Positions 1 to 64,000 of a stretch of 64,000 bases of DNA are shown here, piece after piece. Numbering within the stretch: position 1 is the first letter of the stretch; each line of letters starts with the position of its first letter. The notes beneath the pieces are model-generated. The model made no database searches and was not told the DNA's origin. It was given only the letters and a program-made list of their open reading frames with translations. Source of the stretch: Fidelibacterota bacterium (GTDB lineage: Bacteria > Fidelibacterota > Marinisomatia > Marinisomatales > TCS55); assembly GCA_014239435.1 (NCBI GenBank), contig JAAZYX010000033.1, positions 150,871 to 214,870 of the forward strand, written 5' to 3'. The position numbers and the translations under genes are program-made.

Positions 1-147
1 AATTGCCGCGCTGAAAATAAACACCCAAATCAAGGATGTCCTTGCGGCTCGTTTCCATTGAAATTCGTTTTTCGGATTTTGTTTATCCTGATTCGGCTTC
101 ATAGAGCCATTTGAATCTTTGTTATCTTTTTTCTGATTTTCTTTCAT
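1..147 (-). CDS. ftsH: ATP-dependent zinc metalloprotease FtsH, N-terminal fragment (cut by window edge)
   Basis: Reading leftward from an ATG at 147, a 49-codon open frame runs off the window. It opens with a hydrophilic Lys/Asn/Asp-rich cytoplasmic stretch of about 34 residues and then enters a hydrophobic segment (LIWVFIFSAAI), as expected for the first membrane helix of FtsH. The AAA+ and protease domains lie outside the window, so the call rests on this N-terminal pattern and on the conserved order tilS-hpt-ftsH. FtsH is a membrane-anchored hexameric protease for membrane-protein quality control. It begins 30 nt after the hpt stop and is probably cotranscribed. Another single-pass membrane protein is possible. 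Confidence 0.7.
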   Translation of the reverse strand, partial: MKENQKKDNKDSNGSMKPNQDKQNPKNEFQWKRAARTSLIWVFIFSAAI

Positions 148-177
148 TCTTACCTATTCCTAAATATTCTGTGTTGT

Positions 178-708
178 CTAAAAATCTGCTGACCCTTCTT
201 TCAAACGGTAAATACCATCGAAGTTCCTGAATTTCTGGTCATAATCCAACCCATAACCTACAACAAATTCCGGAGATATTTCAAACCCGACAATATCTAT
301 CGGAAAATCCAGTTTCGCGAGTTCAGGCTTGAGCAACAGCGAAACAAGTGTGAGCGAAGCAGGATCTGCCTCTGCCATTCTTTCCTTTATAAAGCGGATG
401 GTCAATCCCGAATCCACGATGTCTTCTACAATTACAACATGCCTGCCTGTTATGTCCGCTGAAATATCTTTCAGCAATCTGACAGTCCCGCTGGATGCCG
501 ATCCATGGTAACTGGATAATTTGATGAAATCCATTTCACAGTCAACCGAAATTTGGCGAAGCAAATCAGCCATAAACATAAAACTACCATTCAGAATGCC
601 GATGAAAATGGGGACTTCATTCTGGAATTTTTCATCCAATTCAGAGGCAATTTCTTTAATCCTTGAAGCAATTTTATCAGGAGAAATCAAAAGTTCAAAC
701 TTATCCAT
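178..708 (-). CDS. hpt: Hypoxanthine phosphoribosyltransferase
   Basis: A 176-residue purine-salvage enzyme that transfers ribose-5-phosphate from PRPP to hypoxanthine or guanine. The PRPP-binding motif VVIVEDIVDSG is at residues 91-101, and the C-terminal purine-site motif (GYGLDYDQ) follows at about 151-158. The length is normal for bacterial Hpt. I chose the ATG at 708 (MDKFELL) over one seven codons upstream because AGGGAG sits 6 nt before it. This start overlaps the tilS stop by 8 nt, which suggests translational coupling. The tilS-hpt-ftsH order is widely conserved in bacteria and supports the assignment. Confidence 0.95.
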   Translation of the reverse strand: MDKFELLISPDKIASRIKEIASELDEKFQNEVPIFIGILNGSFMFMADLLRQISVDCEMDFIKLSSYHGSASSGTVRLLKDISADITGRHVVIVEDIVDSGLTIRFIKERMAEADPASLTLVSLLLKPELAKLDFPIDIVGFEISPEFVVGYGLDYDQKFRNFDGIYRLKEGSADF

Positions 709-2068
709 TTTCGACTCCCTTCGATTCAAATGTGAGAGATGCGCATAGGGATGATTCCGGTGTTACCTTTACCTTTTCACTAATGCGAAGTCCGCAAACC
801 CATACAATATCATTCCCCGCTTCAACCACAAGCTGGTTTTCTTTCTCAAACCGATTCAATTTCTCATCCGTCAGAAAATCGCTTAGTTTTTTAGAATGCT
901 TCATTCCAATGGGTTGAAATCGATCGCCCGGCTTCCAATTTCTAATAAGAACCAATTTGTTTTCGAGGAAACCTCCGTCGATGGTCTCCTGATTTGGACT
1001 CGTCGAAAATGTGCTTTGTACCGGTGCCCAATCCCACACGATTCGCTTATTATTAATCACCATCGGTTCGCCGGGATTCAGCTGACATTCAAACTTTGCG
1101 GGTTTTTGATTGGACAGAATCCAGTAATCTCTGTCTCGTAATACTCTGAATTCAGACAGGATTTCCAAAATGTCTCCCGTTTCCGCGGATTTCAAAAAAT
1201 CCGATAACTCCAACCATTGATGCCGGCGCCAGGGAACATCCGAATCGCCCGTTAAAGTTTTAATGATTCTCGCCTGAATCAAATCCGGCAGGGATTTAAA
1301 GGATTCGCTATGAAAAGTAAATGTTCCTGCATCGACACTGTCAACATGGCTACCGATGAATTCTGAAATGACCTGATTCATGAACTGAAGCAGTTTAGCA
1401 GAATCTTCACCAATATGGACCAATGAATCAATCAATCCGGCATCCTGATCCTCCCACGGTTTCAGAATTTCATGGCGGATGAAATTACGCGGGAATGTGG
1501 TGTCAGCATTGGTTGCGTCTTCTATAAACGAAATGTTGTTTTCTTGAATATAATCATCAATATCATTTCTCTTAAACGGCAAAAACGGCCGAATGATGTT
1601 TCCTCGTTTTTCATGGATTCCCCTTAAACCGTCCAATCCTGATTTTTGCTGCAGCCTGAACAAAATCGTTTCTGCCTGATCATTCGCATGATGTGCAGTA
1701 GCGATACAATCTCCGCCAATCGACAGCAGCATTTCATTCAGCGCTTTGTACCGCTCGTCTCTCGCCCAAGCTTCTAAACTTTGGGCCTTGTCTCTGTCCA
1801 CGGGATTCAGCGTCTCACTCAGAAAGGAAATTCCCCATTCTTCGCATTGTTTCTGCACAAAGGCGGCATCCGAATCGGACGCTTTCCGCAAACGATGGTT
1901 TACATGCCCTGCGTATAGATCCAACTTTAATGTGTTCTGCAAAGTGTACAATAAATACAGAAGCGCGATGGAATCGCGGCCGCCTGAGACAGCAATGAGA
2001 ACCGAGGAATCCTCCGGAATCAGTTTTGACGATTGAATATGGGCGATAAAGGACTTTTCAAAATCCAT
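701..2068 (-). CDS. tilS: tRNA(Ile)-lysidine synthase
   Basis: A 455-residue cytoplasmic ATP-dependent enzyme that attaches lysine to C34 of the CAU anticodon tRNA-Ile, so that it reads AUA codons. The N-type ATP pyrophosphatase P-loop SGGRDS is at residues 28-33, followed by the conserved ATAHHANDQAET segment around residue 122. The C-terminal third (beginning near FSTSPNQE) has the GDRFQPIGM-KLSDFL pattern of the TilS C-terminal substrate-binding domain. It begins 10 nt after metF and overlaps hpt. The length is typical of the long TilS form. Confidence 0.95.
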   Translation of the reverse strand: MDFEKSFIAHIQSSKLIPEDSSVLIAVSGGRDSIALLYLLYTLQNTLKLDLYAGHVNHRLRKASDSDAAFVQKQCEEWGISFLSETLNPVDRDKAQSLEAWARDERYKALNEMLLSIGGDCIATAHHANDQAETILFRLQQKSGLDGLRGIHEKRGNIIRPFLPFKRNDIDDYIQENNISFIEDATNADTTFPRNFIRHEILKPWEDQDAGLIDSLVHIGEDSAKLLQFMNQVISEFIGSHVDSVDAGTFTFHSESFKSLPDLIQARIIKTLTGDSDVPWRRHQWLELSDFLKSAETGDILEILSEFRVLRDRDYWILSNQKPAKFECQLNPGEPMVINNKRIVWDWAPVQSTFSTSPNQETIDGGFLENKLVLIRNWKPGDRFQPIGMKHSKKLSDFLTDEKLNRFEKENQLVVEAGNDIVWVCGLRISEKVKVTPESSLCASLTFESKGVENG

Positions 2069-2078
2069 GATGGCTCTA

Positions 2079-3023
2079 TTAAAATTGGGATACGATTTCT
2101 GTCACGGCCTTCGCCGATGACATGATATAAAAATGGACACACGGAACCTTGGCGTCCACAAGTTCCTGAACCTGATGCATCGCCCAGTCAATTCCAGCTG
2201 TTTTTATTTCTTGTTTGGACTTTCCTTTTACCTGATTTTGTAATGCTTCGGGAATCTCAATATGAAAAATGTCCGGAATGATTTTAAGATGGCTTTCTTG
2301 TGTCAGGATTTTTAATCCGGGAATGATCGGTACCATAATGCCTGCATTTCGTGCGCGATCCACAAAATCAAAATATGCTTTATTGTCAAAAAACATTTGA
2401 GACACGATATAATCGGCTCCCTTATCCACTTTTAATTTGAGGAATTCTATGTCGGTGTCCGCATCTGCAGAATCAATATGGCATTCCGGATATCCGCCAA
2501 CGCCGATACAAAAATTGGTAGGACTGGAATCGCTTAATTCCTCAAGATATTGACCATTATTGAGTTCGGTAATTTGCTCAACTAAATCAGATGCAAATCG
2601 GTTTATATGCCTTCCATTTCCTTCGCCGGGATCTTTTCTGAGATCGTCGCCGCGTACTGCGAGAACATTATCAATTCCCAAATAACTGAGTTCAATAAGC
2701 GCATCCTCAGTTTCTTCTTTGGTAAATCCATTGCAAAGGATGTGGGGAACTGTTTCAACATTGAACCGATTTTTAATAGCCGCACTTAACCCAATCGTCC
2801 CCGGGCGTTTCCGCTTAACATGTTTTTGATCCGATCCATCAATTTTTTGCTCATAATACACTTCAGCGGAACGGCTTGTCAAATCAATAAAGGGCGGATT
2901 AAACGGCATCACCTGATCCACGAGATTAAAAATATCTGCAGCACTGCCTCCGCGCATAGGCGGAATAATCTCGAAACTGAATAACGTTTTCTTCGCATCT
3001 TTGAGAAAGTCTATTACCTTCAT
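2079..3023 (-). CDS. metF: Methylenetetrahydrofolate reductase
   Basis: A 314-residue FAD-dependent TIM-barrel enzyme reducing 5,10-methylene-THF to 5-methyl-THF for methionine synthesis. Visible family features are FSFEIIPP with the catalytic Glu18, the AVRGDD motif, GVGGYPECH, SQMFFD and IPGLKIL. The protein is slightly longer than E. coli MetF but in the normal range. It lies 2 nt upstream of the MBL hydrolase's stop side and 10 nt from tilS, inside the long minus-strand operon. Activity with ferredoxin or NADH as donor cannot be told from the sequence. Confidence 0.93.
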   Translation of the reverse strand: MKVIDFLKDAKKTLFSFEIIPPMRGGSAADIFNLVDQVMPFNPPFIDLTSRSAEVYYEQKIDGSDQKHVKRKRPGTIGLSAAIKNRFNVETVPHILCNGFTKEETEDALIELSYLGIDNVLAVRGDDLRKDPGEGNGRHINRFASDLVEQITELNNGQYLEELSDSSPTNFCIGVGGYPECHIDSADADTDIEFLKLKVDKGADYIVSQMFFDNKAYFDFVDRARNAGIMVPIIPGLKILTQESHLKIIPDIFHIEIPEALQNQVKGKSKQEIKTAGIDWAMHQVQELVDAKVPCVHFYIMSSAKAVTEIVSQF

Positions 3024-3025
3024 AA

Positions 3026-3673
3026 TCAGGAATCTACATGCCTAAGGAGAGGAATTAAAAATGGGTTTTGCTCTATTTCAACTTTTAATGTTGTGTCCGG
3101 CCCGTGTCCCGAATGCACTATAGTATCTTTCGGCAGTGATTTAATAATTTTTGTTAAGGACGCATTCAATTCATTCCAGTCGCCGCCCGGTAAATCGGTC
3201 CTGCCAACAGTACCGGCAAAAAGAGTGTCGCCCGAGAATAAATGTCCCATGATTTCAAAACAAGTGCTTCCAGGTGTATGTCCCGGTGTATGCAACACTT
3301 TTAATGTCAAATCATGAAAGGTGAGATCATCTTCAGATGTAATCCATTCATCAATTTCAGGCTTGGGTTTTGGATCCAATCCAAAAAATTTCAGGGATTC
3401 TTCATACCAATCCAGGACGGATGCGTCCTTTTTATGTATATAAACCGGGCAATCATACATTTTCTTTAAATCGCGTACGGCACCTAAATGGTCTAAATGA
3501 GCGTGGGTGCACACCATTGCAAGTGGTACACCGAAGGAATCAATTTCTTTTCTGAGGACTTCCGGTTCGTCGCCCGGATCGATTACAATACACTCATTCG
3601 ACTTTTCCAAGCCCACCAGATACGTGTTTTCCTGAAATGGTCCTGTCGTAACGGACCGAACAATTATACTCAA
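3026..3673 (-). CDS. Metallo-beta-lactamase-fold hydrolase, glyoxalase II-like
   Basis: A probable zinc hydrolase of the hydroxyacylglutathione hydrolase / YcbL-like group. The metal motif THAHLDH is at about residues 56-62, followed by the HTPGHTPGS, FSGDTLF and HSGHGPDTT motifs that supply the other metal ligands. I place the start at a TTG at 3673 (protein begins SIIVRSVTTGPFQENTY, 215 aa), because that is where the family alignment begins and because it forms a TTGA overlap with the upstream stop. A GTG at 3703 would add ten residues without family support. The substrate is unknown: glyoxalase II, another thioester, or a quorum-type molecule are all possible. Confidence 0.85.
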   Translation of the reverse strand: MSIIVRSVTTGPFQENTYLVGLEKSNECIVIDPGDEPEVLRKEIDSFGVPLAMVCTHAHLDHLGAVRDLKKMYDCPVYIHKKDASVLDWYEESLKFFGLDPKPKPEIDEWITSEDDLTFHDLTLKVLHTPGHTPGSTCFEIMGHLFSGDTLFAGTVGRTDLPGGDWNELNASLTKIIKSLPKDTIVHSGHGPDTTLKVEIEQNPFLIPLLRHVDS

Positions 3674-4734
3674 ATATCTTGATAAAAGAGATGGGACAAG
3701 CACTGAATTTTTTCTTCGTACTCATCTGGATATAGAAACCATTCTGTCGCAGCGATGGAGCTGAGAAGAGAATTCCCATCCTGCGGCGTGAAGCAAAAAC
3801 CGGTTATTTCGTGATCATTCTTAACGCTGAGAGTCTGCTCTACCATGACAGCTTCGTTTAATATTCGGCCAAAATGTCCGTGATCACGCCCAAATGAAAA
3901 CACAGTACCGGTCATATCTTTTGATGTCATAGCAACCAGCGGATTTGCTTCCAGTTTGTCCATAACTTGATTTAAAGATGTCGGCTCTTGGACTTTGAGA
4001 TTAAACCAAAGAATGTGCATGTATTGGCTTGGAATTTTCATTGCGGAGGAAAACATATTCAAATCCATATCCATGGTCCGGAACAAGTCTACAGCATCCT
4101 TTGCGTGATGGGTTCCGTACTCTTCATATTTATGATCGTTCACCTGCGGTGACGCGATTGCAGATATTTGACTGATATCCGTCGCGCGGCGGATGCATAC
4201 ATACCGGCCTTCTACTAAATTTTCAGGAGCGTTTCCTTTAAGGGCTAACGTATTGGTTACGCAGGAAACATTGTGGGTGTTGCAGGATACAATTTGGATA
4301 AACTGGTCTTCACCTTTTACCAATGCCTTGTCGTTAATGCCCCTCGCATATTTCTTCCCAAAACCATCTTCACTTCCTTGGGCTAAAAACCCTTTCCCAT
4401 CTTTAAATTTTTCATAATATTTGGATTTATTTTGATGGCCAAATCCTGAGGGAGTGCAATCAATAATCACCGATGCCCGCTCAATGGCTTCTTCTGTTTC
4501 CAGCGAAGGTTCCATTCCCAATTCCGTAAAGCCGTCTGCACGATCTTGCATTACTGCCAGTTTGGCGCCTCTTCGAACAAGATCATTTACTTTGGATCTG
4601 TCCTCCCTGAGAGGCGTGTATTTGTGAAAAGTAACTTCATCAATCCCGAGACTGTCCCGGTAGTCAGCAAGCAGCCCGATGAGGGGTTCGCCAATGGTGC
4701 CGGTACCAACAATATGCACAATTTTTTTACTCAT
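3670..4734 (-). CDS. Type II (archaeal-type) glyceraldehyde-3-phosphate dehydrogenase
   Basis: A 354-residue protein that follows the archaeal GAPDH pattern, not the usual bacterial GapA pattern. It has an N-terminal dinucleotide loop GTGTIG at residues 10-15, IIDCTPSGFGHQN near residue 90, and the catalytic segment SCNTHNVSC with the nucleophile Cys151. IRRATD near 181 and the His pair at 209-210 match archaeal enzymes (SCNTT, VRRAxD, SHHGPD). The two residues after CNT are HN, where archaeal enzymes usually have TG. The expected reaction is oxidative phosphorylation of glyceraldehyde-3-phosphate with NAD(P). It sits between ccmD and a hydrolase, so the operon says little about which carbon flow it serves. 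A related dehydrogenase with another aldehyde substrate is possible. Confidence 0.8.
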   Translation of the reverse strand: MSKKIVHIVGTGTIGEPLIGLLADYRDSLGIDEVTFHKYTPLREDRSKVNDLVRRGAKLAVMQDRADGFTELGMEPSLETEEAIERASVIIDCTPSGFGHQNKSKYYEKFKDGKGFLAQGSEDGFGKKYARGINDKALVKGEDQFIQIVSCNTHNVSCVTNTLALKGNAPENLVEGRYVCIRRATDISQISAIASPQVNDHKYEEYGTHHAKDAVDLFRTMDMDLNMFSSAMKIPSQYMHILWFNLKVQEPTSLNQVMDKLEANPLVAMTSKDMTGTVFSFGRDHGHFGRILNEAVMVEQTLSVKNDHEITGFCFTPQDGNSLLSSIAATEWFLYPDEYEEKIQCLSHLFYQDI

Positions 4735-4750
4735 TTTTCCATTTCCGAAT

Positions 4751-4864
4751 TTATTTTTTTAAAAACTTTTTCTCTTTAAGAACCTGATATAAAAACCACC
4801 CTAAGATTGTTCCAATGACACTGACCAAAACAAAGCTGAAATAAGGGAGGAATTTATATGCCAT
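4751..4864 (-). CDS. ccmD: Small CcmD-like membrane protein (37 aa)
   Basis: A short open frame directly after ccmC (9 nt gap), beginning MAYKFLPYFSFVLVSV. It has one predicted membrane helix at about residues 7-29 and a Lys-rich cytoplasmic tail (KEKKFLKK). This is the size, topology and position expected of CcmD, the small factor that stabilises the CcmABC-haem-CcmE complex and helps release holo-CcmE. CcmD proteins share almost no sequence, so the call rests on topology and location. A GAGG lies upstream of the ATG. The gene is too short for standard ORF cut-offs. Confidence 0.72.
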   Translation of the reverse strand: MAYKFLPYFSFVLVSVIGTILGWFLYQVLKEKKFLKK

Positions 4865-4873
4865 TTTTTTGCC

Positions 4874-5530
4874 TCAGCGACCTTGCAATTTTAAGACATG
4901 GACTCTATATCTTAACATAAGAAAATACAGAATTGAAAAGCAGGTAATTGAGAATATAAAGGGAAGAAGAATTCCCGGAGGCTGGCTCGCCATTTCAACC
5001 TGCGGATGGGATTGAATTTCAGGTGACCAGAATTTTACCGAGAATACAATGATAGGTATATCAGCAAAAGCTATAATCCCAAGAACAGCTGCTGTTCGTG
5101 CCGCTCGCTCCGGATAGTCGCTAAAGGATCGCATCATAAAATATCCGATATAAATAAGGAAAAGAACAAGAGTGGTTGTAAGTCGAGGTTCCCAAATCCA
5201 TGCACGGCCCCAAATCGGTTTGGCCCAAATGGGACCGGTAATCAATACCAACGCCAAAAACAAGGTCCCGATTTCTGCAGCCGCGAGTCCAATCCTGTCC
5301 CATTTTTGGTCTTTTTTTATTAGGAATAATATTCCGGAAATCATGACAATAAAATAGGACAAAAACCCTGTCCAGGCTGAAGGTACATGCACATAAAATA
5401 TTTTCTGCGCCCATTCCTGATCGGGAACCATCGGTGTATTGTAAATGATATTAATCACATTTACCACCATTAGCAGAAACACAGTGGCAAGCCAAAAAAG
5501 GTTAATACGATTTGAAAAGAATGGATTCAT
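4874..5530 (-). CDS. ccmC: Haem exporter/handling protein CcmC
   Basis: A 218-residue polytopic inner-membrane protein that presents haem to CcmE in system I cytochrome c maturation. It has about six hydrophobic helices, a first periplasmic His (YVHVPSAW, His48), a tryptophan-rich haem-handling loop (WGRAWIWEPRLTT, about 107-119) and a second His in EIQSHPQ (about 175). The loop ends in Glu-Pro where E. coli has Asp-Ala, a moderate variation. The ATG at 5530 is part of a TAATG overlap with the ccmB stop. An in-frame start 30 codons upstream would sit inside ccmB and adds nothing family-like. Confidence 0.93.
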   Translation of the reverse strand: MNPFFSNRINLFWLATVFLLMVVNVINIIYNTPMVPDQEWAQKIFYVHVPSAWTGFLSYFIVMISGILFLIKKDQKWDRIGLAAAEIGTLFLALVLITGPIWAKPIWGRAWIWEPRLTTTLVLFLIYIGYFMMRSFSDYPERAARTAAVLGIIAFADIPIIVFSVKFWSPEIQSHPQVEMASQPPGILLPFIFSITCFSILYFLMLRYRVHVLKLQGR

Positions 5531-6192
5531 TATTCTTCTGTAATGTGCGCAAAAAGAGTATAACCCAGTAACCCAAATATGACGATAAACGAAACCAGGA
5601 TAAAGACCCATGTTTCCCACACTCCGATCGGTAACCCTCTCACCCAGCCGGTGGTAGATTTAACCGATGCTATAATCACCGGAGACAATAGTGGAAAGAG
5701 CAAAATGGGAACAAGCACATTGCTGAGCCTCGACCTCATAGCCAATCCTGACAAAAAACTTCCCAAACACATGATCGCCGTGTTCCCGAGGAAAATAATT
5801 CCGATTCCTTCTAAAAGGTTTGCCGGAATTTCTATTCTTAAAAATAGGATAAACGGGACAATGGCGATTGTTTCAACCATTGTTAAAACAATACTTCCAC
5901 TAATCCACTTGGCGAGAAAAATCTCTCCGCGGTCCACCGGTGCGGAAAGAATTGCGGAAAAAGCATCAAATTCACTTTCGTAGGCAAATGACCTTTGAAG
6001 CCCAAGTACGGATGTAAAAAGTACCATAATCCAAAACATCCCCGGCGCCATTTCCATAAACCGGCCGCTGGGGGAAATAAAAGTAAAGGCAAAACTAACG
6101 ATAATCACCATGCTGAATGCCGCCATCGTGACAAACGACTCTTTAGCACGCAATTCGGTCAGCAATTCTTTTTTAATCAGCACCATTATCAT
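5530..6192 (-). CDS. ccmB: Haem exporter membrane subunit CcmB
   Basis: A 220-residue membrane permease with about six hydrophobic helices, matching CcmB in length. The N-terminal LIKKELLTELRAKE segment and the LPLLSPVIIA-like segment in the second half (LLFPLLSPVIIASVK) are typical of the family. It pairs with the CcmA ATPase to drive release of haem-loaded CcmE from CcmC. It is joined to both neighbours by TAATG overlaps, so CcmA, B and C are probably made at matched levels. Confidence 0.93.
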   Translation of the reverse strand: MIMVLIKKELLTELRAKESFVTMAAFSMVIIVSFAFTFISPSGRFMEMAPGMFWIMVLFTSVLGLQRSFAYESEFDAFSAILSAPVDRGEIFLAKWISGSIVLTMVETIAIVPFILFLRIEIPANLLEGIGIIFLGNTAIMCLGSFLSGLAMRSRLSNVLVPILLFPLLSPVIIASVKSTTGWVRGLPIGVWETWVFILVSFIVIFGLLGYTLFAHITEE

Positions 6193-6809
6193 TAAAGTAC
6201 AGAATCCTCTTCTAAAAGGCCGCCTTGCAAAATGAATTGGCGTGAAGACAATTTTTGAGATCGTTCAGTATTATGATCAACAAATAGAATGGTTTTCCGT
6301 TCACCCTTCCAGGATTGAAATAATGTTCCTGCAAGAGACTGACCTTCTTCATCTAAAGCAGAATATGGTTCATCAAACAGAAGCAATTCCCAATCCATTA
6401 AGGATGCCAACATCCATTTCAGTCGTTGAAGCATTCCCTGAGACAACACCCGCGATGCCTCGTATTTATGATTCGCCAGTCCAAAATCTGAAAATGCTTT
6501 ATCCACCCTTTGGCTATCCAAAGCGCAATGATGCAGATTTGCGATCAAGTTAATATTTTCCACCGGCGATAGTCCGGCGTATATGCCCGGCGCATGCCCC
6601 AAGTATAAAAAGGATTTGAAGGATTGCATAATTTCACCTGAATCCTTAGAAGTAATTCCGGAGAGAATTTTTAGCAAAGTTGTTTTCCCAGCCCCGTTGG
6701 GTCCAGTTAAGGAAACCGAATCTCCCTCTTGAATAGAGAAAGAAATCCCATCCAAAACAGGTTGGTGAAAAAATGATTTCTTAAGATTTCTTATCTCAAG
6801 CATGCTCAC
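6192..6809 (-). CDS. ccmA: Haem exporter ATP-binding protein CcmA
   Basis: A 205-residue ABC-type ATPase with Walker A GPNGAGKT at 36-43, a signature motif in the form LSQGMLQRL, and Walker B LLLFDEP followed by the D-loop. The small size, with no C-terminal extension, is typical of CcmA. It powers the CcmAB complex at the inner membrane. The start ATG overlaps the stop of the CcmI-like gene (ATGA). Position between ccmI/ccmF and ccmB fixes the role better than the sequence of a generic ABC ATPase would. Confidence 0.93.
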   Translation of the reverse strand: MSMLEIRNLKKSFFHQPVLDGISFSIQEGDSVSLTGPNGAGKTTLLKILSGITSKDSGEIMQSFKSFLYLGHAPGIYAGLSPVENINLIANLHHCALDSQRVDKAFSDFGLANHKYEASRVLSQGMLQRLKWMLASLMDWELLLFDEPYSALDEEGQSLAGTLFQSWKGERKTILFVDHNTERSQKLSSRQFILQGGLLEEDSVL

Positions 6810-7084
6810 TTTTTTTGACTCAGTTCTGCCATGATAACCGAAACCTTTTGTTTCAATTCGCTTCGTATTGCTGAAAATTCCGCTTCCGGAATCAACCCGA
6901 GACCATACTCCAGTTCCAATTCTTTAATGCGCTGATACAAAATTCGCTTTCTTCTTTTGAGAGATTCCAAGTTGTAATGTACATCCGATGGCAAATCAAA
7001 CTTGGCACCGAACAGAGGTTGAAGCGCGAAAATTACCGGAATCCCAAAGATAAAAAGGAGAACAATTATATGAAGGACAGTCAA
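6806..7084 (-). CDS. Short CcmI-like membrane/coiled-coil protein
   Basis: A 92-residue protein with one N-terminal membrane helix (TVLHIIVLLFIFGIPVIFAL) followed by a charged helical region (LKRRKRILYQRIKELELEYG) and a GLIPEAEFSAIRSEL segment. This layout resembles the N-terminal part of CcmI without its TPR domain. I place the start at a TTG at 7084: it follows GGAAGGAAG at short spacing and forms a TTGA overlap with the ccmF stop. The ATG at 7150 would lie 69 nt inside ccmF. CcmI normally helps deliver apocytochrome to CcmFH, but whether this short form does so is unknown. Confidence 0.65.
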   Translation of the reverse strand: MTVLHIIVLLFIFGIPVIFALQPLFGAKFDLPSDVHYNLESLKRRKRILYQRIKELELEYGLGLIPEAEFSAIRSELKQKVSVIMAELSQKK

Positions 7085-9048
7085 AATGCTTCCTTCCCGG
7101 GCCAAAGAGAAATGGCGGTGCCAAGTACGAGGATAATTCCGCCGATCCAAACGAGCCTGACGAGTGGATTAATCATAATTTTCATGAATGCTGTACCAGA
7201 CTCTGTATCGATAGCTGCAAAAACCGAATAAATATCGCGCTGGATTGTGGAATGAATGTCCAGTTCACTGTGCGGCTGCCGTCTGTCAGGATTGGGATTG
7301 TTATGGAAATACACTCTTTTTTCAGGTTTGAGAATCGTCAGCATTTCCCCGTCAGAATTCATGACTCTTATATTGGCTATCCACGCATAATGGTTCGGGC
7401 GTTCAGCTTCCGATAACTTTTCCAGATTAAACTGATATCCGGCGAGGTGCTGATTCTCTCCCACGCGTAATCCCCATTCCGCTTCCTGATCAAATGCCTT
7501 GCCCGCAAACCCGATAAACATTATCACAATTCCAACATGTGCAATGTAACCGCCATAGCGGCTGCGATTTCGAGCAATCATCTTGTTTAACGCGGCAAAA
7601 AGTGATTCACCGAGTTTTTGCATTCGGATAGATGATCCACGTTTAAACTCTAGAAAAATGGCCGTAAACACAAACAGAGAAAGCGAACCGGTAATGGCAG
7701 TAGATCCTCTGTATCCAAGCAAAATCAAAACAATCGCGCTGAGTAATCCTGCAACAATAGGAATGGAAAAATTTCGTAAGAAACTATCCCGCGAAGTTTT
7801 ACGCCACGCTAATAGCGGTCCTACGCCAGTCAGCAGAAGCAATCCAAGACCCAATGGAGTCACAATTTGATTAAAGAACGGCGGCCCGACTGTTATCTTG
7901 GTTCCTTTAACTGCTTCTGAAAGTACGGGGAAAATGGTTCCCCAAAAGACTGCGAAACACAATACAACAAAAAGAACATTATTAAAAACGAACCCGCTTT
8001 CTCGGGATGTAATGGATTCAATTTTTTTATCCGACTTCAATTCAGAAAATCTTTTTGCAAACAGCGCGAAAGATCCCGCCAAAATAAATAATACAAACCC
8101 GAGAAAAAGCGGGCCGAGGGATGATTCTGTAAATGAATGCACAGAGGACATCACACCGCTTCGTGTTAAAAAGGTGCCAAAAATGACGAGCGAAAAGGTC
8201 AATATGATTAACACCATATTCCAGGCTTTCAGCATATTTCGTTTCTCTTGAATTAAGACGGAATGAATAAAAGCTGTTCCTGTCAGCCACGGCATGAAGG
8301 ATGCATTCTCAACCGGGTCCCATGCCCAGTATCCTCCCCAGCCAAGTTCCTGATATGCCCACCAGCCACCCAAAATAATTCCTGCGCTGAGAAACATCCA
8401 GGATACCAATGTCCATCTACGAACGACTCTAATCCAAACCGATCCTGATTCGCCTGCCATCATCGAGGCTATCGCAAAAGCAAACGGTATCGTGAAACCA
8501 ATATATCCGAGATACAGTGTCGGCGGATGGATGGCCATAGTTGCATTTTGAAGAAGCGGATTCAGTCCATTGCCGTTCATTACTTGAAAATCTGCTTCCG
8601 TTGGAAAAAATGGATTGGCAACAAAATTGGTGAGAATAAGGAAAAACCCCTGGACCACACTCAATATCACCAAAACCCAAGGCATAAGCTTGTAATGCCG
8701 GTTTTGGTTTTGGATGACTACTATCCCGCAATAGAGAGATAAAATAAACAGCCAAAATAATAATGATCCTTCCTGGCCGGCCCAGAGAGCGGTCAGTTTG
8801 TAAATGGCCGGCGTCTCTAAACTTGTATAATGCGCGACATAATCAATGTCAAAATTGCTGTTTAATAATTCGGATGTAAGGATTAGTGTCGCAAAGACGA
8901 CAAGCAAACACGTGCCAAGAAAAAGCCGTTGCGCAACAAGATACAGCCGTGCATCTTTACTAAAATGAAACCAAAAGACTGAAAGAATAGAAAGAAGGCT
9001 AAATCCGAGAGCGAGATTCAGGGCATAAGCGCCGGCAACAGGTGTCAT
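7081..9048 (-). CDS. ccmF: Cytochrome c haem lyase subunit CcmF
   Basis: A 655-residue polytopic membrane protein of the normal CcmF size. The tryptophan-rich WWD domain is at about residues 226-255 (GGWWAYQELGWGGYWAWDP), flanked by conserved His residues such as AIHPPTLYLGY at about 172-182. The C-terminal third contains the large periplasmic domain (about 550-640) seen in CcmF and a final membrane helix. It transfers haem from CcmE to apocytochrome c. It starts inside the ccmE stop (ATGA). No ccmG or ccmH is present in the window. Confidence 0.95.
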   Translation of the reverse strand: MTPVAGAYALNLALGFSLLSILSVFWFHFSKDARLYLVAQRLFLGTCLLVVFATLILTSELLNSNFDIDYVAHYTSLETPAIYKLTALWAGQEGSLLFWLFILSLYCGIVVIQNQNRHYKLMPWVLVILSVVQGFFLILTNFVANPFFPTEADFQVMNGNGLNPLLQNATMAIHPPTLYLGYIGFTIPFAFAIASMMAGESGSVWIRVVRRWTLVSWMFLSAGIILGGWWAYQELGWGGYWAWDPVENASFMPWLTGTAFIHSVLIQEKRNMLKAWNMVLIILTFSLVIFGTFLTRSGVMSSVHSFTESSLGPLFLGFVLFILAGSFALFAKRFSELKSDKKIESITSRESGFVFNNVLFVVLCFAVFWGTIFPVLSEAVKGTKITVGPPFFNQIVTPLGLGLLLLTGVGPLLAWRKTSRDSFLRNFSIPIVAGLLSAIVLILLGYRGSTAITGSLSLFVFTAIFLEFKRGSSIRMQKLGESLFAALNKMIARNRSRYGGYIAHVGIVIMFIGFAGKAFDQEAEWGLRVGENQHLAGYQFNLEKLSEAERPNHYAWIANIRVMNSDGEMLTILKPEKRVYFHNNPNPDRRQPHSELDIHSTIQRDIYSVFAAIDTESGTAFMKIMINPLVRLVWIGGIILVLGTAISLWPGKEAF

Positions 9049-9479
9049 AAATTCAATGCGTCTAACTGATAACTTGATTCATCCCGCAAATCACCTTCGT
9101 ATCGGGAAGCGCATTTTGTCTGCAATTCATCCGCTTCAAAAATTCCGCTTACGTATTGTCCTGTAACGATTACTTCTGCATCATCAGTAAAGAGGTCCGG
9201 ACGGGCGTGGGTGTAATGCACCGGAACCGTGTGAGATCCCTGGGAAAGTGTAAATCTGCAATCCAGTAAATTGGTTTTTTGGATGACGATGGAACCCGGT
9301 TTTACAATGCCTCCAAGCCGAATGCGGCGGTCTCCCGCTGCTTCAATTTCTTCAAGGGACAAAAAGGTAATCATATGAGATTCCTGAGGGTTAGTTTCTG
9401 ATGAGACACGGAAAATCCAAAATAGAGCCACTAGAACTATTCCGGATACGGTAAGAATGATTTTTTTATTTTGAGGCAT
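9045..9479 (-). CDS. ccmE: Haem chaperone CcmE, cysteine-type variant
   Basis: A 144-residue protein with an N-terminal membrane anchor (about 5-23) and a periplasmic OB-fold domain (LGGIVKPGSIVI, VPVHYTHARPDLF, VIVTGQY). In E. coli, haem binds covalently to His130 of an HxxxY motif. Here the equivalent site reads KCASRY, giving Cys123 and Tyr127, a CxxxY variant known from some Desulfovibrio and archaea. It therefore probably attaches haem through cysteine. The ATG at 9479 overlaps the mutase stop as TAATG. It is followed by ccmF in a coupled arrangement. Confidence 0.93.
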   Translation of the reverse strand: MPQNKKIILTVSGIVLVALFWIFRVSSETNPQESHMITFLSLEEIEAAGDRRIRLGGIVKPGSIVIQKTNLLDCRFTLSQGSHTVPVHYTHARPDLFTDDAEVIVTGQYVSGIFEADELQTKCASRYEGDLRDESSYQLDALNL

Positions 9480-11140
9480 TAGAATACCGCGGATTCCTGC
9501 CATTCGCCAAACTCTGCTTTCAGGGCGTCCACAATTTCACCCAGAGTTGCATATGCTTTTGCTGCCTCAAGAATTGGCGGTAAAAGGTTTTCAGTTCCGG
9601 TAGCAGCAGTTTGAATATGTCGTAGCGCCGCATCCACTTCTTCTTGATTGCGTTCGGATCGAAGCTGATTAAGTGCTTTAAGCTGCTCTTCTTCTGCTTC
9701 GTTCCCAATTTCCAAAATCGGAATTTCTATTTCTTCATTTTCCTTTTCAAACTTATTTACTCCAACTACAATCCGGGTGTTTGCATCAACTTTTTTCTGA
9801 TAATCTGATGCTGCATGCGCTATTTCCCGCTGAAAAAATCCTTCTTCAATCGCCGGAATTACGCCACCCAAGTCTTCTATTTGTTTGAAATACTCTTCTG
9901 CTTCCGTTTCCATTCGATTCGTTAATTCTTCGATATACCAAGAACCGCCAAGCGGATCTGCGACATTCGCAACTCCGGTTTCAAACGCTATCAGCTGTTG
10001 TGTCCTCAGCGCAATTTCCGCAGCTTTCCGAGTTGGAAGCGCAAGTGTTTCATCCATGGAATTGGTATGGAGTGATTGGGTGCCTCCCAGCACGGCCGCC
10101 ATTGCTTGGAAGGCAGTCCGGGAAATGTTGTTTTCCGGCTGCTGGGCTGTTAAGGAACATCCGGCAGTCTGGGTATGAAAACGTAATTTCCAGGATCGCG
10201 GATTTTTTGCACCGTATTTTTCTTTCAGATGGCGTGCCCAAATCCGACGGGCTGCGCGAAATTTTGCAATTTCCTCGAAAAAATCCAGATGGGAATTGAA
10301 AAAAAATGAAAGCCGCGGCGCAAATTCATCTACATCCAACCCTGCTTTCACCGCGTATTCGATATAAGTAAATCCATCTGCAAGTGTAAATGCCAATTCC
10401 TGCACTGCTGTAGAGCCGGCTTCCCGAATATGGTACCCAGAAATAGAAATGGTATTGAATTGCGGCATGTATTCCGTGCAATACTGCATCATATCCGTGA
10501 CGACTCTCATAGAAGCTTCCGGTGGAAATATCCACTCTTTCTGTGCAATGAATTCTTTTAGAATATCGTTTTGCATTGTGCCGCGAAGATTCTCAAGTGG
10601 GATACCTTGTTTTTCTGCAACTGCAATGTAAAAAACCAACAGGATAACAGCCGGGCCATTGATGGTTTGAGACACGGAAATTTTTCCCAAATCTATTCCT
10701 GAAAATAAAGTTTCCATATCTTTGAGTGATGCAACGCTGACACCGCACTTTCCAACTTCGCCTTCTGCGAATGGATGCCCCGGATCGTATCCCATAAGCG
10801 TCGGCATATCATAAGCGACCGAAAGCCCCATCTGTCCTTCTTTCATTAGAAAATGGTAGCGCTCGTTGGTTTCTTTGGGAGTACCAAAGCCGGAAAATTG
10901 CCGCATAGTCCACAGTTTGCCGCGGTACATGTTGGCGTGAATGCCGCGGGTAAACGGATACTGTCCCGGAAACCCGAGCTGATCTAAATATCCATTCTGT
11001 TCGCCGTCCGCCGGATAATACAGCGTCTCCAACGGATCGCCACTTAGGGTGTCAAAGTCGTAATCCCTTTTTGAAGACCGATTCGCTTCTTCTTTCCAAA
11101 GAGATTGAGCTTCGTCAAATAGGTTCAATTGTTTATTCAT
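9479..11140 (-). CDS. Acyl-CoA mutase large subunit (methylmalonyl-CoA mutase family)
   Basis: A 553-residue catalytic TIM-barrel subunit of a B12-dependent acyl-CoA mutase, without the C-terminal cobalamin-binding domain. That domain must come from a separate small subunit not seen here. Family motifs are clear: [12 protein letters not shown] with His237 (the His244 equivalent of the Propionibacterium enzyme), [14 protein letters not shown] and [10 protein letters not shown]. The position equivalent to Tyr89 is Phe82 (RQFSGFG), while the Arg207 equivalent (Arg212, SMRVV) is kept. The substrate may therefore not be strictly methylmalonyl-CoA. It is the first gene of the long leftward operon and lies divergent from a DNA methyltransferase. 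A cobalamin adenosyltransferase gene at 18039 could supply its cofactor. Confidence 0.88.
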
Positions 11141-11200
11141 GTGATATCAAATTCCAGCTTAAACAGACCCTAAAATTAGTAAGAAATTTTGTGATTTATG

Positions 11201-11217
11201 ATCCTTTTGAAAAGGAT
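11201..11217. repeat. Perfect 17-bp palindrome in divergent intergenic region
   Basis: ATCCTTTTGAAAAGGAT is an exact inverted repeat of 8-bp arms around a single G. It lies in the 122-bp region between the divergent mutase and methyltransferase genes, 45 bp before the methyltransferase ATG. It could be an operator for a dimeric regulator or a small hairpin. No known regulator site is recognised. I see no convincing -35/-10 pair for either gene in this interval. Confidence 0.5.
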
Positions 11218-11262
11218 ACTTCGGGGGAGATTTTTTCTTAAAAACTCTGTAAACTACATCCA

Positions 11263-12039
11263 ATGAAAACGAATATAATATTTCATAAATCCTGCGAAAG
11301 AATGGACGATGTTCCAAACGAGTCCATTCGCCTCATCGTAACCAGTCCTCCTTATTTTAATGCAAAGGATTACGGAACGAATGATCAAATCGGTAAATCC
11401 AGCAAATCCTATGAACACTATATTGCTTCTATGGTTCCGATCTGGAAAGAATGTTTCCGCGTGCTAAAGCCTAATGGAAAATTGTGCATTAATACTCCGA
11501 TTTTGCCGATGGAAAAAGCAGTCATGAATACCCATCATAACAGGGATTACCAAAACATAAACAATGATATTGAGACCAGTATATTGACAGAAACAGATTT
11601 GTTTCGATACGATCTCATTATTTGGGATAAGGGAAGCACTGACCAATTGATGATGGGTTCGTATCCCTTTCCGCCTAATTTTTACGGTCTCAATACTATT
11701 GAATTCATCAATCTGTTTGTAAAAGACGGACAGCCGGAAAAGATATCAAAGGACGTAAAAGAATCGAGCCGGTTGAATAAAGAAGATTGGCGAGAATATA
11801 TTGGAAATATTTGGCGGTTTCCGCCTGAAAAGGACCGATCACATCCTGCGCCATACCCTGAAGAATTACCGCATAGACTGATTCGGATGTTTTCGTTTAA
11901 AGGTGATGCAGTGTTAGACCCGTTTATGGGATCCGGCACAACCGCAGTTGCCGCCGCGAAACTGAGCAGGGAATATATCGGGTATGAATTGAATGGCGAT
12001 TTTATTCAAATGGCCAACAACCGACTAAATTTACTGTAG
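11263..12039 (+). CDS. Site-specific DNA methyltransferase (probable N4-cytosine or N6-adenine type)
   Basis: A 258-residue amino-methyltransferase. The catalytic motif IV TSPPYF comes first (SPPY at 28-31), and the AdoMet-binding DPFMGSGTT motif comes near the C-terminus (219-227), with HPAPYPEELPHRLI just before it. This is the beta-type motif order. SPPY is usual for N4-cytosine enzymes, though some N6-adenine enzymes also carry it. It is convergent with a putative endonuclease gene and overlaps it by 9 bp, so it is probably the protective half of a type II restriction-modification system. The recognition sequence cannot be read from the protein. Confidence 0.85.
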   Translation: MKTNIIFHKSCERMDDVPNESIRLIVTSPPYFNAKDYGTNDQIGKSSKSYEHYIASMVPIWKECFRVLKPNGKLCINTPILPMEKAVMNTHHNRDYQNINNDIETSILTETDLFRYDLIIWDKGSTDQLMMGSYPFPPNFYGLNTIEFINLFVKDGQPEKISKDVKESSRLNKEDWREYIGNIWRFPPEKDRSHPAPYPEELPHRLIRMFSFKGDAVLDPFMGSGTTAVAAAKLSREYIGYELNGDFIQMANNRLNLL

Positions 12040-12693
12040 CAGAAGCTGACCTGCCGGAGACAGTTCGGTATGATGGAAAATATAATTTTTAGAATTGTAT
12101 TTTCGTTTTTGCCCACTGGGACTTTGAGGCGTGAACCATGTGGATTTTTTCAACCCAATTTCTTCCGGAGAAATAAATCCTGCAATCATGATGTTTCTAT
12201 TCAGCAAAAGAGATTCTCGAATTTTTCCTTCCGAGCTTTCTTCCTTGTTAAAAATAGGTATGGAACAAAAAATAATTCCTCCCGAATATTTTTTAATATG
12301 ATGAAAATGTTTTTCCGTAAAAACCCTGCATCCATATGGATCGTAATCTTTGATTTCTCCGGACCTCAATTTTTGGAACCATTCACTCGGAATTGCTTCC
12401 GTTTTAATATCAAACACTTTTGCGTTTAACACCATATCCCCTTGGTCAGGTTTGTGATCGGTATAATTTTGATCTAACTCCCCAGAAAGTCCCGCCCATT
12501 TACGAACCGCCAACTCTCCCAATGTCCCGATAAAATTGGTTTCCAAATGGTTTAATACTGCCTTCTTCGGGATAAACTGCCTAACAATTTCCTTCGTGCG
12601 TTCCATGGCATGATGAACAGCGGTTTGCACTTGATTCAGAGAAACAGGAACCATGATAAATCCCGGATGAATTTTAGAAACGTTCATCTGCAT
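12031..12693 (-). CDS. Putative type II restriction endonuclease, PD-(D/E)XK-like
   Basis: A 220-residue soluble protein with no family I recognise by name. It has a GTLGELA segment with Glu60, then PDQGD at 82-86 and a beta-strand FDIKTE with Asp95 and Lys97. This is the E...PD...DxK spacing of a PD-(D/E)XK nuclease core. Immediately convergent with and overlapping a DNA methyltransferase, it is the likely cognate restriction enzyme. An ATG two codons in is an alternative start. The fold and activity are inferences. A Vsr-like or unrelated nuclease, or a regulatory protein, cannot be excluded. Confidence 0.62.
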   Translation of the reverse strand: MQMNVSKIHPGFIMVPVSLNQVQTAVHHAMERTKEIVRQFIPKKAVLNHLETNFIGTLGELAVRKWAGLSGELDQNYTDHKPDQGDMVLNAKVFDIKTEAIPSEWFQKLRSGEIKDYDPYGCRVFTEKHFHHIKKYSGGIIFCSIPIFNKEESSEGKIRESLLLNRNIMIAGFISPEEIGLKKSTWFTPQSPSGQKRKYNSKNYIFHHTELSPAGQLLLQ

Positions 12694-12759
12694 TTTTTTA
12701 AGAGGATTGGAAAAACAATGATCGAAACCATTGTCTAATTCATCCTGTTGAGGAAACTG

Positions 12760-14652
12760 TTATGCCGGGATGGGGTCAGGGAATGCTGCAAGTTCAATCA
12801 CAGCTTTAGCAATTCCAGGTTCATCAAGCCCGGTTATTTTCAGTAATTCATTTCGGGTCCCGTGCTCAACAAATGAATCCGGGTGACCGAGACGTTTTAT
12901 TTTTCCTGCGAATCCTTTGTCAGAAAGCCAAGCAGTTACACCTTCGCCAAACCCGCCATGCATTACTCCGTCTTCAACGGTGATGATTTTGTCAAACCGC
13001 TCCATCATTCCTTCAAGGTAAGATTCATCCATCGGTTTTATAAAGCGGCAGTTTACCAGTTCAGCAGAAATGCCCTTGTTAGATAACCCAGCCATAATGC
13101 CTTCCGATGTATGCACCATTGAGCCCACAGCAAGAATTGCCACATCACTGCCTTCATGAACAACATCCCATGAACCGATTGGAATAATTTCCGGAATAAG
13201 ACCTTCTTCGAATGCAAGTGCGGATTCCTTAGGATACCTCGTTACGAATGGAGTGGTTGTCTGATTCAACCCTGTGAATAATAAATTTCTCAGCTCATTC
13301 CCATCTTTTGGTGCGGTGATAATGATATTTTGTATGCAGCGTAAAAATGCAATATCCAGCGATCCGTGATGCGTGGGGCCATCGGGTCCCACAAAGCCTC
13401 CTCTGTCTAAAGTAAAAATCACCGGCAGATTTTGAAGAGAAGCATCATGGACAATCATATCAAAACTGCGCTGGAGGAAAGTTGAGTATAAAGAGACAAT
13501 AGGCCTAAGACCTGCAGCAGCGAGGCCGGTGGCAAAGGTGACGGCATGTCCTTCTGCAATACCAACGTCAAAAAATCTATCGGAATACCGATCTGCAAAA
13601 GGTTTGAGTCCCGTCCCTTCTCGCATGGCAGCAACTACTGCACAAACATCTTTATTTGCTTCGGCCATTTCAATTGCTATGGAACCAAATACAGAGCTGT
13701 ACCCCGGGACTTCACTTTTTTTCTTTCCATTCGCGGATGTGGAGTTTCCCGAAGTGCTGTAATATTTCAGTGGATCCGCTTCAGCTTTTTCTATCCCGCT
13801 TCCTTTTGTTGTAAGTACATGCACAACCGCAGGCTTTTTCAATTCTTTCAGGTTTTGAAATGTATCCATCATTTCTTCCAGATCGTGCCCATCGATTGGG
13901 CCAATGTATCGGATACCCAATTCTTCAAAAATCATACCAGGCACTAGAAAACTTTTCAACCCTTCCTGAAATGAATGTAAAAATTTTTGAATGATTTTTT
14001 TTCCAACTGGTAGCATTTCCGTCGTTTTCCATATCAAGTCTTTAATCCTGTTGTACAGAGGATTTGTTACTACCTTTGTGAGATAATGGGAGACGGCTCC
14101 AACCGTCGGAGAAATAGACATTTGATTGTCATTCAGTACAATCAGGAATTGACCATCAAGCTGGGATACATTATTCAATGCTTCGAAAGCAAGTCCTCCC
14201 GTCATTGCGCCATCACCGATGACAGCAATTACCTGATGATTCTGACCTTTTATATTTCGCGCTTGCGCCATACCGAGTGCGGCGGATATAGATGTACTTG
14301 CGTGCCCGGCGCCCAATACATCGTATTCACTTTCAGACGGTCGGCAAAATCCACTAATACCGTCTTTTTGCCTCAATGTTGGGAATGAGTCTCTTCTGCC
14401 GGTCAGGATTTTATGAGGATAACATTGATGACCAACATCCCAAAGCAACTGATCTTTCGGAGTATCGTAAACCGTATGAAGTGCGATGGTTAAATCCACT
14501 ACACCTAGCGGTGAAGAAAAATGTCCTCCTTTTTCTTCCACAACATTTATGATGTAATCCTTAAGCTCTTCGCTGAGGATATTGAGATCATCAACGGATA
14601 AGGTTCTAAGATCAGCAGGATCATTGATGGAATCGAGGATTTTATACGGCAT
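12760..14652 (-). CDS. dxs: 1-deoxy-D-xylulose-5-phosphate synthase
   Basis: A 630-residue thiamine diphosphate enzyme condensing pyruvate and glyceraldehyde-3-phosphate in the first step of the MEP isoprenoid pathway. Family motifs are the LLWDVGHQCYPHKILTGR region near residue 70, the ThDP motif GDGAMTGGLAFEALNN near 145-160, and DRGGFVGPDGPTHHG in the second domain. The length is normal. The start overlaps the pdxT stop by 11 bp. It ends the nrnA-ispH-pdxS-pdxT-dxs block, so the first and last enzymes of the MEP pathway are in one operon. Confidence 0.97.
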   Translation of the reverse strand: MPYKILDSINDPADLRTLSVDDLNILSEELKDYIINVVEEKGGHFSSPLGVVDLTIALHTVYDTPKDQLLWDVGHQCYPHKILTGRRDSFPTLRQKDGISGFCRPSESEYDVLGAGHASTSISAALGMAQARNIKGQNHQVIAVIGDGAMTGGLAFEALNNVSQLDGQFLIVLNDNQMSISPTVGAVSHYLTKVVTNPLYNRIKDLIWKTTEMLPVGKKIIQKFLHSFQEGLKSFLVPGMIFEELGIRYIGPIDGHDLEEMMDTFQNLKELKKPAVVHVLTTKGSGIEKAEADPLKYYSTSGNSTSANGKKKSEVPGYSSVFGSIAIEMAEANKDVCAVVAAMREGTGLKPFADRYSDRFFDVGIAEGHAVTFATGLAAAGLRPIVSLYSTFLQRSFDMIVHDASLQNLPVIFTLDRGGFVGPDGPTHHGSLDIAFLRCIQNIIITAPKDGNELRNLLFTGLNQTTTPFVTRYPKESALAFEEGLIPEIIPIGSWDVVHEGSDVAILAVGSMVHTSEGIMAGLSNKGISAELVNCRFIKPMDESYLEGMMERFDKIITVEDGVMHGGFGEGVTAWLSDKGFAGKIKRLGHPDSFVEHGTRNELLKITGLDEPGIAKAVIELAAFPDPIPA

Positions 14653-15232
14653 TTGCCAAACAATGTGAGTGAATCATCTCTAAAAATAGCGAATATATAT
14701 TTGAGTCTTGCGACATTTCCGGATGAAAACAGGAAGCCAAATGGTGATCCTGTCTTACCGCCACCGGATCCATCCCCATCTTTCCTATAATTTCAACATT
14801 GCCTCCGATGCGAGTGATTTTGGGAGCACGGATAAACATCGACGACTCAGAAATAGTGTGACCATTCAGTTTTAATTCAACCGGATGAATCCCGGAATGT
14901 ACTTGCCTTCCATATCCGTTTCTATCAACAGTTACATCAATGAGGTTCAATGATGCTATACGGCTGTCATTGGATTCGGAAGCCATTAGAACCAATCCGG
15001 CACACGTTCCAAAAATTGGTTTTTCCTTTGCAAATTTTGAAACTGCGGTGTGAAATCCAGTCTTTTCCATGAGCAATGTCATACAGGTGGATTCCCCTCC
15101 GGGCAAAACCAATCCATCTACCTGAGAAAGCTGGTTTGGGTATTTGATTAAAACTGCAGGACAATCCAGCGATTCCAGTTTTTCAAGGTGCTTTTCATAA
15201 TTTCCTTGAAGAGCAAGGACGCCTACAGTCAT
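14642..15232 (-). CDS. pdxT: Pyridoxal 5'-phosphate synthase glutaminase subunit
   Basis: A 196-residue class I-like glutamine amidotransferase. It starts [17 protein letters not shown], has the glycine-rich LVLPGGEST loop, the nucleophile in FGTCAGLVLMA (Cys near residue 80), and the catalytic His/Glu in the CFHPEMS segment. It provides ammonia to PdxS. The ATG overlaps the pdxS stop (TAATG), giving coupled synthesis of the two subunits. Together they form the DXP-independent vitamin B6 route. Confidence 0.96.
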   Translation of the reverse strand: MTVGVLALQGNYEKHLEKLESLDCPAVLIKYPNQLSQVDGLVLPGGESTCMTLLMEKTGFHTAVSKFAKEKPIFGTCAGLVLMASESNDSRIASLNLIDVTVDRNGYGRQVHSGIHPVELKLNGHTISESSMFIRAPKITRIGGNVEIIGKMGMDPVAVRQDHHLASCFHPEMSQDSNIYSLFLEMIHSHCLANAV

Positions 15233-16113
15233 TACCAGCCTCTTTCCTGCAAAAGCTGGTCTTCCGGTATTTCAGAAATATCCAATCCTTTCATTGCTTT
15301 TTTAAGACCGGATGAAATATTCGCCAGTTTTTCGGGATCATCCGCATAGGTTACCGCTTCCACAATGGCTTTCGCTCGGGGCGCGGGCTCTTCACTCATG
15401 AAAATACCCGACCCCACAAATACGGTTTGCGCTCCCAGCTGCATCATAAGCGATGCATCAGCCGGAGTTGCAACACCCCCAGCAGCAAAATTTGGAACCG
15501 GAAGTTTGCCTAGCTTAGCAACCTGTTGGACCAAACTAAATGGAGCACCCATTTCTTTGGCTTCTGCCATCAGTTCGTCTTGTCCCATGGTGGTTAATTT
15601 CTTTATAGAACTGGTGACCATCCGCATGTGTCGAACGGCTTCCACAATATTTCCGCTTCCTGCCTCGCCTTTCGTCCGGATTAAAGCAGCACCTTCACCG
15701 ATTCTCCTGAGAGCTTCTCCCAGATTTCGGCAACCGCAAACGAACGGAATTTTAAAATCATGCTTCCAAATATGGTTTGCTTCATCAGCGGGAGTGAGCA
15801 CTTCACTTTCATCGATAAAGTCCACTTCAAGTGCTTCCAGTATTTGAGCTTCAGCAAAATGGCCAATCCGAACTTTTGCCATCACTGGAATGGATACTTT
15901 TTTCTGAATTTCGCGAATCATTTCCGGGTCACTCATCCTCGAAATTCCGCCTTCTTTTCGAATAAGCGCAGGGATGCGTTCCAGCGCCATCACCGCTACA
16001 GCGCCTGAATCTTCTGCAATCTGCGCCTGCTCCGTATTCATCACATCCATGATAACTCCGCCCTTTAGCATTTCTGCCAAACCGACTTTTACTTCAAACG
16101 ATCCTTTAGCCAT
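15232..16113 (-). CDS. pdxS: Pyridoxal 5'-phosphate synthase lyase subunit
   Basis: A 293-residue TIM-barrel synthase of the PdxS/SNZ family that builds PLP from ribose-5-phosphate, glyceraldehyde-3-phosphate and ammonia. Visible motifs are GGVIMDVMN, the Schiff-base Lys in [15 protein letters not shown] (about residue 80), [16 protein letters not shown], and [20 protein letters not shown] followed by GSGIF. The length is exactly as expected for the family. It overlaps ispH upstream by 8 bp and pdxT downstream. Confidence 0.98.
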
Positions 16114-16969
16114 GGACTACCTCCTTTTCGGTTACATTACCGATTTCCTTAATTTTAGTGGTGACTTCTTCAATAATATTATCCGGTGTAGAAGCGCCCG
16201 CAGAAATTCCGACCAATTCAATATCTTTAAACCAGTCTGAATCCAAATCTGTTGCGCAGGTTACTTGGTAAGATTTTTTATTCCGTTCTAATGCAAGCTG
16301 TGTCAGTCGTTTGGAATTGGCGCTCGTAAATGATCCAATAATAATCATGATGTCGCACTGCTCAGCCAATTCCTTGATTTGCGATTGATTCCGCTTCGTT
16401 GGGAAACAGATAGTATTCACAAACCTTAAATCAAAAACTTTGGTCATTAAAATATTAATAATATCCTGAACATTTTCAATAGTCTGGGTTGATTGGCTGA
16501 CAACACCCGCTCGTTTCATTTTACGCAAAGCATTCGCCTCCTCCGGTGTTGCGACAATGGTCGGATTTTTAACCTGACTTGCTATACCAACAACTTCATC
16601 GTGTCCATGATCACCGACAATGATAATCCGTCTTCCCTCTTGTTCGAGCTGAATAACTTCATCATGAATTTCTTTAACAAGAGGGCAGGTAGCGTCAACT
16701 ATATTCATTTGCTTGTTTTTTGCCTCATCCCAAACGTCATTCGCAGTGCCGTGAGCACGAAACAGAATTGGTTTCCCATCTGGAACATTTTCGAGAGACT
16801 CAACCACTTTTGCGCCGGCAGTATCTAAATCATTAACAACATTTTCATTATGAACAATATGACCGAGCATATACACATCACCATCATCCTCAGCTGTTTG
16901 GTACGCAAGATCCACTGCATCTCTTACTCCAAAACAATAGCCGGCATCTTTCGCGACTATTATTTTCAT
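16106..16969 (-). CDS. ispH: 4-hydroxy-3-methylbut-2-enyl diphosphate reductase
   Basis: A 287-residue iron-sulfur enzyme for the last MEP-pathway step, producing IPP and DMAPP. The three cluster cysteines are visible in [11 protein letters not shown] (Cys12), [14 protein letters not shown] and [22 protein letters not shown] supplies a substrate His, and [12 protein letters not shown] and SAGASTP are typical C-terminal motifs. It needs low-potential electrons, normally from ferredoxin or flavodoxin. It is coupled to nrnA by an ATGA overlap and to pdxS by an 8-bp overlap. Confidence 0.97.
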
Positions 16970-17970
16970 CTTTCCGATCCATTTTGGGATGCGATTTCCG
17001 CCTTCGTTAATTCCAATACTTTCTGAATAACGTTATCCAAACTTCCTTTTACCACAGCACCGCACGCCAATTGATGCCCTCCGCCGCCCAACTTCAACGC
17101 AATAGAATTAACAATATATTTCCCTTTTGATCGAAAATTCACCCTACAGGAATTTTCATTTTCAAATATCATAACCGCCACTTCCACTCCATTGATCGCA
17201 CGCACCATATCGGTAAATCCATCCACATGTTTTCTTTCAGCGCCGACAGAAGCTACCATTTTTTCATCAATGGAAAACCAGGCCAATTCACCGTTACAGT
17301 CCAATTCAACATTATCTATCACTTTGCTGAACAGTTTCATTTTTTCCAACGGACGTGATTGATAAACGCCTTGATGAATTTTTGAAATATCAACACCGGC
17401 TTTAAGGGATTCAATGGCAATCTGGTGACACTTAATCGACGTATTGGAGTAGGCAAACGATCCTGTATCTGTTAATACAGCTGTATAAAGACCCTCCCAC
17501 ATTTGAACGGTAATCGGGTTTTTTTGAAACAGATTCAAATAATCATAAACCAATTCTCCGGTTGCCGCTACAGATGTTTCTACTACATTTATGGTGAAAG
17601 GCGAATTTTTCTGGATCGGGTGATGATCAATATTCAGCATTGGAATGTTTTTAGCGGAGAGTAATTCGCCAATTGTTTTCATTCGCATAAAATCTCCGAC
17701 ATCAAAAATAACAGCCAAATCAGCATTTTGAATCCATGCATCATCCGTGCCGGGTGTATAGCAATGAATAATATTACCTTTGTTCAGGAACTCATATTCT
17801 TCTGGAAGTTCTGAGGCTATAAAAATCCTGCAATCTTTATTGGCCTCTTTTAAATGATGATACATTGCCACGGATGATCCCAATCCATCTCCATCCGGCA
17901 TAATATGGGTTGTGATGACAATTGTGTCAGCACTTTCAATGGCATTATGAATATCGGTCCAGTTAATCAT
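16966..17970 (-). CDS. nrnA: Bifunctional oligoribonuclease / PAP phosphatase (DHH family)
   Basis: A 334-residue DHH-DHHA1 phosphoesterase of NrnA type. Metal-binding motifs are HIMPDGDGLGSS near residue 22, the aspartate in FDVGDF, and the signature NIDHHPI. The C-terminal DHHA1 domain ends in GGGGHQLACGA. NrnA degrades nanoRNA and can dephosphorylate 3'-phosphoadenosine 5'-phosphate. Length and motifs also fit related pApA/c-di-AMP-processing enzymes. It appears to be the first gene of the ispH-pdxST-dxs block, after a 68-bp gap. Confidence 0.88.
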   Translation of the reverse strand: MINWTDIHNAIESADTIVITTHIMPDGDGLGSSVAMYHHLKEANKDCRIFIASELPEEYEFLNKGNIIHCYTPGTDDAWIQNADLAVIFDVGDFMRMKTIGELLSAKNIPMLNIDHHPIQKNSPFTINVVETSVAATGELVYDYLNLFQKNPITVQMWEGLYTAVLTDTGSFAYSNTSIKCHQIAIESLKAGVDISKIHQGVYQSRPLEKMKLFSKVIDNVELDCNGELAWFSIDEKMVASVGAERKHVDGFTDMVRAINGVEVAVMIFENENSCRVNFRSKGKYIVNSIALKLGGGGHQLACGAVVKGSLDNVIQKVLELTKAEIASQNGSER

Positions 17971-18038
17971 GGGTACTGTTTATAAAAAGAGCATCAAATT
18001 TAAACTGAATTTGAATGATTTCCCTTTTGTATTCATCC

Positions 18039-18575
18039 TTATTTTTTCCACTGACGTTCACCTGTACCACCGGATTTATTTGACATTCTTGCCAATACAA
18101 ATAAATAATCTGACAACCTGTTTAAGTATTGTATGCATGTGTTGCTAATCTCTGTTCCAAGAACGTGTATCACGGATCTCTCAGCACGCCTACATACGGC
18201 CCTTGCCAAGTGAACCCGAGCCGTAAAATCATTGCCTTCCGGAATGATAAATTCTTTTAACGGAGGTAAAGACCCATTCATATCTTCTGTCACTTTTTCC
18301 AATGCTTCTATCCGCTCAAATTTTAATAAGGAAATACTGCCGTCCGGCATGGATAATTCACCACCGAGATTTAACAGGTCGTTCTGAATTTCAGTTAATT
18401 CAATTTCCCATTCTAAAACTGTTACAACAGTTTTCGCATTACCGATAAATGCATTCAGTTCATCTACTTCACCGATCGCACATATTCGCGGATCTGTCTT
18501 TGAAACTCGGGATCCATCTGCGAGTCCTGTTGTCCCTTGATCTCCGGACTTTGTTATTACCTTAGATATTCTCAT
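18039..18575 (-). CDS. Cob(I)alamin adenosyltransferase, PduO type
   Basis: A 178-residue ATP:corrinoid adenosyltransferase that makes coenzyme B12 and can load it on acyl-CoA mutases. The N-terminal ITKSGDQGTTGLADGSRV phosphate loop, the GEVDELNAFIG motif, the ARAVCRRAER helix and NRLSDYLFVLAR are all diagnostic. I use the ATG at 18575 (MRISKVITK), which forms an ATGA overlap with the nhaD stop. An upstream in-frame start would lie inside nhaD. The acyl-CoA mutase at 9479-11140 is a likely client. Confidence 0.94.
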   Translation of the reverse strand: MRISKVITKSGDQGTTGLADGSRVSKTDPRICAIGEVDELNAFIGNAKTVVTVLEWEIELTEIQNDLLNLGGELSMPDGSISLLKFERIEALEKVTEDMNGSLPPLKEFIIPEGNDFTARVHLARAVCRRAERSVIHVLGTEISNTCIQYLNRLSDYLFVLARMSNKSGGTGERQWKK

Positions 18576-20023
18576 GGCAGAAAAATTACACTCCAAATAA
18601 TATAGAGCGGGAATAGTATTAGAAGCGAATACCGGAAAAAATACCCAAAGAAACTCGGCATTTGAATCCCTCCCGATTCCGCTATTGACTTCACCATAAA
18701 ATTAGGCGCGTTTCCGATGTAGGTATTTGCGCCCATAAACACAGCGCCAGCTGAAATTGCCAATAATGTATTATGGTAGGCATCCATGAGCTCTTCAGCA
18801 CCAAACCCTGTAGAATTAAAAAAGACGAGATAGGTTGGAGCATTATCCAAAAAGCTAGATAGAATGCCTGTCAGCCAGAAATACATCATATTTACTGGAC
18901 CGTTTTCGCTGGAAAGTAGTTGAATCAAAAATGCCAATGATCCGTTTTCCCCAGCTTTCAGTATAGCTATTGCCGGAATGATGGTAATAAAAATACCTGC
19001 AAACAGTTTAGCAACTTCCTTAATCGGTGCCCATGTGAATTCATTTGCCTCGCGAATAGAGTGACTGGTAATCTTCAAACTTAGCAGTGTAATTGCTATT
19101 AGAAGCAGGTCTCGTACTATATTTTGTAATTCTAGGTAAACGCCGCCAAGCACAAAAGTTGAAACCGGATTCCAAAATCCACTAAGGATTACAGAACCCA
19201 AGATTCCACCGAGAAGCATAAAATTAATTCCTCCATCAATTTTTAACTTTTCCATATTTTCAGGATTCAATGTTGGAGGAACGGGTTCTTTATAATAATA
19301 AAAGGAATCGAGGCCAAAATAAATAATCAGCAGCGACCCAGCCATAAATAACATCGGGAAAAACATGGCGGAAGTCGTCCAGAAAAAATCCACTCCCGCT
19401 AAAAACCCTAAAAAAAGCGGCGGATCTCCGAGAGGTGTTAATGCACCGCCAACGTTGGCGACAAGAAAAATGAAGAATACAATTGTGTGCACTTTAAAGG
19501 AGCGTTTTTTATTGGCCCTCATGAGCGGCCGTATGAGCAACATAGCCGCGCCAGTAGTTCCCATCCAACTTGCGAGAATAGTTCCGATTAACATAATAGC
19601 TGTATTGACGATTGGCGTGCCTACCAATGTTCCCGATAAGTAGATTCCTCCTGAAACAGTAAACAATGCCAATAACAGAAGTATAAATGGGATGAATTCT
19701 AAAAGACTTACATGAAGAACTTCAAAAACGGTAACACTCAACCCGATGCTGTCTGAGAAAACCATTCCCAATAAAAGGATCGCTGACCACAAAAAGGATA
19801 TTTTCCCATAATGGCGGTGCCAAAATCTCGTAGCAATAAGTGGAAACAATGCGATTGACAGAAGAATTCCCGCAAAAGGTATTGTCCAATAAATGGATAA
19901 AAGAGAGCCTTCCAAGTGATGAGCGGATCCAAGTTCGCCTGCAAAAACAAATCCGGTTAACAGTCCAATTATCATCGGTAGCCGCCTCAGAATTGATTTT
20001 GATTTATGTGTTTTCAGCTTCAA
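18572..20023 (-). CDS. nhaD: Na+/H+ antiporter, NhaD/ArsB-NhaD superfamily
   Basis: A 483-residue membrane protein with about twelve hydrophobic helices. The inverted-repeat ion-transporter features are visible: FLVANVGGALTPLGDPPLFLGFL in the first half, and SSFLDNAPTYLVFF with FMGANTYIGNAPNFMVK in the second. These match NhaD-like antiporters. An N-terminal hydrophobic segment ending in FVFAGELG may be a signal sequence. Located beside the Nqr genes and divergent from nqrM (61 bp), it probably works in the sodium cycle. Citrate or another anion as substrate is less likely but not excluded. Confidence 0.82.
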   Translation of the reverse strand: MKLKTHKSKSILRRLPMIIGLLTGFVFAGELGSAHHLEGSLLSIYWTIPFAGILLSIALFPLIATRFWHRHYGKISFLWSAILLLGMVFSDSIGLSVTVFEVLHVSLLEFIPFILLLLALFTVSGGIYLSGTLVGTPIVNTAIMLIGTILASWMGTTGAAMLLIRPLMRANKKRSFKVHTIVFFIFLVANVGGALTPLGDPPLFLGFLAGVDFFWTTSAMFFPMLFMAGSLLIIYFGLDSFYYYKEPVPPTLNPENMEKLKIDGGINFMLLGGILGSVILSGFWNPVSTFVLGGVYLELQNIVRDLLLIAITLLSLKITSHSIREANEFTWAPIKEVAKLFAGIFITIIPAIAILKAGENGSLAFLIQLLSSENGPVNMMYFWLTGILSSFLDNAPTYLVFFNSTGFGAEELMDAYHNTLLAISAGAVFMGANTYIGNAPNFMVKSIAESGGIQMPSFFGYFFRYSLLILFPLYIIWSVIFLP

Positions 20024-20084
20024 TTTATTTTTACCTGAATAAGAAATAAAATTAAAGGCTTAATTAATAAAGGGATAGCCATTT

Positions 20085-20327
20085 ATGGCAAGTGACCAAA
20101 ATTTTTTCGTAAACTTCAGAATGGACATTTTATTGGGAATGATTGTCATTGGTATCGCATTGCTGGGAATGGCTGTTGGACTGATTTTGAATGATAAACC
20201 CCTTCGGGGATCCTGTGGTGGCGAAAAAGGCAAAATCGTTATTGACGGTTTTGAAATGGACTGTCCTACTTGCGGCGGCGATGCGGAAAAATGTGAATCC
20301 AATCAACCTGAGACTCCCACCGCGTAA
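20085..20327 (+). CDS. nqrM: Na+-NQR maturation protein NqrM
   Basis: An 80-residue protein with one membrane helix (about 13-36) followed by RGSCGG and a second cysteine cluster (MDCPTCGGDAEKC). This layout of a helix plus four or more cysteines matches NqrM, formerly DUF539. NqrM is needed to insert the iron centre between NqrD and NqrE. In many bacteria nqrM follows apbE. Here it is on the opposite strand and its 3' end overlaps the apbE 3' end by 25 bp. The start is the ATG after a weak AGGGAT. Its middle segment differs from Vibrio NqrM, so the call relies on the motif and the location. Confidence 0.85.
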   Translation: MASDQNFFVNFRMDILLGMIVIGIALLGMAVGLILNDKPLRGSCGGEKGKIVIDGFEMDCPTCGGDAEKCESNQPETPTA

Positions 20328-21391
20328 ATCTGATCTTCTCCAAGATTCAATCCCGCTGATGACTGGATTTCAAATCCATCTGCAGTTTCTAAAACCCAGA
20401 TCGCCTCGTATCCGCTTAAGGATTCTATCAGCGAACTGCCTGCTTCAAATCCCATGACAAACAATGCGGTAGCAAGTGCGTCTGCATCCATGCATTTTTT
20501 TGTTATGACACTCACAGAAGCCAAACGATTTTCAATTGGATGGCCTGTGCGCGGATCGATTTCATGAGAATAATTTTTCCCTTTGTAAGTATGGAAGTTT
20601 CGGTAATTCCCTGATGTTCCCATAGACTGATTCAACAGGTAAACATATTTCCCCAATAATGTGCGCTCACCTGATTTTGTTTCAGGATGATCAATGCCAA
20701 TTTTCCATGAAGTATCATCAGATTTTAATCCGCGGCACCTGACTTCTCCGCCGATTTCGACTAGAAAATTAGCAATTTTCTTTTGTTTTAAATATTCACT
20801 TATCTGATCAACAGCATATCCCTTTGCAATGGCGCTAAGGTCTATTTGTAAATCCGGAAACACTTTGCTGAGCCCAGATGATGAAAGTGACAACTTTTCA
20901 GATCCTATTGTAGCCAGCGCAATATCAATTTCATTTTGTGTTGGTGGATGCCATTCTTCGCTTCGATTCCACCTATCAGGCCCGAAACCCCAAATAGATA
21001 CCAAAGGAAATATCGAAATATCAAACAATCCTTCTGTGATATTATGCCAAACTAAACTGCGTTCAACGACTTCCCGAAATTGTTTCGAGATTTGAAAAAC
21101 ACCTTTCCCGTTCCATCTGTTAAAACCGCTGATATCGCTTTCTATCATAAATGTGGACATTTGGCTGTTGATTTCTGCAAGCAATGAATCAATTCCGTAT
21201 TGAAAATTTTTCGATTTTTCGGGACCAGATAAAAAGTACTGAATTGTGTAGGTAGTGCCCATCGTTTTACCTTGTATCCGAATAGGCTGATCAGGTTTTT
21301 CGCAACCCGATAATAGCAAGGATATGACAAAAACGCCTTGCATAAGCAAGGCGCATAATTGGTTGAATTTAATTTTTTTCGTCAACATCAA
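20303..21391 (-). CDS. apbE: FAD:protein FMN transferase (ApbE lipoprotein)
   Basis: A 362-residue exported lipoprotein: Lys-rich start, hydrophobic h-region and lipobox LLLSGC with Cys30. The catalytic domain shows [48 protein letters not shown] and the FAD/Mg motif [13 protein letters not shown]. It attaches FMN through phosphoester bonds to threonines in NqrB and NqrC, whose SGAT acceptor sites are both present downstream of the same promoter. It overlaps the nqrF stop (ATGA), so it closes the operon. Confidence 0.96.
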
Positions 21392-22617
21392 AATTCATCA
21401 AATGCGATCATTTCCTTTTCCACTCCCAAATCATCCAGCATATTTTGAACAGCAGCAATCATCGGTGGCGGCCCACACAGATAATATTCGATTTCGGTTG
21501 GATCTTCATGATCATTTAAATATTCATCCAACACCACTTGGTGAATAAAGCCGGTTGAACCTTTCCAATTATCCTCCGGTAAAGGTTCAGACATCGCCAC
21601 ATGGAAAGAGAAGTTTGAAAAATCTTTTTCGATGTCAGTAAAATCTTTTTGGTAAAACATTTCTCTTTCTGATCTTGATCCGTACCAATACGATACTTTT
21701 CTGCTTGTTTTCTTGGTCTGAAATAAATCAAAGATATGGCTCCGCATAGGCGCCATTCCCGCTCCGCCTCCTATGTAAATCATTTCACGATCTGTTTCTT
21801 TTGCGAAAAATTCTCCATACGGCCCCGAAATGGTCACCTTATCTCCGGGCTTGAGACCAAAAATATAAGATGAAGCAATTCCCGGTGGAACGTCATTCCA
21901 AAGCGGCGGAGGTGGAGTCGCAATCCGGACATTCAACATGACTTTATTCCCTTCCGCGGGATGGTTCGCCATCGAAAATGCGCGGAAATTTGGTTCATCA
22001 TTATTGGCAATAAAATCCCATACATTAAATTTATCCCAATCAGGGTGATATTTATCTTCTACGTCAAAATCGGCAAATTTCAATCCAGCATATTCAGGAA
22101 TATCAATTTGGATATAGCCGCCGGCTGAAAAATTTAAATCTTCACCTTCCGGCAAGTCCAATACCAACTCTTTAATGAAAGTTGCAACATTATTGTTTGA
22201 GCGAACAGTACATTCCCATTTTTGGATATTGAATATTTCATCCGGTACATGAATGTTCAGATTCTGCTTAACTTTTACCTGACAAGACAGTCTCCAGTTT
22301 TCCTTAGCTTCTCCTCTGCTGATATGCCCCGTTTCGGTTGGTAAAATATCTCCGCCGCCTTCAAATACCTGACATTTGCACATGGCACAGGTTCCGCCGC
22401 CGCCGCACGCTGAAGGAAGAAATACATTTTGGCTTGCTAAAGCCGACAAGAGAGTACCACCCGGCTGAATGTTGATTGTATTAGCAGAATCATCATTGAT
22501 GGTGATGGCAACCTCATCTTGTGGAAGTAAATGAGATTGAGCAATATTCAGAATGACAACCAACAAAAGAATGACACTGGTAAAAACCAGTATTCCTGCT
22601 ACAGCAGTTTCAAGCAT
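21388..22617 (-). CDS. nqrF: Na+-translocating NADH:quinone reductase subunit F
   Basis: A 409-residue electron-entry subunit. An N-terminal membrane helix (about 7-25) is followed by a 2Fe-2S ferredoxin domain with Cys71, Cys77 and Cys80 in [10 protein letters not shown] and Cys112 in RLSCQVKV. After it come an FAD domain (RAFSMANHP is the RxxS-type flavin motif) and an NADH-binding domain ([17 protein letters not shown]). It oxidises NADH and passes electrons to the 2Fe-2S and FMN centres. TAATG overlap joins it to nqrE. Its own NADH site matters here, because the adjoining complex I genes lack theirs. Confidence 0.98.
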
Positions 22618-23228
22618 TATAAATCAATGCCCGAAAATGCCATGAATGCCATTGAAAGCAAACCAGTGAGAAGCATTGTAATCCCTAACCCTTTTAAATG
22701 TACCGGCACGTGGGAATATCGCAGCTTGTATCGAATGGAAGCCATGGAAGCAATTGCAAGGAACCACCCTAGGCCGGATCCAAAACCAAAAACAGTGGAT
22801 TCCATAAATGTATAATCTCTTTCAACTAAAAATAGGGACCCTCCCAAAATCGAACAATTCACAGCAATTAGCGGTAGAAATATCCCAAGATTGTGGTAAA
22901 GCTTCTGCGAAAACCGATCCAATATCATTTCTACAAGCTGTACCATTGCCGCTATAACCGAAATAAATACAATAAAATTTAGATAGCTTAAATCTACATC
23001 AGGAAGTCCTGCCCACGATAGAGCACCCTTTTCTAAAAAAAAGTGATGAATAGCCCAGTTTGCCGGCGCAGTAATAGTCAGCACAAATGTAACAGCCAGT
23101 CCGAGTCCAATACTGGTATCCACTCTTTTAGAAATCGCCAAGAAAGAACACATCCCAAGGAAATAAGCAAGGAGGATATTTTCAATAAATATCGCTTTGG
23201 TTGCTAAACTGATATAATGTTCTAACAT
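22617..23228 (-). CDS. nqrE: Na+-translocating NADH:quinone reductase subunit E
   Basis: A 203-residue integral membrane subunit with six predicted helices. The two conserved intramembrane cysteines are visible: Cys27 ([10 protein letters not shown]) and Cys125 (AVNCSILGG). With the pair in NqrD they hold the 2Fe-2S centre in the core of the pump. Length and topology are normal. It is joined to nqrD and nqrF by TAATG/stop-start overlaps, as in Vibrio. Confidence 0.98.
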
Positions 23229-23854
23229 CAGGATTCCTCAATTTTCCCCAGCGACCGCTGCACCCAAATGATGAGACCGAGAATAATAAATGCGCCAGGC
23301 GACAACACCATTAAACCGTTATTTTCGTATCCCATTCCATATAGCCATTGGGGCACGACGGAAAAGCCCAACAATGATCCGCTACCAAGGATTTCTCTGA
23401 AAGCAGATACGCCAACCAGAATCAATCCATATCCTAACGCATTTCCCAAACCATCGAAAAACGCTTTTCCGGGAGGATTTTGCGTCGCAAAAGCTTCTGC
23501 ACGCCCCATCACGATACAATTGGTTATAATGAGGCCAACAAATACCGAAAGCTGTTTGCTCATATCATACATATATGCGCGCAAAACTTGATCCGTTAAA
23601 ATCACCAATGAGGCTATGACAGCTAGCATAACAATAATTCTCACACGGGAAGGAATAAAAGACCGCAAAAGAGATAAAATGGTATTGGACATGGTTAACA
23701 CAAATACAACAGCAGCGGACATGACAAGCGCAGTATCCATCTTTACGGTGACGGCAAGAGCAGAACAAATACCGAGCACTTGAAGTGTAATCGGATTATT
23801 ATTCATCAACGGATCTTTAATAACTTGACGTGATTTTTTATCCAATAAAGCCAT
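23228..23854 (-). CDS. nqrD: Na+-translocating NADH:quinone reductase subunit D
   Basis: A 208-residue membrane subunit homologous to NqrE, with about six helices. The paired cysteines are Cys30 ([10 protein letters not shown]) and Cys113 ([14 protein letters not shown]). These supply half of the ligands for the NqrD/E 2Fe-2S centre. The [15 protein letters not shown] and [11 protein letters not shown] segments are characteristic and separate it from NqrE and from RnfA/E. Coupled to nqrC and nqrE. Confidence 0.98.
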
Positions 23855-24570
23855 TATAATTGATCTCCCGCCGCAATCCGCTTTAAAAACGGTTCATATT
23901 TTTTAAGGTCGCTCAAAAGAAAATTGGTTAGTCCTTTTCCTGTCATTGTTGCGCCGGAAATTCCATCAACTTGATGCTGTACGGTTTTCGATTCTCCATC
24001 CACCACACCGCGAACTACAGCAATGCTGACTAGTGTTCCATCATCACTAAACAACGATTTTCCCTTAAAATTATCGGTGAACCATCTTTTGTCAACTTCG
24101 CCGCCAAGTCCCGGCGTTTCACCATGCTTATAAAAGGTGATTCCTTTTACCGTTTTGCCGTCAGGATGAATAGCCAAATACCCATACAAAGTTGACCACA
24201 ATCCCTTCCCGGAAATTGGGATTGCGTACCCTTCGCACACCTCACCTTTAAATTTAAGAAAGACAGGAAAAAGCTTATCCTCATCTTCATCATTAATATT
24301 GGCAGGAACAATTCCTTCGGCAAGCGAACCATCTTGTTGAACAACAATACCGCGAATGAAATTCGTGAATAAATACTGTACATCGTTTACGGTCCACGGA
24401 ATTTCCGGGTTTTCTTCAAATTCGAGAGCTCTCAATATATTTTTCTGAATATCGATATTCATATTGAGTTCCTGCCGCTCTTTGAGTGTGGTCGCTGCAA
24501 TTGACAAAAGAAACCCGAGGACAACGGTAATAATGGCAGTGAAAAAAAGTGTGTATGCGTTACTTCGCAT
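23854..24570 (-). CDS. nqrC: Na+-translocating NADH:quinone reductase subunit C
   Basis: A 238-residue subunit with an N-terminal helix (about 7-27) and a periplasmic FMN-binding domain. The FMN acceptor motif SGAT is at residues 205-208 in DGISGATMT, with Thr208 as the attachment residue. [12 protein letters not shown] is the other conserved motif. ApbE, encoded at the end of the operon, should load the FMN. It starts inside the 3' end of nqrB. Confidence 0.97.
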
Positions 24571-25735
24571 ATCTTAACCGCCGAGCTTTCATGTGGGCCT
24601 GTATAACAAAATAATCAATAAGAGGCGCAAATGCATTCATGAGTAAAATTGCTAACATCGTGCCTTCTGGGTACGCCGGATTTATGGATCGAATTATAAC
24701 CGTTAAACTTCCTATCAGGATTCCATAAATCCATCTTCCCCTATTTGTATGCGCAGATGTTACCGGTTCTGTTGCCATAAATACGACGCCAAACATAAAT
24801 CCGCCCATCACAAGATGATAATGCGCTGGGAGCGTCAACATTGTGTTGGAGGATAATGGCGCCATAATATTGGTAAGAATTGCGGTTCCGGTCAGTCCAA
24901 TCAATGCGCCAGCCATAATCCGCCACGAGGCGATTTTGGTTACAATCAGGAATAGGGCGCCGATCAGGATTAGTATTTTATTGGTTTCACCGATTGAGCC
25001 CGGAATGGTGCCCATCACCATATTCCACCATGAAAAATCAAATTGACTTACAGAGTTTAACAGCGTCACCGCATTAGCATTTTCTATCACGGCAGGAACA
25101 GCTAGGGCAGTTGCGCCGGAGAATCCGTCCGGAGCTGAAACCCAAACCTTTTCACCGGATATGTGTGTTGGATGTGAAAAAAATATAAACGCACGCGCCA
25201 CCAACGCCGGATTGAAGATATTGTATCCAACACCTCCGAAAATTTCTTTCCCGATCACAATACCGAATGTGGTTGCTAGTGACACCTGCCACAGCGGAAT
25301 GGTTGGGGGCATCACCAAAGGAATCAACGTGCAGGTTACAAGGAATCCTTCATAAATATCGTGTTTGCGAGTAACTGCAAACAATACTTCCCAAATACCG
25401 CCTGTTATAAACGTAACTGCAATGATCGGAAAAATGAATCCCATACCAAATATGAAATTTTGAAAAACGGACCGTTCAACACCGTGAGCGATACCAGACT
25501 GAATTCCTATATTGATTGCGCCAAATATGTAGCAGGGAATCAAGGCGACCACCACCAAAATCATGACACGCTTTATATCAATGCTGTCTCGGATATGCGG
25601 TCCGGATTTTGTTTTTTCAGCTGTGCTGAATAAAAAGGATTCCGTTGCTTCGAAAATTGGATAAAATTTTTCCATTGAGCCACCGTCTTCAAAAGTGGGG
25701 CGAACTTTATTAATCATGGAATGAAGAAATTTCAT
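24560..25735 (-). CDS. nqrB: Na+-translocating NADH:quinone reductase subunit B
   Basis: A 391-residue membrane subunit with about ten helices, riboflavin and covalent FMN. The acceptor motif SGAT is at 206-209 (DGFSGATALA), with Thr209 the FMN site. The LIPLVMPPTIPLWQVSLATTFGIVIGKE region and NPALVARAFIFF are family hallmarks. It is probably the main ion-translocating subunit. Slightly shorter than the Vibrio protein. It begins 3 bp after nqrA. Confidence 0.98.
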   Translation of the reverse strand: MKFLHSMINKVRPTFEDGGSMEKFYPIFEATESFLFSTAEKTKSGPHIRDSIDIKRVMILVVVALIPCYIFGAINIGIQSGIAHGVERSVFQNFIFGMGFIFPIIAVTFITGGIWEVLFAVTRKHDIYEGFLVTCTLIPLVMPPTIPLWQVSLATTFGIVIGKEIFGGVGYNIFNPALVARAFIFFSHPTHISGEKVWVSAPDGFSGATALAVPAVIENANAVTLLNSVSQFDFSWWNMVMGTIPGSIGETNKILILIGALFLIVTKIASWRIMAGALIGLTGTAILTNIMAPLSSNTMLTLPAHYHLVMGGFMFGVVFMATEPVTSAHTNRGRWIYGILIGSLTVIIRSINPAYPEGTMLAILLMNAFAPLIDYFVIQAHMKARRLRYAK

Positions 25736-25738
25736 TCG

Positions 25739-27085
25739 TTATCCTTCTTTTTCCATCATGTCCAATCCTTTACGAATCACAGCACCAACATCAATTTTAC
25801 TTGGGCACGAAAATGAACACAACGCGAAATCTTCTTCGTCACATTCCAAAAGGCCCAATCCTTCCATTTCATCAAAATCTTCAGCGAGGATAGCACGGTA
25901 CAGTGCGTTTGGAAAAATGTCCATCGGCAATACATGTTCCCATGTACCAATGGGAACCATAGGACGCTCAGATCCAGATGTTTGGGTGGTAAAATCATAG
26001 GAATCGGAATTGGAAGACAGAAAAGCATTTGTCAGGCTGTACCGAGAGTCGGATGTACCCGGCCGCAGCAATCCGAGAAATTCCCTGTCATCAGAATCCG
26101 GAATCACCGAAACAGTGCTATCATAATATCCCATAAATCCGGATGCTTCCATCTCCGTTCCGGTTAAAACATCACCGGAAACTATTCGAGATGTTCCATC
26201 CTGAAGGCGATCCTTAAGCATTTCTGAAATTTGCATTCCCGATCTTCCCTTAATATGAATTGGATTCTTTACGGAAGGGCCGCCAACAGTAACAATCGTG
26301 GACGGATCATATTCACCGGTAGTAAAAAATGTGCCAAGTGTAACAACATGCTGAGCAGAAATAGTCCAAATTGTTTCACCGGGATTCAATGGATCTATAT
26401 GATGAATATGAATTCCGACATTTCCGGCCGGATGCGGACCGTTCACATAATGAATCCTAACTCCATCAGCATTCACCAGCGTTTCACTTACCGTACCTTC
26501 AGAAACTGTGAGATGCACATCGCCATCCGTCAATCTTCGCAAAACATTGAGTCCTGCCTGGAATGGGCCCGTCTGCTCACTTAAGGCAAGATCCAAATCA
26601 ACCGTGAGCGGCGCAGAATTGTATCCCGAAATAAAAATCGCTCTCGGCGCCACGTTTGGATCAGCAATCATATTAAATGGCCGCTGTTTCAACAATGGCC
26701 AAAGTCCGCCAGAAAGAATTCTGGTGATTACATCAGCACGATTTACTGAACCAATATCATGGAATCTGACAGAACCGTGTTGAACGGAATCTTCTCCTTT
26801 TAAGGTTATTTCAATATATTTGATAATCCGCTTCGGACCGTAATGGATTGCGCTTACGGTTCCACATCCCGGCGATGCAAAAGAAACATCCGGATTTTTT
26901 TTATCGAAAAATAATGGCTGTCCCAGTTTCACATCATCATGTTCTTTTACCATTAATTTTGGTTTTATCCCTCGAAATTCGACAGGTTTTAGTGCAACTT
27001 TTTCGGGATCACCTATGGAAATAATTTCTCTTTTAGGTATTCCGGAAATCCGGATGTTGTGCCCTTTTGTAAGATGGATTTTCAC
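25739..27085 (-). CDS. nqrA: Na+-translocating NADH:quinone reductase subunit A
   Basis: A 448-residue cytoplasmic subunit that binds quinone or its analogue near the membrane. The N-terminal segment IHLTKGHNIRISGIP aligns with the start of other NqrA proteins. I therefore place the start at a GTG at 27085, 11 bp after the nuoN stop. The open frame extends 24 codons further into nuoN, but that part looks unlike NqrA. No clear ribosome-binding site precedes the GTG. The C-terminus carries CDEEDFALCSFSCPSKIDVG. It directly links the nqr genes to the nuo genes. Confidence 0.95.
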   Translation of the reverse strand: MKIHLTKGHNIRISGIPKREIISIGDPEKVALKPVEFRGIKPKLMVKEHDDVKLGQPLFFDKKNPDVSFASPGCGTVSAIHYGPKRIIKYIEITLKGEDSVQHGSVRFHDIGSVNRADVITRILSGGLWPLLKQRPFNMIADPNVAPRAIFISGYNSAPLTVDLDLALSEQTGPFQAGLNVLRRLTDGDVHLTVSEGTVSETLVNADGVRIHYVNGPHPAGNVGIHIHHIDPLNPGETIWTISAQHVVTLGTFFTTGEYDPSTIVTVGGPSVKNPIHIKGRSGMQISEMLKDRLQDGTSRIVSGDVLTGTEMEASGFMGYYDSTVSVIPDSDDREFLGLLRPGTSDSRYSLTNAFLSSNSDSYDFTTQTSGSERPMVPIGTWEHVLPMDIFPNALYRAILAEDFDEMEGLGLLECDEEDFALCSFSCPSKIDVGAVIRKGLDMMEKEG

Positions 27086-27096
27086 TGGATTTTGAT

Positions 27097-28590
27097 TTAC
27101 ATAGCCGGAAAGGCAAACACAAGTGAGTTTGAAACCCAATCCGCCACCGGCGTCCAATATACTCCTAAAACGACCGTAGGAATTGCAAGAGCTAAAATTA
27201 ATATAGACGTCATCATTGCCGGCACGTGAATAGATTCTGACCGTTCGCCAATTAGGTACATATGGCGAATAACTCGAATGTAGTAATACAGGGAAATAAC
27301 ACTATTGATGGCACCGGCAAATGCGAGCCAGTAAAAGGTTGGGCCTGCTTTTATCACTGCGGCGAATAAATAATATTTTCCTATAAATCCTGCTGTCGGA
27401 GGAATTCCAGTGAGCGAGAACATGAACACTGTCATCGCAATTCCTACGAGCGGCATTTCCCATCCGAGACCTGAAAAAGCATCAAATGTTTCTCCGTCCT
27501 TTTTGGTTTGGACATACATCACAATAAAGAAGGCACCAAGGTTCATGAAAAGGTACATAACTAAATAGAGCATGACAGCGCCAATACCTTCCGAAGACAT
27601 CATGGGAAGTCCCATCAGCATATATCCTGCATGGGCAATACTGGAATACGCCAGCATGCGTTTCACGCTTTCCTGCTGAATTGCTACTAGATTTCCCAGC
27701 GTCATCGTGATGACTGCAACGACAGCTAAAATGTGCGGCCACGGCAAAACATCGGAAACAGGAACTAACCCAGCCATAACGGAGTTGTTTGATCCAAATA
27801 CCGCACTGAAAAATCGAATCAGCACTGCAAATCCAGCGGCCTTTGGCGCTACGGATAAATAGGCGGTTATAGGCGTTGGGCTTCCCTGATAAACGTCCGG
27901 GGTCCAAAAATGAAAAGGAACGGCAGATATTTTATATCCAAATCCTGCCAAAATAAATACGGCAGAAAGCATGATAGCAAAATTGCCACTGCTGTCCATT
28001 GCTGCAAGAGCGGGGCCGATTTCAAACAATTTTGTGGTGCCGGTCAGCCCAAAAAGAATACTGAATCCATACAGCATGATTCCGGAAGAAAATGCACCGT
28101 AAATCACATATTTCAAGGAGGCTTCATTAGAAGATAAATCGTGTTTGAGATATCCCGCCAAAACAAAGGACATGATGCTGACAATTTCGATGGCAAGATA
28201 CACCATAATCATGTCAATGGATGACACCATCAGAAACATCCCAAAAACCATGATACCCATCAGGACATAATATTCTCCAACTCTATAGTTTAATAATTCC
28301 GTGCTTTTGGAACTCATCAACATGACAATGACGGTAGCCGCAATAATCAGCATTTTAAAGAACCACGCAAATGGGTCGAGTGCAATTGAACCCATAAATA
28401 AGGTGGCAACCGGAGAATCCGCGGCCAGTTTTAAAGCAAAAGCTGTTAAAATAAGTCCGCCTAAAATCCAGTACATCGTTTTGCCGGAATCTTTCGGTGC
28501 ATAGAATAAGTCTGCGATAATCCCCGCAAGGATGGTTACCGTAAGAATTAACTCAGGCCAGTAATAGTATAAACTTTGAAGATTGCTCAC
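27097..28590 (-). CDS. nuoN: NADH-quinone oxidoreductase subunit N
   Basis: A 497-residue antiporter-like membrane subunit of complex I with about fourteen helices. The conserved stretches LKYVIYGAFSSGIMLYG, SAVPFHFWTPDVYQGSP, KRMLAYSSIAHAGYMLMG and GIPPTAGFIGKYYLF are all present and carry the buried lysines of the proton path. It is the last nuo gene. Its stop lies 11 bp before nqrA, so no terminator separates the two pumps. Confidence 0.97.
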   Translation of the reverse strand: MSNLQSLYYYWPELILTVTILAGIIADLFYAPKDSGKTMYWILGGLILTAFALKLAADSPVATLFMGSIALDPFAWFFKMLIIAATVIVMLMSSKSTELLNYRVGEYYVLMGIMVFGMFLMVSSIDMIMVYLAIEIVSIMSFVLAGYLKHDLSSNEASLKYVIYGAFSSGIMLYGFSILFGLTGTTKLFEIGPALAAMDSSGNFAIMLSAVFILAGFGYKISAVPFHFWTPDVYQGSPTPITAYLSVAPKAAGFAVLIRFFSAVFGSNNSVMAGLVPVSDVLPWPHILAVVAVITMTLGNLVAIQQESVKRMLAYSSIAHAGYMLMGLPMMSSEGIGAVMLYLVMYLFMNLGAFFIVMYVQTKKDGETFDAFSGLGWEMPLVGIAMTVFMFSLTGIPPTAGFIGKYYLFAAVIKAGPTFYWLAFAGAINSVISLYYYIRVIRHMYLIGERSESIHVPAMMTSILILALAIPTVVLGVYWTPVADWVSNSLVFAFPAM

Positions 28591-28601
28591 CAGATAATTC
28601 C

Positions 28602-30152
28602 TTACATCACACTTGCCATTGAACCGATAGCCACGACCTGATCAATAATCACATTCATGGTTTCCCCGATATATTTCAGGAAGGGCCAAGGATAAATACC
28701 AAACAAGATTGTAATGACCGCAAGCGGAATAATAGTAAACAGTTCTCTTCCATTTATTTCAGGAAGGTCTTTGTATTTTTCATTCATCTCGCCGAGAAAC
28801 ATTCTTTGGAAAGCCCACAGGAAATAGGCAGCGTTTAACAGAATTCCAAGGGTTGCGATAATCACGATCGTCCTAAAAACCGGAAAAGCACCCAAAAAAC
28901 ACATGGCTTCGCTGACAAATCCGCTAAGACTCGGAAGGCCAAGTCCCGCAAAAAATGCCAAAGCGACAATACCGGAATAAATCGGCATGGAGGATGCAAG
29001 TCCGCCAAAACCATTTATATCCCGATGGTGAGCCCTATCGTAAATAACACCCACCAAAATAAACAGCATTGCCGAAATGGTTCCGTGGTTAAACATCTGA
29101 AAAACGGCGCCGTTTAAACCCGCCTGCGCCGCTGCATAATTTCCGCCATTCATTTCACCGGCAGCAATTACTGCCGCCATTCCAATCAGGGCGTACCCCA
29201 TATGATTTATACTGGAATAGGCAACAAGCTTCTTTATATCCGTTTGGGCAAGCGCGCACAGCGCTCCCCAAATAACATTTATCAAACCCAAAATGGCCAT
29301 CGCGCCTGCAAACCACCACACCGCATCCGGAAGCATGGAATAATTCACCCTTAGCAAACCGTACGCACCAAGTTTTAGGAGAATCCCAGCAAGAATAACA
29401 GATACCGCCGTCGGTGCCTCTACATGCGCTAAAGGAAGCCACGTGTGAAATGGAAAGACAGGTACTTTAATTGCGAATCCTATGAACAGCAAAACCCAGA
29501 TAACTTTCATCGCATCCATACCCCACCAAGTAACTCCAGCAAGATTAGGAGATGCCGTCTCCATGATGGTTATCATATCAAATGTTTGTCCGCACGTGAA
29601 GTAAAGCGCAAGAATAGCAATGAGCATCAGCACAGAACCCACAAGTGTATACAGAAAAAATTTGATGGCAGCGTACTCCCGCTGCGGCCCCCCCCACATT
29701 CCAATCAAGAAATACATCGGCAGAAGCATCACTTCCCAAAAAACGTAGAATAGAAAGAAATCCAGTGAAAGGAACACTCCAACAATGCCAGTATCCAACA
29801 GCAGTAATAGAGCAAAATATCCTTTGACTGCCTTGTCAATTTTCCAACTGACAAAAATGCCGATAAAGAATAGAATTGCCGTTAGCACCACCATGGGAAG
29901 ACTAAGTCCGTCCACACCAAGCTGATAGGTAATATTCAATGACGGAATCCATTGAGCGGATTCATACATCTGAAAATCGCCTGTTGTTAAATCAAACTTG
30001 GCAAGCAGAACCAGCGCGAAAATGAGCTGAATTCCTGCTGCGGCGGCGGCTGTCCATTTTATGGCATTTGAATGATCTCTTGGTATCAGGGTTACCGCCA
30101 CCATCCCGATGATCGGTATCCACACAATCCAACTTAATAAATGATTTTCCAT
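28602..30152 (-). CDS. nuoM: NADH-quinone oxidoreductase subunit M
   Basis: A 516-residue antiporter-like proton-pumping subunit. Motifs include FLFYVFWEVMLLPMYFLIG, YAAIKFFLYTLVGSVLML, KVPVFPFHTWLPLAHVEAPTA, KKLVAYSSINHMGYALIG and GLPSLSGFVSE. The topology of about fourteen helices is normal. It lies between nuoL (26 bp) and nuoN (11 bp). Confidence 0.98.
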   Translation of the reverse strand: MENHLLSWIVWIPIIGMVAVTLIPRDHSNAIKWTAAAAAGIQLIFALVLLAKFDLTTGDFQMYESAQWIPSLNITYQLGVDGLSLPMVVLTAILFFIGIFVSWKIDKAVKGYFALLLLLDTGIVGVFLSLDFFLFYVFWEVMLLPMYFLIGMWGGPQREYAAIKFFLYTLVGSVLMLIAILALYFTCGQTFDMITIMETASPNLAGVTWWGMDAMKVIWVLLFIGFAIKVPVFPFHTWLPLAHVEAPTAVSVILAGILLKLGAYGLLRVNYSMLPDAVWWFAGAMAILGLINVIWGALCALAQTDIKKLVAYSSINHMGYALIGMAAVIAAGEMNGGNYAAAQAGLNGAVFQMFNHGTISAMLFILVGVIYDRAHHRDINGFGGLASSMPIYSGIVALAFFAGLGLPSLSGFVSEAMCFLGAFPVFRTIVIIATLGILLNAAYFLWAFQRMFLGEMNEKYKDLPEINGRELFTIIPLAVITILFGIYPWPFLKYIGETMNVIIDQVVAIGSMASVM

Positions 30153-30178
30153 ACGTTATTTCTGTCGTTTTATCATGG

Positions 30179-32236
30179 TTAAATCGTCTGGAATACAAGG
30201 ATGACTACGACACCCGCCAGAACGAAAAGTAGGTAATTCTGTAATTTCCCAGTTTGGATTTGTTTCAAGCCCGACCCCATTTTTCCGGCTGTACGGCCGA
30301 CGCCGTCCACCAGAGTTTGGTCTATACCTTCGTAATCCAATTTGCCTGTCACGCGCGATATCCAATCCGTCACGCGTCCAAATCCATTGATGAAATATTT
30401 ATCATACAATTCCCAATCGATGTAGGCAACCTTGTCAGCCAGCTTTAGCACAGGCTGAATGAGGTATTTTTGATAATTTTCATCGAAATAATATTTGTTC
30501 AGAGATAAATCATACATCGGCCCTGTTTTCTTTGCCCAAGCTTCCGCAGACAATTTTTTCTTATAATACATCATCCAAGACAATCCAATCCCCAATCCGG
30601 CAACAAGCAGCGATAACGCCATTGCGGGATAGTGTGCATGATGCACCCCCTCTTGAATTTCATGAGCACTGAGAATATGCGAATCCTGCACAAAAGAATC
30701 CTGAGGTACAATTAAATCCTTAAACCAGCCATGGTCTGAAATGGGATTAACGTAAGGCAATGTGTAAAATATGAAAATACTAAGTGTCGCCAGTATAATA
30801 AGTGGAAACGTCATTGCCTTGGGTGATTCATGTATATCCTTCAATAATTCCTTTTTATTCGGTTCCCCATGAAAGGTCATGAAAATGAGTCTGAACATAT
30901 AGAAAGCTGTAATCATCGCAGCGCCAAAACCGCAGATAGCTAAAAAGAAATGCTCGGGATGATGAGTGACAAATGAAAGCGTTCCCGCCAGAATTGCATC
31001 CTTAGAAAGAAATCCGGAAAACAGCGGTACACCGGAAATGGCTAAAGTTGCTATTAGCATGGTCGTATATGTGACGGGCATTTTACCCTTAAACCCTCCC
31101 ATGTTTCTCATATCCTGCGGATCGGTTTCATGATCATGTTTTTTATGAAGTGCGTGGTGCATGGCGTGAATAACACTTCCCGAGCAATAAAAAAGACACG
31201 CTTTGAACATTGCGTGAGTCACTAAATGAAAAAATCCGGCAATATATGCACCCGTTCCAACCGCTAGAATCATGTACCCAAGCTGACTTACCGTTGAATA
31301 AGCGAGTACTTTTTTAATATCATTTTGCGTTATGGCAATAGATGCAGCGAAAAGAGCAGTGAATCCCCCGACATATGCTACTACCGTCAGAGCATCCGGA
31401 GTAAACAGCGGAAAAATTCTGACACTCATGTATACTCCCGCAGCTACCATGGTGGCCGCATGCATCAGTGCGGAAACAGGCGTTGGCCCTTCCATTGCAT
31501 CCGGAAGCCAAATGTGAAGCGGAAATTGTGAGCTTTTCCCCATCGCCCCAAGAAAAAGTCCAAGACCCGCAAAGGTAAGGATTGTTCCTCCGATAGACCC
31601 ATCAGCGACTCCGGCGAAAACTTCTGAATACGTGAATGCGCCTACCGTGGAAAAGATGAGCATTATCCCGATAAAAAATCCAATGTCACCAACCCGGTTT
31701 GTAAGAAATGCTTTTTTGGCGGCATCTGCCGCAGAATCCTTTTCAAACCAATGTTGAATCAGAAGGTAAGAACTCACGCCGACCAGTTCCCAAAACATGT
31801 AAAGGGAAATCAGATTATTGGCAAGAACAATGCCGTTCATGCTGAAAGTAAATAATCCCAGATAGGCGTAGTATCTGGAATATCGAACATCGCCCTGTAA
31901 ATATTTCGTCGAAAAAATATGGGTCATGCTTGAAATAAGAGACACCACCAGAAGCATTATGATGGTTATGTTGTCCACCAAGAATCCGAGCTCTATCTGA
32001 AATGCGGATAAATTTATCCATGTAAATGATGCTTCATGCGAAAATCCTGGTTCATATTCGATTAGCATGGAAATAAACATACTGATTGATAATGCAAGGG
32101 TTATCAGGATTGCACCAATGCCGACCCAATCGCCTTGTCGCGGGAGTCTCTTTCCTGCAAACACCAGAATCAAGAATGACACGAGCGGCAGGAATAAAAT
32201 TAGTATACTGTAATCGATGAAAATATTTTCTGTCAT
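30179..32236 (-). CDS. nuoL: NADH-quinone oxidoreductase subunit L
   Basis: A 685-residue subunit and the largest of the antiporter-like trio. It has fourteen or more helices, followed by a long amphipathic lateral helix region and a terminal membrane anchor (YLLFVLAGVVVILVFQTI). Motifs include FWELVGVSSYLLIQHWFEK, FPLHIWLPDAMEGPTPVSALMHAATMVAAGV (seen in parts at about 245-275), KKVLAYSTVSQLGYMIL and GVPLFSGFLSKD. A TAATG overlap couples it to nuoK. Confidence 0.98.
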   Translation of the reverse strand: MTENIFIDYSILILFLPLVSFLILVFAGKRLPRQGDWVGIGAILITLALSISMFISMLIEYEPGFSHEASFTWINLSAFQIELGFLVDNITIIMLLVVSLISSMTHIFSTKYLQGDVRYSRYYAYLGLFTFSMNGIVLANNLISLYMFWELVGVSSYLLIQHWFEKDSAADAAKKAFLTNRVGDIGFFIGIMLIFSTVGAFTYSEVFAGVADGSIGGTILTFAGLGLFLGAMGKSSQFPLHIWLPDAMEGPTPVSALMHAATMVAAGVYMSVRIFPLFTPDALTVVAYVGGFTALFAASIAITQNDIKKVLAYSTVSQLGYMILAVGTGAYIAGFFHLVTHAMFKACLFYCSGSVIHAMHHALHKKHDHETDPQDMRNMGGFKGKMPVTYTTMLIATLAISGVPLFSGFLSKDAILAGTLSFVTHHPEHFFLAICGFGAAMITAFYMFRLIFMTFHGEPNKKELLKDIHESPKAMTFPLIILATLSIFIFYTLPYVNPISDHGWFKDLIVPQDSFVQDSHILSAHEIQEGVHHAHYPAMALSLLVAGLGIGLSWMMYYKKKLSAEAWAKKTGPMYDLSLNKYYFDENYQKYLIQPVLKLADKVAYIDWELYDKYFINGFGRVTDWISRVTGKLDYEGIDQTLVDGVGRTAGKMGSGLKQIQTGKLQNYLLFVLAGVVVILVFQTI

Positions 32237-32541
32237 TACTGTCTCAGAGCGCTGACTTCATCCACATTAATGGAATGAAAATTCTTATAAATATTGATAA
32301 CAATCGCAAGGGCGACTGCTGCTTCTGCAGCTGCCATGATGATGACAAACAAAGCAAAAATATGGCCGGAAAAGTTGGCGCCTCCGAACCGCGCGAATGC
32401 GAGAAAATTCAGATTAGCGGAATTCAGAATAAGCTCAACACCCATCAGGACAGCAATTCCATTTCTGCGTGTAACGACTGCAAATAACCCCAGCGCAAAT
32501 AATACGGCGGACACATACAGATAGGATTCCAAAGAATGCAT
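32236..32541 (-). CDS. nuoK: NADH-quinone oxidoreductase subunit K
   Basis: A 101-residue three-helix membrane subunit. The conserved acidic residue of helix 2 is in LMGVELILNSANLNFLAF, and the second acidic residue is in MAAAEAAVALAIVI. Both belong to the complex I proton-coupling chain. Normal length. Overlaps nuoJ and nuoL by stop/start sharing. Confidence 0.97.
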   Translation of the reverse strand: MHSLESYLYVSAVLFALGLFAVVTRRNGIAVLMGVELILNSANLNFLAFARFGGANFSGHIFALFVIIMAAAEAAVALAIVINIYKNFHSINVDEVSALRQ

Positions 32542-33029
32542 TATTCCTCTCTCCGAGATAAAGTTGCGGCACCAATCAAGGCACCAAGCAAAAGCAATGA
32601 TGCTACTTCAAACGGAAGCAAATAATCCATCATCAGAAGACGGCCAATTGTTGCTACGGTCTCTGTTGGCACCACGGCTTCCTGAACCAGCCAAGGCGAC
32701 TTTGAAATCATGAGCCCTAAGGATCCGAGCACGCCGGCTATCAGTAAACCGCTTACACCTCTCTGCATACTGGTATGGGAAATGTTGACAGTTGTTATTT
32801 TATTGGTGAGCATGATACCAAAAATGACAAGGACCAAAATTCCGCCGACATAAATCACAACCTGCACTGCCGCCAAAAAATCCGCCCATAGAAAAATGTA
32901 CAATCCAGCCACCCCAAAAAAGGTAAACAGCAGTGCAATCGCTGAATACAACAGTTTATCGTGGTGCACGACAACAACCGCGGACGCAACCGTGAGAACT
33001 ACAATCATCCAAAAAGCAACATCAGCCAC
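32541..33029 (-). CDS. nuoJ: NADH-quinone oxidoreductase subunit J
   Basis: A 162-residue, five-helix membrane subunit. LYSAIALLFTFFGVAGLYIFL and the pi-bulge-type helix YVGGILVLVIFGIMLTNK are the diagnostic parts, and the C-terminus LPFEVASLLLLGALIGA is also typical. It sits between nuoI and nuoK with shared stop/start bases. Confidence 0.95.
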   Translation of the reverse strand: MADVAFWMIVVLTVASAVVVVHHDKLLYSAIALLFTFFGVAGLYIFLWADFLAAVQVVIYVGGILVLVIFGIMLTNKITTVNISHTSMQRGVSGLLIAGVLGSLGLMISKSPWLVQEAVVPTETVATIGRLLMMDYLLPFEVASLLLLGALIGAATLSRREE

Positions 33030-33607
33030 TATTTCTTTTCTCCGTTCTCTCCGGTCGCTATTGCAACCTGCTCTTCGGACGTTTCCTTCGCAAACCGGTA
33101 GACCATATCATTTCGGTCATATTGCGAAAATTCATAATCAATTTGATGCTTCTCAGAATTCGGGCCGCCGGTCATATAGATGCATTCCTCCGGACAAGGG
33201 TATGTGCAAAGATTGCAATAGCAGCATTCCGTCATGTCAATATCAAATCGAGTAACCAATAACGCTTTTTTCGTTCCGTTTGATGTGATGCCAGTATGCC
33301 CAACATCCGGTATATCTTCGCCTTTATCCACTCTATGTGTTTCAATTTTAATGCAGTCTACTGGACATACGCGTTCGCATTTGAGACAGCCGATACAATC
33401 ATCCATATCCACGTGCAGTCGAGACCGAATCACATTGTATTCCCCTTGGTCAAATCCAATATCCCGTTCCGGCCTTGGCCAGCGCTCTTCCGGATATTGA
33501 AGCGTTACACTTCCTTTGCGGATATTTACCATGTGCCGCCAGGTAATAGCCATACCCGTAATCAATGTTGAAACCGACTCCCAAATAGTAGTGAAATATG
33601 CACGCAT
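33029..33607 (-). CDS. nuoI: NADH-quinone oxidoreductase subunit I (2x 4Fe-4S)
   Basis: A 192-residue peripheral subunit with two ferredoxin motifs: CIGCLKCERVCPVDC and, about 50 residues later, CCYCNLCTYPCPEEC. These ligate clusters N6a and N6b, which pass electrons to NuoB. An N-terminal amphipathic region precedes them. A C-terminal tail of about 25 residues, rich in Glu, Gly and Lys, follows the conserved core. In 11-subunit complexes this subunit may be near the entry point for reduced ferredoxin, which is inference here. Confidence 0.97.
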   Translation of the reverse strand: MRAYFTTIWESVSTLITGMAITWRHMVNIRKGSVTLQYPEERWPRPERDIGFDQGEYNVIRSRLHVDMDDCIGCLKCERVCPVDCIKIETHRVDKGEDIPDVGHTGITSNGTKKALLVTRFDIDMTECCYCNLCTYPCPEECIYMTGGPNSEKHQIDYEFSQYDRNDMVYRFAKETSEEQVAIATGENGEKK

Positions 33608-33611
33608 TACT

Positions 33612-34688
33612 TTATCCTATTATTAGTTTCCACAACCCAATTCCAAAAATGTTAACAAAAGCAATGGGAATAAACCCTTTCCAGCATACACTCATGAGTT
33701 GATCAACGCGGAGGCGTGGCCACGTCCATCTGAACCATATCATAAGAAAAATAAGAAAGAGAGATTTTGACATAAACCAGAAAAGTCCCCAGCCGGGTGA
33801 ATCCATCAGTCCGGGGATTGGGCTCTGCCAGCCTCCCAGAAATCCAGCCACTGCTACTCCGGCAACAACAAACATATTGGCATATTCACTTAAAAAGAAA
33901 AATGCGTAGCGCATTCCTGAATATTCGGTAAATGCACCTGCCACGAGTTCTGATTCCGCCTCGGGAATGTCAAAAGGTGTACGGTTGCATTCCGCTACAC
34001 CACTGATAAAAAAGATGAAAAACGATAAAAAGGTAAACGGATTCTGAAAGATGATCCAGTTCGGTAAAATTCCCCAGACAAATCCTGTTTGGTGTTCGAT
34101 GATACCTTGCATACTTAAGGTACCGGTGAGCATGATGACACCAATAATGGAAAGGCCTGCGGGGATTTCATAACTGATGATTTGTGCTGCGGATCGCATG
34201 GCGCCGTACAACGACCATTTATTATTGGAACTCCATCCAGCGAGGATGATTCCCAGTACCCCTAACGAACTTACCGCCAATATGTAAAACATACCGATAT
34301 TCATGTCAGCGACAATGATCGTTTGGCTAAACGGCAAAGCTGCCATGGAAATAAATGCGCCAATGAATACAATAAAAGGCGCTAAAATAAAAAGTTTCCG
34401 ATCTGCTGTTGTCGGAATAATATCTTCTTTTAAAATGAGTTTTAGCGCGTCTGCAATCGGCTGAAGCAGTCCCCATTTTCCTGCGTGCAGTCCCACTCCC
34501 TGCCCCATCGGCCCGACTTTATCCTGCATAAATGAAGATACTTTAAGTTCGCCATAAATCGCGACCAGTGCATAAACCGCAATAAACATAAATACAGGCA
34601 CAGCGCACAGAACGACAACTGAGACAAATACGAGACCGGGCCAATCTGCGGCGAAGGGAATTAAATCTATGAGATAATCAACGATCAA
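33612..34688 (-). CDS. nuoH: NADH-quinone oxidoreductase subunit H
   Basis: A 358-residue membrane subunit joining the hydrophilic arm to the pump and forming part of the quinone chamber. It has about eight helices. The conserved acidic loop PFDIPEAESELVAGAFTEYS is complete, as are GPMGQGVGLHAGKWGLLQPIADALKL (in parts, near residue 65) and the Trp/Arg-rich C-terminal WFRWTWPRLRVDQLM. Its start shares bases with the nuoD stop. Confidence 0.98.
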   Translation of the reverse strand: MIVDYLIDLIPFAADWPGLVFVSVVVLCAVPVFMFIAVYALVAIYGELKVSSFMQDKVGPMGQGVGLHAGKWGLLQPIADALKLILKEDIIPTTADRKLFILAPFIVFIGAFISMAALPFSQTIIVADMNIGMFYILAVSSLGVLGIILAGWSSNNKWSLYGAMRSAAQIISYEIPAGLSIIGVIMLTGTLSMQGIIEHQTGFVWGILPNWIIFQNPFTFLSFFIFFISGVAECNRTPFDIPEAESELVAGAFTEYSGMRYAFFFLSEYANMFVVAGVAVAGFLGGWQSPIPGLMDSPGWGLFWFMSKSLFLIFLMIWFRWTWPRLRVDQLMSVCWKGFIPIAFVNIFGIGLWKLIIG

Positions 34689-35830
34689 CGGTCAATTTCT
34701 CCCAGTACAATATCAAGACTTCCTAAAATAGCGATGACATCGGAAATCATCCAACCAGCAGAAATTTCGTCTAATACACTCAATGCCGTCAAAGCAGGAG
34801 AGCGCATTTTCATTCTAAATGGAATTTCAGATCCGTCGCTGATGATATAATAGCCAAGGTCGCCTCTTGGACTTTCTGTCCTGCGGTAAATGGATCCTTT
34901 CGGCGGCCGAATCTTTTTCGGAACCATAGCATGTACATCGCCGCCTTCAGGAATTGTTTTCAGCGCTTGTCTGATTATTTTACAACTTTCCTGCATTTCG
35001 AGCATTCGAACCCAAAATCGGTCCCAACAGTCGCCGAGTGTTCCGTATTCTCCAGTGCCGACCGGAATTTCAAAATCAAATTTATTATAGATTGAATACG
35101 GCTCATCCCTTCGCACATCCCATTTGACGCCCGACCCGCGAAGATTTGGACCCGATACACCGTAACTAATTGCCACTTCAGCCGGCATTACGCCGACATC
35201 GGCGGTTCGCTCAATAAATATCTTATTTTTGGTTAGCAATTCGTTGAATTCAGGAATATTCGGCTCAAAATAATCGAGGAAATCAATGCAAATGGATTCA
35301 AAATTTCTAGGCAAATCATGTGATACTCCACCGACCCACATATAATTATAAAGAAGACGGGCTCCGCAGGTCAGCTCAAAAATATCCAAAATACGTTCGC
35401 GGTCACGGAACATGTGTAAAAATGGTGTAAAAGCACCAACATCCAATCCATACACTCCCAACGCCAAAAGGTGGCTCGCAATCCGATTCAGTTCTGCCAT
35501 AATGATTCGAATATATTCCACCCGTTCCGGGACCTTAATGTCCATGAGTTCTTCCATCGCCACAACATAACCGAAATTATTGTTCATGGATGCAATGTAA
35601 TCGCAACGGTCCGTGAAGGGAATGACCTGTTCGTAGGTAATACTTTCTGCATGTTTTTCAAAACAGCGGTGGAGGTAGCCGATATAGGGAATAACTTCTG
35701 AAACGATTTCTCCATCGGTTTTCACTTTCAGCCTTAGAACACCGTGGGTAGACGGATGCTGAGGTCCAATATTCAGGACCATTTGTTCGGCCTGGACCGG
35801 CCCGACTTCTTTGACAGATCCTACTCCCAT
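34685..35830 (-). CDS. nuoD: NADH-quinone oxidoreductase subunit D (49-kDa)
   Basis: A 381-residue hydrogenase-derived subunit of the quinone-binding site. The GPQHPSTHGVLRL loop near residue 27 holds the quinone His, and GYLHRCFEKHAE, PFTDRCDY and the C-terminal SLDIVLGEIDR are all family-typical. The C-terminal Asp-Arg matches complex I rather than hydrogenase, because the Ni cysteines are absent. It is not fused to nuoC, whose frame overlaps it by 10 bp. Confidence 0.98.
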   Translation of the reverse strand: MGVGSVKEVGPVQAEQMVLNIGPQHPSTHGVLRLKVKTDGEIVSEVIPYIGYLHRCFEKHAESITYEQVIPFTDRCDYIASMNNNFGYVVAMEELMDIKVPERVEYIRIIMAELNRIASHLLALGVYGLDVGAFTPFLHMFRDRERILDIFELTCGARLLYNYMWVGGVSHDLPRNFESICIDFLDYFEPNIPEFNELLTKNKIFIERTADVGVMPAEVAISYGVSGPNLRGSGVKWDVRRDEPYSIYNKFDFEIPVGTGEYGTLGDCWDRFWVRMLEMQESCKIIRQALKTIPEGGDVHAMVPKKIRPPKGSIYRRTESPRGDLGYYIISDGSEIPFRMKMRSPALTALSVLDEISAGWMISDVIAILGSLDIVLGEIDR

Positions 35831-36516
35831 CCTTCTTTCACTTTCGGCACTACGATACCGTGATAGGATTCCTGTTCTTCATAATCTTTTCGAAGCGGCC
35901 AGCCTTCCCAATCTTCCGGGCAAAGCAGCCGGCGAAGATCGCGATGATCCGTAAATACAATTCCATACATATCGTACACTTCGCGCTCAAACCAATCCGC
36001 CATTCTCCAGATGGTTTCTACTGTAGGAATCTCTGGTTTCACTCTATCGGCGTTTATTAGAATTTCAATTTTATGGCGGTGCTTCATGGAATGAAGATTG
36101 TAACGGACCTGAAGCGGTTCTTCAGTGCCAAGGTCTACTCCGGTCAAACATTCAAGCTGATCTAAAAGTGCATCCGCGTGGTCTCTAAAGAACGTAGCTA
36201 TTTCATTCCATTTTTGAGGTTTCAGCTGCACAACTTTTCCCTCATTCAGAATTTCAATAATCTCATCCGGGTAAACCGAAGACAATAAAGCAGACAACGA
36301 TGACTGTACAACCTTCTCTTCCGGCGTGCCGCCACCTTGCGATTCTTCAGATGATTCTGATTTTTGTTCTGCCTTTGCGGCGCGTTTTGCTTTTACGAGC
36401 GCTGCTTTCGCTTTGCCGCGAATAGAACGGTCTTCAATGGAATTAATCGCATCCATATCACCAGCCAGCGCTTTTTCAACTGCGTCAGCAATGAATGTAT
36501 CTTGATCCGAAGTCAT
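35821..36516 (-). CDS. nuoC: NADH-quinone oxidoreductase subunit C (30-kDa) with N-terminal extension
   Basis: A 231-residue subunit. The NuoC core begins near residue 78 ([13 protein letters not shown]) and includes [35 protein letters not shown] and GWPLRKDYE. Before it lies a hydrophilic extension of about 75 residues. This begins with an acidic helical part ([20 protein letters not shown]), continues into a Lys/Ala-rich stretch, and ends in a Ser/Glu/Gly linker. The extension is not part of the usual fold. The start forms an ATGA overlap with nuoB, which supports translation of the whole extension. Confidence 0.95.
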
Positions 36517-37004
36517 GCAATTTTTTTCGTTAGGGGGCGTTCCGCTTGGATTTTTTCCTGAAGTTTCAACAATCCTTCAATCAAAGCCTCTGGGCGCGGT
36601 GGGCATCCGGGAACATACACATCTACAGGAACCACAAGGTCAACACCTTTAAGTACGTGGTAGCCGTACTGCCAATATGGTCCGCCGCTGGTGGCACAGC
36701 TTCCCATGGAAATAACGTACTTCGGATCCGCCATCTGTTCGTATAATTTTTTAACTCGAAGCGCCATTTTCATGGTGACGGTCCCCGCAACAATCATCAC
36801 GTCTGCCTGGCGTGGCGATGAGCGCGGAATCATGCCAATCCGCATAAGATCGTGCCGGCTCGCGGCTGTTGCCATCATTTCTATCGCGCAGCACGCAAGT
36901 CCAAATTGGAAAAACCACGGAGAAGTTGAACGTGCCCACCCAAGCAACTTGTCCATAGACGCAACAACTACATTATCCTGAAATTTATGTTCGAGAAGTC
37001 CCAA
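36513..37004 (-). CDS. nuoB: NADH-quinone oxidoreductase subunit B (cluster N2)
   Basis: A 163-residue subunit holding the terminal 4Fe-4S cluster N2. The ligands are the adjacent cysteines in [11 protein letters not shown], plus [15 protein letters not shown] and [32 protein letters not shown] is the second hallmark region. Normal length. Its start lies 20 bp inside nuoA. Confidence 0.98.
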
Positions 37005-37428
37005 CTGTGCCTCCTTTTGCCTCTTCCTTAATAATATTACTATATCGTCCGCGGCCGTATTTCACGCGGTATTTCACCCAATCTAAATCCTTCTTTTTCC
37101 AAACGTAGGCAAGGCCAACTATCAGTATTCCCAAAAAAATGGCCATTTCTACAAAAGCCAAAAGACCTAACTCTGCAAACACAACAGCCCATGGAAATAG
37201 GAAAACAACTTCTACATCAAAAATAAGAAAAATGAGGGCAATCACATAAAAGCGTATATTAAACTGAACCCACGCAGAACCTTCCGGCTCCTCGCCACAC
37301 TCATAGGTGGACATTTTATCAGGTGTAGGATTGCTTGGCGCGACCAGCCGCTGAATCAGCAGCGGCACGTACACCAGCACAATGCCTAAAAGGGCGAAAA
37401 TAAAGATGGTTCCGAAATCTCGATACAT
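36985..37428 (-). CDS. nuoA: NADH-quinone oxidoreductase subunit A
   Basis: A 147-residue three-helix membrane subunit with the conserved loop [20 protein letters not shown] and the helix [20 protein letters not shown] with its acidic residues. The C-terminal tail of about 35 residues ([19 protein letters not shown]) is longer than average. It is the first gene of the nuo-nqr block and follows a good promoter candidate whose predicted transcript starts roughly 20 bp before the ATG. Confidence 0.96.
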
Positions 37429-37456
37429 TCTGGATTTGTCCTGAAAACAGACGCCG

Positions 37457-37486
37457 AAGTTAGCGAATTGGCTTTTCAGGTGTCAA
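37457..37486 (-). promoter_or_regulatory. Candidate promoter of the nuo-nqr operon
   Basis: On the minus strand a perfect -35 TTGACA (37481-37486) is followed after 18 bp by TAACTT (37457-37462). This places transcription start around 37450, about 20 bp before the nuoA ATG. The same -35-like/TAnnTT layout is seen before serS and before the sugar transferase gene. It lies in the 132-bp divergent interval with the proline dehydrogenase gene. Confidence 0.6.
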
Positions 37487-37560
37487 GCCAAACTTGGTTA
37501 ATTATCCGTCGGGAAATCTATTTGATGGGGAGGAAACTCTTTTCCTAAATTACCGGACTC

Positions 37561-38463
37561 ATGTCTATACTTAATGCCGCCCTTGCCCGAATGCTTCCAC
37601 TTGTCCCAAAAGTGGTGATTCGACCATTTTCAAAACCGTATGTTGCGGGTGAATCCGAAGATGAAGCTATGGCGGTTATCCGACGGTTGAATGAATCCAA
37701 CTATGCCGTTACGCTGGATATTCTCGGCGAACATGTGAATTCAGAAGCAGAAGCAGAAACCATTACCAATGCATACGCTCACATTTATGATAGGATTTTT
37801 TCTGAAAATTTGGACTGCAATATTTCCATTAAACTGACTCATATCGGTTTGGATATCGGTGAAAATATTGCCATGAACAATCTAAATATCTTGATTGAGC
37901 ATGCAAAAGCTTCCGAGAATTTCCTAAGAATTGATATGGAGAATTCTCCTTACACAGATCAAACACTTTCAATGTATAAGCGTCTGGTTCAGAAATACTC
38001 CCATGTAGGAGTGGTGCTTCAAGCGTATTTGAAACGGACTCCCAACGATATCGCAATACTGAATTCTTCCGGGTTCAACTCTCGGATTTGCAAAGGTATT
38101 TATCGCGAATCTCCGGACATTGCCTATCAGGATCGAATTGAAATCAGGGAACATTTTGCCGATGCGGTTCAGCGAATTCTTTCGGGAGATGGCTATGCCG
38201 CAATTGCAACGCACGACTTAAAATTAATTGATACCATTGAAAATTGGATTCTGGAAAATAAAATTGAAAAAAGCCGGTATGAATTTCAAGTGCTGTACGG
38301 CGTTCCCATGAACGGAAAGCTAGAACATCTCAAAGCGGCAGGGCACACGGTTAGGATTTACGTGCCGTTCGGCCCGGATTGGTACGATTATTCCATCCGC
38401 CGGCTCAAAGAAAATCCAAAGATAATCTCTTATGTTATGAAAAATTTCTTTCGTAGAAAGTAA
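37561..38463 (+). CDS. Proline dehydrogenase
   Basis: A 300-residue FAD-dependent TIM-barrel enzyme oxidising proline to pyrroline-5-carboxylate and feeding electrons to quinone. Family motifs include ISIKLTHIGLDIG, FLRIDMENSPYTD, VGVVLQAYLKRT, RICKGIYRESPD, IATHDLKLI and FQVLYGVPM. This is the monofunctional form, with no P5C dehydrogenase domain, and none is encoded nearby. It is divergent from the respiratory operon, which is a sensible neighbour but not proof of co-regulation. Confidence 0.95.
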   Translation: MSILNAALARMLPLVPKVVIRPFSKPYVAGESEDEAMAVIRRLNESNYAVTLDILGEHVNSEAEAETITNAYAHIYDRIFSENLDCNISIKLTHIGLDIGENIAMNNLNILIEHAKASENFLRIDMENSPYTDQTLSMYKRLVQKYSHVGVVLQAYLKRTPNDIAILNSSGFNSRICKGIYRESPDIAYQDRIEIREHFADAVQRILSGDGYAAIATHDLKLIDTIENWILENKIEKSRYEFQVLYGVPMNGKLEHLKAAGHTVRIYVPFGPDWYDYSIRRLKENPKIISYVMKNFFRRK

Positions 38464-38472
38464 ATTCAATTC

Positions 38473-38874
38473 ATGAACGAACCACAAACTCTTAAGCGCA
38501 TCTTCAATATGAAAACCCTTGCCGTTGTGGGAATGAGCCCGAAACCGGAACGCCCCAGTCATTATGTTGCTATGTATTTAAAAGAAAAAGGCTATTCCAT
38601 AATTCCGGTAAATCCCGGACACGAAGAAATTGCCGGTATTCCCTGCTTTTCTTCTCTTAAAGAAATTCCACACCCGGTGGATATCGTTGACGTATTTCGC
38701 CGGCCGGAACATGTATTGCCCATCGCCGAGGCGGCGATCGCAATTGGCGCCAAAGCACTTTGGCTTCAGGATGGCGTTATTAATGAAGACGCCGCAAAAC
38801 TCGCGGAAGCTGCCGGTTTGATGGTTGTAATGAATGACTGCATGTTGAGGCGGCATCGGCAATTTCATTCATGA
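38473..38874 (+). CDS. CoA-binding domain protein (YccU-like)
   Basis: A 133-residue single-domain Rossmann protein. It shows MKTLAVVGMSPKPERPSHYVA, YSIIPVNPGHEEIAGIPCFSSL, VDIVDVFRRPEHV, ALWLQDGVINEDAA and a terminal CMLRRH. This matches the stand-alone CoA-binding domain related to succinyl-CoA synthetase alpha. The molecular role is not established for the family. It starts 9 bp after proline dehydrogenase, and its stop overlaps the next mini-ORF (ATGA). Confidence 0.9.
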   Translation: MNEPQTLKRIFNMKTLAVVGMSPKPERPSHYVAMYLKEKGYSIIPVNPGHEEIAGIPCFSSLKEIPHPVDIVDVFRRPEHVLPIAEAAIAIGAKALWLQDGVINEDAAKLAEAAGLMVVMNDCMLRRHRQFHS

Positions 38875-39023
38875 AGATGATTTTACTCTTCGGCGCCGGG
38901 AATGTTGGATGCCACGGTGTTCGATTAGGCAATAAATTGAAACAAGCAGGCTTTCTACTTGAATCAAGAGAATATATCCAACAAATGTTTTTCCCTTCCG
39001 AAGTCATTCTCGCTGTTAAATGA
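38871..39023 (+). CDS. 50-residue Rossmann-like mini-ORF, possible gene remnant
   Basis: The frame begins MKMILLFGAGNVGCHGVRLG and ends EVILAVK. It is joined to both neighbours by ATGA overlaps. The N-terminal FGAGNVGCH is a dinucleotide-binding loop that also occurs, with the same GNVGCH, at the start of the oxidoreductase at 39676. At 50 residues it cannot form a complete Rossmann domain. It could be a remnant of a duplicated oxidoreductase with an internal deletion, a functional small protein, or a translational-coupling spacer. No function is assigned. Confidence 0.45.
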   Translation: MKMILLFGAGNVGCHGVRLGNKLKQAGFLLESREYIQQMFFPSEVILAVK

Positions 39024-39676
39024 TAAAATCCACCCTCGTTATCGGTTCTACTGGATTGGTGGGATCATATCTCGTTCAGGAATTACTGAATTCACCCAAC
39101 TTTGATTCAGTCACAACGCCTGTTCGCAAACTATCGTTTGATTCTCATCCCAGATTAAATGAAATTATTTTCGATTTTGAGACTGAATCTGAAATAGAAT
39201 TACTCGAGCCGGTCAATCATATTTTCTGCTGTTTGGGAACAACCATAAAAACCGCTGGTTCAAAAGAAGCTTTCCGGTTTGTAGATTTTGAATTGCCCCT
39301 TCGTTTTGCCAAATGGGCAGAAAAAATAAATGCTGATTCATTTTCCATTGTAACAGCTATAGCAGCAAACTCCGGTTCAGCTATATTTTACAATCGGGTA
39401 AAAGGCGAGATTGAAGAAGCATTGAAAAAAACGACTATTCCAATAATTCAAATCTTTCAACCATCACTTATTATGGGTCGGCGGAAAGAATCTCGTTTTG
39501 GGGAAAATGCTGTAAAAGGAATCATGACGCTACTGAATCCTCTCATGATCGGATCTGCTAAAAAGTATGCAGGTATTCATGCACAGACCATTGCCAGAGG
39601 AATGGTATTTTATTTAGATAATTCTAGACAAGGTGTATCCGTTTTTGAATCACACCAAATCGGAGCAGGAGTATAA
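39020..39676 (+). CDS. NAD(P)-binding oxidoreductase, HTATIP2-like SDR
   Basis: A 218-residue atypical short-chain dehydrogenase/reductase. The N-terminal VIGSTGLVGSYLV is the nucleotide loop. HIFCCLGTTIKTAGSKEAFRFVDFEL and VTAIAANSGSAIFYNRVKGEIE (the YxxxK-like pair) are typical of the TIP30/HTATIP2-like group. The substrate is unknown. Its stop shares an A with the ATG of the next gene (TAATG), so the two oxidoreductases are probably translated together. Confidence 0.8.
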   Translation: MIKSTLVIGSTGLVGSYLVQELLNSPNFDSVTTPVRKLSFDSHPRLNEIIFDFETESEIELLEPVNHIFCCLGTTIKTAGSKEAFRFVDFELPLRFAKWAEKINADSFSIVTAIAANSGSAIFYNRVKGEIEEALKKTTIPIIQIFQPSLIMGRRKESRFGENAVKGIMTLLNPLMIGSAKKYAGIHAQTIARGMVFYLDNSRQGVSVFESHQIGAGV

Positions 39677-40800
39677 TGAAACATCCTAAAATCTTACTCG
39701 TTGGCACAGGGAATGTAGGCTGCCATATCATTGAACTGCTGGCGCGCGACCCAAGGCCTGTTGAATTGTTTGTGGCGGATATTGATGCTGCCAAAGCGGA
39801 ACGCCAACTGAACAATGCCGTCATCGGCGCTGCGCACCACGGGCTTCACCCAATCTTCCATGTAAGGGAAATTGATCTCAATCATATTAAGCAAACTGCC
39901 GAACTCATAAGAGACATCAATCCTGACGTTGTTATTAACTGCGCTGTAATGCACACATGGCATCTTATCCGCCGGCTTCCAGATGATATCTATGCGCGTC
40001 TCAGTTCTGCTACGCTCGGCGCGTGGCTTCCGGTTCAGCTTTTGCTGGCGTACAAAGTTGCCCAAGCCATCCAATTGTCTGGAGTAAACTCGCATTATAT
40101 CAATACCTCTTTGTCGGACCTTACCAATCCTGTACTCGGAAAAATCGGATTGGCGCCCACCATCGGTGTCGGAAATGTGGATTTAATCGCGCCGGCAATC
40201 CAAACGCTGGTAGCACAAAAACTGGAAGTAAATCGGAGTGAAATTTCTGTTTCCTTAGTAGCGCATCATCAGCATTGGGTGGTACCGCGAGAAGCCGGAT
40301 ACAGTGCCGGCGCTCCGTATTTTCTGAAACTGACCCACAAAAATGAGGTGATAACAGATCAGTTTGATACGGATGTCCTCATGCACGATGCAGTAAAACT
40401 ATATCCTCCCGGACTAGATTTCACTCTCGTTACGGCATCATCTGCAATCAAGAATTTGTTTGCGCTGTTATCTAATGAACCAGTTGCCACGCATGCACCC
40501 GGTCCGAAAGGGCTCCCGGGCGGTTACCCTGTACAAATCAGTTCTGCCGGTGTTGAAATGAATCTTCCAGCCGAAATAACGGAAGCTGAAGCTGTAAAGC
40601 TGAACGAATCATCTCAGAAGTTGGACGGGATTGAAACCATTCACGATGATGGCACAGTTGTCTTTTCTGAGATTGCTACTTCGATAATGAAAGACATGCT
40701 TGGGTTTGACTGTCCAAGGTTTTCGCCAGAAGAATGTGAAAGCCGGGCAAAGGAATTAATCACGCTTTACCGGACGTTTGAAGGCAACTATTTAAATTGA
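39676..40800 (+). CDS. Saccharopine dehydrogenase-like NAD(P)-binding protein
   Basis: A 374-residue protein whose first 130 residues form a Rossmann domain: ILLVGTGNVGCHIIELLARD, then ADIDAAKAERQL, then INPDVVINCAVMHTWH. The C-terminal part has a conserved-looking VAHHQHWV and a glycine-rich PGPKGLPGGYPV. This suits the saccharopine dehydrogenase / homospermidine synthase-like superfamily, but I do not recognise the subfamily or substrate. It ends the plus-strand cluster and faces nadK. Confidence 0.6.
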   Translation: MKHPKILLVGTGNVGCHIIELLARDPRPVELFVADIDAAKAERQLNNAVIGAAHHGLHPIFHVREIDLNHIKQTAELIRDINPDVVINCAVMHTWHLIRRLPDDIYARLSSATLGAWLPVQLLLAYKVAQAIQLSGVNSHYINTSLSDLTNPVLGKIGLAPTIGVGNVDLIAPAIQTLVAQKLEVNRSEISVSLVAHHQHWVVPREAGYSAGAPYFLKLTHKNEVITDQFDTDVLMHDAVKLYPPGLDFTLVTASSAIKNLFALLSNEPVATHAPGPKGLPGGYPVQISSAGVEMNLPAEITEAEAVKLNESSQKLDGIETIHDDGTVVFSEIATSIMKDMLGFDCPRFSPEECESRAKELITLYRTFEGNYLN

Positions 40801-40807
40801 GTCTTTA

Positions 40808-40832
40808 AGAAGGAAAGGGTTGTTAGCCTTCT
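40808..40832. terminator. Weak hairpin between convergent genes
   Basis: AGAAGG at 40808-40813 pairs with CCTTCT at 40827-40832 around a 13-nt loop, in the 22-bp space between two converging genes. The right arm runs into the nadK 3' end. There is no strong T-run on either side. It may help termination in both directions, but the stem is short. Confidence 0.3.
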
Positions 40833-41713
40833 CCCCGTTTTCCCCAACCCATTTTTGTCCTGAGAGTGTGAAAATAGTTGGAATCATCAAACTCGATCAA
40901 ATTTATTTTATAATCAGCTGAATTGATGGATACAATAGAATCCTTTCCGAGGGATTCGGTGATCTGCCCGTCAACCGCAAGGTCAATCAGAGTATCAGCT
41001 GTTTCATCCGGAAATGTAATGGAAAGTGCTTCATCGGCAGCAAATACAATCGGGCGAAATGTCAGTGAATGCGGACAAATCGGAGACACAACCATCGCAT
41101 CTAATCCGGGAGCAACTACGGGCCCGCCGGCAGCCAGTGAATATGCAGTGGATCCCGTCGGCGTAGCAACAATTAGCCCGTCTGCTTTGTAGTTTGCCAC
41201 AAAATGTCCACCGGCTTCAAGCTGTGCATTCAGCATTCTGTGTGACGGACCGTTATCAATCACAAAATCATTCAACGCAAAAAGAGTCCGTCCATTCGAC
41301 CCATTGGAAACGGAACACTGAAGCACGTTACGTTCGGTTATACTATACTTTCCTTGAGCAACCAGATCGAGCCTGTGGAACATATCTTTATCAATTACTT
41401 CCGCTAAAAATCCAAGTTCACCAAGATGAATTCCGAGAATAGGAGTTCCCCGGTCAGAAACGGCTCGAGCCAATGAAAGCAATGTGCCGTCACCTCCAAG
41501 TGAAATAATAAAATCCAGCTTTTTAAAATCCTCTGCTGTTTCAATTACAGGGCATTCAAATGAAACAGATTCCGGTTTTTCTTTTTGAAGTCTGGTTGTT
41601 ACCCACGCTTCAAGGCCTGCATTTTTTCCCCAATTCAATATTTCTGGAAGCATTTTCCAAACGGCGGGCTTATCTGTATTCGCCCAAATGCCGAATGTTC
41701 TTGGACTGCTCAT
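40823..41713 (-). CDS. nadK: NAD kinase
   Basis: A 296-residue enzyme phosphorylating NAD to NADP. The signature SLGGDGTLLSLARAV with the catalytic GGDG, then GELGFLAEV, ALNDFVIDNG and VATPTGSTAYSLAAGGP are all present. Normal length for bacterial NadK. It ends the minus-strand housekeeping run. Its start overlaps the xseB stop (ATGA). Confidence 0.96.
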   Translation of the reverse strand: MSSPRTFGIWANTDKPAVWKMLPEILNWGKNAGLEAWVTTRLQKEKPESVSFECPVIETAEDFKKLDFIISLGGDGTLLSLARAVSDRGTPILGIHLGELGFLAEVIDKDMFHRLDLVAQGKYSITERNVLQCSVSNGSNGRTLFALNDFVIDNGPSHRMLNAQLEAGGHFVANYKADGLIVATPTGSTAYSLAAGGPVVAPGLDAMVVSPICPHSLTFRPIVFAADEALSITFPDETADTLIDLAVDGQITESLGKDSIVSINSADYKINLIEFDDSNYFHTLRTKMGWGKRGEG

Positions 41714-41940
41714 GTTAATTCATCCAGTTTTGGCGTTTCATCCGCAGAAGACACCAATTCCTGAATTCTGTGTTCAGCATCTTTGAGTTTGCCTTTCAGC
41801 GATTCTGCCAGTTTCAATCCCTCTTCAAATAAATGAAGGCTGTCCTCGAGTGATGCGCTCCCTTGCTCGAGCGCAGACACAATTTCATCCAACCGCTTAA
41901 AAGATTCTTCGAAGGAAATTTCTTTAGAGTGTTTTACCAT
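41710..41940 (-). CDS. xseB: Exodeoxyribonuclease VII small subunit
   Basis: A 76-residue all-helical subunit with the diagnostic SFEESFKRLDEIVSALEQGSASLEDSLHLFEEG region (residues 8-40) and a charged tail. It binds XseA to form the nuclease that trims single-stranded DNA. It lies 26 bp after xseA and overlaps nadK. Confidence 0.94.
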   Translation of the reverse strand: MVKHSKEISFEESFKRLDEIVSALEQGSASLEDSLHLFEEGLKLAESLKGKLKDAEHRIQELVSSADETPKLDELT

Positions 41941-41966
41941 AGCAGAAGTTACACATCCTTAAAAAG

Positions 41967-43178
41967 TTATTGGTTCTTTTTTGCTGTTTTCCGCGCGGAC
42001 ATTCTGCCGCCTGCCAGCCGAATTTCGAATAATTCATCCGGTTTAATTTCGTCCGGATGTTTCAGGATAGAATTCGCGGGAACCTTCGTCGCGATTGCAT
42101 ATCCTCGCTCGAGAATTCCTTCAGGATTTAAGGCATTAAGTTCATGCATGCGTCCGTCTAAATTGGAGGCATGTAATTTGATCCACGTCTGGGAAAGTTG
42201 GGATAATTGATGAAAGTAGGCATCCACCCACTGCAACTTTCGTTGAAGCTGATTTTTGGGGTTCACCAGCGATTGGCGGTTTTCTGCCATATCCAATTCC
42301 TGCCAGCAATTCCGGATATGATCTTCCATGGAACGGGTAAGTTGGGTACACCGAACTTCAATATCCTGAATTATTTCGTCTGTAGGACGCGTTGTCAATT
42401 CTGCTGCTGCAGATGGTGTGGGTGCCCGAAGGTCAGCCACCATATCGCAAATAGTAACATCCGTTTCATGTCCTACTGCAGAAATAACGGGAGTGGCGCA
42501 CTCAACAATTGCAGTCGCAACCGATGCTTCATTAAATGCCCACAAATCTTCTAGAGATCCTCCTCCCCGGCCGACAATAATAACGTCCACTAATTGTGAA
42601 GCATCCAAAGTGCGAATACCGTCAGAAATACTTTCTGCTGATCCGGAACCCTGAACACGGGAATGTTTGACGATGATATTTACTTGCGGCGCTCTTCGAG
42701 CCAAAATCTTTAGCATATCCTGAAGGGAAGCGCCTGTTTTCGAGGTTACAATTCCGATCGTTTTTGGATAATCTGGAATTGGTTTTTTCAGATCCTGTTC
42801 AAACCACCCTTTTTCCCCGAGTGATTTTTTCAATGCCTCAAATGCAAGATACAGCGTGCCAAGTCCTGCTGGCTCCATGCGTTTGGCTATCAACTGGTAA
42901 GTACCGCGCTGTTCGTACACGGTCAGTTTCCCATTCAGAAGTACCTGCATTCCATTTTCCGGATTAAACCGTAGAAATTGATTCATGCCTTTAAACATGG
43001 CACAGCGCAACTCTGCTGACGCATCTTTCAGGGTAAAATAAAGGTGTCCTGAATTGGGTCGGCTTACATTCGACAGTTCCCCGGAAACCCAGAGTGGCGG
43101 GAATGCGCCATTCAGTGTTTCCTTTATGAGAGCTGTCAACCCGGAAACAGTGAGGGTAGTGTCAGTGGATGGATCCAT
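41967..43178 (-). CDS. xseA: Exodeoxyribonuclease VII large subunit
   Basis: A 403-residue subunit. The N-terminal OB-fold DNA-binding domain shows LWVSGELSNVSRPNSGHLYFTLKD. The catalytic domain shows IGIVTSKTGASLQDML, IIVGRGGGSLEDLWAFNE and SAVGHETDVTICDMVADLRAPTPSAAAEL in segments. A helical C-terminal region follows. Slightly shorter than the E. coli protein. The GxxGHxTD catalytic motif is intact. Confidence 0.97.
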   Translation of the reverse strand: MDPSTDTTLTVSGLTALIKETLNGAFPPLWVSGELSNVSRPNSGHLYFTLKDASAELRCAMFKGMNQFLRFNPENGMQVLLNGKLTVYEQRGTYQLIAKRMEPAGLGTLYLAFEALKKSLGEKGWFEQDLKKPIPDYPKTIGIVTSKTGASLQDMLKILARRAPQVNIIVKHSRVQGSGSAESISDGIRTLDASQLVDVIIVGRGGGSLEDLWAFNEASVATAIVECATPVISAVGHETDVTICDMVADLRAPTPSAAAELTTRPTDEIIQDIEVRCTQLTRSMEDHIRNCWQELDMAENRQSLVNPKNQLQRKLQWVDAYFHQLSQLSQTWIKLHASNLDGRMHELNALNPEGILERGYAIATKVPANSILKHPDEIKPDELFEIRLAGGRMSARKTAKKNQ

Positions 43179-43194
43179 AGATTAAACACGCCCC

Positions 43195-43222
43195 GAGGCA
43201 ACCCTTTGAAATCGGATGCCTC
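43195..43222. terminator. Hairpin after the small basic-protein gene
   Basis: GAGGCA (43195-43200) pairs with TGCCTC (43217-43222). An inner CC/GG pair beyond one mismatch extends the stem. It lies between the small basic-protein gene and xseA. On the minus strand no clear T-run follows, so it may act as an attenuator or an RNA-stabilising hairpin and not as a full terminator. Confidence 0.35.
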
Positions 43223-43241
43223 ATCCTGCATTTACACGTGT

Positions 43242-43337
43242 TTATACTTTCTTTTTCTTATGGCGGTTTGAGCGCAGGCGCTTTTTGCGCTTATGCGTAT
43301 TCATTTTCCGCTTTTTCCGCTTTTTCCCGCAGGGCAT
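43242..43337 (-). CDS. 31-residue Lys/Arg-rich protein, AURKAIP1/COX24-like
   Basis: The frame starts MPCGKKRKKRKMNTHKRKKR and continues with LRSNRHKKKKV. About 60 percent of residues are Lys or Arg. Bacteroidota genomes carry near-identical tiny proteins (MPSGKKRKRHK...ATHKRKKRLRKNRHKKK in outline), annotated as AURKAIP1/COX24-domain or hypothetical. That domain includes the mitochondrial ribosomal protein mS38 and bacterial bS22, so a ribosomal role is likely but inferred. The gene is 11 bp after the HU gene. Too short for usual gene callers. Confidence 0.75.
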   Translation of the reverse strand: MPCGKKRKKRKMNTHKRKKRLRSNRHKKKKV

Positions 43338-43348
43338 ATAGGGTCCTT

Positions 43349-43636
43349 TTATTCAGTTAAAGATTGATTCACAATGGTGCGCATCCGTTTGGACGGCTTA
43401 AAGGTTGGCACATACCTTTCTGGCAGATAAATCGCTTCTCCTGTGCCAGGATTGCGTGCTTTTTTCGGTTGGCGATGTTTCACTCCAAACGTTCCAAATC
43501 CTCTGAGTTCCACACGATGGTTGCCAGATAAAGATTCAATAATGGTTGCCATAACACCGTTCATTACCGCTTCAGTCTCAACTTTCGAAAGCCCGGTAGC
43601 TTCCGAAACGGTGTCAACAATATTCTGTTTTGTCAT
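43349..43636 (-). CDS. HU/IHF-family DNA-binding protein
   Basis: A 95-residue nucleoid protein. The helical N-terminus (MTKQNIVDTVSEATGLSK) is followed by the beta-arm region VELRGFGTFGVKHRQPKKARNPGTGE, which contains the conserved GFGTF and the minor-groove RNPGTGE tip, and then a FKPSKRMR end. The ATG at 43636 is preceded by GGAG at suitable spacing and is preferred over one six codons upstream. Whether it acts as HU or IHF is not determinable. Confidence 0.93.
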   Translation of the reverse strand: MTKQNIVDTVSEATGLSKVETEAVMNGVMATIIESLSGNHRVELRGFGTFGVKHRQPKKARNPGTGEAIYLPERYVPTFKPSKRMRTIVNQSLTE

Positions 43637-43679
43637 GGTCTTTGCTCCAATCATATGATTTCCCGTGGATTACCTATAA

Positions 43680-45314
43680 TCACCCTTTGATCCATAATAC
43701 TAGTTTCTGTCCCGGAAAAATGTATTCACCATAATTAATATTATTCCATCTGCGAATTTTAGTTGCACCGGTGCCGTAATCTTCTGCAATGTGACCGAGT
43801 GTATCGCCTCGTTTCACTTTATACACAACCTTATAATGTCCAGGAGGTCCGCCGCCTTCTAACGAAACGCCTCCTTTTATTGGGACAGTTAATTTTTGCC
43901 CAATGCGTATTTTATGTCTGTTTTTTATTTTATTTACAGCCGCCAAATCATGGATTGACACTTTATATCTCTCGGAAATGGTCCAAAGACTTTCACCACG
44001 TTTTACTTTATGGGTGATATTCTGCGGTGCGAATTTTTGGTTATCCGGAAGGGACGTGAAATTTGTGACAAACGTTTCTTTCCTGCCTTTCGGAAGCCGG
44101 AGTGAATATGTCTGTTCGGAAGGCGTAGCAGATTGTCTGAGTTCCGGATTTAATGTTTTTAATGTTTTCAGATTGATGCCGGCCGACTGCGCAATAACGG
44201 TTAAATCTGCACTTTGGTCAATGTTCACCAAATCAAATTCAAAAGGCGGGATTTTGGAATTACCAATCGAAAATCCGTATTGATCTGGTGTTCTGCAAAT
44301 AATCGCGGCAGCTAAATAATATGGAATGTAATTCCGGGTTTCCCGCGGAAGGGAATGCAATTGCCAAAAATCTGTAGTTTGGTGAAGCCGGATGGCACGG
44401 CGTACACGGCCTTCACCGCAATTGTATGCAGCCATAGCAAGGTACCAATGGTCAAATTCTTTATACAGTCCTTTTAAATAATCTGCTGCTGCATAAGTGG
44501 ATTTTATTGGGTCTCTTCTTTCATCAACATACCACGTGCGTTTTAGTCCGAATTTTTTTCCGGTGGTATAAATAAACTGCCACATACCCGCTGCATTTGC
44601 CCGTGAGTATGCCCGGGGATTGAGGCCCGATTCTATCATGGCAAGAAATACAAGCTCTTCCGGCATTTCCTCTTCATGAAGTATATCATCAATCATGGTG
44701 CCGTAATGAGAATATCGGTCAAGCCAAATCTGAAATTGTGCTTTTCCTCTTGTCTGAAAAAATTCAATGAATTGATCGACTTTTTTGTTTCTGACAAGCG
44801 GAATGTGACCATCACGGTCATCCAAAACTGTAAATTGGCTGGATCCCATTTCGATTGCAAGAGGTTCAACAAATTCGCTGATATTTCTCCTCAGTTTTTC
44901 TGCAGTGATGGATGCATCCGTCACTTCCAATGTTTCAAATCTATGAGCATATAAATCCATCAATGATAGTTCGTATCTTTCAAATTCTTCTCTGTCCTGC
45001 GGTTTCATTTCTCCTAATTGATCGGCTTCCGCAAGCAATTCAAAAATGCGATCCAATGAATACAGCACTTCAAGTGTATCTTTATTGACATCTGCCATCA
45101 TCGCTTCCGCAAGCAATACTTTCACATCCCGAAGGAGCAAAGGTAGCCTGTTGCCTGATTCGGTAATACCATTTTGAGGGATGATAGTCTGGGATTCTGT
45201 TGTGGGCACAGGCAATGCGACACCGTTGGATCCATTGGATCCTTGAGCATCCTGTGCGGATATCCATCCAGAAGCGGACAGTACAAAGATAATAATCGAT
45301 ATATTTCGTAACAT
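43680..45314 (-). CDS. Membrane-bound lytic transglycosylase with LysM repeats (MltD-like)
   Basis: A 544-residue exported protein. A signal peptide (MLRNISIIIFVLSASGWISAQ) is followed by about 180 residues of helical linker. The SLT domain comes next, with the catalytic Glu in LAMIESGLNPRAYSRANAAG and the motif MAAYNCGEGRVRRAI. Two LysM peptidoglycan-binding repeats follow at the C-terminus (HKVKRGESLWTISERY and YKVKRGDTLGHIAEDYG). It cleaves peptidoglycan to 1,6-anhydro muropeptides. I chose the ATG at 45314. A TTG at 45371 overlaps the upstream stop (TTGA) and would add 19 residues before the signal peptide. Confidence 0.9.
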   Translation of the reverse strand: MLRNISIIIFVLSASGWISAQDAQGSNGSNGVALPVPTTESQTIIPQNGITESGNRLPLLLRDVKVLLAEAMMADVNKDTLEVLYSLDRIFELLAEADQLGEMKPQDREEFERYELSLMDLYAHRFETLEVTDASITAEKLRRNISEFVEPLAIEMGSSQFTVLDDRDGHIPLVRNKKVDQFIEFFQTRGKAQFQIWLDRYSHYGTMIDDILHEEEMPEELVFLAMIESGLNPRAYSRANAAGMWQFIYTTGKKFGLKRTWYVDERRDPIKSTYAAADYLKGLYKEFDHWYLAMAAYNCGEGRVRRAIRLHQTTDFWQLHSLPRETRNYIPYYLAAAIICRTPDQYGFSIGNSKIPPFEFDLVNIDQSADLTVIAQSAGINLKTLKTLNPELRQSATPSEQTYSLRLPKGRKETFVTNFTSLPDNQKFAPQNITHKVKRGESLWTISERYKVSIHDLAAVNKIKNRHKIRIGQKLTVPIKGGVSLEGGGPPGHYKVVYKVKRGDTLGHIAEDYGTGATKIRRWNNINYGEYIFPGQKLVLWIKG

Positions 45315-45367
45315 CAATAACTTAGAGGTTTTTCGGGTGGCGAAGTTATGCGGAGTCTTAGGGGCAG

Positions 45368-45841
45368 TCAAGCCTTTTCCCTTGATGATTCTTTTATAAT
45401 GTTCGTTGTACTAAATCCTTCTACCAGTGGAATGATCACAATTTTCCCGCCCCATGTTTTAACATCCTGTGCTCCTACAATTGTTTCTTCAGAATAATCA
45501 CCTCCCTTTACGAGTACATCCGGATTCAGTTCCCGAATTAATTTAAGCGGGGTTTCTTCTTTAAATACAACGACACCATTTACACAATTCAATGCATCCA
45601 AGGATGCGGCTCTTTTGTTTTCGGGATTGACCGGGCGTTTTGGTCCTTTTAATCGGCGTACTGAATCGTCACTATTCAGCCCGATTATGAGCCGATCCCC
45701 TTCTTGGGCGGCCTTTTCTAACAGCGTGGTATGTCCCCGGTGAAGAATATCGAAACAGCCATTCGTAAATACCACTTTCAGACCTTGCAAATGCCACTCC
45801 TGAATCCTAGAATTGATTTCAGCTTGCGTCCAAATTGCCAT
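45368..45841 (-). CDS. rfaE2: D-glycero-beta-D-manno-heptose 1-phosphate adenylyltransferase
   Basis: A 157-residue nucleotidyltransferase of the RfaE domain II type, which makes ADP-heptose for lipopolysaccharide inner core. VVFTNGCFDILHRGHTTLL holds the HxGH motif, and KGPKRPVNPENKRAASL, LVKGGDYSEETIVG and STTNIIK are diagnostic. The kinase domain is absent, so it must be a separate gene. This supports a Gram-negative outer membrane. The 3' end of the DUF2851 gene overlaps its start by 23 bp. Confidence 0.95.
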   Translation of the reverse strand: MAIWTQAEINSRIQEWHLQGLKVVFTNGCFDILHRGHTTLLEKAAQEGDRLIIGLNSDDSVRRLKGPKRPVNPENKRAASLDALNCVNGVVVFKEETPLKLIRELNPDVLVKGGDYSEETIVGAQDVKTWGGKIVIIPLVEGFSTTNIIKESSREKA

Positions 45842-46880
45842 GATTCTTTAAGGGGCAAACCGTGCAATGACGGGGTTTACAGAATTCTGAGTCCATGTGT
45901 TTCAACCCCTGCAACACAGGAACAGACTTGAGCTGTTTCGAAGATAAAACATGCGAAAACCTTCTTTCAAATTTTCCATATGAATAAGGAAGCTTTAATT
46001 TCATCCATGCGGTTTGCCAGTGTTCGAGACCTTGATAATTCCCGGCAGTAACAGCTTCCGAAGCCAACGCAGGGAAAAATACATTCGTCAGTAATTCGGT
46101 ACGAATTCCATGTCCTGAAACATCGGAAAAATGCTCAGCAAAGTTTTTCATAAATAATTCAGAGTATCGGTAATACTCCGAAGACCACTCCGAGATAAAT
46201 ACAATTAAGGCTTCTGCAAGCTTCACTCTATTTTGCGGACGCTGAGAAGGGCGCATTCCCAATACAAGCCACTGGTGCTGAAATTGGAATTGCTGGTCCA
46301 ATTTTCTGCTGGTCGTCATATCAAGGGTATCCGCGATTTTAGCCCATGCGCTTTCATTCCCACCTATCCCCAATATCCTAAAACATGAAAGCAATAAATT
46401 GCGCTTCGTTTCTGTTCCACTATTTTGATTTTTTCGAAAAAATTGAACACGGTCAGCCCAGCGGAAACGTGCGAAATTCTGTAGGACTTTTTCCGGGCTT
46501 TTAACCGCATTGGTAAGAGAACATTCATCATTTTCAGACGATTGTAGTTCCAGAATAATTTTTTTCCCCGGCAGAGTTTGAACAGCTTTAGACACCTCAC
46601 CCAATACATGAAGGACGACCTTTTCATAATTCGGATTCTGGTGATGTCCGTGATAGAACCAATCTTTAGCTTTCAGATGAAATTCGATATCCCCTTCATG
46701 AATAGTACCCTCAATCAAAAATCTTGCATTCAGGGCGTCCGGTCCTTCATTCTTGTTCAAATTTCCATGGTGAATAAGAGTAATATTAGTTCCGTCAGAC
46801 GATTGAAAAGATGACCCCAGTTTCAGGCTGAACCATGCCTTTGTCAGCGCCTTTTCTGTCGCAAATCTAGGTTCAGATAT
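45819..46880 (-). CDS. DUF2851 family protein, with apparently non-standard start codon
   Basis: A protein of unknown function with features I associate with DUF2851: EGPDALNARFLIEG, GDIEFHLKAKDWFYHGHHQNPNYEKVVLHV, and a C-terminal cysteine cluster FCKPRHCTVCPL. The only canonical start is a TTG at 46760, giving 313 residues. The family-like segment clearly continues upstream in the same frame (KALTKAWFSLKLGS, then ITLIHHGNLNKNEGPD) to about 46880. From the in-frame TAG at 46968-46970 down to 46760 there is no ATG, GTG or TTG. I place the end at an ATA at 46880, but ATT at 46913 or 46928 is equally possible, as is a frameshift or sequencing error. Confidence 0.7.
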   Translation of the reverse strand: MSEPRFATEKALTKAWFSLKLGSSFQSSDGTNITLIHHGNLNKNEGPDALNARFLIEGTIHEGDIEFHLKAKDWFYHGHHQNPNYEKVVLHVLGEVSKAVQTLPGKKIILELQSSENDECSLTNAVKSPEKVLQNFARFRWADRVQFFRKNQNSGTETKRNLLLSCFRILGIGGNESAWAKIADTLDMTTSRKLDQQFQFQHQWLVLGMRPSQRPQNRVKLAEALIVFISEWSSEYYRYSELFMKNFAEHFSDVSGHGIRTELLTNVFFPALASEAVTAGNYQGLEHWQTAWMKLKLPYSYGKFERRFSHVLSSKQLKSVPVLQGLKHMDSEFCKPRHCTVCPLKNHGNLDAS

Positions 46881-46918
46881 GCGACAAAAATTGGAAGTAC
46901 CTGATCGAACAATAAAAT

Positions 46919-47638
46919 TTATGAGAATCCCCCGTTTTGTTTTAACTCCTGAACGGAATTCTGAATTCTAGAAACAAATTCTTTTCGAGTCTCGTATGAA
47001 AAATTTTCAGATTCAATTGGTGATCCAAACCGCAACTGTACAGGTTGTTTTTTTATATTGTAAGACCCCTTCTTATTGGCTGCTGATGTGCCGCAAAATG
47101 CCATCGGAATTACGGGAATTCCAGTTTCAATCGCCAGCATAAGACCTCCCCGTTTAAATGGCTTCATATTCCCATCAACAGATCGTGTTCCTTCGGGGAA
47201 AATGAGTACAGATCGAGGAAAATTCAAAAGGGAATCTCGAGCGTCTTGAATAGATTTCATTGATTTCTCTCTGCTTCTTCTGTCAACGAAAATATGCCCG
47301 GCGGCAGTCATACCCCAACCCATTATCGGGATTTTTTTCAATTCAATTTTTGATACCGGAACAAGCTTTTTAGGTATTGCTGCAAACGCAAGCGGAATAT
47401 CTAGGGATGATTCGTGGTTACCGGCAAAAATGTATTCTTGATGTGGATGTATATGCACCAAACCGGTTACTGTGTATTGAATCCTGCATACGGCCATGAT
47501 GGTTTTTCCCCAAATTTTGGCAACATGCCCCATAAACCCACCTTTGTTTTTTTCAAAAAGTGAACCGACCAATCCTATAAAACCAAAAATACTCGTCCAA
47601 ACACCGACATTCAAAAAAAGCCAAGCTCGCCAAATCAC
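46919..47638 (-). CDS. plsC: 1-acyl-sn-glycerol-3-phosphate acyltransferase
   Basis: A 239-residue membrane-associated acyltransferase making phosphatidic acid. It has an N-terminal hydrophobic helix, the NHESSLD (Hx4D) catalytic motif, and FPEGTRSVDG with the Glu-Gly-Thr-Arg substrate motif. GIPVIPMAFCGTS is the fourth block. Normal length. It begins immediately after serS (1-bp gap). Confidence 0.92.
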   Translation of the reverse strand: MIWRAWLFLNVGVWTSIFGFIGLVGSLFEKNKGGFMGHVAKIWGKTIMAVCRIQYTVTGLVHIHPHQEYIFAGNHESSLDIPLAFAAIPKKLVPVSKIELKKIPIMGWGMTAAGHIFVDRRSREKSMKSIQDARDSLLNFPRSVLIFPEGTRSVDGNMKPFKRGGLMLAIETGIPVIPMAFCGTSAANKKGSYNIKKQPVQLRFGSPIESENFSYETRKEFVSRIQNSVQELKQNGGFS

Positions 47639-48898
47639 TTAACCAATGACCCCTTTTCCCATATACGATTGTAATGCTTCTGGAATGAACACTGTGCCGT
47701 TCTCCGTTTGAAAGGTCTCCAACAATGCCACCATAAGCCTCGGAGTCGCGACGCCTGATCCATTTAAAGTATGAACGTAATCTACCTTATTATCAGAAAT
47801 TCGCCGGTACCGAATGTTTCCTCTTCGTGCCTGAAAAGATTCAAAATTACTGCAGGATGAGACCTCAAGCCATCGACCTTCGCCTGGAGTCCAGATTTCT
47901 ATATCATAGCATTTGGCAGCAGCAAAACTGAGATCACCCGTGCAAAGTTCAACTACTCTGTAATGAAGACCAAGTGCTTGCAGGACGGATTCAGCCTGAA
48001 GGGTAAGGGATTCCAATTCATCGTAACTGGTTTCGGGAGTTACAAATTTCACAAGCTCCACTTTATTGAACTGATGCACTCGAAGTAATCCTCTGGTATC
48101 TTTTCCGTACGAGCCGGCTTCTCGCCGAAAACAGGCCGAATATGCCTTATAATTTTTAGGAAGTAAATCTTCATCCAATATTTCATCCTGATGAATATTT
48201 GTCAAGGGTACTTCAGCTGTGGGTATAAGCCAAAGATTGCCGTCTTCTGTTGAATACATATCCTCAGAAAATTTGGGAAGTTGTCCGCAAGTCAGAGGTG
48301 CAGAAGATTGAGTCAGAAATGGCGGGAAAACTTCTGTGAATTCAGTATGATGGTCTAACATAAAATTGATTAAGGCGCGTTCCAAACGCGCGCCATCATT
48401 CATGTACAAGGGAAATCCTGATCCTGAAATTTTAGATCCTCTTTCCATGTCGAAAAGGTTCAAATTTTTCCCGATATCCAGATGACTCAGATAATTTTTT
48501 TTCGGGTCCGGCTTTTCACCCCATTCGCGAACAACCGAATTTTGACTGGGATCGTCTCCAACCGGCACTGTACCGTCCGGGAAATTTGGTATTTCTATGA
48601 GTTGAGCATTAAGTTTTTCTTTTAACGCATTGAGTGAGGATTCTGCTACATTAATTGAATCCCCTACTTTTCGCATGGATTGTATATCCGTTTCAGCGTT
48701 CTCACCTTTTCGTTTCAGGACTGCAATCTTCTCAGAAACCTTATTTTTCTCTGCTCTTAAAATATCAAGGTCGGTTATTGCTGAACGGTGTTCCTGGTCT
48801 AACTTAAGAAGGGCGCCCAGATCAATCGAAGCACCTTTGGATTCGAGGCTCTTTTTTGCTCGGTCGGGATTCTCCCGGAGTATGGATATGGGTATCAT
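47639..48898 (-). CDS. serS: Serine--tRNA ligase
   Basis: A 419-residue class II aminoacyl-tRNA synthetase. An N-terminal antiparallel coiled coil (about 30-100) binds the tRNA long arm. The catalytic domain shows LIPTAEVPLTN, motif 2 FRREAGSYGKDTRGLLRVHQF and motif 3 NGSGVATPRLMVALLE. Normal length. A promoter candidate lies about 30 bp upstream. It probably heads the plsC-DUF2851-rfaE2-transglycosylase run. Confidence 0.97.
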   Translation of the reverse strand: MIPISILRENPDRAKKSLESKGASIDLGALLKLDQEHRSAITDLDILRAEKNKVSEKIAVLKRKGENAETDIQSMRKVGDSINVAESSLNALKEKLNAQLIEIPNFPDGTVPVGDDPSQNSVVREWGEKPDPKKNYLSHLDIGKNLNLFDMERGSKISGSGFPLYMNDGARLERALINFMLDHHTEFTEVFPPFLTQSSAPLTCGQLPKFSEDMYSTEDGNLWLIPTAEVPLTNIHQDEILDEDLLPKNYKAYSACFRREAGSYGKDTRGLLRVHQFNKVELVKFVTPETSYDELESLTLQAESVLQALGLHYRVVELCTGDLSFAAAKCYDIEIWTPGEGRWLEVSSCSNFESFQARRGNIRYRRISDNKVDYVHTLNGSGVATPRLMVALLETFQTENGTVFIPEALQSYMGKGVIG

Positions 48899-48925
48899 AA
48901 TAAATTTGGGGTAATTCGAGAGCAG

Positions 48926-48954
48926 AAAGTAGAGCCGATTGGATATTTTTCCAA
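48926..48954 (-). promoter_or_regulatory. Candidate promoter upstream of serS
   Basis: On the minus strand, TTGGAA (48949-48954) and TACTTT (48926-48931) are separated by 17 bp. The predicted start is near 48919, about 20 bp before the serS ATG, a geometry like that of the nuoA promoter. The -35 also lies in a small inverted repeat (TTGGA...TCCAA), so an upstream terminator stem is an alternative reading. Confidence 0.45.
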
Positions 48955-48969
48955 CCGCAGTAGTTTCGT

Positions 48970-50382
48970 TTATCTACCCTTGCCCGAAAGCATAACCCAA
49001 GCGGTATTCAACAGAATCTTAATGTCTAGATTCAGAGTTAAACTTTCAATATAGAAAAAATCGTATTTTAGTTTCTCCCGGACGTCTTCAATCCGCTGAT
49101 CGTAAGGATTCTTTATTTGAGCCCACCCTGTAATACCCGGTCGAACTGAATGCCGGCGGTAATAAAATGGATACTCCTGAATCAGCCGTTCAATGATAGA
49201 TGGTCTTTCGGGCCGTGGACCTATTAAACTCATTTCTCCCTTTATAACATTGATAAGTTGAGGTATTTCGTCCAGCCGAAAACGGCGTAGCCAACGGCCT
49301 ATACGTGTAATGCGGTTGTCATCTTCAGATGCCCATACAGGACCGGTATCCGTTTCTGCATCTTGCACCATTGACCGGAATTTATAAATAGTAAATTGTT
49401 TATGTTTTTGGCCTACCCGTAGTTGTTTATAAAGGACAGATCCCTTTGAATCAAGCCTGATTGCCAGACTTATAACTGCCCAAAATGGAAGGAATAAAAT
49501 AAAGGCTGGAATGGCTATAATAAGGTCTAACAGACGTTTCCCATGGCGATTATATAGTGTATTGAGTTCGGGATTAACCTGAATTAACGGAAGACCATAC
49601 AGTTGCTGTGTCCGGGCCATTCCGCTAATAGCTTCATAAAGATCCGGTACAATTTTAATAGCCGTCGGCGCACCGTTCGCCTGCGTTAATAGCGACATTA
49701 AACGGGTATGGTCGGACCGTTGCGGCGCCAAAACCACATGGGCAATTTGATTCTCAATAATGATATTTTTCAAATCAGCTTCCGTCCCAAGAATATTTCC
49801 ATATTCAAATTGGTTTTCATCCTCATCTAAAATCTGAACAAATCCTACCAAATCATATCCGAAATCAGGATGCTTTTGAACATCTTTTGCAACTTTGTTT
49901 CCTCTTGGGTTGCAGCCGACAATAATCATTTTTTCAAGCCCAATTCCTTTGCGAATCATGGCTTTTTGAAGTGATCTCGCAGCAAACCTCACGATACTGA
50001 AACAGAGAATAAACAATAACCAGTAATTAAGAACAATATTGGGTTCATAGGGAAGAGGCATAATTTTTACCGCATTCAGGAAAATAAGAAGCACAATGCA
50101 GGAAAATGAGGCTACCGTTGCCTGTTGAATTTCACCAAATCGCGATATATCTGAGGTTGCTTTGTACAGACCAAGGGTAAAAAACAAACAAGCCCAAATT
50201 ACTGTTATTACGATGAAATTTTGACCTACATGAATAATGTGTAAATCTTGTCCCATATGAGAAGCCAGTAATACCAAGTAAAAGGCCAACGCTCCTGCGA
50301 AGGTATCCGATATAAACAATGCCCAGGAAATCACCCATTTGGGGATCCTAATCCGCAGAGTGTGTGCAAATTCAGATGTCAT
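48970..50382 (-). CDS. Exopolysaccharide sugar-phosphate transferase (polyprenyl glycosylphosphotransferase)
   Basis: A 470-residue initiating enzyme of the WbaP/CpsE type. It has four to five N-terminal membrane helices (about 15-125), a central CoA-binding-like domain (KMIIVGCNPRGNKVAKDVQ), then a membrane anchor. The bacterial sugar transferase domain follows: KRLLDLIIAIPAFILFLP, YKQLRVGQKHKQFTIYKFRSM, RRFRLDEIPQLINVIKGEMSLIGPRPERP and RPGITGWAQI. It transfers a hexose-1-phosphate to undecaprenyl phosphate to begin the repeat unit. The sugar (glucose or galactose) cannot be read. It has its own promoter and a long leader. Confidence 0.93.
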   Translation of the reverse strand: MTSEFAHTLRIRIPKWVISWALFISDTFAGALAFYLVLLASHMGQDLHIIHVGQNFIVITVIWACLFFTLGLYKATSDISRFGEIQQATVASFSCIVLLIFLNAVKIMPLPYEPNIVLNYWLLFILCFSIVRFAARSLQKAMIRKGIGLEKMIIVGCNPRGNKVAKDVQKHPDFGYDLVGFVQILDEDENQFEYGNILGTEADLKNIIIENQIAHVVLAPQRSDHTRLMSLLTQANGAPTAIKIVPDLYEAISGMARTQQLYGLPLIQVNPELNTLYNRHGKRLLDLIIAIPAFILFLPFWAVISLAIRLDSKGSVLYKQLRVGQKHKQFTIYKFRSMVQDAETDTGPVWASEDDNRITRIGRWLRRFRLDEIPQLINVIKGEMSLIGPRPERPSIIERLIQEYPFYYRRHSVRPGITGWAQIKNPYDQRIEDVREKLKYDFFYIESLTLNLDIKILLNTAWVMLSGKGR

Positions 50383-50404
50383 GATTGAAATTACTGTATT
50401 GGAA

Positions 50405-50467
50405 TCATGCTACCGGGTGGCTACGGTCACACTGGACTATTGGGGAAACGCTATGCAGACTATCCAT
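50405..50467 (-). CDS. Possible 20-residue leader peptide
   Basis: An ATG at 50467, preceded by AGGAG at 7-nt spacing, opens a 20-codon frame (MDSLHSVSPIVQCDRSHPVA). It lies entirely in the leader of the sugar transferase gene and ends 22 bp before it. The good ribosome-binding site is the only support. A chance ORF is quite possible. Confidence 0.3.
   Translation of the reverse strand: MDSLHSVSPIVQCDRSHPVA
50406..50434 (-). promoter_or_regulatory. ops/JUMPstart-like leader element
   Basis: On the minus strand the leader reads CAGTG, then CCGTAGCC, then CCCGGTAGCATG. The last segment matches the RfaH recruitment (ops) sequence GGCGGTAGCGTG at 9 of 12 positions, and JUMPstart elements also contain two GGTAGC-type boxes after CAGTG. 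It is upstream of a capsule initiation gene, where such elements occur. Spacing between the boxes is shorter than in JUMPstart, and no NusG paralogue is in view. Confidence 0.35.
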
Positions 50468-50537
50468 GTTATGGCTCCTGTTTAACTGGAAAAACTGTTA
50501 GCGTTTAATTTCGATAAATCTCCTTGAGGGTTGCTCA

Positions 50538-50566
50538 AAGTTATGATTTGATCTTCGTTTTATCAA
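50538..50566 (-). promoter_or_regulatory. Candidate promoter for the sugar-phosphate transferase
   Basis: On the minus strand, TTGATA (50561-50566) and TAACTT followed by TG (50538-50543) are separated by 17 bp. The predicted start near 50531 would give a leader of about 150 nt before the 50382 start codon. TAACTTTG also resembles the TAnnTTTG -7 element described for Bacteroidota promoters. The -35 overlaps the region just before the epimerase 3' end. Confidence 0.5.
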
Positions 50567-50575
50567 GAGATTCTC

Positions 50576-51544
50576 TCAATCCCATCCATGTTTTCGATTC
50601 CAATCAATCGTCTTCCGAATTCCATCTTCTGATGTTATAGGCTGCTGAAATCCTAAATCTCTGATTTTTCGGCCGTCAAAATGGCTCGCTGATGCAAATT
50701 TTTCTAGGCGTGCATTCGATAATGATCGGGATTGATTCTTCATGAATTGCAGAAATCCATACAGGGGGATTAGACATTTTACTAGGATGATTGGGATGTG
50801 AAAAATTTTACCTGATTTCCCGGAAACCTTTCGAATAAGATTCACAAGCTCATTTAACGACAATGAAGGCTCATCTACTAAATTAAACTTTTGCACTCCG
50901 CGGGAAAAATGATCCAAAAGATATATGCACGATGCTATGACATTTTCTACAAAAATAACGGATTTATGATGAACGCCGTTGCCGGGCATGATAAACATTC
51001 CTGTTGATGCCTGCTTTATTAAGCGAAAAATATTTGCTGTATTCCCCGGCCCGTACACCGCTGTTGGTCTTACAATAATTCCAGAACGATCCGAAGATTC
51101 ATGTGCCCATTTCTGTATTATTATTTCCGCCGCTGTTTTGGATTCTCCGTAATCATTCATCGGTTTCAATTCAGAGTTTTCATTCGGAAATGACTGATTT
51201 CCATAGACACCTACCGTACTGAAAAATAATATCTTATTTACTCCGCTCTCTACTGCAGCTTTTGTGATATGGGAAGTACCTTCCACATTCACGCGGAAAT
51301 AATCTTCGTATACTGGTCCCTCGTCTTTGTGCTCGGCAGCAAGATGAATAATTAAATCTGTTTCTGTCGGAATGGATTCCACTACATGATTATAGTTAAG
51401 AATATCTCCGGTTATCAATTTGTAATGATTTGAATTATTGGATTCCTTGTGATCATACCCTATAATCTGATGACCCATATCTGCTAAGGCTCGAGACAGA
51501 AATTTCCCAATAAATCCTTCACTTCCGGTAATAAATATTTTCAT
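50576..51544 (-). CDS. NAD-dependent epimerase/dehydratase (nucleotide-sugar SDR)
   Basis: A 322-residue extended SDR. The N-terminal ITGSEGFIGKFLSRALADMGH loop binds NAD(P), LIIHLAAEHKDEGP and FFSTVGVYG are family blocks, and the catalytic pair is in NDYGESKTAAE (Tyr and Lys). RPTAVYGPGN is the substrate-binding segment. Probably a UDP-sugar 4-epimerase or a 4-reductase in capsule repeat-unit synthesis. The exact reaction is not determinable. It begins 10 bp after the glycosyltransferase stop. Confidence 0.85.
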   Translation of the reverse strand: MKIFITGSEGFIGKFLSRALADMGHQIIGYDHKESNNSNHYKLITGDILNYNHVVESIPTETDLIIHLAAEHKDEGPVYEDYFRVNVEGTSHITKAAVESGVNKILFFSTVGVYGNQSFPNENSELKPMNDYGESKTAAEIIIQKWAHESSDRSGIIVRPTAVYGPGNTANIFRLIKQASTGMFIMPGNGVHHKSVIFVENVIASCIYLLDHFSRGVQKFNLVDEPSLSLNELVNLIRKVSGKSGKIFHIPIILVKCLIPLYGFLQFMKNQSRSLSNARLEKFASASHFDGRKIRDLGFQQPITSEDGIRKTIDWNRKHGWD

Positions 51545-51554
51545 TGATCCGTGC

Positions 51555-52679
51555 TTAACCGGGTAATCCGTAAATATCTACAGTAGCAGAAATAACAGGA
51601 TCATCTCCAAATTCCTTTTCAACTAACCTCCTGCCCTTTTCTCCCATTGCTGACCGCAGAGATGCATTTTGACCCAGATGGATCATTGCATTCATCAATT
51701 CATTTACCGACTTTGGAGGGATCAATAACCCATTCTTTTGATCCATAACTATCTCCCTGCAGCCGGCTATATCTGTTGTAATAATCGCTTTCCGAAGGGC
51801 AGCAGCTTCAATTAAGGATTTGGGAACCCCTTCTCCATAATAGGTCGGCAACACAACCACATTAGATCCTGCAATCCAAGGTCGAATATCATCGACGTGA
51901 TTTACCCAGTGTATAAATTCATGGTCCTCATATTGCTCCAGCCAAATTTTTGGTACCTCATTAGGACTCCCAGTTTCAATCCCTCCTATTAAATGAAACT
52001 GAGCCCTAGGGATTATTTTTTTAACCAAATCTGCTGCGGTTACATATTCTTTTACTCCCTTATCCCATAACATTCTGCAGAACATAATAAAATGCAGTGA
52101 ATCATTATCCATTTCTGGTGGGGGTAAGTGACCATTCATATTAAATGAATTCAAGTCTACACCCGATCCTTTTATCAAATGAATTCTAGCAGGTTTAATT
52201 CTTGAAAAGGATTGAAAAAGTTTTTCATCATCCGGATTCTGTAAAATGACATTTACTCTGGATGAAGTCAAAACGCTTCTATAAACTGTTTCAACAATTT
52301 TTCTTAATCTATGGCCGCTGGAAAAAATATATCCAAGCCCAGTTATAGAATTCACAATTTTGGGAATACCGGCTAACCGTGCGGAAATCGTTCCTAAAAT
52401 AACTGGTTTTATGGTGAACAAATGGATGACGTCCGGCTTTTCACGTTTGAAAATTTGATAATAATGCCTAACAGATGACCAAGCTCGAAGCGGACTGAAA
52501 CCATATCTGTCAATCGGCAATCCGATATATTTCACACCCGGCAATTTGATTCTCCAGTAATACTCATCTTGCGGAGCAACTAAAATGACATCCCATCCAC
52601 GGGATACCATGGATTCTATCAAATTCTTTCGAAAATTATAGAGATACCAAGATGTGTTTGCCGAAAATATTATTTTCAT
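51555..52679 (-). CDS. Glycosyltransferase, GT4 family
   Basis: A 374-residue GT-B glycosyltransferase. The N-terminal domain starts MKIIFSANTSWYLYNFRKNL and shows the DVIHLFTIKPVILG block. The C-terminal nucleotide-sugar site shows FHLIGGIETG and the EGVPKSLIEAAALRKAIITTDIAGCREIV segment with the conserved Glu pair. Its close similarity in layout to CapM/WcaL-type enzymes suggests transfer to the growing repeat unit at the inner membrane. Donor and linkage are unknown. Confidence 0.88.
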   Translation of the reverse strand: MKIIFSANTSWYLYNFRKNLIESMVSRGWDVILVAPQDEYYWRIKLPGVKYIGLPIDRYGFSPLRAWSSVRHYYQIFKREKPDVIHLFTIKPVILGTISARLAGIPKIVNSITGLGYIFSSGHRLRKIVETVYRSVLTSSRVNVILQNPDDEKLFQSFSRIKPARIHLIKGSGVDLNSFNMNGHLPPPEMDNDSLHFIMFCRMLWDKGVKEYVTAADLVKKIIPRAQFHLIGGIETGSPNEVPKIWLEQYEDHEFIHWVNHVDDIRPWIAGSNVVVLPTYYGEGVPKSLIEAAALRKAIITTDIAGCREIVMDQKNGLLIPPKSVNELMNAMIHLGQNASLRSAMGEKGRRLVEKEFGDDPVISATVDIYGLPG

Positions 52680-52736
52680 TTATTTCACATTGTGTGGATG
52701 TCCACATTCATTTTCACCTTTGGGTAACATTCTTAA

Positions 52737-53417
52737 TCATCGTGACTTTTTTAACAAATAAACTGTAACCCCAAAGGACAGACATATAGAATAAACACTA
52801 TAAAACATTAAGAAATAATGTAAGTGTTCTGTTAAATGGGCTATCAACATCACTGGAGTTAAAAAACCGCCAATCCCGATATTTTTATCAAGAACTAACA
52901 GAGTACCGGTTCCGGATGTTTTTATTTTCATACTGTCTTCCTCTGACATGAACCGGTACTTTTGAAACAAAATCCTGCTTAATAAACTAAAAATGGATGC
53001 CAACCCGCCCAGCATGCTCCATATCCATGGTATTGCACTTCCGTCCGAAAGGGTGAGGTATAAACCCGCACCGAAAAATGATAATCCAAACATGAAGTAT
53101 CCACTGACTGCATCAACAAAACCACCCATGCGGGATGGTCCTTGAACTCGAGCAATATTCCCATCTACACAATCAAGAACTAGCCAAATATTCAGGAGTA
53201 TAATGGCTGTAACAGGATAAGAGTAAATAAACAACGCAAAAGCAGTGATCGGAAAAACTACCGCTAGAACAGATACCTGAAAAGCGGTTACACCCAAATT
53301 AATCAATGCCCATGAAACGATAAATGAAACCGGCCGAATAAGGATCTTACACCAGAGTGAATCGGATTTTCGTTTTTCTTTCGAAAGGCCTGCCGTGATT
53401 TTCTTCATTTTAATCAT
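52737..53417 (-). CDS. CDP-alcohol phosphatidyltransferase-family protein with altered active site
   Basis: A 226-residue membrane protein with about six helices. The CDP-OH-P signature D(x2)DG(x2)AR(x7-8)G(x3)D(x3)D is mostly present: Asp82, Asp85-Gly86, Ala89-Arg90, Gly98 and Asp102. The fourth position is Gly106 in place of Asp. That Asp is the proposed catalytic base in the family. In this cluster the protein may add a phospho-alcohol such as phosphoglycerol or inositol phosphate to the polysaccharide. It starts inside the preceding glycosyltransferase's stop region. Confidence 0.8.
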   Translation of the reverse strand: MIKMKKITAGLSKEKRKSDSLWCKILIRPVSFIVSWALINLGVTAFQVSVLAVVFPITAFALFIYSYPVTAIILLNIWLVLDCVDGNIARVQGPSRMGGFVDAVSGYFMFGLSFFGAGLYLTLSDGSAIPWIWSMLGGLASIFSLLSRILFQKYRFMSEEDSMKIKTSGTGTLLVLDKNIGIGGFLTPVMLIAHLTEHLHYFLMFYSVYSICLSFGVTVYLLKKSR

Positions 53418-54492
53418 GGGAAATATCTCTATACATCTGCAAATATTGGGGAGCTATTATAGTCGAGGCAAAATTAGTGTTAATAAACTTTTTCGCATTG
53501 CTTGCAATTCGAATGGATTTTGGAATATCATGCCATAAATCAATAATTTCTTCAGAAAGAGCAGTACTGTTTCGTGCCGGCACCCTAACTGCATTTTGCC
53601 CATCGTTTGAAAGATCTATTAATCCTCCTACTTTTGTAAATACACAGGGGCATTCCATCCCCATTGCCTCAACAGCAGCCAATCCCAATCCCTCGGACAA
53701 AGAGGGTTGAACATAGATTCTTGCCTTTGATAATTCTTTAAAGATTTCTTCTCGCAACAGTCTTCCTTTTACATGAATCCGATTAGCATAAACATGTTTT
53801 TGTATCAATGGTATTAATGAGTTTCCCTCTTCATATGGCCCGATTAACATTAAGGTTGATTCCGGTAATGCTTCTCCAATTTTTGTAAATGCATCTACCA
53901 AGTATTTTAATCCTTTTAAAGGAATAAACCGGGCATTGCATACAATGGTGGTTCTGTCAGTCAATGGAATTGCGTCATCAGTTTTTAGCAGTGATACATT
54001 AATGGGATTATAAATAGTTTTACACTGTTCTAGTGTGCTGTATCCTTTGTGAATTAAATACTGTTTAACTGCCTTTGAAATGGCGATAACAGCATCACTC
54101 CAGCGCAAAGAAAAATCCTCCAGAAAATACAGAATGTTATATTTCTTTTTTCTGTCGAGATAATGCCGCGTGGTTACAATCGGTATATTAAACAATAAAC
54201 CCATCGTCCTTCCGAATAAACTTGCCTGAACTAAATGTGTATGAATTGCCGTAACCGGATTATGTTTATCCTTAATAATCGTCAGAAATTTTTTAAATAT
54301 TTTAAAAGGATTTTTTCCTAATAAGACCGTTGCGGCGCCAGCTTTTTGATATTCTTCTTTCAAATTTTCAGGTCCCGTAAAATAGGCAACTGTAAACTTT
54401 ACATTTTGTTTATTTAATTCCTCAATCAGAGGCAATATTACAAAACCGGCACCTCCCTTATTACAGTTGTTCACAATGTGAAGTATATGCAT
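53410..54492 (-). CDS. Glycosyltransferase, GT4 family
   Basis: A 360-residue GT-B enzyme. I use the ATG at 54492 (MHILHIVNNCNKGGAG), the usual GT4 beginning, 19 bp after the flippase stop. A start 21 codons upstream would overlap the flippase gene. TTRHYLDRKKK, ARFIPLKGLKYLVDAF, LMLIGPYEEGN and the nucleotide-sugar segment PSLSEGLGLAAVEAMGMECPCVF are present. It probably adds a second sugar of the repeat unit. Confidence 0.88.
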   Translation of the reverse strand: MHILHIVNNCNKGGAGFVILPLIEELNKQNVKFTVAYFTGPENLKEEYQKAGAATVLLGKNPFKIFKKFLTIIKDKHNPVTAIHTHLVQASLFGRTMGLLFNIPIVTTRHYLDRKKKYNILYFLEDFSLRWSDAVIAISKAVKQYLIHKGYSTLEQCKTIYNPINVSLLKTDDAIPLTDRTTIVCNARFIPLKGLKYLVDAFTKIGEALPESTLMLIGPYEEGNSLIPLIQKHVYANRIHVKGRLLREEIFKELSKARIYVQPSLSEGLGLAAVEAMGMECPCVFTKVGGLIDLSNDGQNAVRVPARNSTALSEEIIDLWHDIPKSIRIASNAKKFINTNFASTIIAPQYLQMYRDISHD

Positions 54493-54511
54493 GATACCGT
54501 TTGAATTCCAG

Positions 54512-55747
54512 CTATAGTGTTTCCGGAAGGATTCTAATTTCATCAGACATATCACTAGTTTTTTTCCAATATAATACTCCCATTGCTATTACTTTCAATG
54601 ATCGAATAAAAATGACAATTGTAGCAATATCCAACAAGACTACTGAAGATATCGAACCTGCAGTTGGCAATAACAAAACAAACAGGGCTATGAAAAACAA
54701 TGAAAGGATGAAATAAACCAACAACTGGTTATTTCCTAATTTGGCAGAAAGCATAAAATGAAGAATTATATGTATGATTTGCAATGACCCAATCACGGAA
54801 AAATACAAAATCAATTTTTGAGTTAACTGCGAATCAAATCGGCCTGAAAAAAGAATGCTGACTAATTCCTTCCCAACAATCTGAAATACAAAAATAATTA
54901 ATAGAATAATAAAAAAAAGAGAGGCAGATAATTTTTTATAATTGATGTCTTTTCCCGCTGAAATATTTGGAAAAATAACGTAGCCTATTGCACTTCCAAT
55001 CATTGAGAGGGTTATGACAAATAAAAAACTCGATCCTGTATACACCCCTAAAATTTCACGATCGAAAATAATCGGTATCATTAACTTGTCGATCCCTCCG
55101 GAAATTAATCCAGACGCATTTATGAGCCAGAAAATTAATCCAAATGTCACATACGTTTTCGTACTGAACTCGGCGTGGACAGCGTCATTTTGTTTTGAGA
55201 AAAAATTTCGAATCATAAAAACGGAAAAAATACATAATGACACAGAAAACAATGGATATAATAGTTGAATGTTTATACTCATATTTGAATACATACATAA
55301 ACCGATCAGGATTAGCAATGCGATTTTCCATCCTCCTGCGAGTAATTGGGCGATAAAAAACTTACCCTGTAAACGGCTAATAGCTGCCTGATATAGGTTA
55401 ATAGCGCCAAAGCAAATGCTGATGAAGATGAAAGAAATTTTATAGGTTTCAAATTGGTAAGTGAGTTGCAGAATGGATACAATTATCAAGGACATAAAAA
55501 CAAGAATACCCATCGTAAAAGCATGGGTTTTACGATCCGCATTCGGGCGTTTTGGAAAGAGCTTGATGTAACTGTAATCCAATCCAAAAATTGCAATTGT
55601 GGACCCTATGAGAATTACCTGTTTTAATAGTGCGAATTCTCCAAATTCGCTCATCGAAAGATTCCGTCCTGCGATAACGGTAACTACAAACGATGCGAGC
55701 ATAGTACCAATCATTATTACCAAAGTATTGCTGACATTTTTTAACAT
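54512..55747 (-). CDS. Oligosaccharide repeat-unit flippase (Wzx-like)
   Basis: A 411-residue polytopic protein of the polysaccharide transporter (MOP) type with about twelve to fourteen helices. The N-terminal MLKNVSNTLVIMIGTMLASF and GRNLSMSEFGEFALLKQ, and the loop RLQGKFFIAQLLAGG, are typical. I use the ATG at 55747, five bases before the wzy stop. The longer frame would lie inside wzy. It would move undecaprenyl-linked repeat units across the inner membrane. Confidence 0.87.
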   Translation of the reverse strand: MLKNVSNTLVIMIGTMLASFVVTVIAGRNLSMSEFGEFALLKQVILIGSTIAIFGLDYSYIKLFPKRPNADRKTHAFTMGILVFMSLIIVSILQLTYQFETYKISFIFISICFGAINLYQAAISRLQGKFFIAQLLAGGWKIALLILIGLCMYSNMSINIQLLYPLFSVSLCIFSVFMIRNFFSKQNDAVHAEFSTKTYVTFGLIFWLINASGLISGGIDKLMIPIIFDREILGVYTGSSFLFVITLSMIGSAIGYVIFPNISAGKDINYKKLSASLFFIILLIIFVFQIVGKELVSILFSGRFDSQLTQKLILYFSVIGSLQIIHIILHFMLSAKLGNNQLLVYFILSLFFIALFVLLLPTAGSISSVVLLDIATIVIFIRSLKVIAMGVLYWKKTSDMSDEIRILPETL

Positions 55748-55751
55748 GGGT

Positions 55752-56972
55752 TTATGATAATGATTTTCCGGGTATTGAAAAACTTTTCGCATAGGAGAAA
55801 AATAGCAATGCCGGAAGCCACAATACGCGTTTGTAAGAATTCGCCATGAACATATCTCCAAATACCATCATGACCATGACAACAGCTAATCCCAATAAAA
55901 AATAATTTCCGAAAAATTTTTTAGTGTAACATTTAAATCCTTCAAACAATAATATCAGATAGAAAGCCGAAAAGCCTATTAATCCAAAGATTCCATTCTC
56001 AAGCCAAGAGATGAGTATTGGATTGTGCAAATTTATCTCTGTATATAAAAATGAATTTCCCATACCCAATCCTGTAAATGGATTCCGATTGATATAATTA
56101 AATCCTTCATCAATTATTTTTAATCTTTCCAAAGATGATCCCGATTTGTCTACCTGCAGAATGGTACCATATCGTTCAAATGATCTTTGGTAGAATTCAT
56201 CGTTTAGGTTTATCAATGAAATGATAATAAAAAATGAAACAGCCAAAGTGGATAAGATATACCTAAACTTAATTTTTTTGTCCGATTGATATAAGAAAAA
56301 TGCAAACAGGATAAATCCAATTATGAAGATTAAAAATCCTGACCTAGATGAGGTAAGAAATACGGCTAATAATTGAATTAATATAGCAAAAGCTGAAATA
56401 ATTTTTATGGAATTCCTTTTTGAAAGAAGGATAAAAACAGCTAAGAATGGAATATTCTGAAGCATGATTCTTCCGGGAATGCTTGGCTCCATTCCGCCAT
56501 AAGTAAGCCTCCCTCTCCAGCCTTCTGCTGCTAACAAATCAATACCCATATCTATGCTGAAAATTTTGAGCATTATCATAATGATACTTAATAAAACACC
56601 CGGTATTATGAGAAATACTGCAATAGTGGTTATATGCTTTTCTGCTGTTACAACTTCTGCTAACACGGGGTATGCAATCAAAAAAATAAATGCTACCTGC
56701 AAATAAGCAGTTAAACTTTCTATTGGGTAAATACTTTTACTAAGGGAAAGAAAAAACCCGATACTGAAAATAATTAATGGAATTAGAAATTTGTTCTTTA
56801 ATAAAACTGTTTCTGTAAAAAAATGATTATTCGCATTTGAGATTATGAGGAAGATAAATGACAAAGTGATGAGTATATCACTGAGTGTTAAGTTGTAAAA
56901 AACCCGAATAAATGTAAACGGTAATAACAAAAATGCGGCATATAACAAATTCCGAGATAACGTAACGAACAT
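55752..56972 (-). CDS. O-antigen ligase/polymerase-family protein (Wzy-like)
   Basis: A 406-residue membrane protein with ten or more helices and one large periplasmic loop (about 260-330, containing YQRSFERYGTILQ and NRNPFTGLGMGNSF). The GLGxGNSF segment and the long loop suit the Wzy_C/O-antigen ligase family (PF04932). Polymerase or ligase cannot be distinguished by sequence. Location beside wzx and wzz suggests polymerase. Low sequence conservation is normal for the family. Confidence 0.8.
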   Translation of the reverse strand: MFVTLSRNLLYAAFLLLPFTFIRVFYNLTLSDILITLSFIFLIISNANNHFFTETVLLKNKFLIPLIIFSIGFFLSLSKSIYPIESLTAYLQVAFIFLIAYPVLAEVVTAEKHITTIAVFLIIPGVLLSIIMIMLKIFSIDMGIDLLAAEGWRGRLTYGGMEPSIPGRIMLQNIPFLAVFILLSKRNSIKIISAFAILIQLLAVFLTSSRSGFLIFIIGFILFAFFLYQSDKKIKFRYILSTLAVSFFIIISLINLNDEFYQRSFERYGTILQVDKSGSSLERLKIIDEGFNYINRNPFTGLGMGNSFLYTEINLHNPILISWLENGIFGLIGFSAFYLILLFEGFKCYTKKFFGNYFLLGLAVVMVMMVFGDMFMANSYKRVLWLPALLFFSYAKSFSIPGKSLS

Positions 56973-56994
56973 CAGATTGTTAATTCGTAAAAGC

Positions 56995-58347
56995 TTAAGA
57001 GATAATATCTCTGTAGTTGATTTTCGCTATTAATAAAATAAAATTGATAAAAATCATTACTAAGAATGTGCTTATTACCAGTAATGTTCTCCGTGGTTTA
57101 AATCTGTCGATTGGAGTTTTAGCTTCGTCCAAAATCTGAATGGTTGGCGTATCTTGGGCTTCTTTAATTTTTGCTTCTTCATATTGTTGAGTCAAAAAAG
57201 TAAAGAGAGTATTTTGGATTTCCACTTCTCTTTTCAACCGAAGCATTTGGACACCCAATTCGGGAACATCTGCAAAGATAGGAAACAATTGCTGCGAACC
57301 ATCCGATGATTTTATTTTGGTTCCATAATCCATTTCTTTTAGCTGTTTTTGTAATTCCTCTGTTTCCTTTTCCAATGCTTCAATATCAGGATGATCAGGA
57401 CTGAGCATTGTATTCATTACACTCAATCTTACTTCATTCGAAAGAATCCCTCCCTTGATGGATGCTGCAGCATCAATGGCATATTTTGTCTGCTCTGTGA
57501 GTTCAATCAAACCATGCTGGATTTGGAATAATTTTAAATTATCCTCAGCTTTTTTTAATTCTTCTATATTTAATTTATATCTTTCCTCAATAAACATTCT
57601 TTGAAAGGAAGCCTTTTCCGTCTTCAAATTTTTATTGACAAAATCGAGATTTTCTATAAAATAATTTGTCATATCCGAAGATAATTTCTTCACAAATTCT
57701 TCTTCATTGTCAGGATGAAACCATGCCGTTTTTGTGAGTACTGATACTCTAATGGTTCCTTCATCCTCAACTTCAAAGATGACATTATCTGATAATTCTA
57801 TAATAGCTTTTTCAATATTATCGGATTCATAAAATTCAATCAAATTAAATTTCTCAATTACATTTTCTAAAACGGTCCTGCTTTTAAGAATCGCGATAAA
57901 ACTGAGGGATGCATCATCAGTTTTTGTAAACATATTTGCCATAGGTAAATTAGAAAGAGCACCTAAAATCCCCATTCCCGAATCCGTTTTAGGCGGCATC
58001 AAAACAGCAGAAGATTTATATGTTTTTGGCATGATATATGAGGCAGCGGCAATCAAAATTGTCACCGCAAATACATTGTTCAAAATCCATTTGCGTGATT
58101 GCCAAAACAATCTGCTATAATCTATGAATTTCAATTCATTATTGACAGAAATTGTCGGCTCTTCATTCTGATTATTGGATCCCGGAATCATATTGAGCCT
58201 TTTTAATTCACCTATTCTGTTTCTAAGTGTTTTTTCGGACAGGCCAATTGTTTTAGCGAAACGTTCTCTCGCTTTTGTATCCGTAAGTATTTCGGGATGC
58301 TTTTGAATCAGCTCAAGTATTTTTTGTTCGTGATCTGTAAGTGTCAT
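56995..58347 (-). CDS. Wzz-family chain-length determinant with N-terminal winged-helix domain
   Basis: A 450-residue protein. Residues about 3-54 form a winged helix-turn-helix: LTDHEQKILELIQKHPEI, then AKTIGLSEKTLRNRIGELKR, in which SEKTLRNRI is the recognition helix. After a hydrophilic linker comes the Wzz domain: a first membrane helix (about 88-106), PKTYKSSAVLMPPKT, a periplasmic coiled-coil body (about 230-340), and QILDEAKTPIDRFKPRRTLLV leading to a second helix near 415-445. The start is fixed by tight spacing, 6 bp after the wza stop. No kinase domain follows. An HTH on a Wzz protein is unusual. It may sense or control gene expression, or only bind a partner. Confidence 0.85.
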   Translation of the reverse strand: MTLTDHEQKILELIQKHPEILTDTKARERFAKTIGLSEKTLRNRIGELKRLNMIPGSNNQNEEPTISVNNELKFIDYSRLFWQSRKWILNNVFAVTILIAAASYIMPKTYKSSAVLMPPKTDSGMGILGALSNLPMANMFTKTDDASLSFIAILKSRTVLENVIEKFNLIEFYESDNIEKAIIELSDNVIFEVEDEGTIRVSVLTKTAWFHPDNEEEFVKKLSSDMTNYFIENLDFVNKNLKTEKASFQRMFIEERYKLNIEELKKAEDNLKLFQIQHGLIELTEQTKYAIDAAASIKGGILSNEVRLSVMNTMLSPDHPDIEALEKETEELQKQLKEMDYGTKIKSSDGSQQLFPIFADVPELGVQMLRLKREVEIQNTLFTFLTQQYEEAKIKEAQDTPTIQILDEAKTPIDRFKPRRTLLVISTFLVMIFINFILLIAKINYRDIIS

Positions 58348-58353
58348 AGTGAG

Positions 58354-59379
58354 TTAACGGACCGACGCTTGGTACGCTAAATAAATGGTCAAAAATGCAG
58401 AAATAATTTGGGTGGCGCTTGTTTGTCCAAAAAGCCGATATTGAAATGTAGCCGGAACTTCGATAATATCGCCCGGAAAAACCGGCTCGTTTAAGGCTCT
58501 CGGTACAACGGTTCCGTCTTTCCTAATGACTCTCGCTCCCGTCAAACTACCAGATTCTTTCGGACCACCTCGAAGCGCTATGTAATCTCGAACTTTGTAC
58601 CCGGGTATATATCGGAAACCTCCGGGAACTTGAACGAAACCGATTACAAGTACTTGGCTCAAATTATAATCTGATATCCGGCCGTTTTGTTTGTCAAAAT
58701 CCTTATCAAAAGGAACATGAATAACATCTCCTTCCCGGAGTACCGGATTTTGTTTCAAGTTCCCAGTAAGTAAAAATTCGCCCGGTCGATATTCGTGAGA
58801 GTCCTTTCCTCTGTTAATGGTAATCAAGTTCGATGTAGCATATTTTTGAACACCGCCGGCAATTTCCACAGCATCCAGCATACGAGATACCCCATTTACT
58901 TCCACAAAACCGGGGTTATGAACCGCTCCCGAAATCTGAACTTTGAATCGTTTTATATTCTCCAGAGAAACAAACACCTTTGAATTGGGGAAAGCATTCT
59001 GCTTGATATAAGATTTGATTCTTTTAATCGAATTTTGAAGTGTTTTTCCATGAAGAGACAATGAACCAACTGCCGGTATCAAAATGCTGCCGGAAGGAAG
59101 TATCCTAAGAGAATAACTCATAGATTCAGATGAAATGATATTAATTCCAATTACATCACCCGGTCCAAGAATATAGGTTTCAGAATTAATGGTTTTTTCT
59201 AGTGGAACGTAGTCTTGTTGAAGCGATCCATCGAGTTGATCATTTTGATTCATCTCTTGCTGCCACCCGTATTCTTTCGGATCAATCGTATCCAGATAAT
59301 TAGATTTTTCCTGCGCCTTTGCAGGAAAAACGATCAGAAAGGAGGCCGCCAAAATGTATTTATGGAATTGAGTGGTCAT
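58354..59379 (-). CDS. Polysaccharide export protein (Wza-like, SLBB domains)
   Basis: A 341-residue secreted protein with signal peptide MTTQFHKYILAASFLIVFPAKAQ. The Poly_export domain opens at about residue 69 (YILGPGDVIGINIISSESM) and continues through GSILIPAVGSLSLHGKTL. SLBB-type blocks follow (FKVQISGAVHNPGFVEV and LVIGFVQVPGGFRYIPGY) with REGDVIHVP. There is a terminal hydrophobic segment. No lipobox is seen, unlike E. coli Wza, so it may insert through the C-terminal helix. Forms the outer-membrane exit channel. Joined to ugd by ATGA. Confidence 0.9.
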   Translation of the reverse strand: MTTQFHKYILAASFLIVFPAKAQEKSNYLDTIDPKEYGWQQEMNQNDQLDGSLQQDYVPLEKTINSETYILGPGDVIGINIISSESMSYSLRILPSGSILIPAVGSLSLHGKTLQNSIKRIKSYIKQNAFPNSKVFVSLENIKRFKVQISGAVHNPGFVEVNGVSRMLDAVEIAGGVQKYATSNLITINRGKDSHEYRPGEFLLTGNLKQNPVLREGDVIHVPFDKDFDKQNGRISDYNLSQVLVIGFVQVPGGFRYIPGYKVRDYIALRGGPKESGSLTGARVIRKDGTVVPRALNEPVFPGDIIEVPATFQYRLFGQTSATQIISAFLTIYLAYQASVR

Positions 59380-60698
59380 GAATCGGTCCTTCGTTTCCGC
59401 CCAACATTGTCATAAACAATACCCGTATCCTCTAGTTCAGATGTATTTAATATATTTCTTGTGTCGAGGAAAATGGGTGTTTTCATGAGGGACTTTATGC
59501 GGGGAATATCCATACTCCGAAATTCATTCCAATCGGTCATAATAACAGCAGCGTCGGCATCTTTTACTGCATCGTACACCGAATTTTTATAGGATATATT
59601 TGAAAAGAATTTTGTCATATTCTCATTAGACACTGGATCGTAAGCCTGGACCGATGCGCTTTCATTCAATAATGCTGTTATCATCGAGATGGAAGGAGAT
59701 TCCCGAACATCATCAGTCCCGGGTTTAAAGCTGAGCCCAAGAACTGCGATCGTTTTTCCTTCAAATGAGCCGTCAAGTAAAATTCTCAGTTTGTCTACCA
59801 TTCTAGAATGCTGGTGACTATTAGCATCAATTGCTCCTTGTATAGTCTTCAGCGGAACACCGGCTGCTTCAGCCTGAGACGCCAGCGCTTTGGTATCTTT
59901 CGGAAAACAAGAACCCCCATACCCCGGACCCGGGTGTAAAAATTTTGGGCTGATTCTTCCATCCAATCCCATTGCCTGTGCGACTTTAAATACATCTGCG
60001 CCAACTTCTTCGCACACATTTGCAATTTCATTGATATAACTAATCTTTAGCGCCAAAAATGCATTGCTGGCATACTTAATCATTTCGGCGGTTTCTATAT
60101 TGGTATGAATAACGGGAGTTTCATTTACATACAATGGATGATACACATCCTTCATGAAGTCAAATGCCTTTTGGGATTCTGCTCCAATCACTACTCTGTC
60201 CGGATGAGTAAAATCTCGGACGGCAGCGCCTTCTCTCAAAAATTCCGGGTTGGATACATAATCAAATGAAACCGATGCATCTGAATTTTCTTTAATCGCT
60301 TCAATAACTTTTCGCCCTGTGCCGATTGGCACTGTGCTTTTTGTACAAATGACTTTATACCCATTTAACGATAACCCAATCGTTTCCGCTACTTTCAGTA
60401 CGGCTGAAATATCCGCATTGCCATTTTCATCCTGAGGAGTGCCAACAGCGATAAACACAACATCCGCTGCCTCAATGGCATTTGGCACATCGCTTGAAAA
60501 GGATAGCCTTTTTGCTACAACATTTCGCTTAACCAAAGATTCCAATCCTTGCTCATAAATTGGAATATCACCATTTTTTAATGAAGCAATTTTGGATTCG
60601 TCAATATCCACGCACGATACGGCATGTCCAAAATCGGAAATCCCTGCACCGCTTACCAATCCTACATATCCGGTACCAATAACAGTAATATTTTTCAT
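59376..60698 (-). CDS. ugd: UDP-glucose 6-dehydrogenase
   Basis: A 440-residue NAD-dependent enzyme producing UDP-glucuronate. Motifs: VIGTGYVGLVSGAGISDFGH at the N-terminus, VAVGTPQDENG, CTKSTVPIGTG, the catalytic GPGYGGSCFPKDTKAL with its Cys near residue 259, and LGLSFKPGTDDVRESPS. Normal length. As the first gene of the capsule cluster it supplies uronic acid, making an acidic polysaccharide likely. It is 34 bp from the VWA gene, so transcription may begin upstream of it. Confidence 0.97.
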   Translation of the reverse strand: MKNITVIGTGYVGLVSGAGISDFGHAVSCVDIDESKIASLKNGDIPIYEQGLESLVKRNVVAKRLSFSSDVPNAIEAADVVFIAVGTPQDENGNADISAVLKVAETIGLSLNGYKVICTKSTVPIGTGRKVIEAIKENSDASVSFDYVSNPEFLREGAAVRDFTHPDRVVIGAESQKAFDFMKDVYHPLYVNETPVIHTNIETAEMIKYASNAFLALKISYINEIANVCEEVGADVFKVAQAMGLDGRISPKFLHPGPGYGGSCFPKDTKALASQAEAAGVPLKTIQGAIDANSHQHSRMVDKLRILLDGSFEGKTIAVLGLSFKPGTDDVRESPSISMITALLNESASVQAYDPVSNENMTKFFSNISYKNSVYDAVKDADAAVIMTDWNEFRSMDIPRIKSLMKTPIFLDTRNILNTSELEDTGIVYDNVGRKRRTDS

Positions 60699-60732
60699 CT
60701 ATTTCGTATAATCCCTATTGAATTCATTTGAA

Positions 60733-62820
60733 TTAAGGAAGACCTGTAAATCGTCTTATGCTCCATTCAAAACACAGCAAAAACAGTAATGCGGCAATCA
60801 GCCAGGGGTTTTGACCGAATTTGATGCTTGCCTTATTTGTCACATTTTTTGTTTGATTCATTACAAGATCGGAAACATCTGCCCGGGATGCCCATGGAAT
60901 ATACTTTCCGCCGGATTCTTTTGCCAGATTCTTCAGCAAATCCCTATTTACAAAAACCCGGTTCAATTCAATTTGACTTTCTTTTACGATAAATTCTCCT
61001 CGGTAACTTGATGTATTTTTCCCATGTTCTACTCCAATTTGGTAATAATACTTTCCGGGGCTGGATGCCCATATATTTCCTTCCCATCGGGAACGGCCTA
61101 AATTATAGTGAAGTTCCGCAGAATTCATTTTAATATCATTTTTTATAACGCTAATGAATGCCCGGGCGACGGCTTGGTTCTCAATTCCTTTTTGAGTTCC
61201 CGTAATCTGGATTTCCTCTCCTTGCTGATATGAATCCTTATTTAATCGAAAATACAATTCATTTTCAGACCCCGACTTCAGTAGCCAGTTGAACATGCCA
61301 TGCCAAAATTTTTCGAGGAATTGACTGTTGTCAGATTCGTTAAGAGAATAATGAAGTTTATACATATCAGAAGATCCAAAGACAAAACTTCGCAATCCAT
61401 TTGCATCGGTTCGGATACTAATGGGACTTGCTAATGCAGTGTTGTGTAAAGCCAAAATTTCGCTTTCAGGTTTTGTCGGAGTAATAAAAAAATCAGTTAA
61501 ACTTAAAGGTGGAAAGTTGGACTGAGCGCTCCCCGTAGAATTTAAATACGGTTCAATATTGACATTTTCTGTAAAGTACCAATCAGTTGGTGTATTGCCA
61601 GAATCTATTGGGTTGCCTGCAACATGAAAAAATGGAAATAGCGATTCAGCTGATTTTTTGCTCACATTCGGACCGAAAGACCATGCCAATGATGATTGGT
61701 CTTTAAAAATCTTTTTCCCTAGAATTCTTTGCAATGATTTTGGAAGAGGTGCGGCAGGGAAATTTTCAAAAATAATTAAGTCATAAGATGATTTCCAAAA
61801 AAGATCTAAAGATGGATAAAACACATCTTCATTACGCTGAACAAAATGATCCACTTTAATTCGAGGATAAGATTTGACATATTTTTTCAACAAAGATGTG
61901 TGATAATTCGGCGATCCAGTAATTAACGCTACAGGATATCGGTCTTTTAATATATTTATCTCAAATTGCTGCCTATTATTCTCAATGTTGATTTCTTCAC
62001 TCGCAGAGGACACTTTTACCTCGTACTGCCGTGTACCGATTTGCTTGGGTCGGAATTGAAAAGAAATTTCTTTCTCTGAGCCACCGCCGAGGATTCGGAC
62101 ACGCTTTGAACCCAGTAACTTCGAACCGTGATACAAAGAAACATTAACAGGCTTATCCACCTTGCCTGCTGCCTGAACAATCACATCCGCGTTTACATCC
62201 TCTCCTTTAATGGCTACCGTCGGAGCATCGAGAGACTTGACAGCAATGTCGACTAACGGGACAGAATCCCCTACTGCAACGATATGAATCGGAACTGAAC
62301 TTTTTTCAAATGAGGCTGGATGTTTTCCCTGGGTTAACTGTCCATCTGTTATAATGATTGCGCCCGCTAGACTTTCCTGATTGGTTAAGATATGATTCAT
62401 AACAGCACCTAAGTCAGTCGCGGATCCTTCTGCAGTAGCAGAAAGATTTGAGACATCTTGTATATCTCTTGAAAATTGCAGAAAAGTAACATGATCACTT
62501 TTTGCCTTTATCTCATCCTCTATGGATACCACACCGTTTGCAAAGGATTGAATGGAAAGGGACTGATGGTACCTCATGCTCACAGAATTATCCAGATAGA
62601 TATTCCATTCAAGCTGCAATTCTGATTTCTGCTTCCAGTGAAGAACCGGCTGAAATAATAAAAGAACCAACATAATCAAACTCAGAACTCTCAATCCTAC
62701 CAGAATATGAAATTGAGGATGCCGTCGGAGTTTATGAAATCCAAGAAATAATGAAAGTGATACACCGATAACTGCAACCCAGAAAAATGGATCTAAGCCT
62801 TTTAGAATTTCAATTTGCAA
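60733..62820 (-). CDS. VWA-domain membrane protein of unknown function
   Basis: A 695-residue protein. Two N-terminal membrane helices (about 14-28 and 41-59) precede a von Willebrand A domain with an MIDAS-type DNSVSM and a downstream ITDGQLTQG. CARDB/Ig-like beta domains follow (about 190-290). A domain of the glutamine-amidotransferase-like type may lie at about 295-420 (PVALITGSPNYHT, LIIFENFPAAPLP). A final beta region and C-terminal helix follow. This resembles the large VWA membrane proteins of Bacteroidota/Planctomycetota Bat-like operons, with function unknown. It begins 3 bp after tsaD's stop. Confidence 0.65.
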   Translation of the reverse strand: MQIEILKGLDPFFWVAVIGVSLSLFLGFHKLRRHPQFHILVGLRVLSLIMLVLLLFQPVLHWKQKSELQLEWNIYLDNSVSMRYHQSLSIQSFANGVVSIEDEIKAKSDHVTFLQFSRDIQDVSNLSATAEGSATDLGAVMNHILTNQESLAGAIIITDGQLTQGKHPASFEKSSVPIHIVAVGDSVPLVDIAVKSLDAPTVAIKGEDVNADVIVQAAGKVDKPVNVSLYHGSKLLGSKRVRILGGGSEKEISFQFRPKQIGTRQYEVKVSSASEEINIENNRQQFEINILKDRYPVALITGSPNYHTSLLKKYVKSYPRIKVDHFVQRNEDVFYPSLDLFWKSSYDLIIFENFPAAPLPKSLQRILGKKIFKDQSSLAWSFGPNVSKKSAESLFPFFHVAGNPIDSGNTPTDWYFTENVNIEPYLNSTGSAQSNFPPLSLTDFFITPTKPESEILALHNTALASPISIRTDANGLRSFVFGSSDMYKLHYSLNESDNSQFLEKFWHGMFNWLLKSGSENELYFRLNKDSYQQGEEIQITGTQKGIENQAVARAFISVIKNDIKMNSAELHYNLGRSRWEGNIWASSPGKYYYQIGVEHGKNTSSYRGEFIVKESQIELNRVFVNRDLLKNLAKESGGKYIPWASRADVSDLVMNQTKNVTNKASIKFGQNPWLIAALLFLLCFEWSIRRFTGLP

Positions 62821-62823
62821 GGT

Positions 62824-63819
62824 TTAGGCTAACGTAAGGTTTGGGAATATGGGAAAATCGATGGCTGCCCGCTTTCCCATCACCAAGTATTTTTCACCTA
62901 AAAATGCGATCATGGCAGCATTGTCCGTACATAAAGGTAAATCAGGATACAAAATACGGCAATCAGCCAGCGTATCTTTAACCATTGCTCTCAGCTTTTT
63001 ATTTGCTGCAACTCCTCCGGCAATGACTAAAGTCTGTACTCCAGTTTCTGTTACTGCTAATTCACATTTTGAGATTAACGCCTCAATGATAGCTTTTTGA
63101 TAACTTGCAGCAATATCATTTTGGGATAGCGTATTCGTTTTTGAATTATCTTCGGATTGCATCCTATACAAGAGAGACGTTTTTAATCCGCTGAAGCTGA
63201 ATTCAATTGTATTCGAATGGAAAAAAGCCTTTGGAAATGAAATTGAATTCTCATCGCCTGTTTTGGCGCAAGATTCGATCGCTGGACCTCCGGGATAACT
63301 GAGCCCTAAAATCCGAGCACCCTTATCAAACGCTTCCCCAGCGGCATCATCTCGAGTTTCGCCTAACAATGTGTATTCTTCCAATGCTTTCACATGCCAA
63401 AGTTGTGTATGTCCGCCTGAAACCAGAAGACAAACGAACGGATATTCCAACGCCGGATACGCAAGAAAGTTCGCGTAGATATGAGCTTCAAGATGGTTTA
63501 CTCCTATGATGGGAACATCTAATCCCTGTGAAAGACCTTTTGCAAAACAAGAGCCGGCTAGTAATGCGCCTGCCAAACCCGGTCCTTGCGTAACGGCAAT
63601 TCCATCAATATCTGATAAGGTCATTTTTGATTCGTTCATCGTTTCATGAACTAACTGATTCAATAAACGCTCATGCTCTCGAGACGACAACTCAGGAACA
63701 ACACCTCCATATTCTCTGTGAATGATATGGGAACTGACATGGGAAGATAAAATTGACCCATCTCTGCATACGGCTGCGGCAGTTTCATCACACGATGTTT
63801 CAATACCTAAAACGATCAT
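62824..63819 (-). CDS. tsaD: tRNA N6-adenosine threonylcarbamoyltransferase
   Basis: A 331-residue enzyme that attaches threonylcarbamoyl to A37 of ANN-decoding tRNAs. I use the ATG at 63819 (MIVLGIETSCDETAAAV), where family alignments begin, forming an ATGA overlap with the upstream gene. GVNHLEAHIYANFL carries the metal histidines, and VSGGHTQLW and VIAGGVAANKKLR are the nucleotide motifs. An upstream in-frame start would add 18 residues inside the next gene. Confidence 0.97.
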   Translation of the reverse strand: MIVLGIETSCDETAAAVCRDGSILSSHVSSHIIHREYGGVVPELSSREHERLLNQLVHETMNESKMTLSDIDGIAVTQGPGLAGALLAGSCFAKGLSQGLDVPIIGVNHLEAHIYANFLAYPALEYPFVCLLVSGGHTQLWHVKALEEYTLLGETRDDAAGEAFDKGARILGLSYPGGPAIESCAKTGDENSISFPKAFFHSNTIEFSFSGLKTSLLYRMQSEDNSKTNTLSQNDIAASYQKAIIEALISKCELAVTETGVQTLVIAGGVAANKKLRAMVKDTLADCRILYPDLPLCTDNAAMIAFLGEKYLVMGKRAAIDFPIFPNLTLA

Positions 63820-64000
63820 TGACTTTTGCGGGTAACAACCAGTTCTATGTTTCGAGGCGATAAATCCATCCACTCAATAACATGATCCGGAACACGAACC
63901 TCAGGTTCGTACCATGTTTGCCCCGGGTTCCACCGTTTGTTAAAATCTATCGAAACCTGAATGTCTTTAGGCTGGATATTCGCAATATAATCCGCACCGC
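63816..64000 (-). CDS. YbbR/CdaR-like protein, C-terminal fragment (cut by window edge)
   Basis: The final 60 codons of a gene entering from the right edge. The protein shows IANIQPKDIQVSIDFNKRW, then EPEVRVPDHVIEWMDLSPRN, then IELVVTRKSQ. The repeated pattern of Val/Pro followed by a short strand and 'P-x-x-I-x-V-x-I' is like YbbR repeats. YbbR (CdaR) proteins often regulate the diadenylate cyclase CdaA. The fragment is too short to be sure. Its stop overlaps the tsaD start. Confidence 0.5.
   Translation of the reverse strand, partial: GADYIANIQPKDIQVSIDFNKRWNPGQTWYEPEVRVPDHVIEWMDLSPRNIELVVTRKSQ

Follow-up and report, generated by a model that had tools for sequence, protein, structure and literature searches.

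A Wzz-type polysaccharide co-polymerase with an N-terminal helix-turn-helix domain and a rare palindrome in its capsule loci

Capsule locus and domain architecture of HTH-Wzz

The window analysed here, a stretch of 64,000 nucleotides from a Fidelibacterota genome, carries on its minus strand a capsule or exopolysaccharide cluster. The cluster comprises a 695-residue open reading frame (60733..62820), ugd of the UDP-glucose/GDP-mannose dehydrogenase family (59376..60698), a wza-like gene for an export protein with Poly_export and SLBB domains (58354..59379), the gene for the protein described here, which adjoins wza and which we call HTH-Wzz (56995..58347), genes for a Wzy-type polymerase/ligase, a flippase, glycosyltransferases and an epimerase, and an initiating polyprenyl-phosphate sugar transferase gene of the Bac_transf type (48970..50382) that is preceded by a conserved leader element (50441..50528, also on the minus strand). 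Six of the eleven CCCGGG hexamers of the window fall within 58600-63922, a segment of 5.3 kb that extends from wza to just past a tsaD-like open reading frame.

HTH-Wzz is a polysaccharide co-polymerase of the Wzz/GNVR type with an N-terminal helix-turn-helix (HTH) domain. Its open reading frame of 450 amino acids is intact and begins with an ATG 6 nt past the wza stop codon. Both Pfam families of such proteins are matched above their cut-offs, Wzz (PF02706) over residues 71-166 with 40.9 bits (cut-off 25.5) and GNVR (PF13807) over residues 367-442 with 39.7 bits (cut-off 27.7). In the full-length model the HTH domain (residues 3-54; 58186..58341), which includes the recognition helix (residues 38-50; 58198..58236), is followed by a disordered linker of variable sequence (residues 57-72, pLDDT below 50; 58132..58179), a first membrane helix (residues 85-105; 58033..58095), the periplasmic polysaccharide co-polymerase (PCP) domain (residues 106-418; 57094..58032) and a second membrane helix (residues 419-449; 57001..57093). 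The complete Wzz domain with two membrane helices that a reading of the sequence alone had described is thus borne out, and the modelled topology would, as that reading held, leave the HTH domain in the cytoplasm. That the domain is translated, which had been argued from the gene spacing, is now corroborated by many other genomes, in which the wza stop codon and the HTH start codon share 1 or 4 nt. The protein ends after the second helix and carries no C-terminal BY-kinase, and no match to the BY-kinase family (TIGR01007) exceeds the family cut-off anywhere in the genome. A second Wzz-like gene of the same genome (G000:C3:17192-18058; L002, L003) lacks the HTH domain.

The fold of the N-terminal domain is weakly marked in sequence. 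With the first 72 residues alone several HTH models score just under their Pfam cut-offs (HTH_24, 21.0 against 21.9 bits), and an HTH_AsnC-type model reaches 15.4 bits against a cut-off of 27. An AlphaFold2 model of residues 1-65, built on an alignment of nine sequences, predicts three helices (residues 5-16, 24-33 and 38-50) and an additional short one (residues 18-21), with a pLDDT of about 91 across residues 11-50. The top matches of this model in the PDB, as found by Foldseek, are the HTH domains of AsnC/Lrp proteins (TMq 0.63-0.66, with rmsd values of 1.7-1.9 for the better-superposed ones); the best of them, 2cg4 and 1i1g, have E-values of 0.05-0.09, and no match falls under 0.001, which is expected for a domain of only about 50 residues. 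The sequence-only reading had assigned residues 3-54 to a winged helix. A helix-turn-helix is indeed modelled there, but the model contains no strands that could form the β-hairpin of a wing, and since conservation also stops after residue 54, the term helix-turn-helix fits the domain better than winged helix. The RAM domain of AsnC/Lrp proteins is absent too, the HTH being followed by the linker and then by the Wzz part. HTH-Wzz, which is in addition membrane-bound, is therefore not an AsnC/Lrp protein, and the likeness of its isolated domain to their HTH domains, its best structural match, appears from the models to be a resemblance of fold.

The protein shares with the known Wzz/PCP co-polymerases (Wzz, KpsE/BexC/CtrB and Wzc) the two membrane helices, the periplasmic Wzz domain, the GNVR region, the wza neighbour and the location in a capsule cluster. 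Different from these it adds a cytoplasmic N-terminal HTH domain and has no C-terminal BY-kinase; lacking the kinase, it is not a Wzc. At the same time the model combines a DNA-binding-type domain on the cytoplasmic side with a membrane helix in one chain, which is the architecture of transmembrane regulators. Like ToxR, CadC and TcpP (PMC10269533), HTH-Wzz has an N-terminal cytoplasmic DNA-binding-type domain, a membrane anchor and a periplasmic part, but here the periplasmic part is a co-polymerase held by two membrane helices and a subunit of an assembly machine rather than a dedicated sensor. By sequence HTH-Wzz thus answers to the definition of a Wzz/PCP protein and by architecture to that of a transmembrane transcription regulator, joining the two in one protein. 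Wzz goes unmentioned in the main text of a survey of transmembrane regulators (PMC10269533), and in the open literature, which excludes most subscription journals, we found no description of a Wzz protein with an HTH domain.

A conserved family within the phylum

Neomarinimicrobiota (Marinimicrobia or SAR406) are now named Fidelibacterota. A search with a profile of the HTH domain was positive in 61 of 245 genomes of this phylum, with about one copy in each and, even at an E-value of 10, a single copy in the genome studied here. One marginal hit and the fragments from contig ends aside, the domain was always found as the N-terminus of a Wzz protein. HTH-Wzz is hence a family and not a one-off, and the suggestion that the same architecture be sought in other genomes proved fruitful. 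In almost every locus wza is the upstream neighbour of HTH-Wzz, and the two reading frames frequently overlap. The phylum also contains Wzz relatives without the HTH domain, whose match to HTH-Wzz begins only around residue 70. Outside the phylum, HTH-Wzz was encountered in one KSB1 metagenome-assembled genome, at a contig end, and in one Scalindua metagenome-assembled genome, both on short contigs that are probably binning contamination; the remaining hits in KSB1 and Planctomycetota are HTH proteins of the ordinary kind, without the fusion. On short contigs assigned to Scalindua rubra and KSB1 (L009, L006 and L016) the Wzz genes are Marinimicrobia-like; L009 has HTH-Wzz itself, and so has L016, where the end of the contig truncates it.

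The HTH domain is the better conserved part of the protein, with a mean pairwise identity of 0.57 as compared to 0.34 for the Wzz part. Fourteen columns are invariant in an alignment of 54 sequences; ten of these lie within the 55 residues of the HTH domain, and six of the ten, E38, K39, T40, R42, N43 and R44 (EKT-RNR), belong to the recognition helix and are identical in 54 of 54 homologues. A conserved loss of polar residues from this helix, which would have spoken against DNA binding, was looked for and the opposite was seen. Regulators of the AsnC/Lrp type vary among themselves at the recognition-helix positions taken by E38, K39, R42 and N43, and the invariance of these four in HTH-Wzz points to one shared target.

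A rare palindrome in HTH-Wzz loci

A GC-rich palindrome was first noticed in the AT-rich DNA upstream of wza in family f13. In 25 of 27 genera, where 0.87 would be expected, this 8-mer, GCCCGGGC, is found upstream of HTH-Wzz, and it ranks first among all 8-mers. Counted by locus, it is present in 49 of the 53 HTH-Wzz loci that have enough upstream DNA, as opposed to 9 of 35 Wzz loci of the phylum without the HTH (Fisher P of 7e-11 by locus and 2e-5 by genus, with relatedness ignored); the HTH-less loci show some enrichment as well (6 of 19 groups against 1.3 expected). No copy occurs in the downstream half of HTH-Wzz loci, which holds the variable genes, so that the sites are confined to the conserved upstream side. 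Genus g12 has only ACCCGGGC, and in genus g2 the recognition helix is unchanged, yet GCCCGGGC is missing from the locus and from 20 kb upstream.

The palindrome is rare genome-wide. Exactly one copy exists in the 1.735-Mb assembly studied here, and it lies in the window at 61160..61167, inside the 695-residue open reading frame; from there it is 462 bp to the ugd start codon and 2.8 kb to HTH-Wzz, both downstream. Two regions had been proposed from the sequence as targets of DNA binding: the one upstream of ugd contains this only genomic copy, whereas the gap at 50380-50570 has no such palindrome, though the leader element lies there. Among 12 genomes with HTH-Wzz the site is present in 1 to 42 copies, each genome having at least one in its HTH-Wzz locus; at each genome's own site density and with a 6-kb target, the chance of a locus copy in 12 of 12 genomes would be about 3e-22 if the loci were independent, a figure that is only a guide because they are related. 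General abundance of GCCCGGGC as the cause of its presence at these loci is rejected by the same counts. One genome has five sites in a stretch of 13 kb that lies away from its HTH-Wzz locus (G081:C1:8581-21790).

Most copies of the palindrome are found in coding sequence. In coding DNA of loci with the HTH, GCCCGGGC occurs 56 times against 2.6 expected from synonymous codon resampling, a 21-fold excess, and 17 more sites lie outside genes; the coding DNA of HTH-less loci contains 10 against 3.9 expected. The position of the site shifts between lineages and uses all three codon frames, its places being the EPGL motif (GAG CCC GGG CTN) and the VARA motif of ugd, the GPGD motif and the signal peptide of wza, the 695-residue open reading frame and noncoding DNA. 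In the window it forms the codons GCC CGG GCA of an Ala-Arg-Ala stretch of the 695-residue open reading frame, which is the place of GCCCGGGC in this genus. Three motifs of ugd and wza that both kinds of loci share carry the palindrome 33 times in loci with the HTH and 0 of 27 times in loci without it. A pure coding constraint is rejected by this difference together with the synonymous resampling; by these comparisons selection acts on the site as DNA. The palindrome clearly exemplifies how a regulatory-type site can be retained by selection within coding sequence even as it moves from place to place.

In family f13 a noncoding site usually has a promoter-like TTTG/TTAGG element 8-9 bp downstream and the leader element 60-61 bp away. 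A third half-site, GGGC, is located 7 or 8 bp upstream of GCCCGGGC in this family; it is seen at promoters as well as in the signal-peptide codons of genera g34 and g35.

Proposed function and alternative readings

Feedback from capsule or exopolysaccharide synthesis to gene expression is usually credited to separate regulators or to tyrosine kinases. The conserved HTH domain on a Wzz protein and the rare palindrome in its locus suggest that the machine that builds the cell coat may directly control its own genes. Our preferred reading, to which we assign a probability of roughly 0.6, is that HTH-Wzz combines two roles, that of a polysaccharide co-polymerase and that of an autoregulator which is anchored in the membrane and binds DNA specifically at its own locus. 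The broader proposition, that a subunit of an export machine is itself the DNA-binding regulator or the membrane tether of its own cluster by way of a genome-rare, position-shifting palindrome, and thereby represents a new class of regulator, has in our view about an even chance of being correct. The earlier suggestion of a membrane-tethered regulator that links export to transcription is strongly, if indirectly, supported by the invariant recognition helix and the rare palindrome in the locus, with DNA binding as a prediction from these features.

Assembly of the Wzz/PCP part with polymerase and exporter is established for the PCP family. By analogy, the periplasmic part of HTH-Wzz would assemble with the capsule polymerase and the exporter, and as each subunit would carry one small cytoplasmic HTH domain on a flexible linker, the oligomer would present several HTH heads. 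GGGC/GCCC half-sites may be what these heads read. Their conserved target, upstream of wza-HTHwzz in the same locus, would be GCCCGGGC or, in some lineages, GGGC-N3/4-GCCCGGGC, and through binding, expression of the operon could be made to depend on whether the export complex is assembled or active. Where the site of the one family is linked to a promoter and lies beside a -33-like element, binding might activate RNA polymerase or occlude it; where other families have the site inside genes, it might act as a transcription roadblock or tether the locus to the membrane. We infer the pairing of this HTH domain with GCCCGGGC from their co-occurrence, which is mostly within one order, and another regulator of that order could thus own the palindrome. 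Moreover, a contiguous palindrome of 8 bp is short for two HTH domains side by side. Genus g2, which retains the helix but has no site near its locus, the deviating sequence of genus g12, the enrichment in HTH-less loci, the Pfam HTH scores just under cut-off and the predicted lack of a wing also speak against this reading. A capsule complex that communicates with the chromosome has a precedent in Streptococcus pneumoniae, where the Wzz-like/BY-kinase complex CpsC/CpsD contacts the chromosome-bound protein ParB; CpsC/D itself does not bind DNA and the contact runs through ParB (PMC4574921), whereas the HTH-Wzz co-polymerase bears an HTH domain of its own. Here a chain-length co-polymerase appears to have the DNA-reading domain built in, and this in uncultured marine bacteria that are widespread and nearly devoid of genetics. 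Since the predicted site is a defined sequence of 8 bp, the idea is testable with purified protein and short DNA.

But could the HTH domain serve another purpose? HTH folds act as protein-binding modules in some membrane proteins, and the domain might be an adaptor that uses the invariant helix to dock onto a conserved partner of capsule synthesis in the cytoplasm, such as the sugar transferase, the polymerase or a substitute for the kinase, with GCCCGGGC belonging to another factor. The sequence-only reading had likewise considered a repurposed protein-binding module in place of the missing kinase. With no BY-kinase over the cut-off in the genome the usual slot of the cytoplasmic partner is indeed vacant, and genus g2 retains the recognition helix without the DNA site. 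However, the conserved positions of the domain are those used in base recognition, a palindrome restricted to the locus tracks the HTH in spite of its positional turnover, and HTH-Wzz loci were not seen to share any other DNA-binding protein as a constant member. We therefore favour the adaptor less and regard it as rather unlikely. The confinement of GCCCGGGC to the conserved side of the locus would also suit a site of recombination or other DNA processing that is unrelated to the HTH and flags the conserved edge of the variable capsule cassette. Against this, GCCCGGGC in f13 stands at a constant distance from a promoter-like element, an extra half-site accompanies it in near-fixed register, its genome-wide rarity goes far beyond that of a Chi-like site, and capsule loci without the HTH have it much less often, all of which renders this explanation improbable. 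That the domain is a functionless evolutionary remnant, as the related Wzz proteins without it might suggest, is hardly credible for a region under purifying selection that is more conserved than the Wzz part and holds ten invariant residues in 54 proteins.

The HTH domain might, finally, bind RNA or a nascent transcript instead of a DNA operator, for instance the leader element of the capsule operons, which is conserved and covarying, belongs to the same regulon and in the window stands upstream of the sugar transferase gene. This seems highly improbable to us, as the leader element is found in 25 of 245 genomes, nearly all of family f13, while the HTH domain is found in 61 and is better tracked by the palindrome. 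The element comprises about 94 nt with the core AAGGA-N4/5-TATCGA...CAGTTT and a closing stem that covaries in f13, and it directly precedes wza in most genomes of that family and the initiating sugar transferase gene in others. The copy in the window was detected with an E-value of 4e-4 in a search of 105 kb and of 0.007 genome-wide. A scan of the window and of the leader loci against Rfam gave nothing at gathering level, the weak hits by E-value being due to chance, and ownership of the element by an antiterminator of the RfaH/UpxY type is rejected by the presence of a single NusG in the genome. The leader element is provisionally a candidate new cis-regulatory RNA of capsule operons, provisionally because its structure was built on only 11 related sequences and because the closing stem is not clearly shared by distant members, the window copy included. 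Genome G118 (L142, L131) possesses two copies, one before wza and one before a sugar transferase gene, which suggests that a capsule regulon is marked out by this element.
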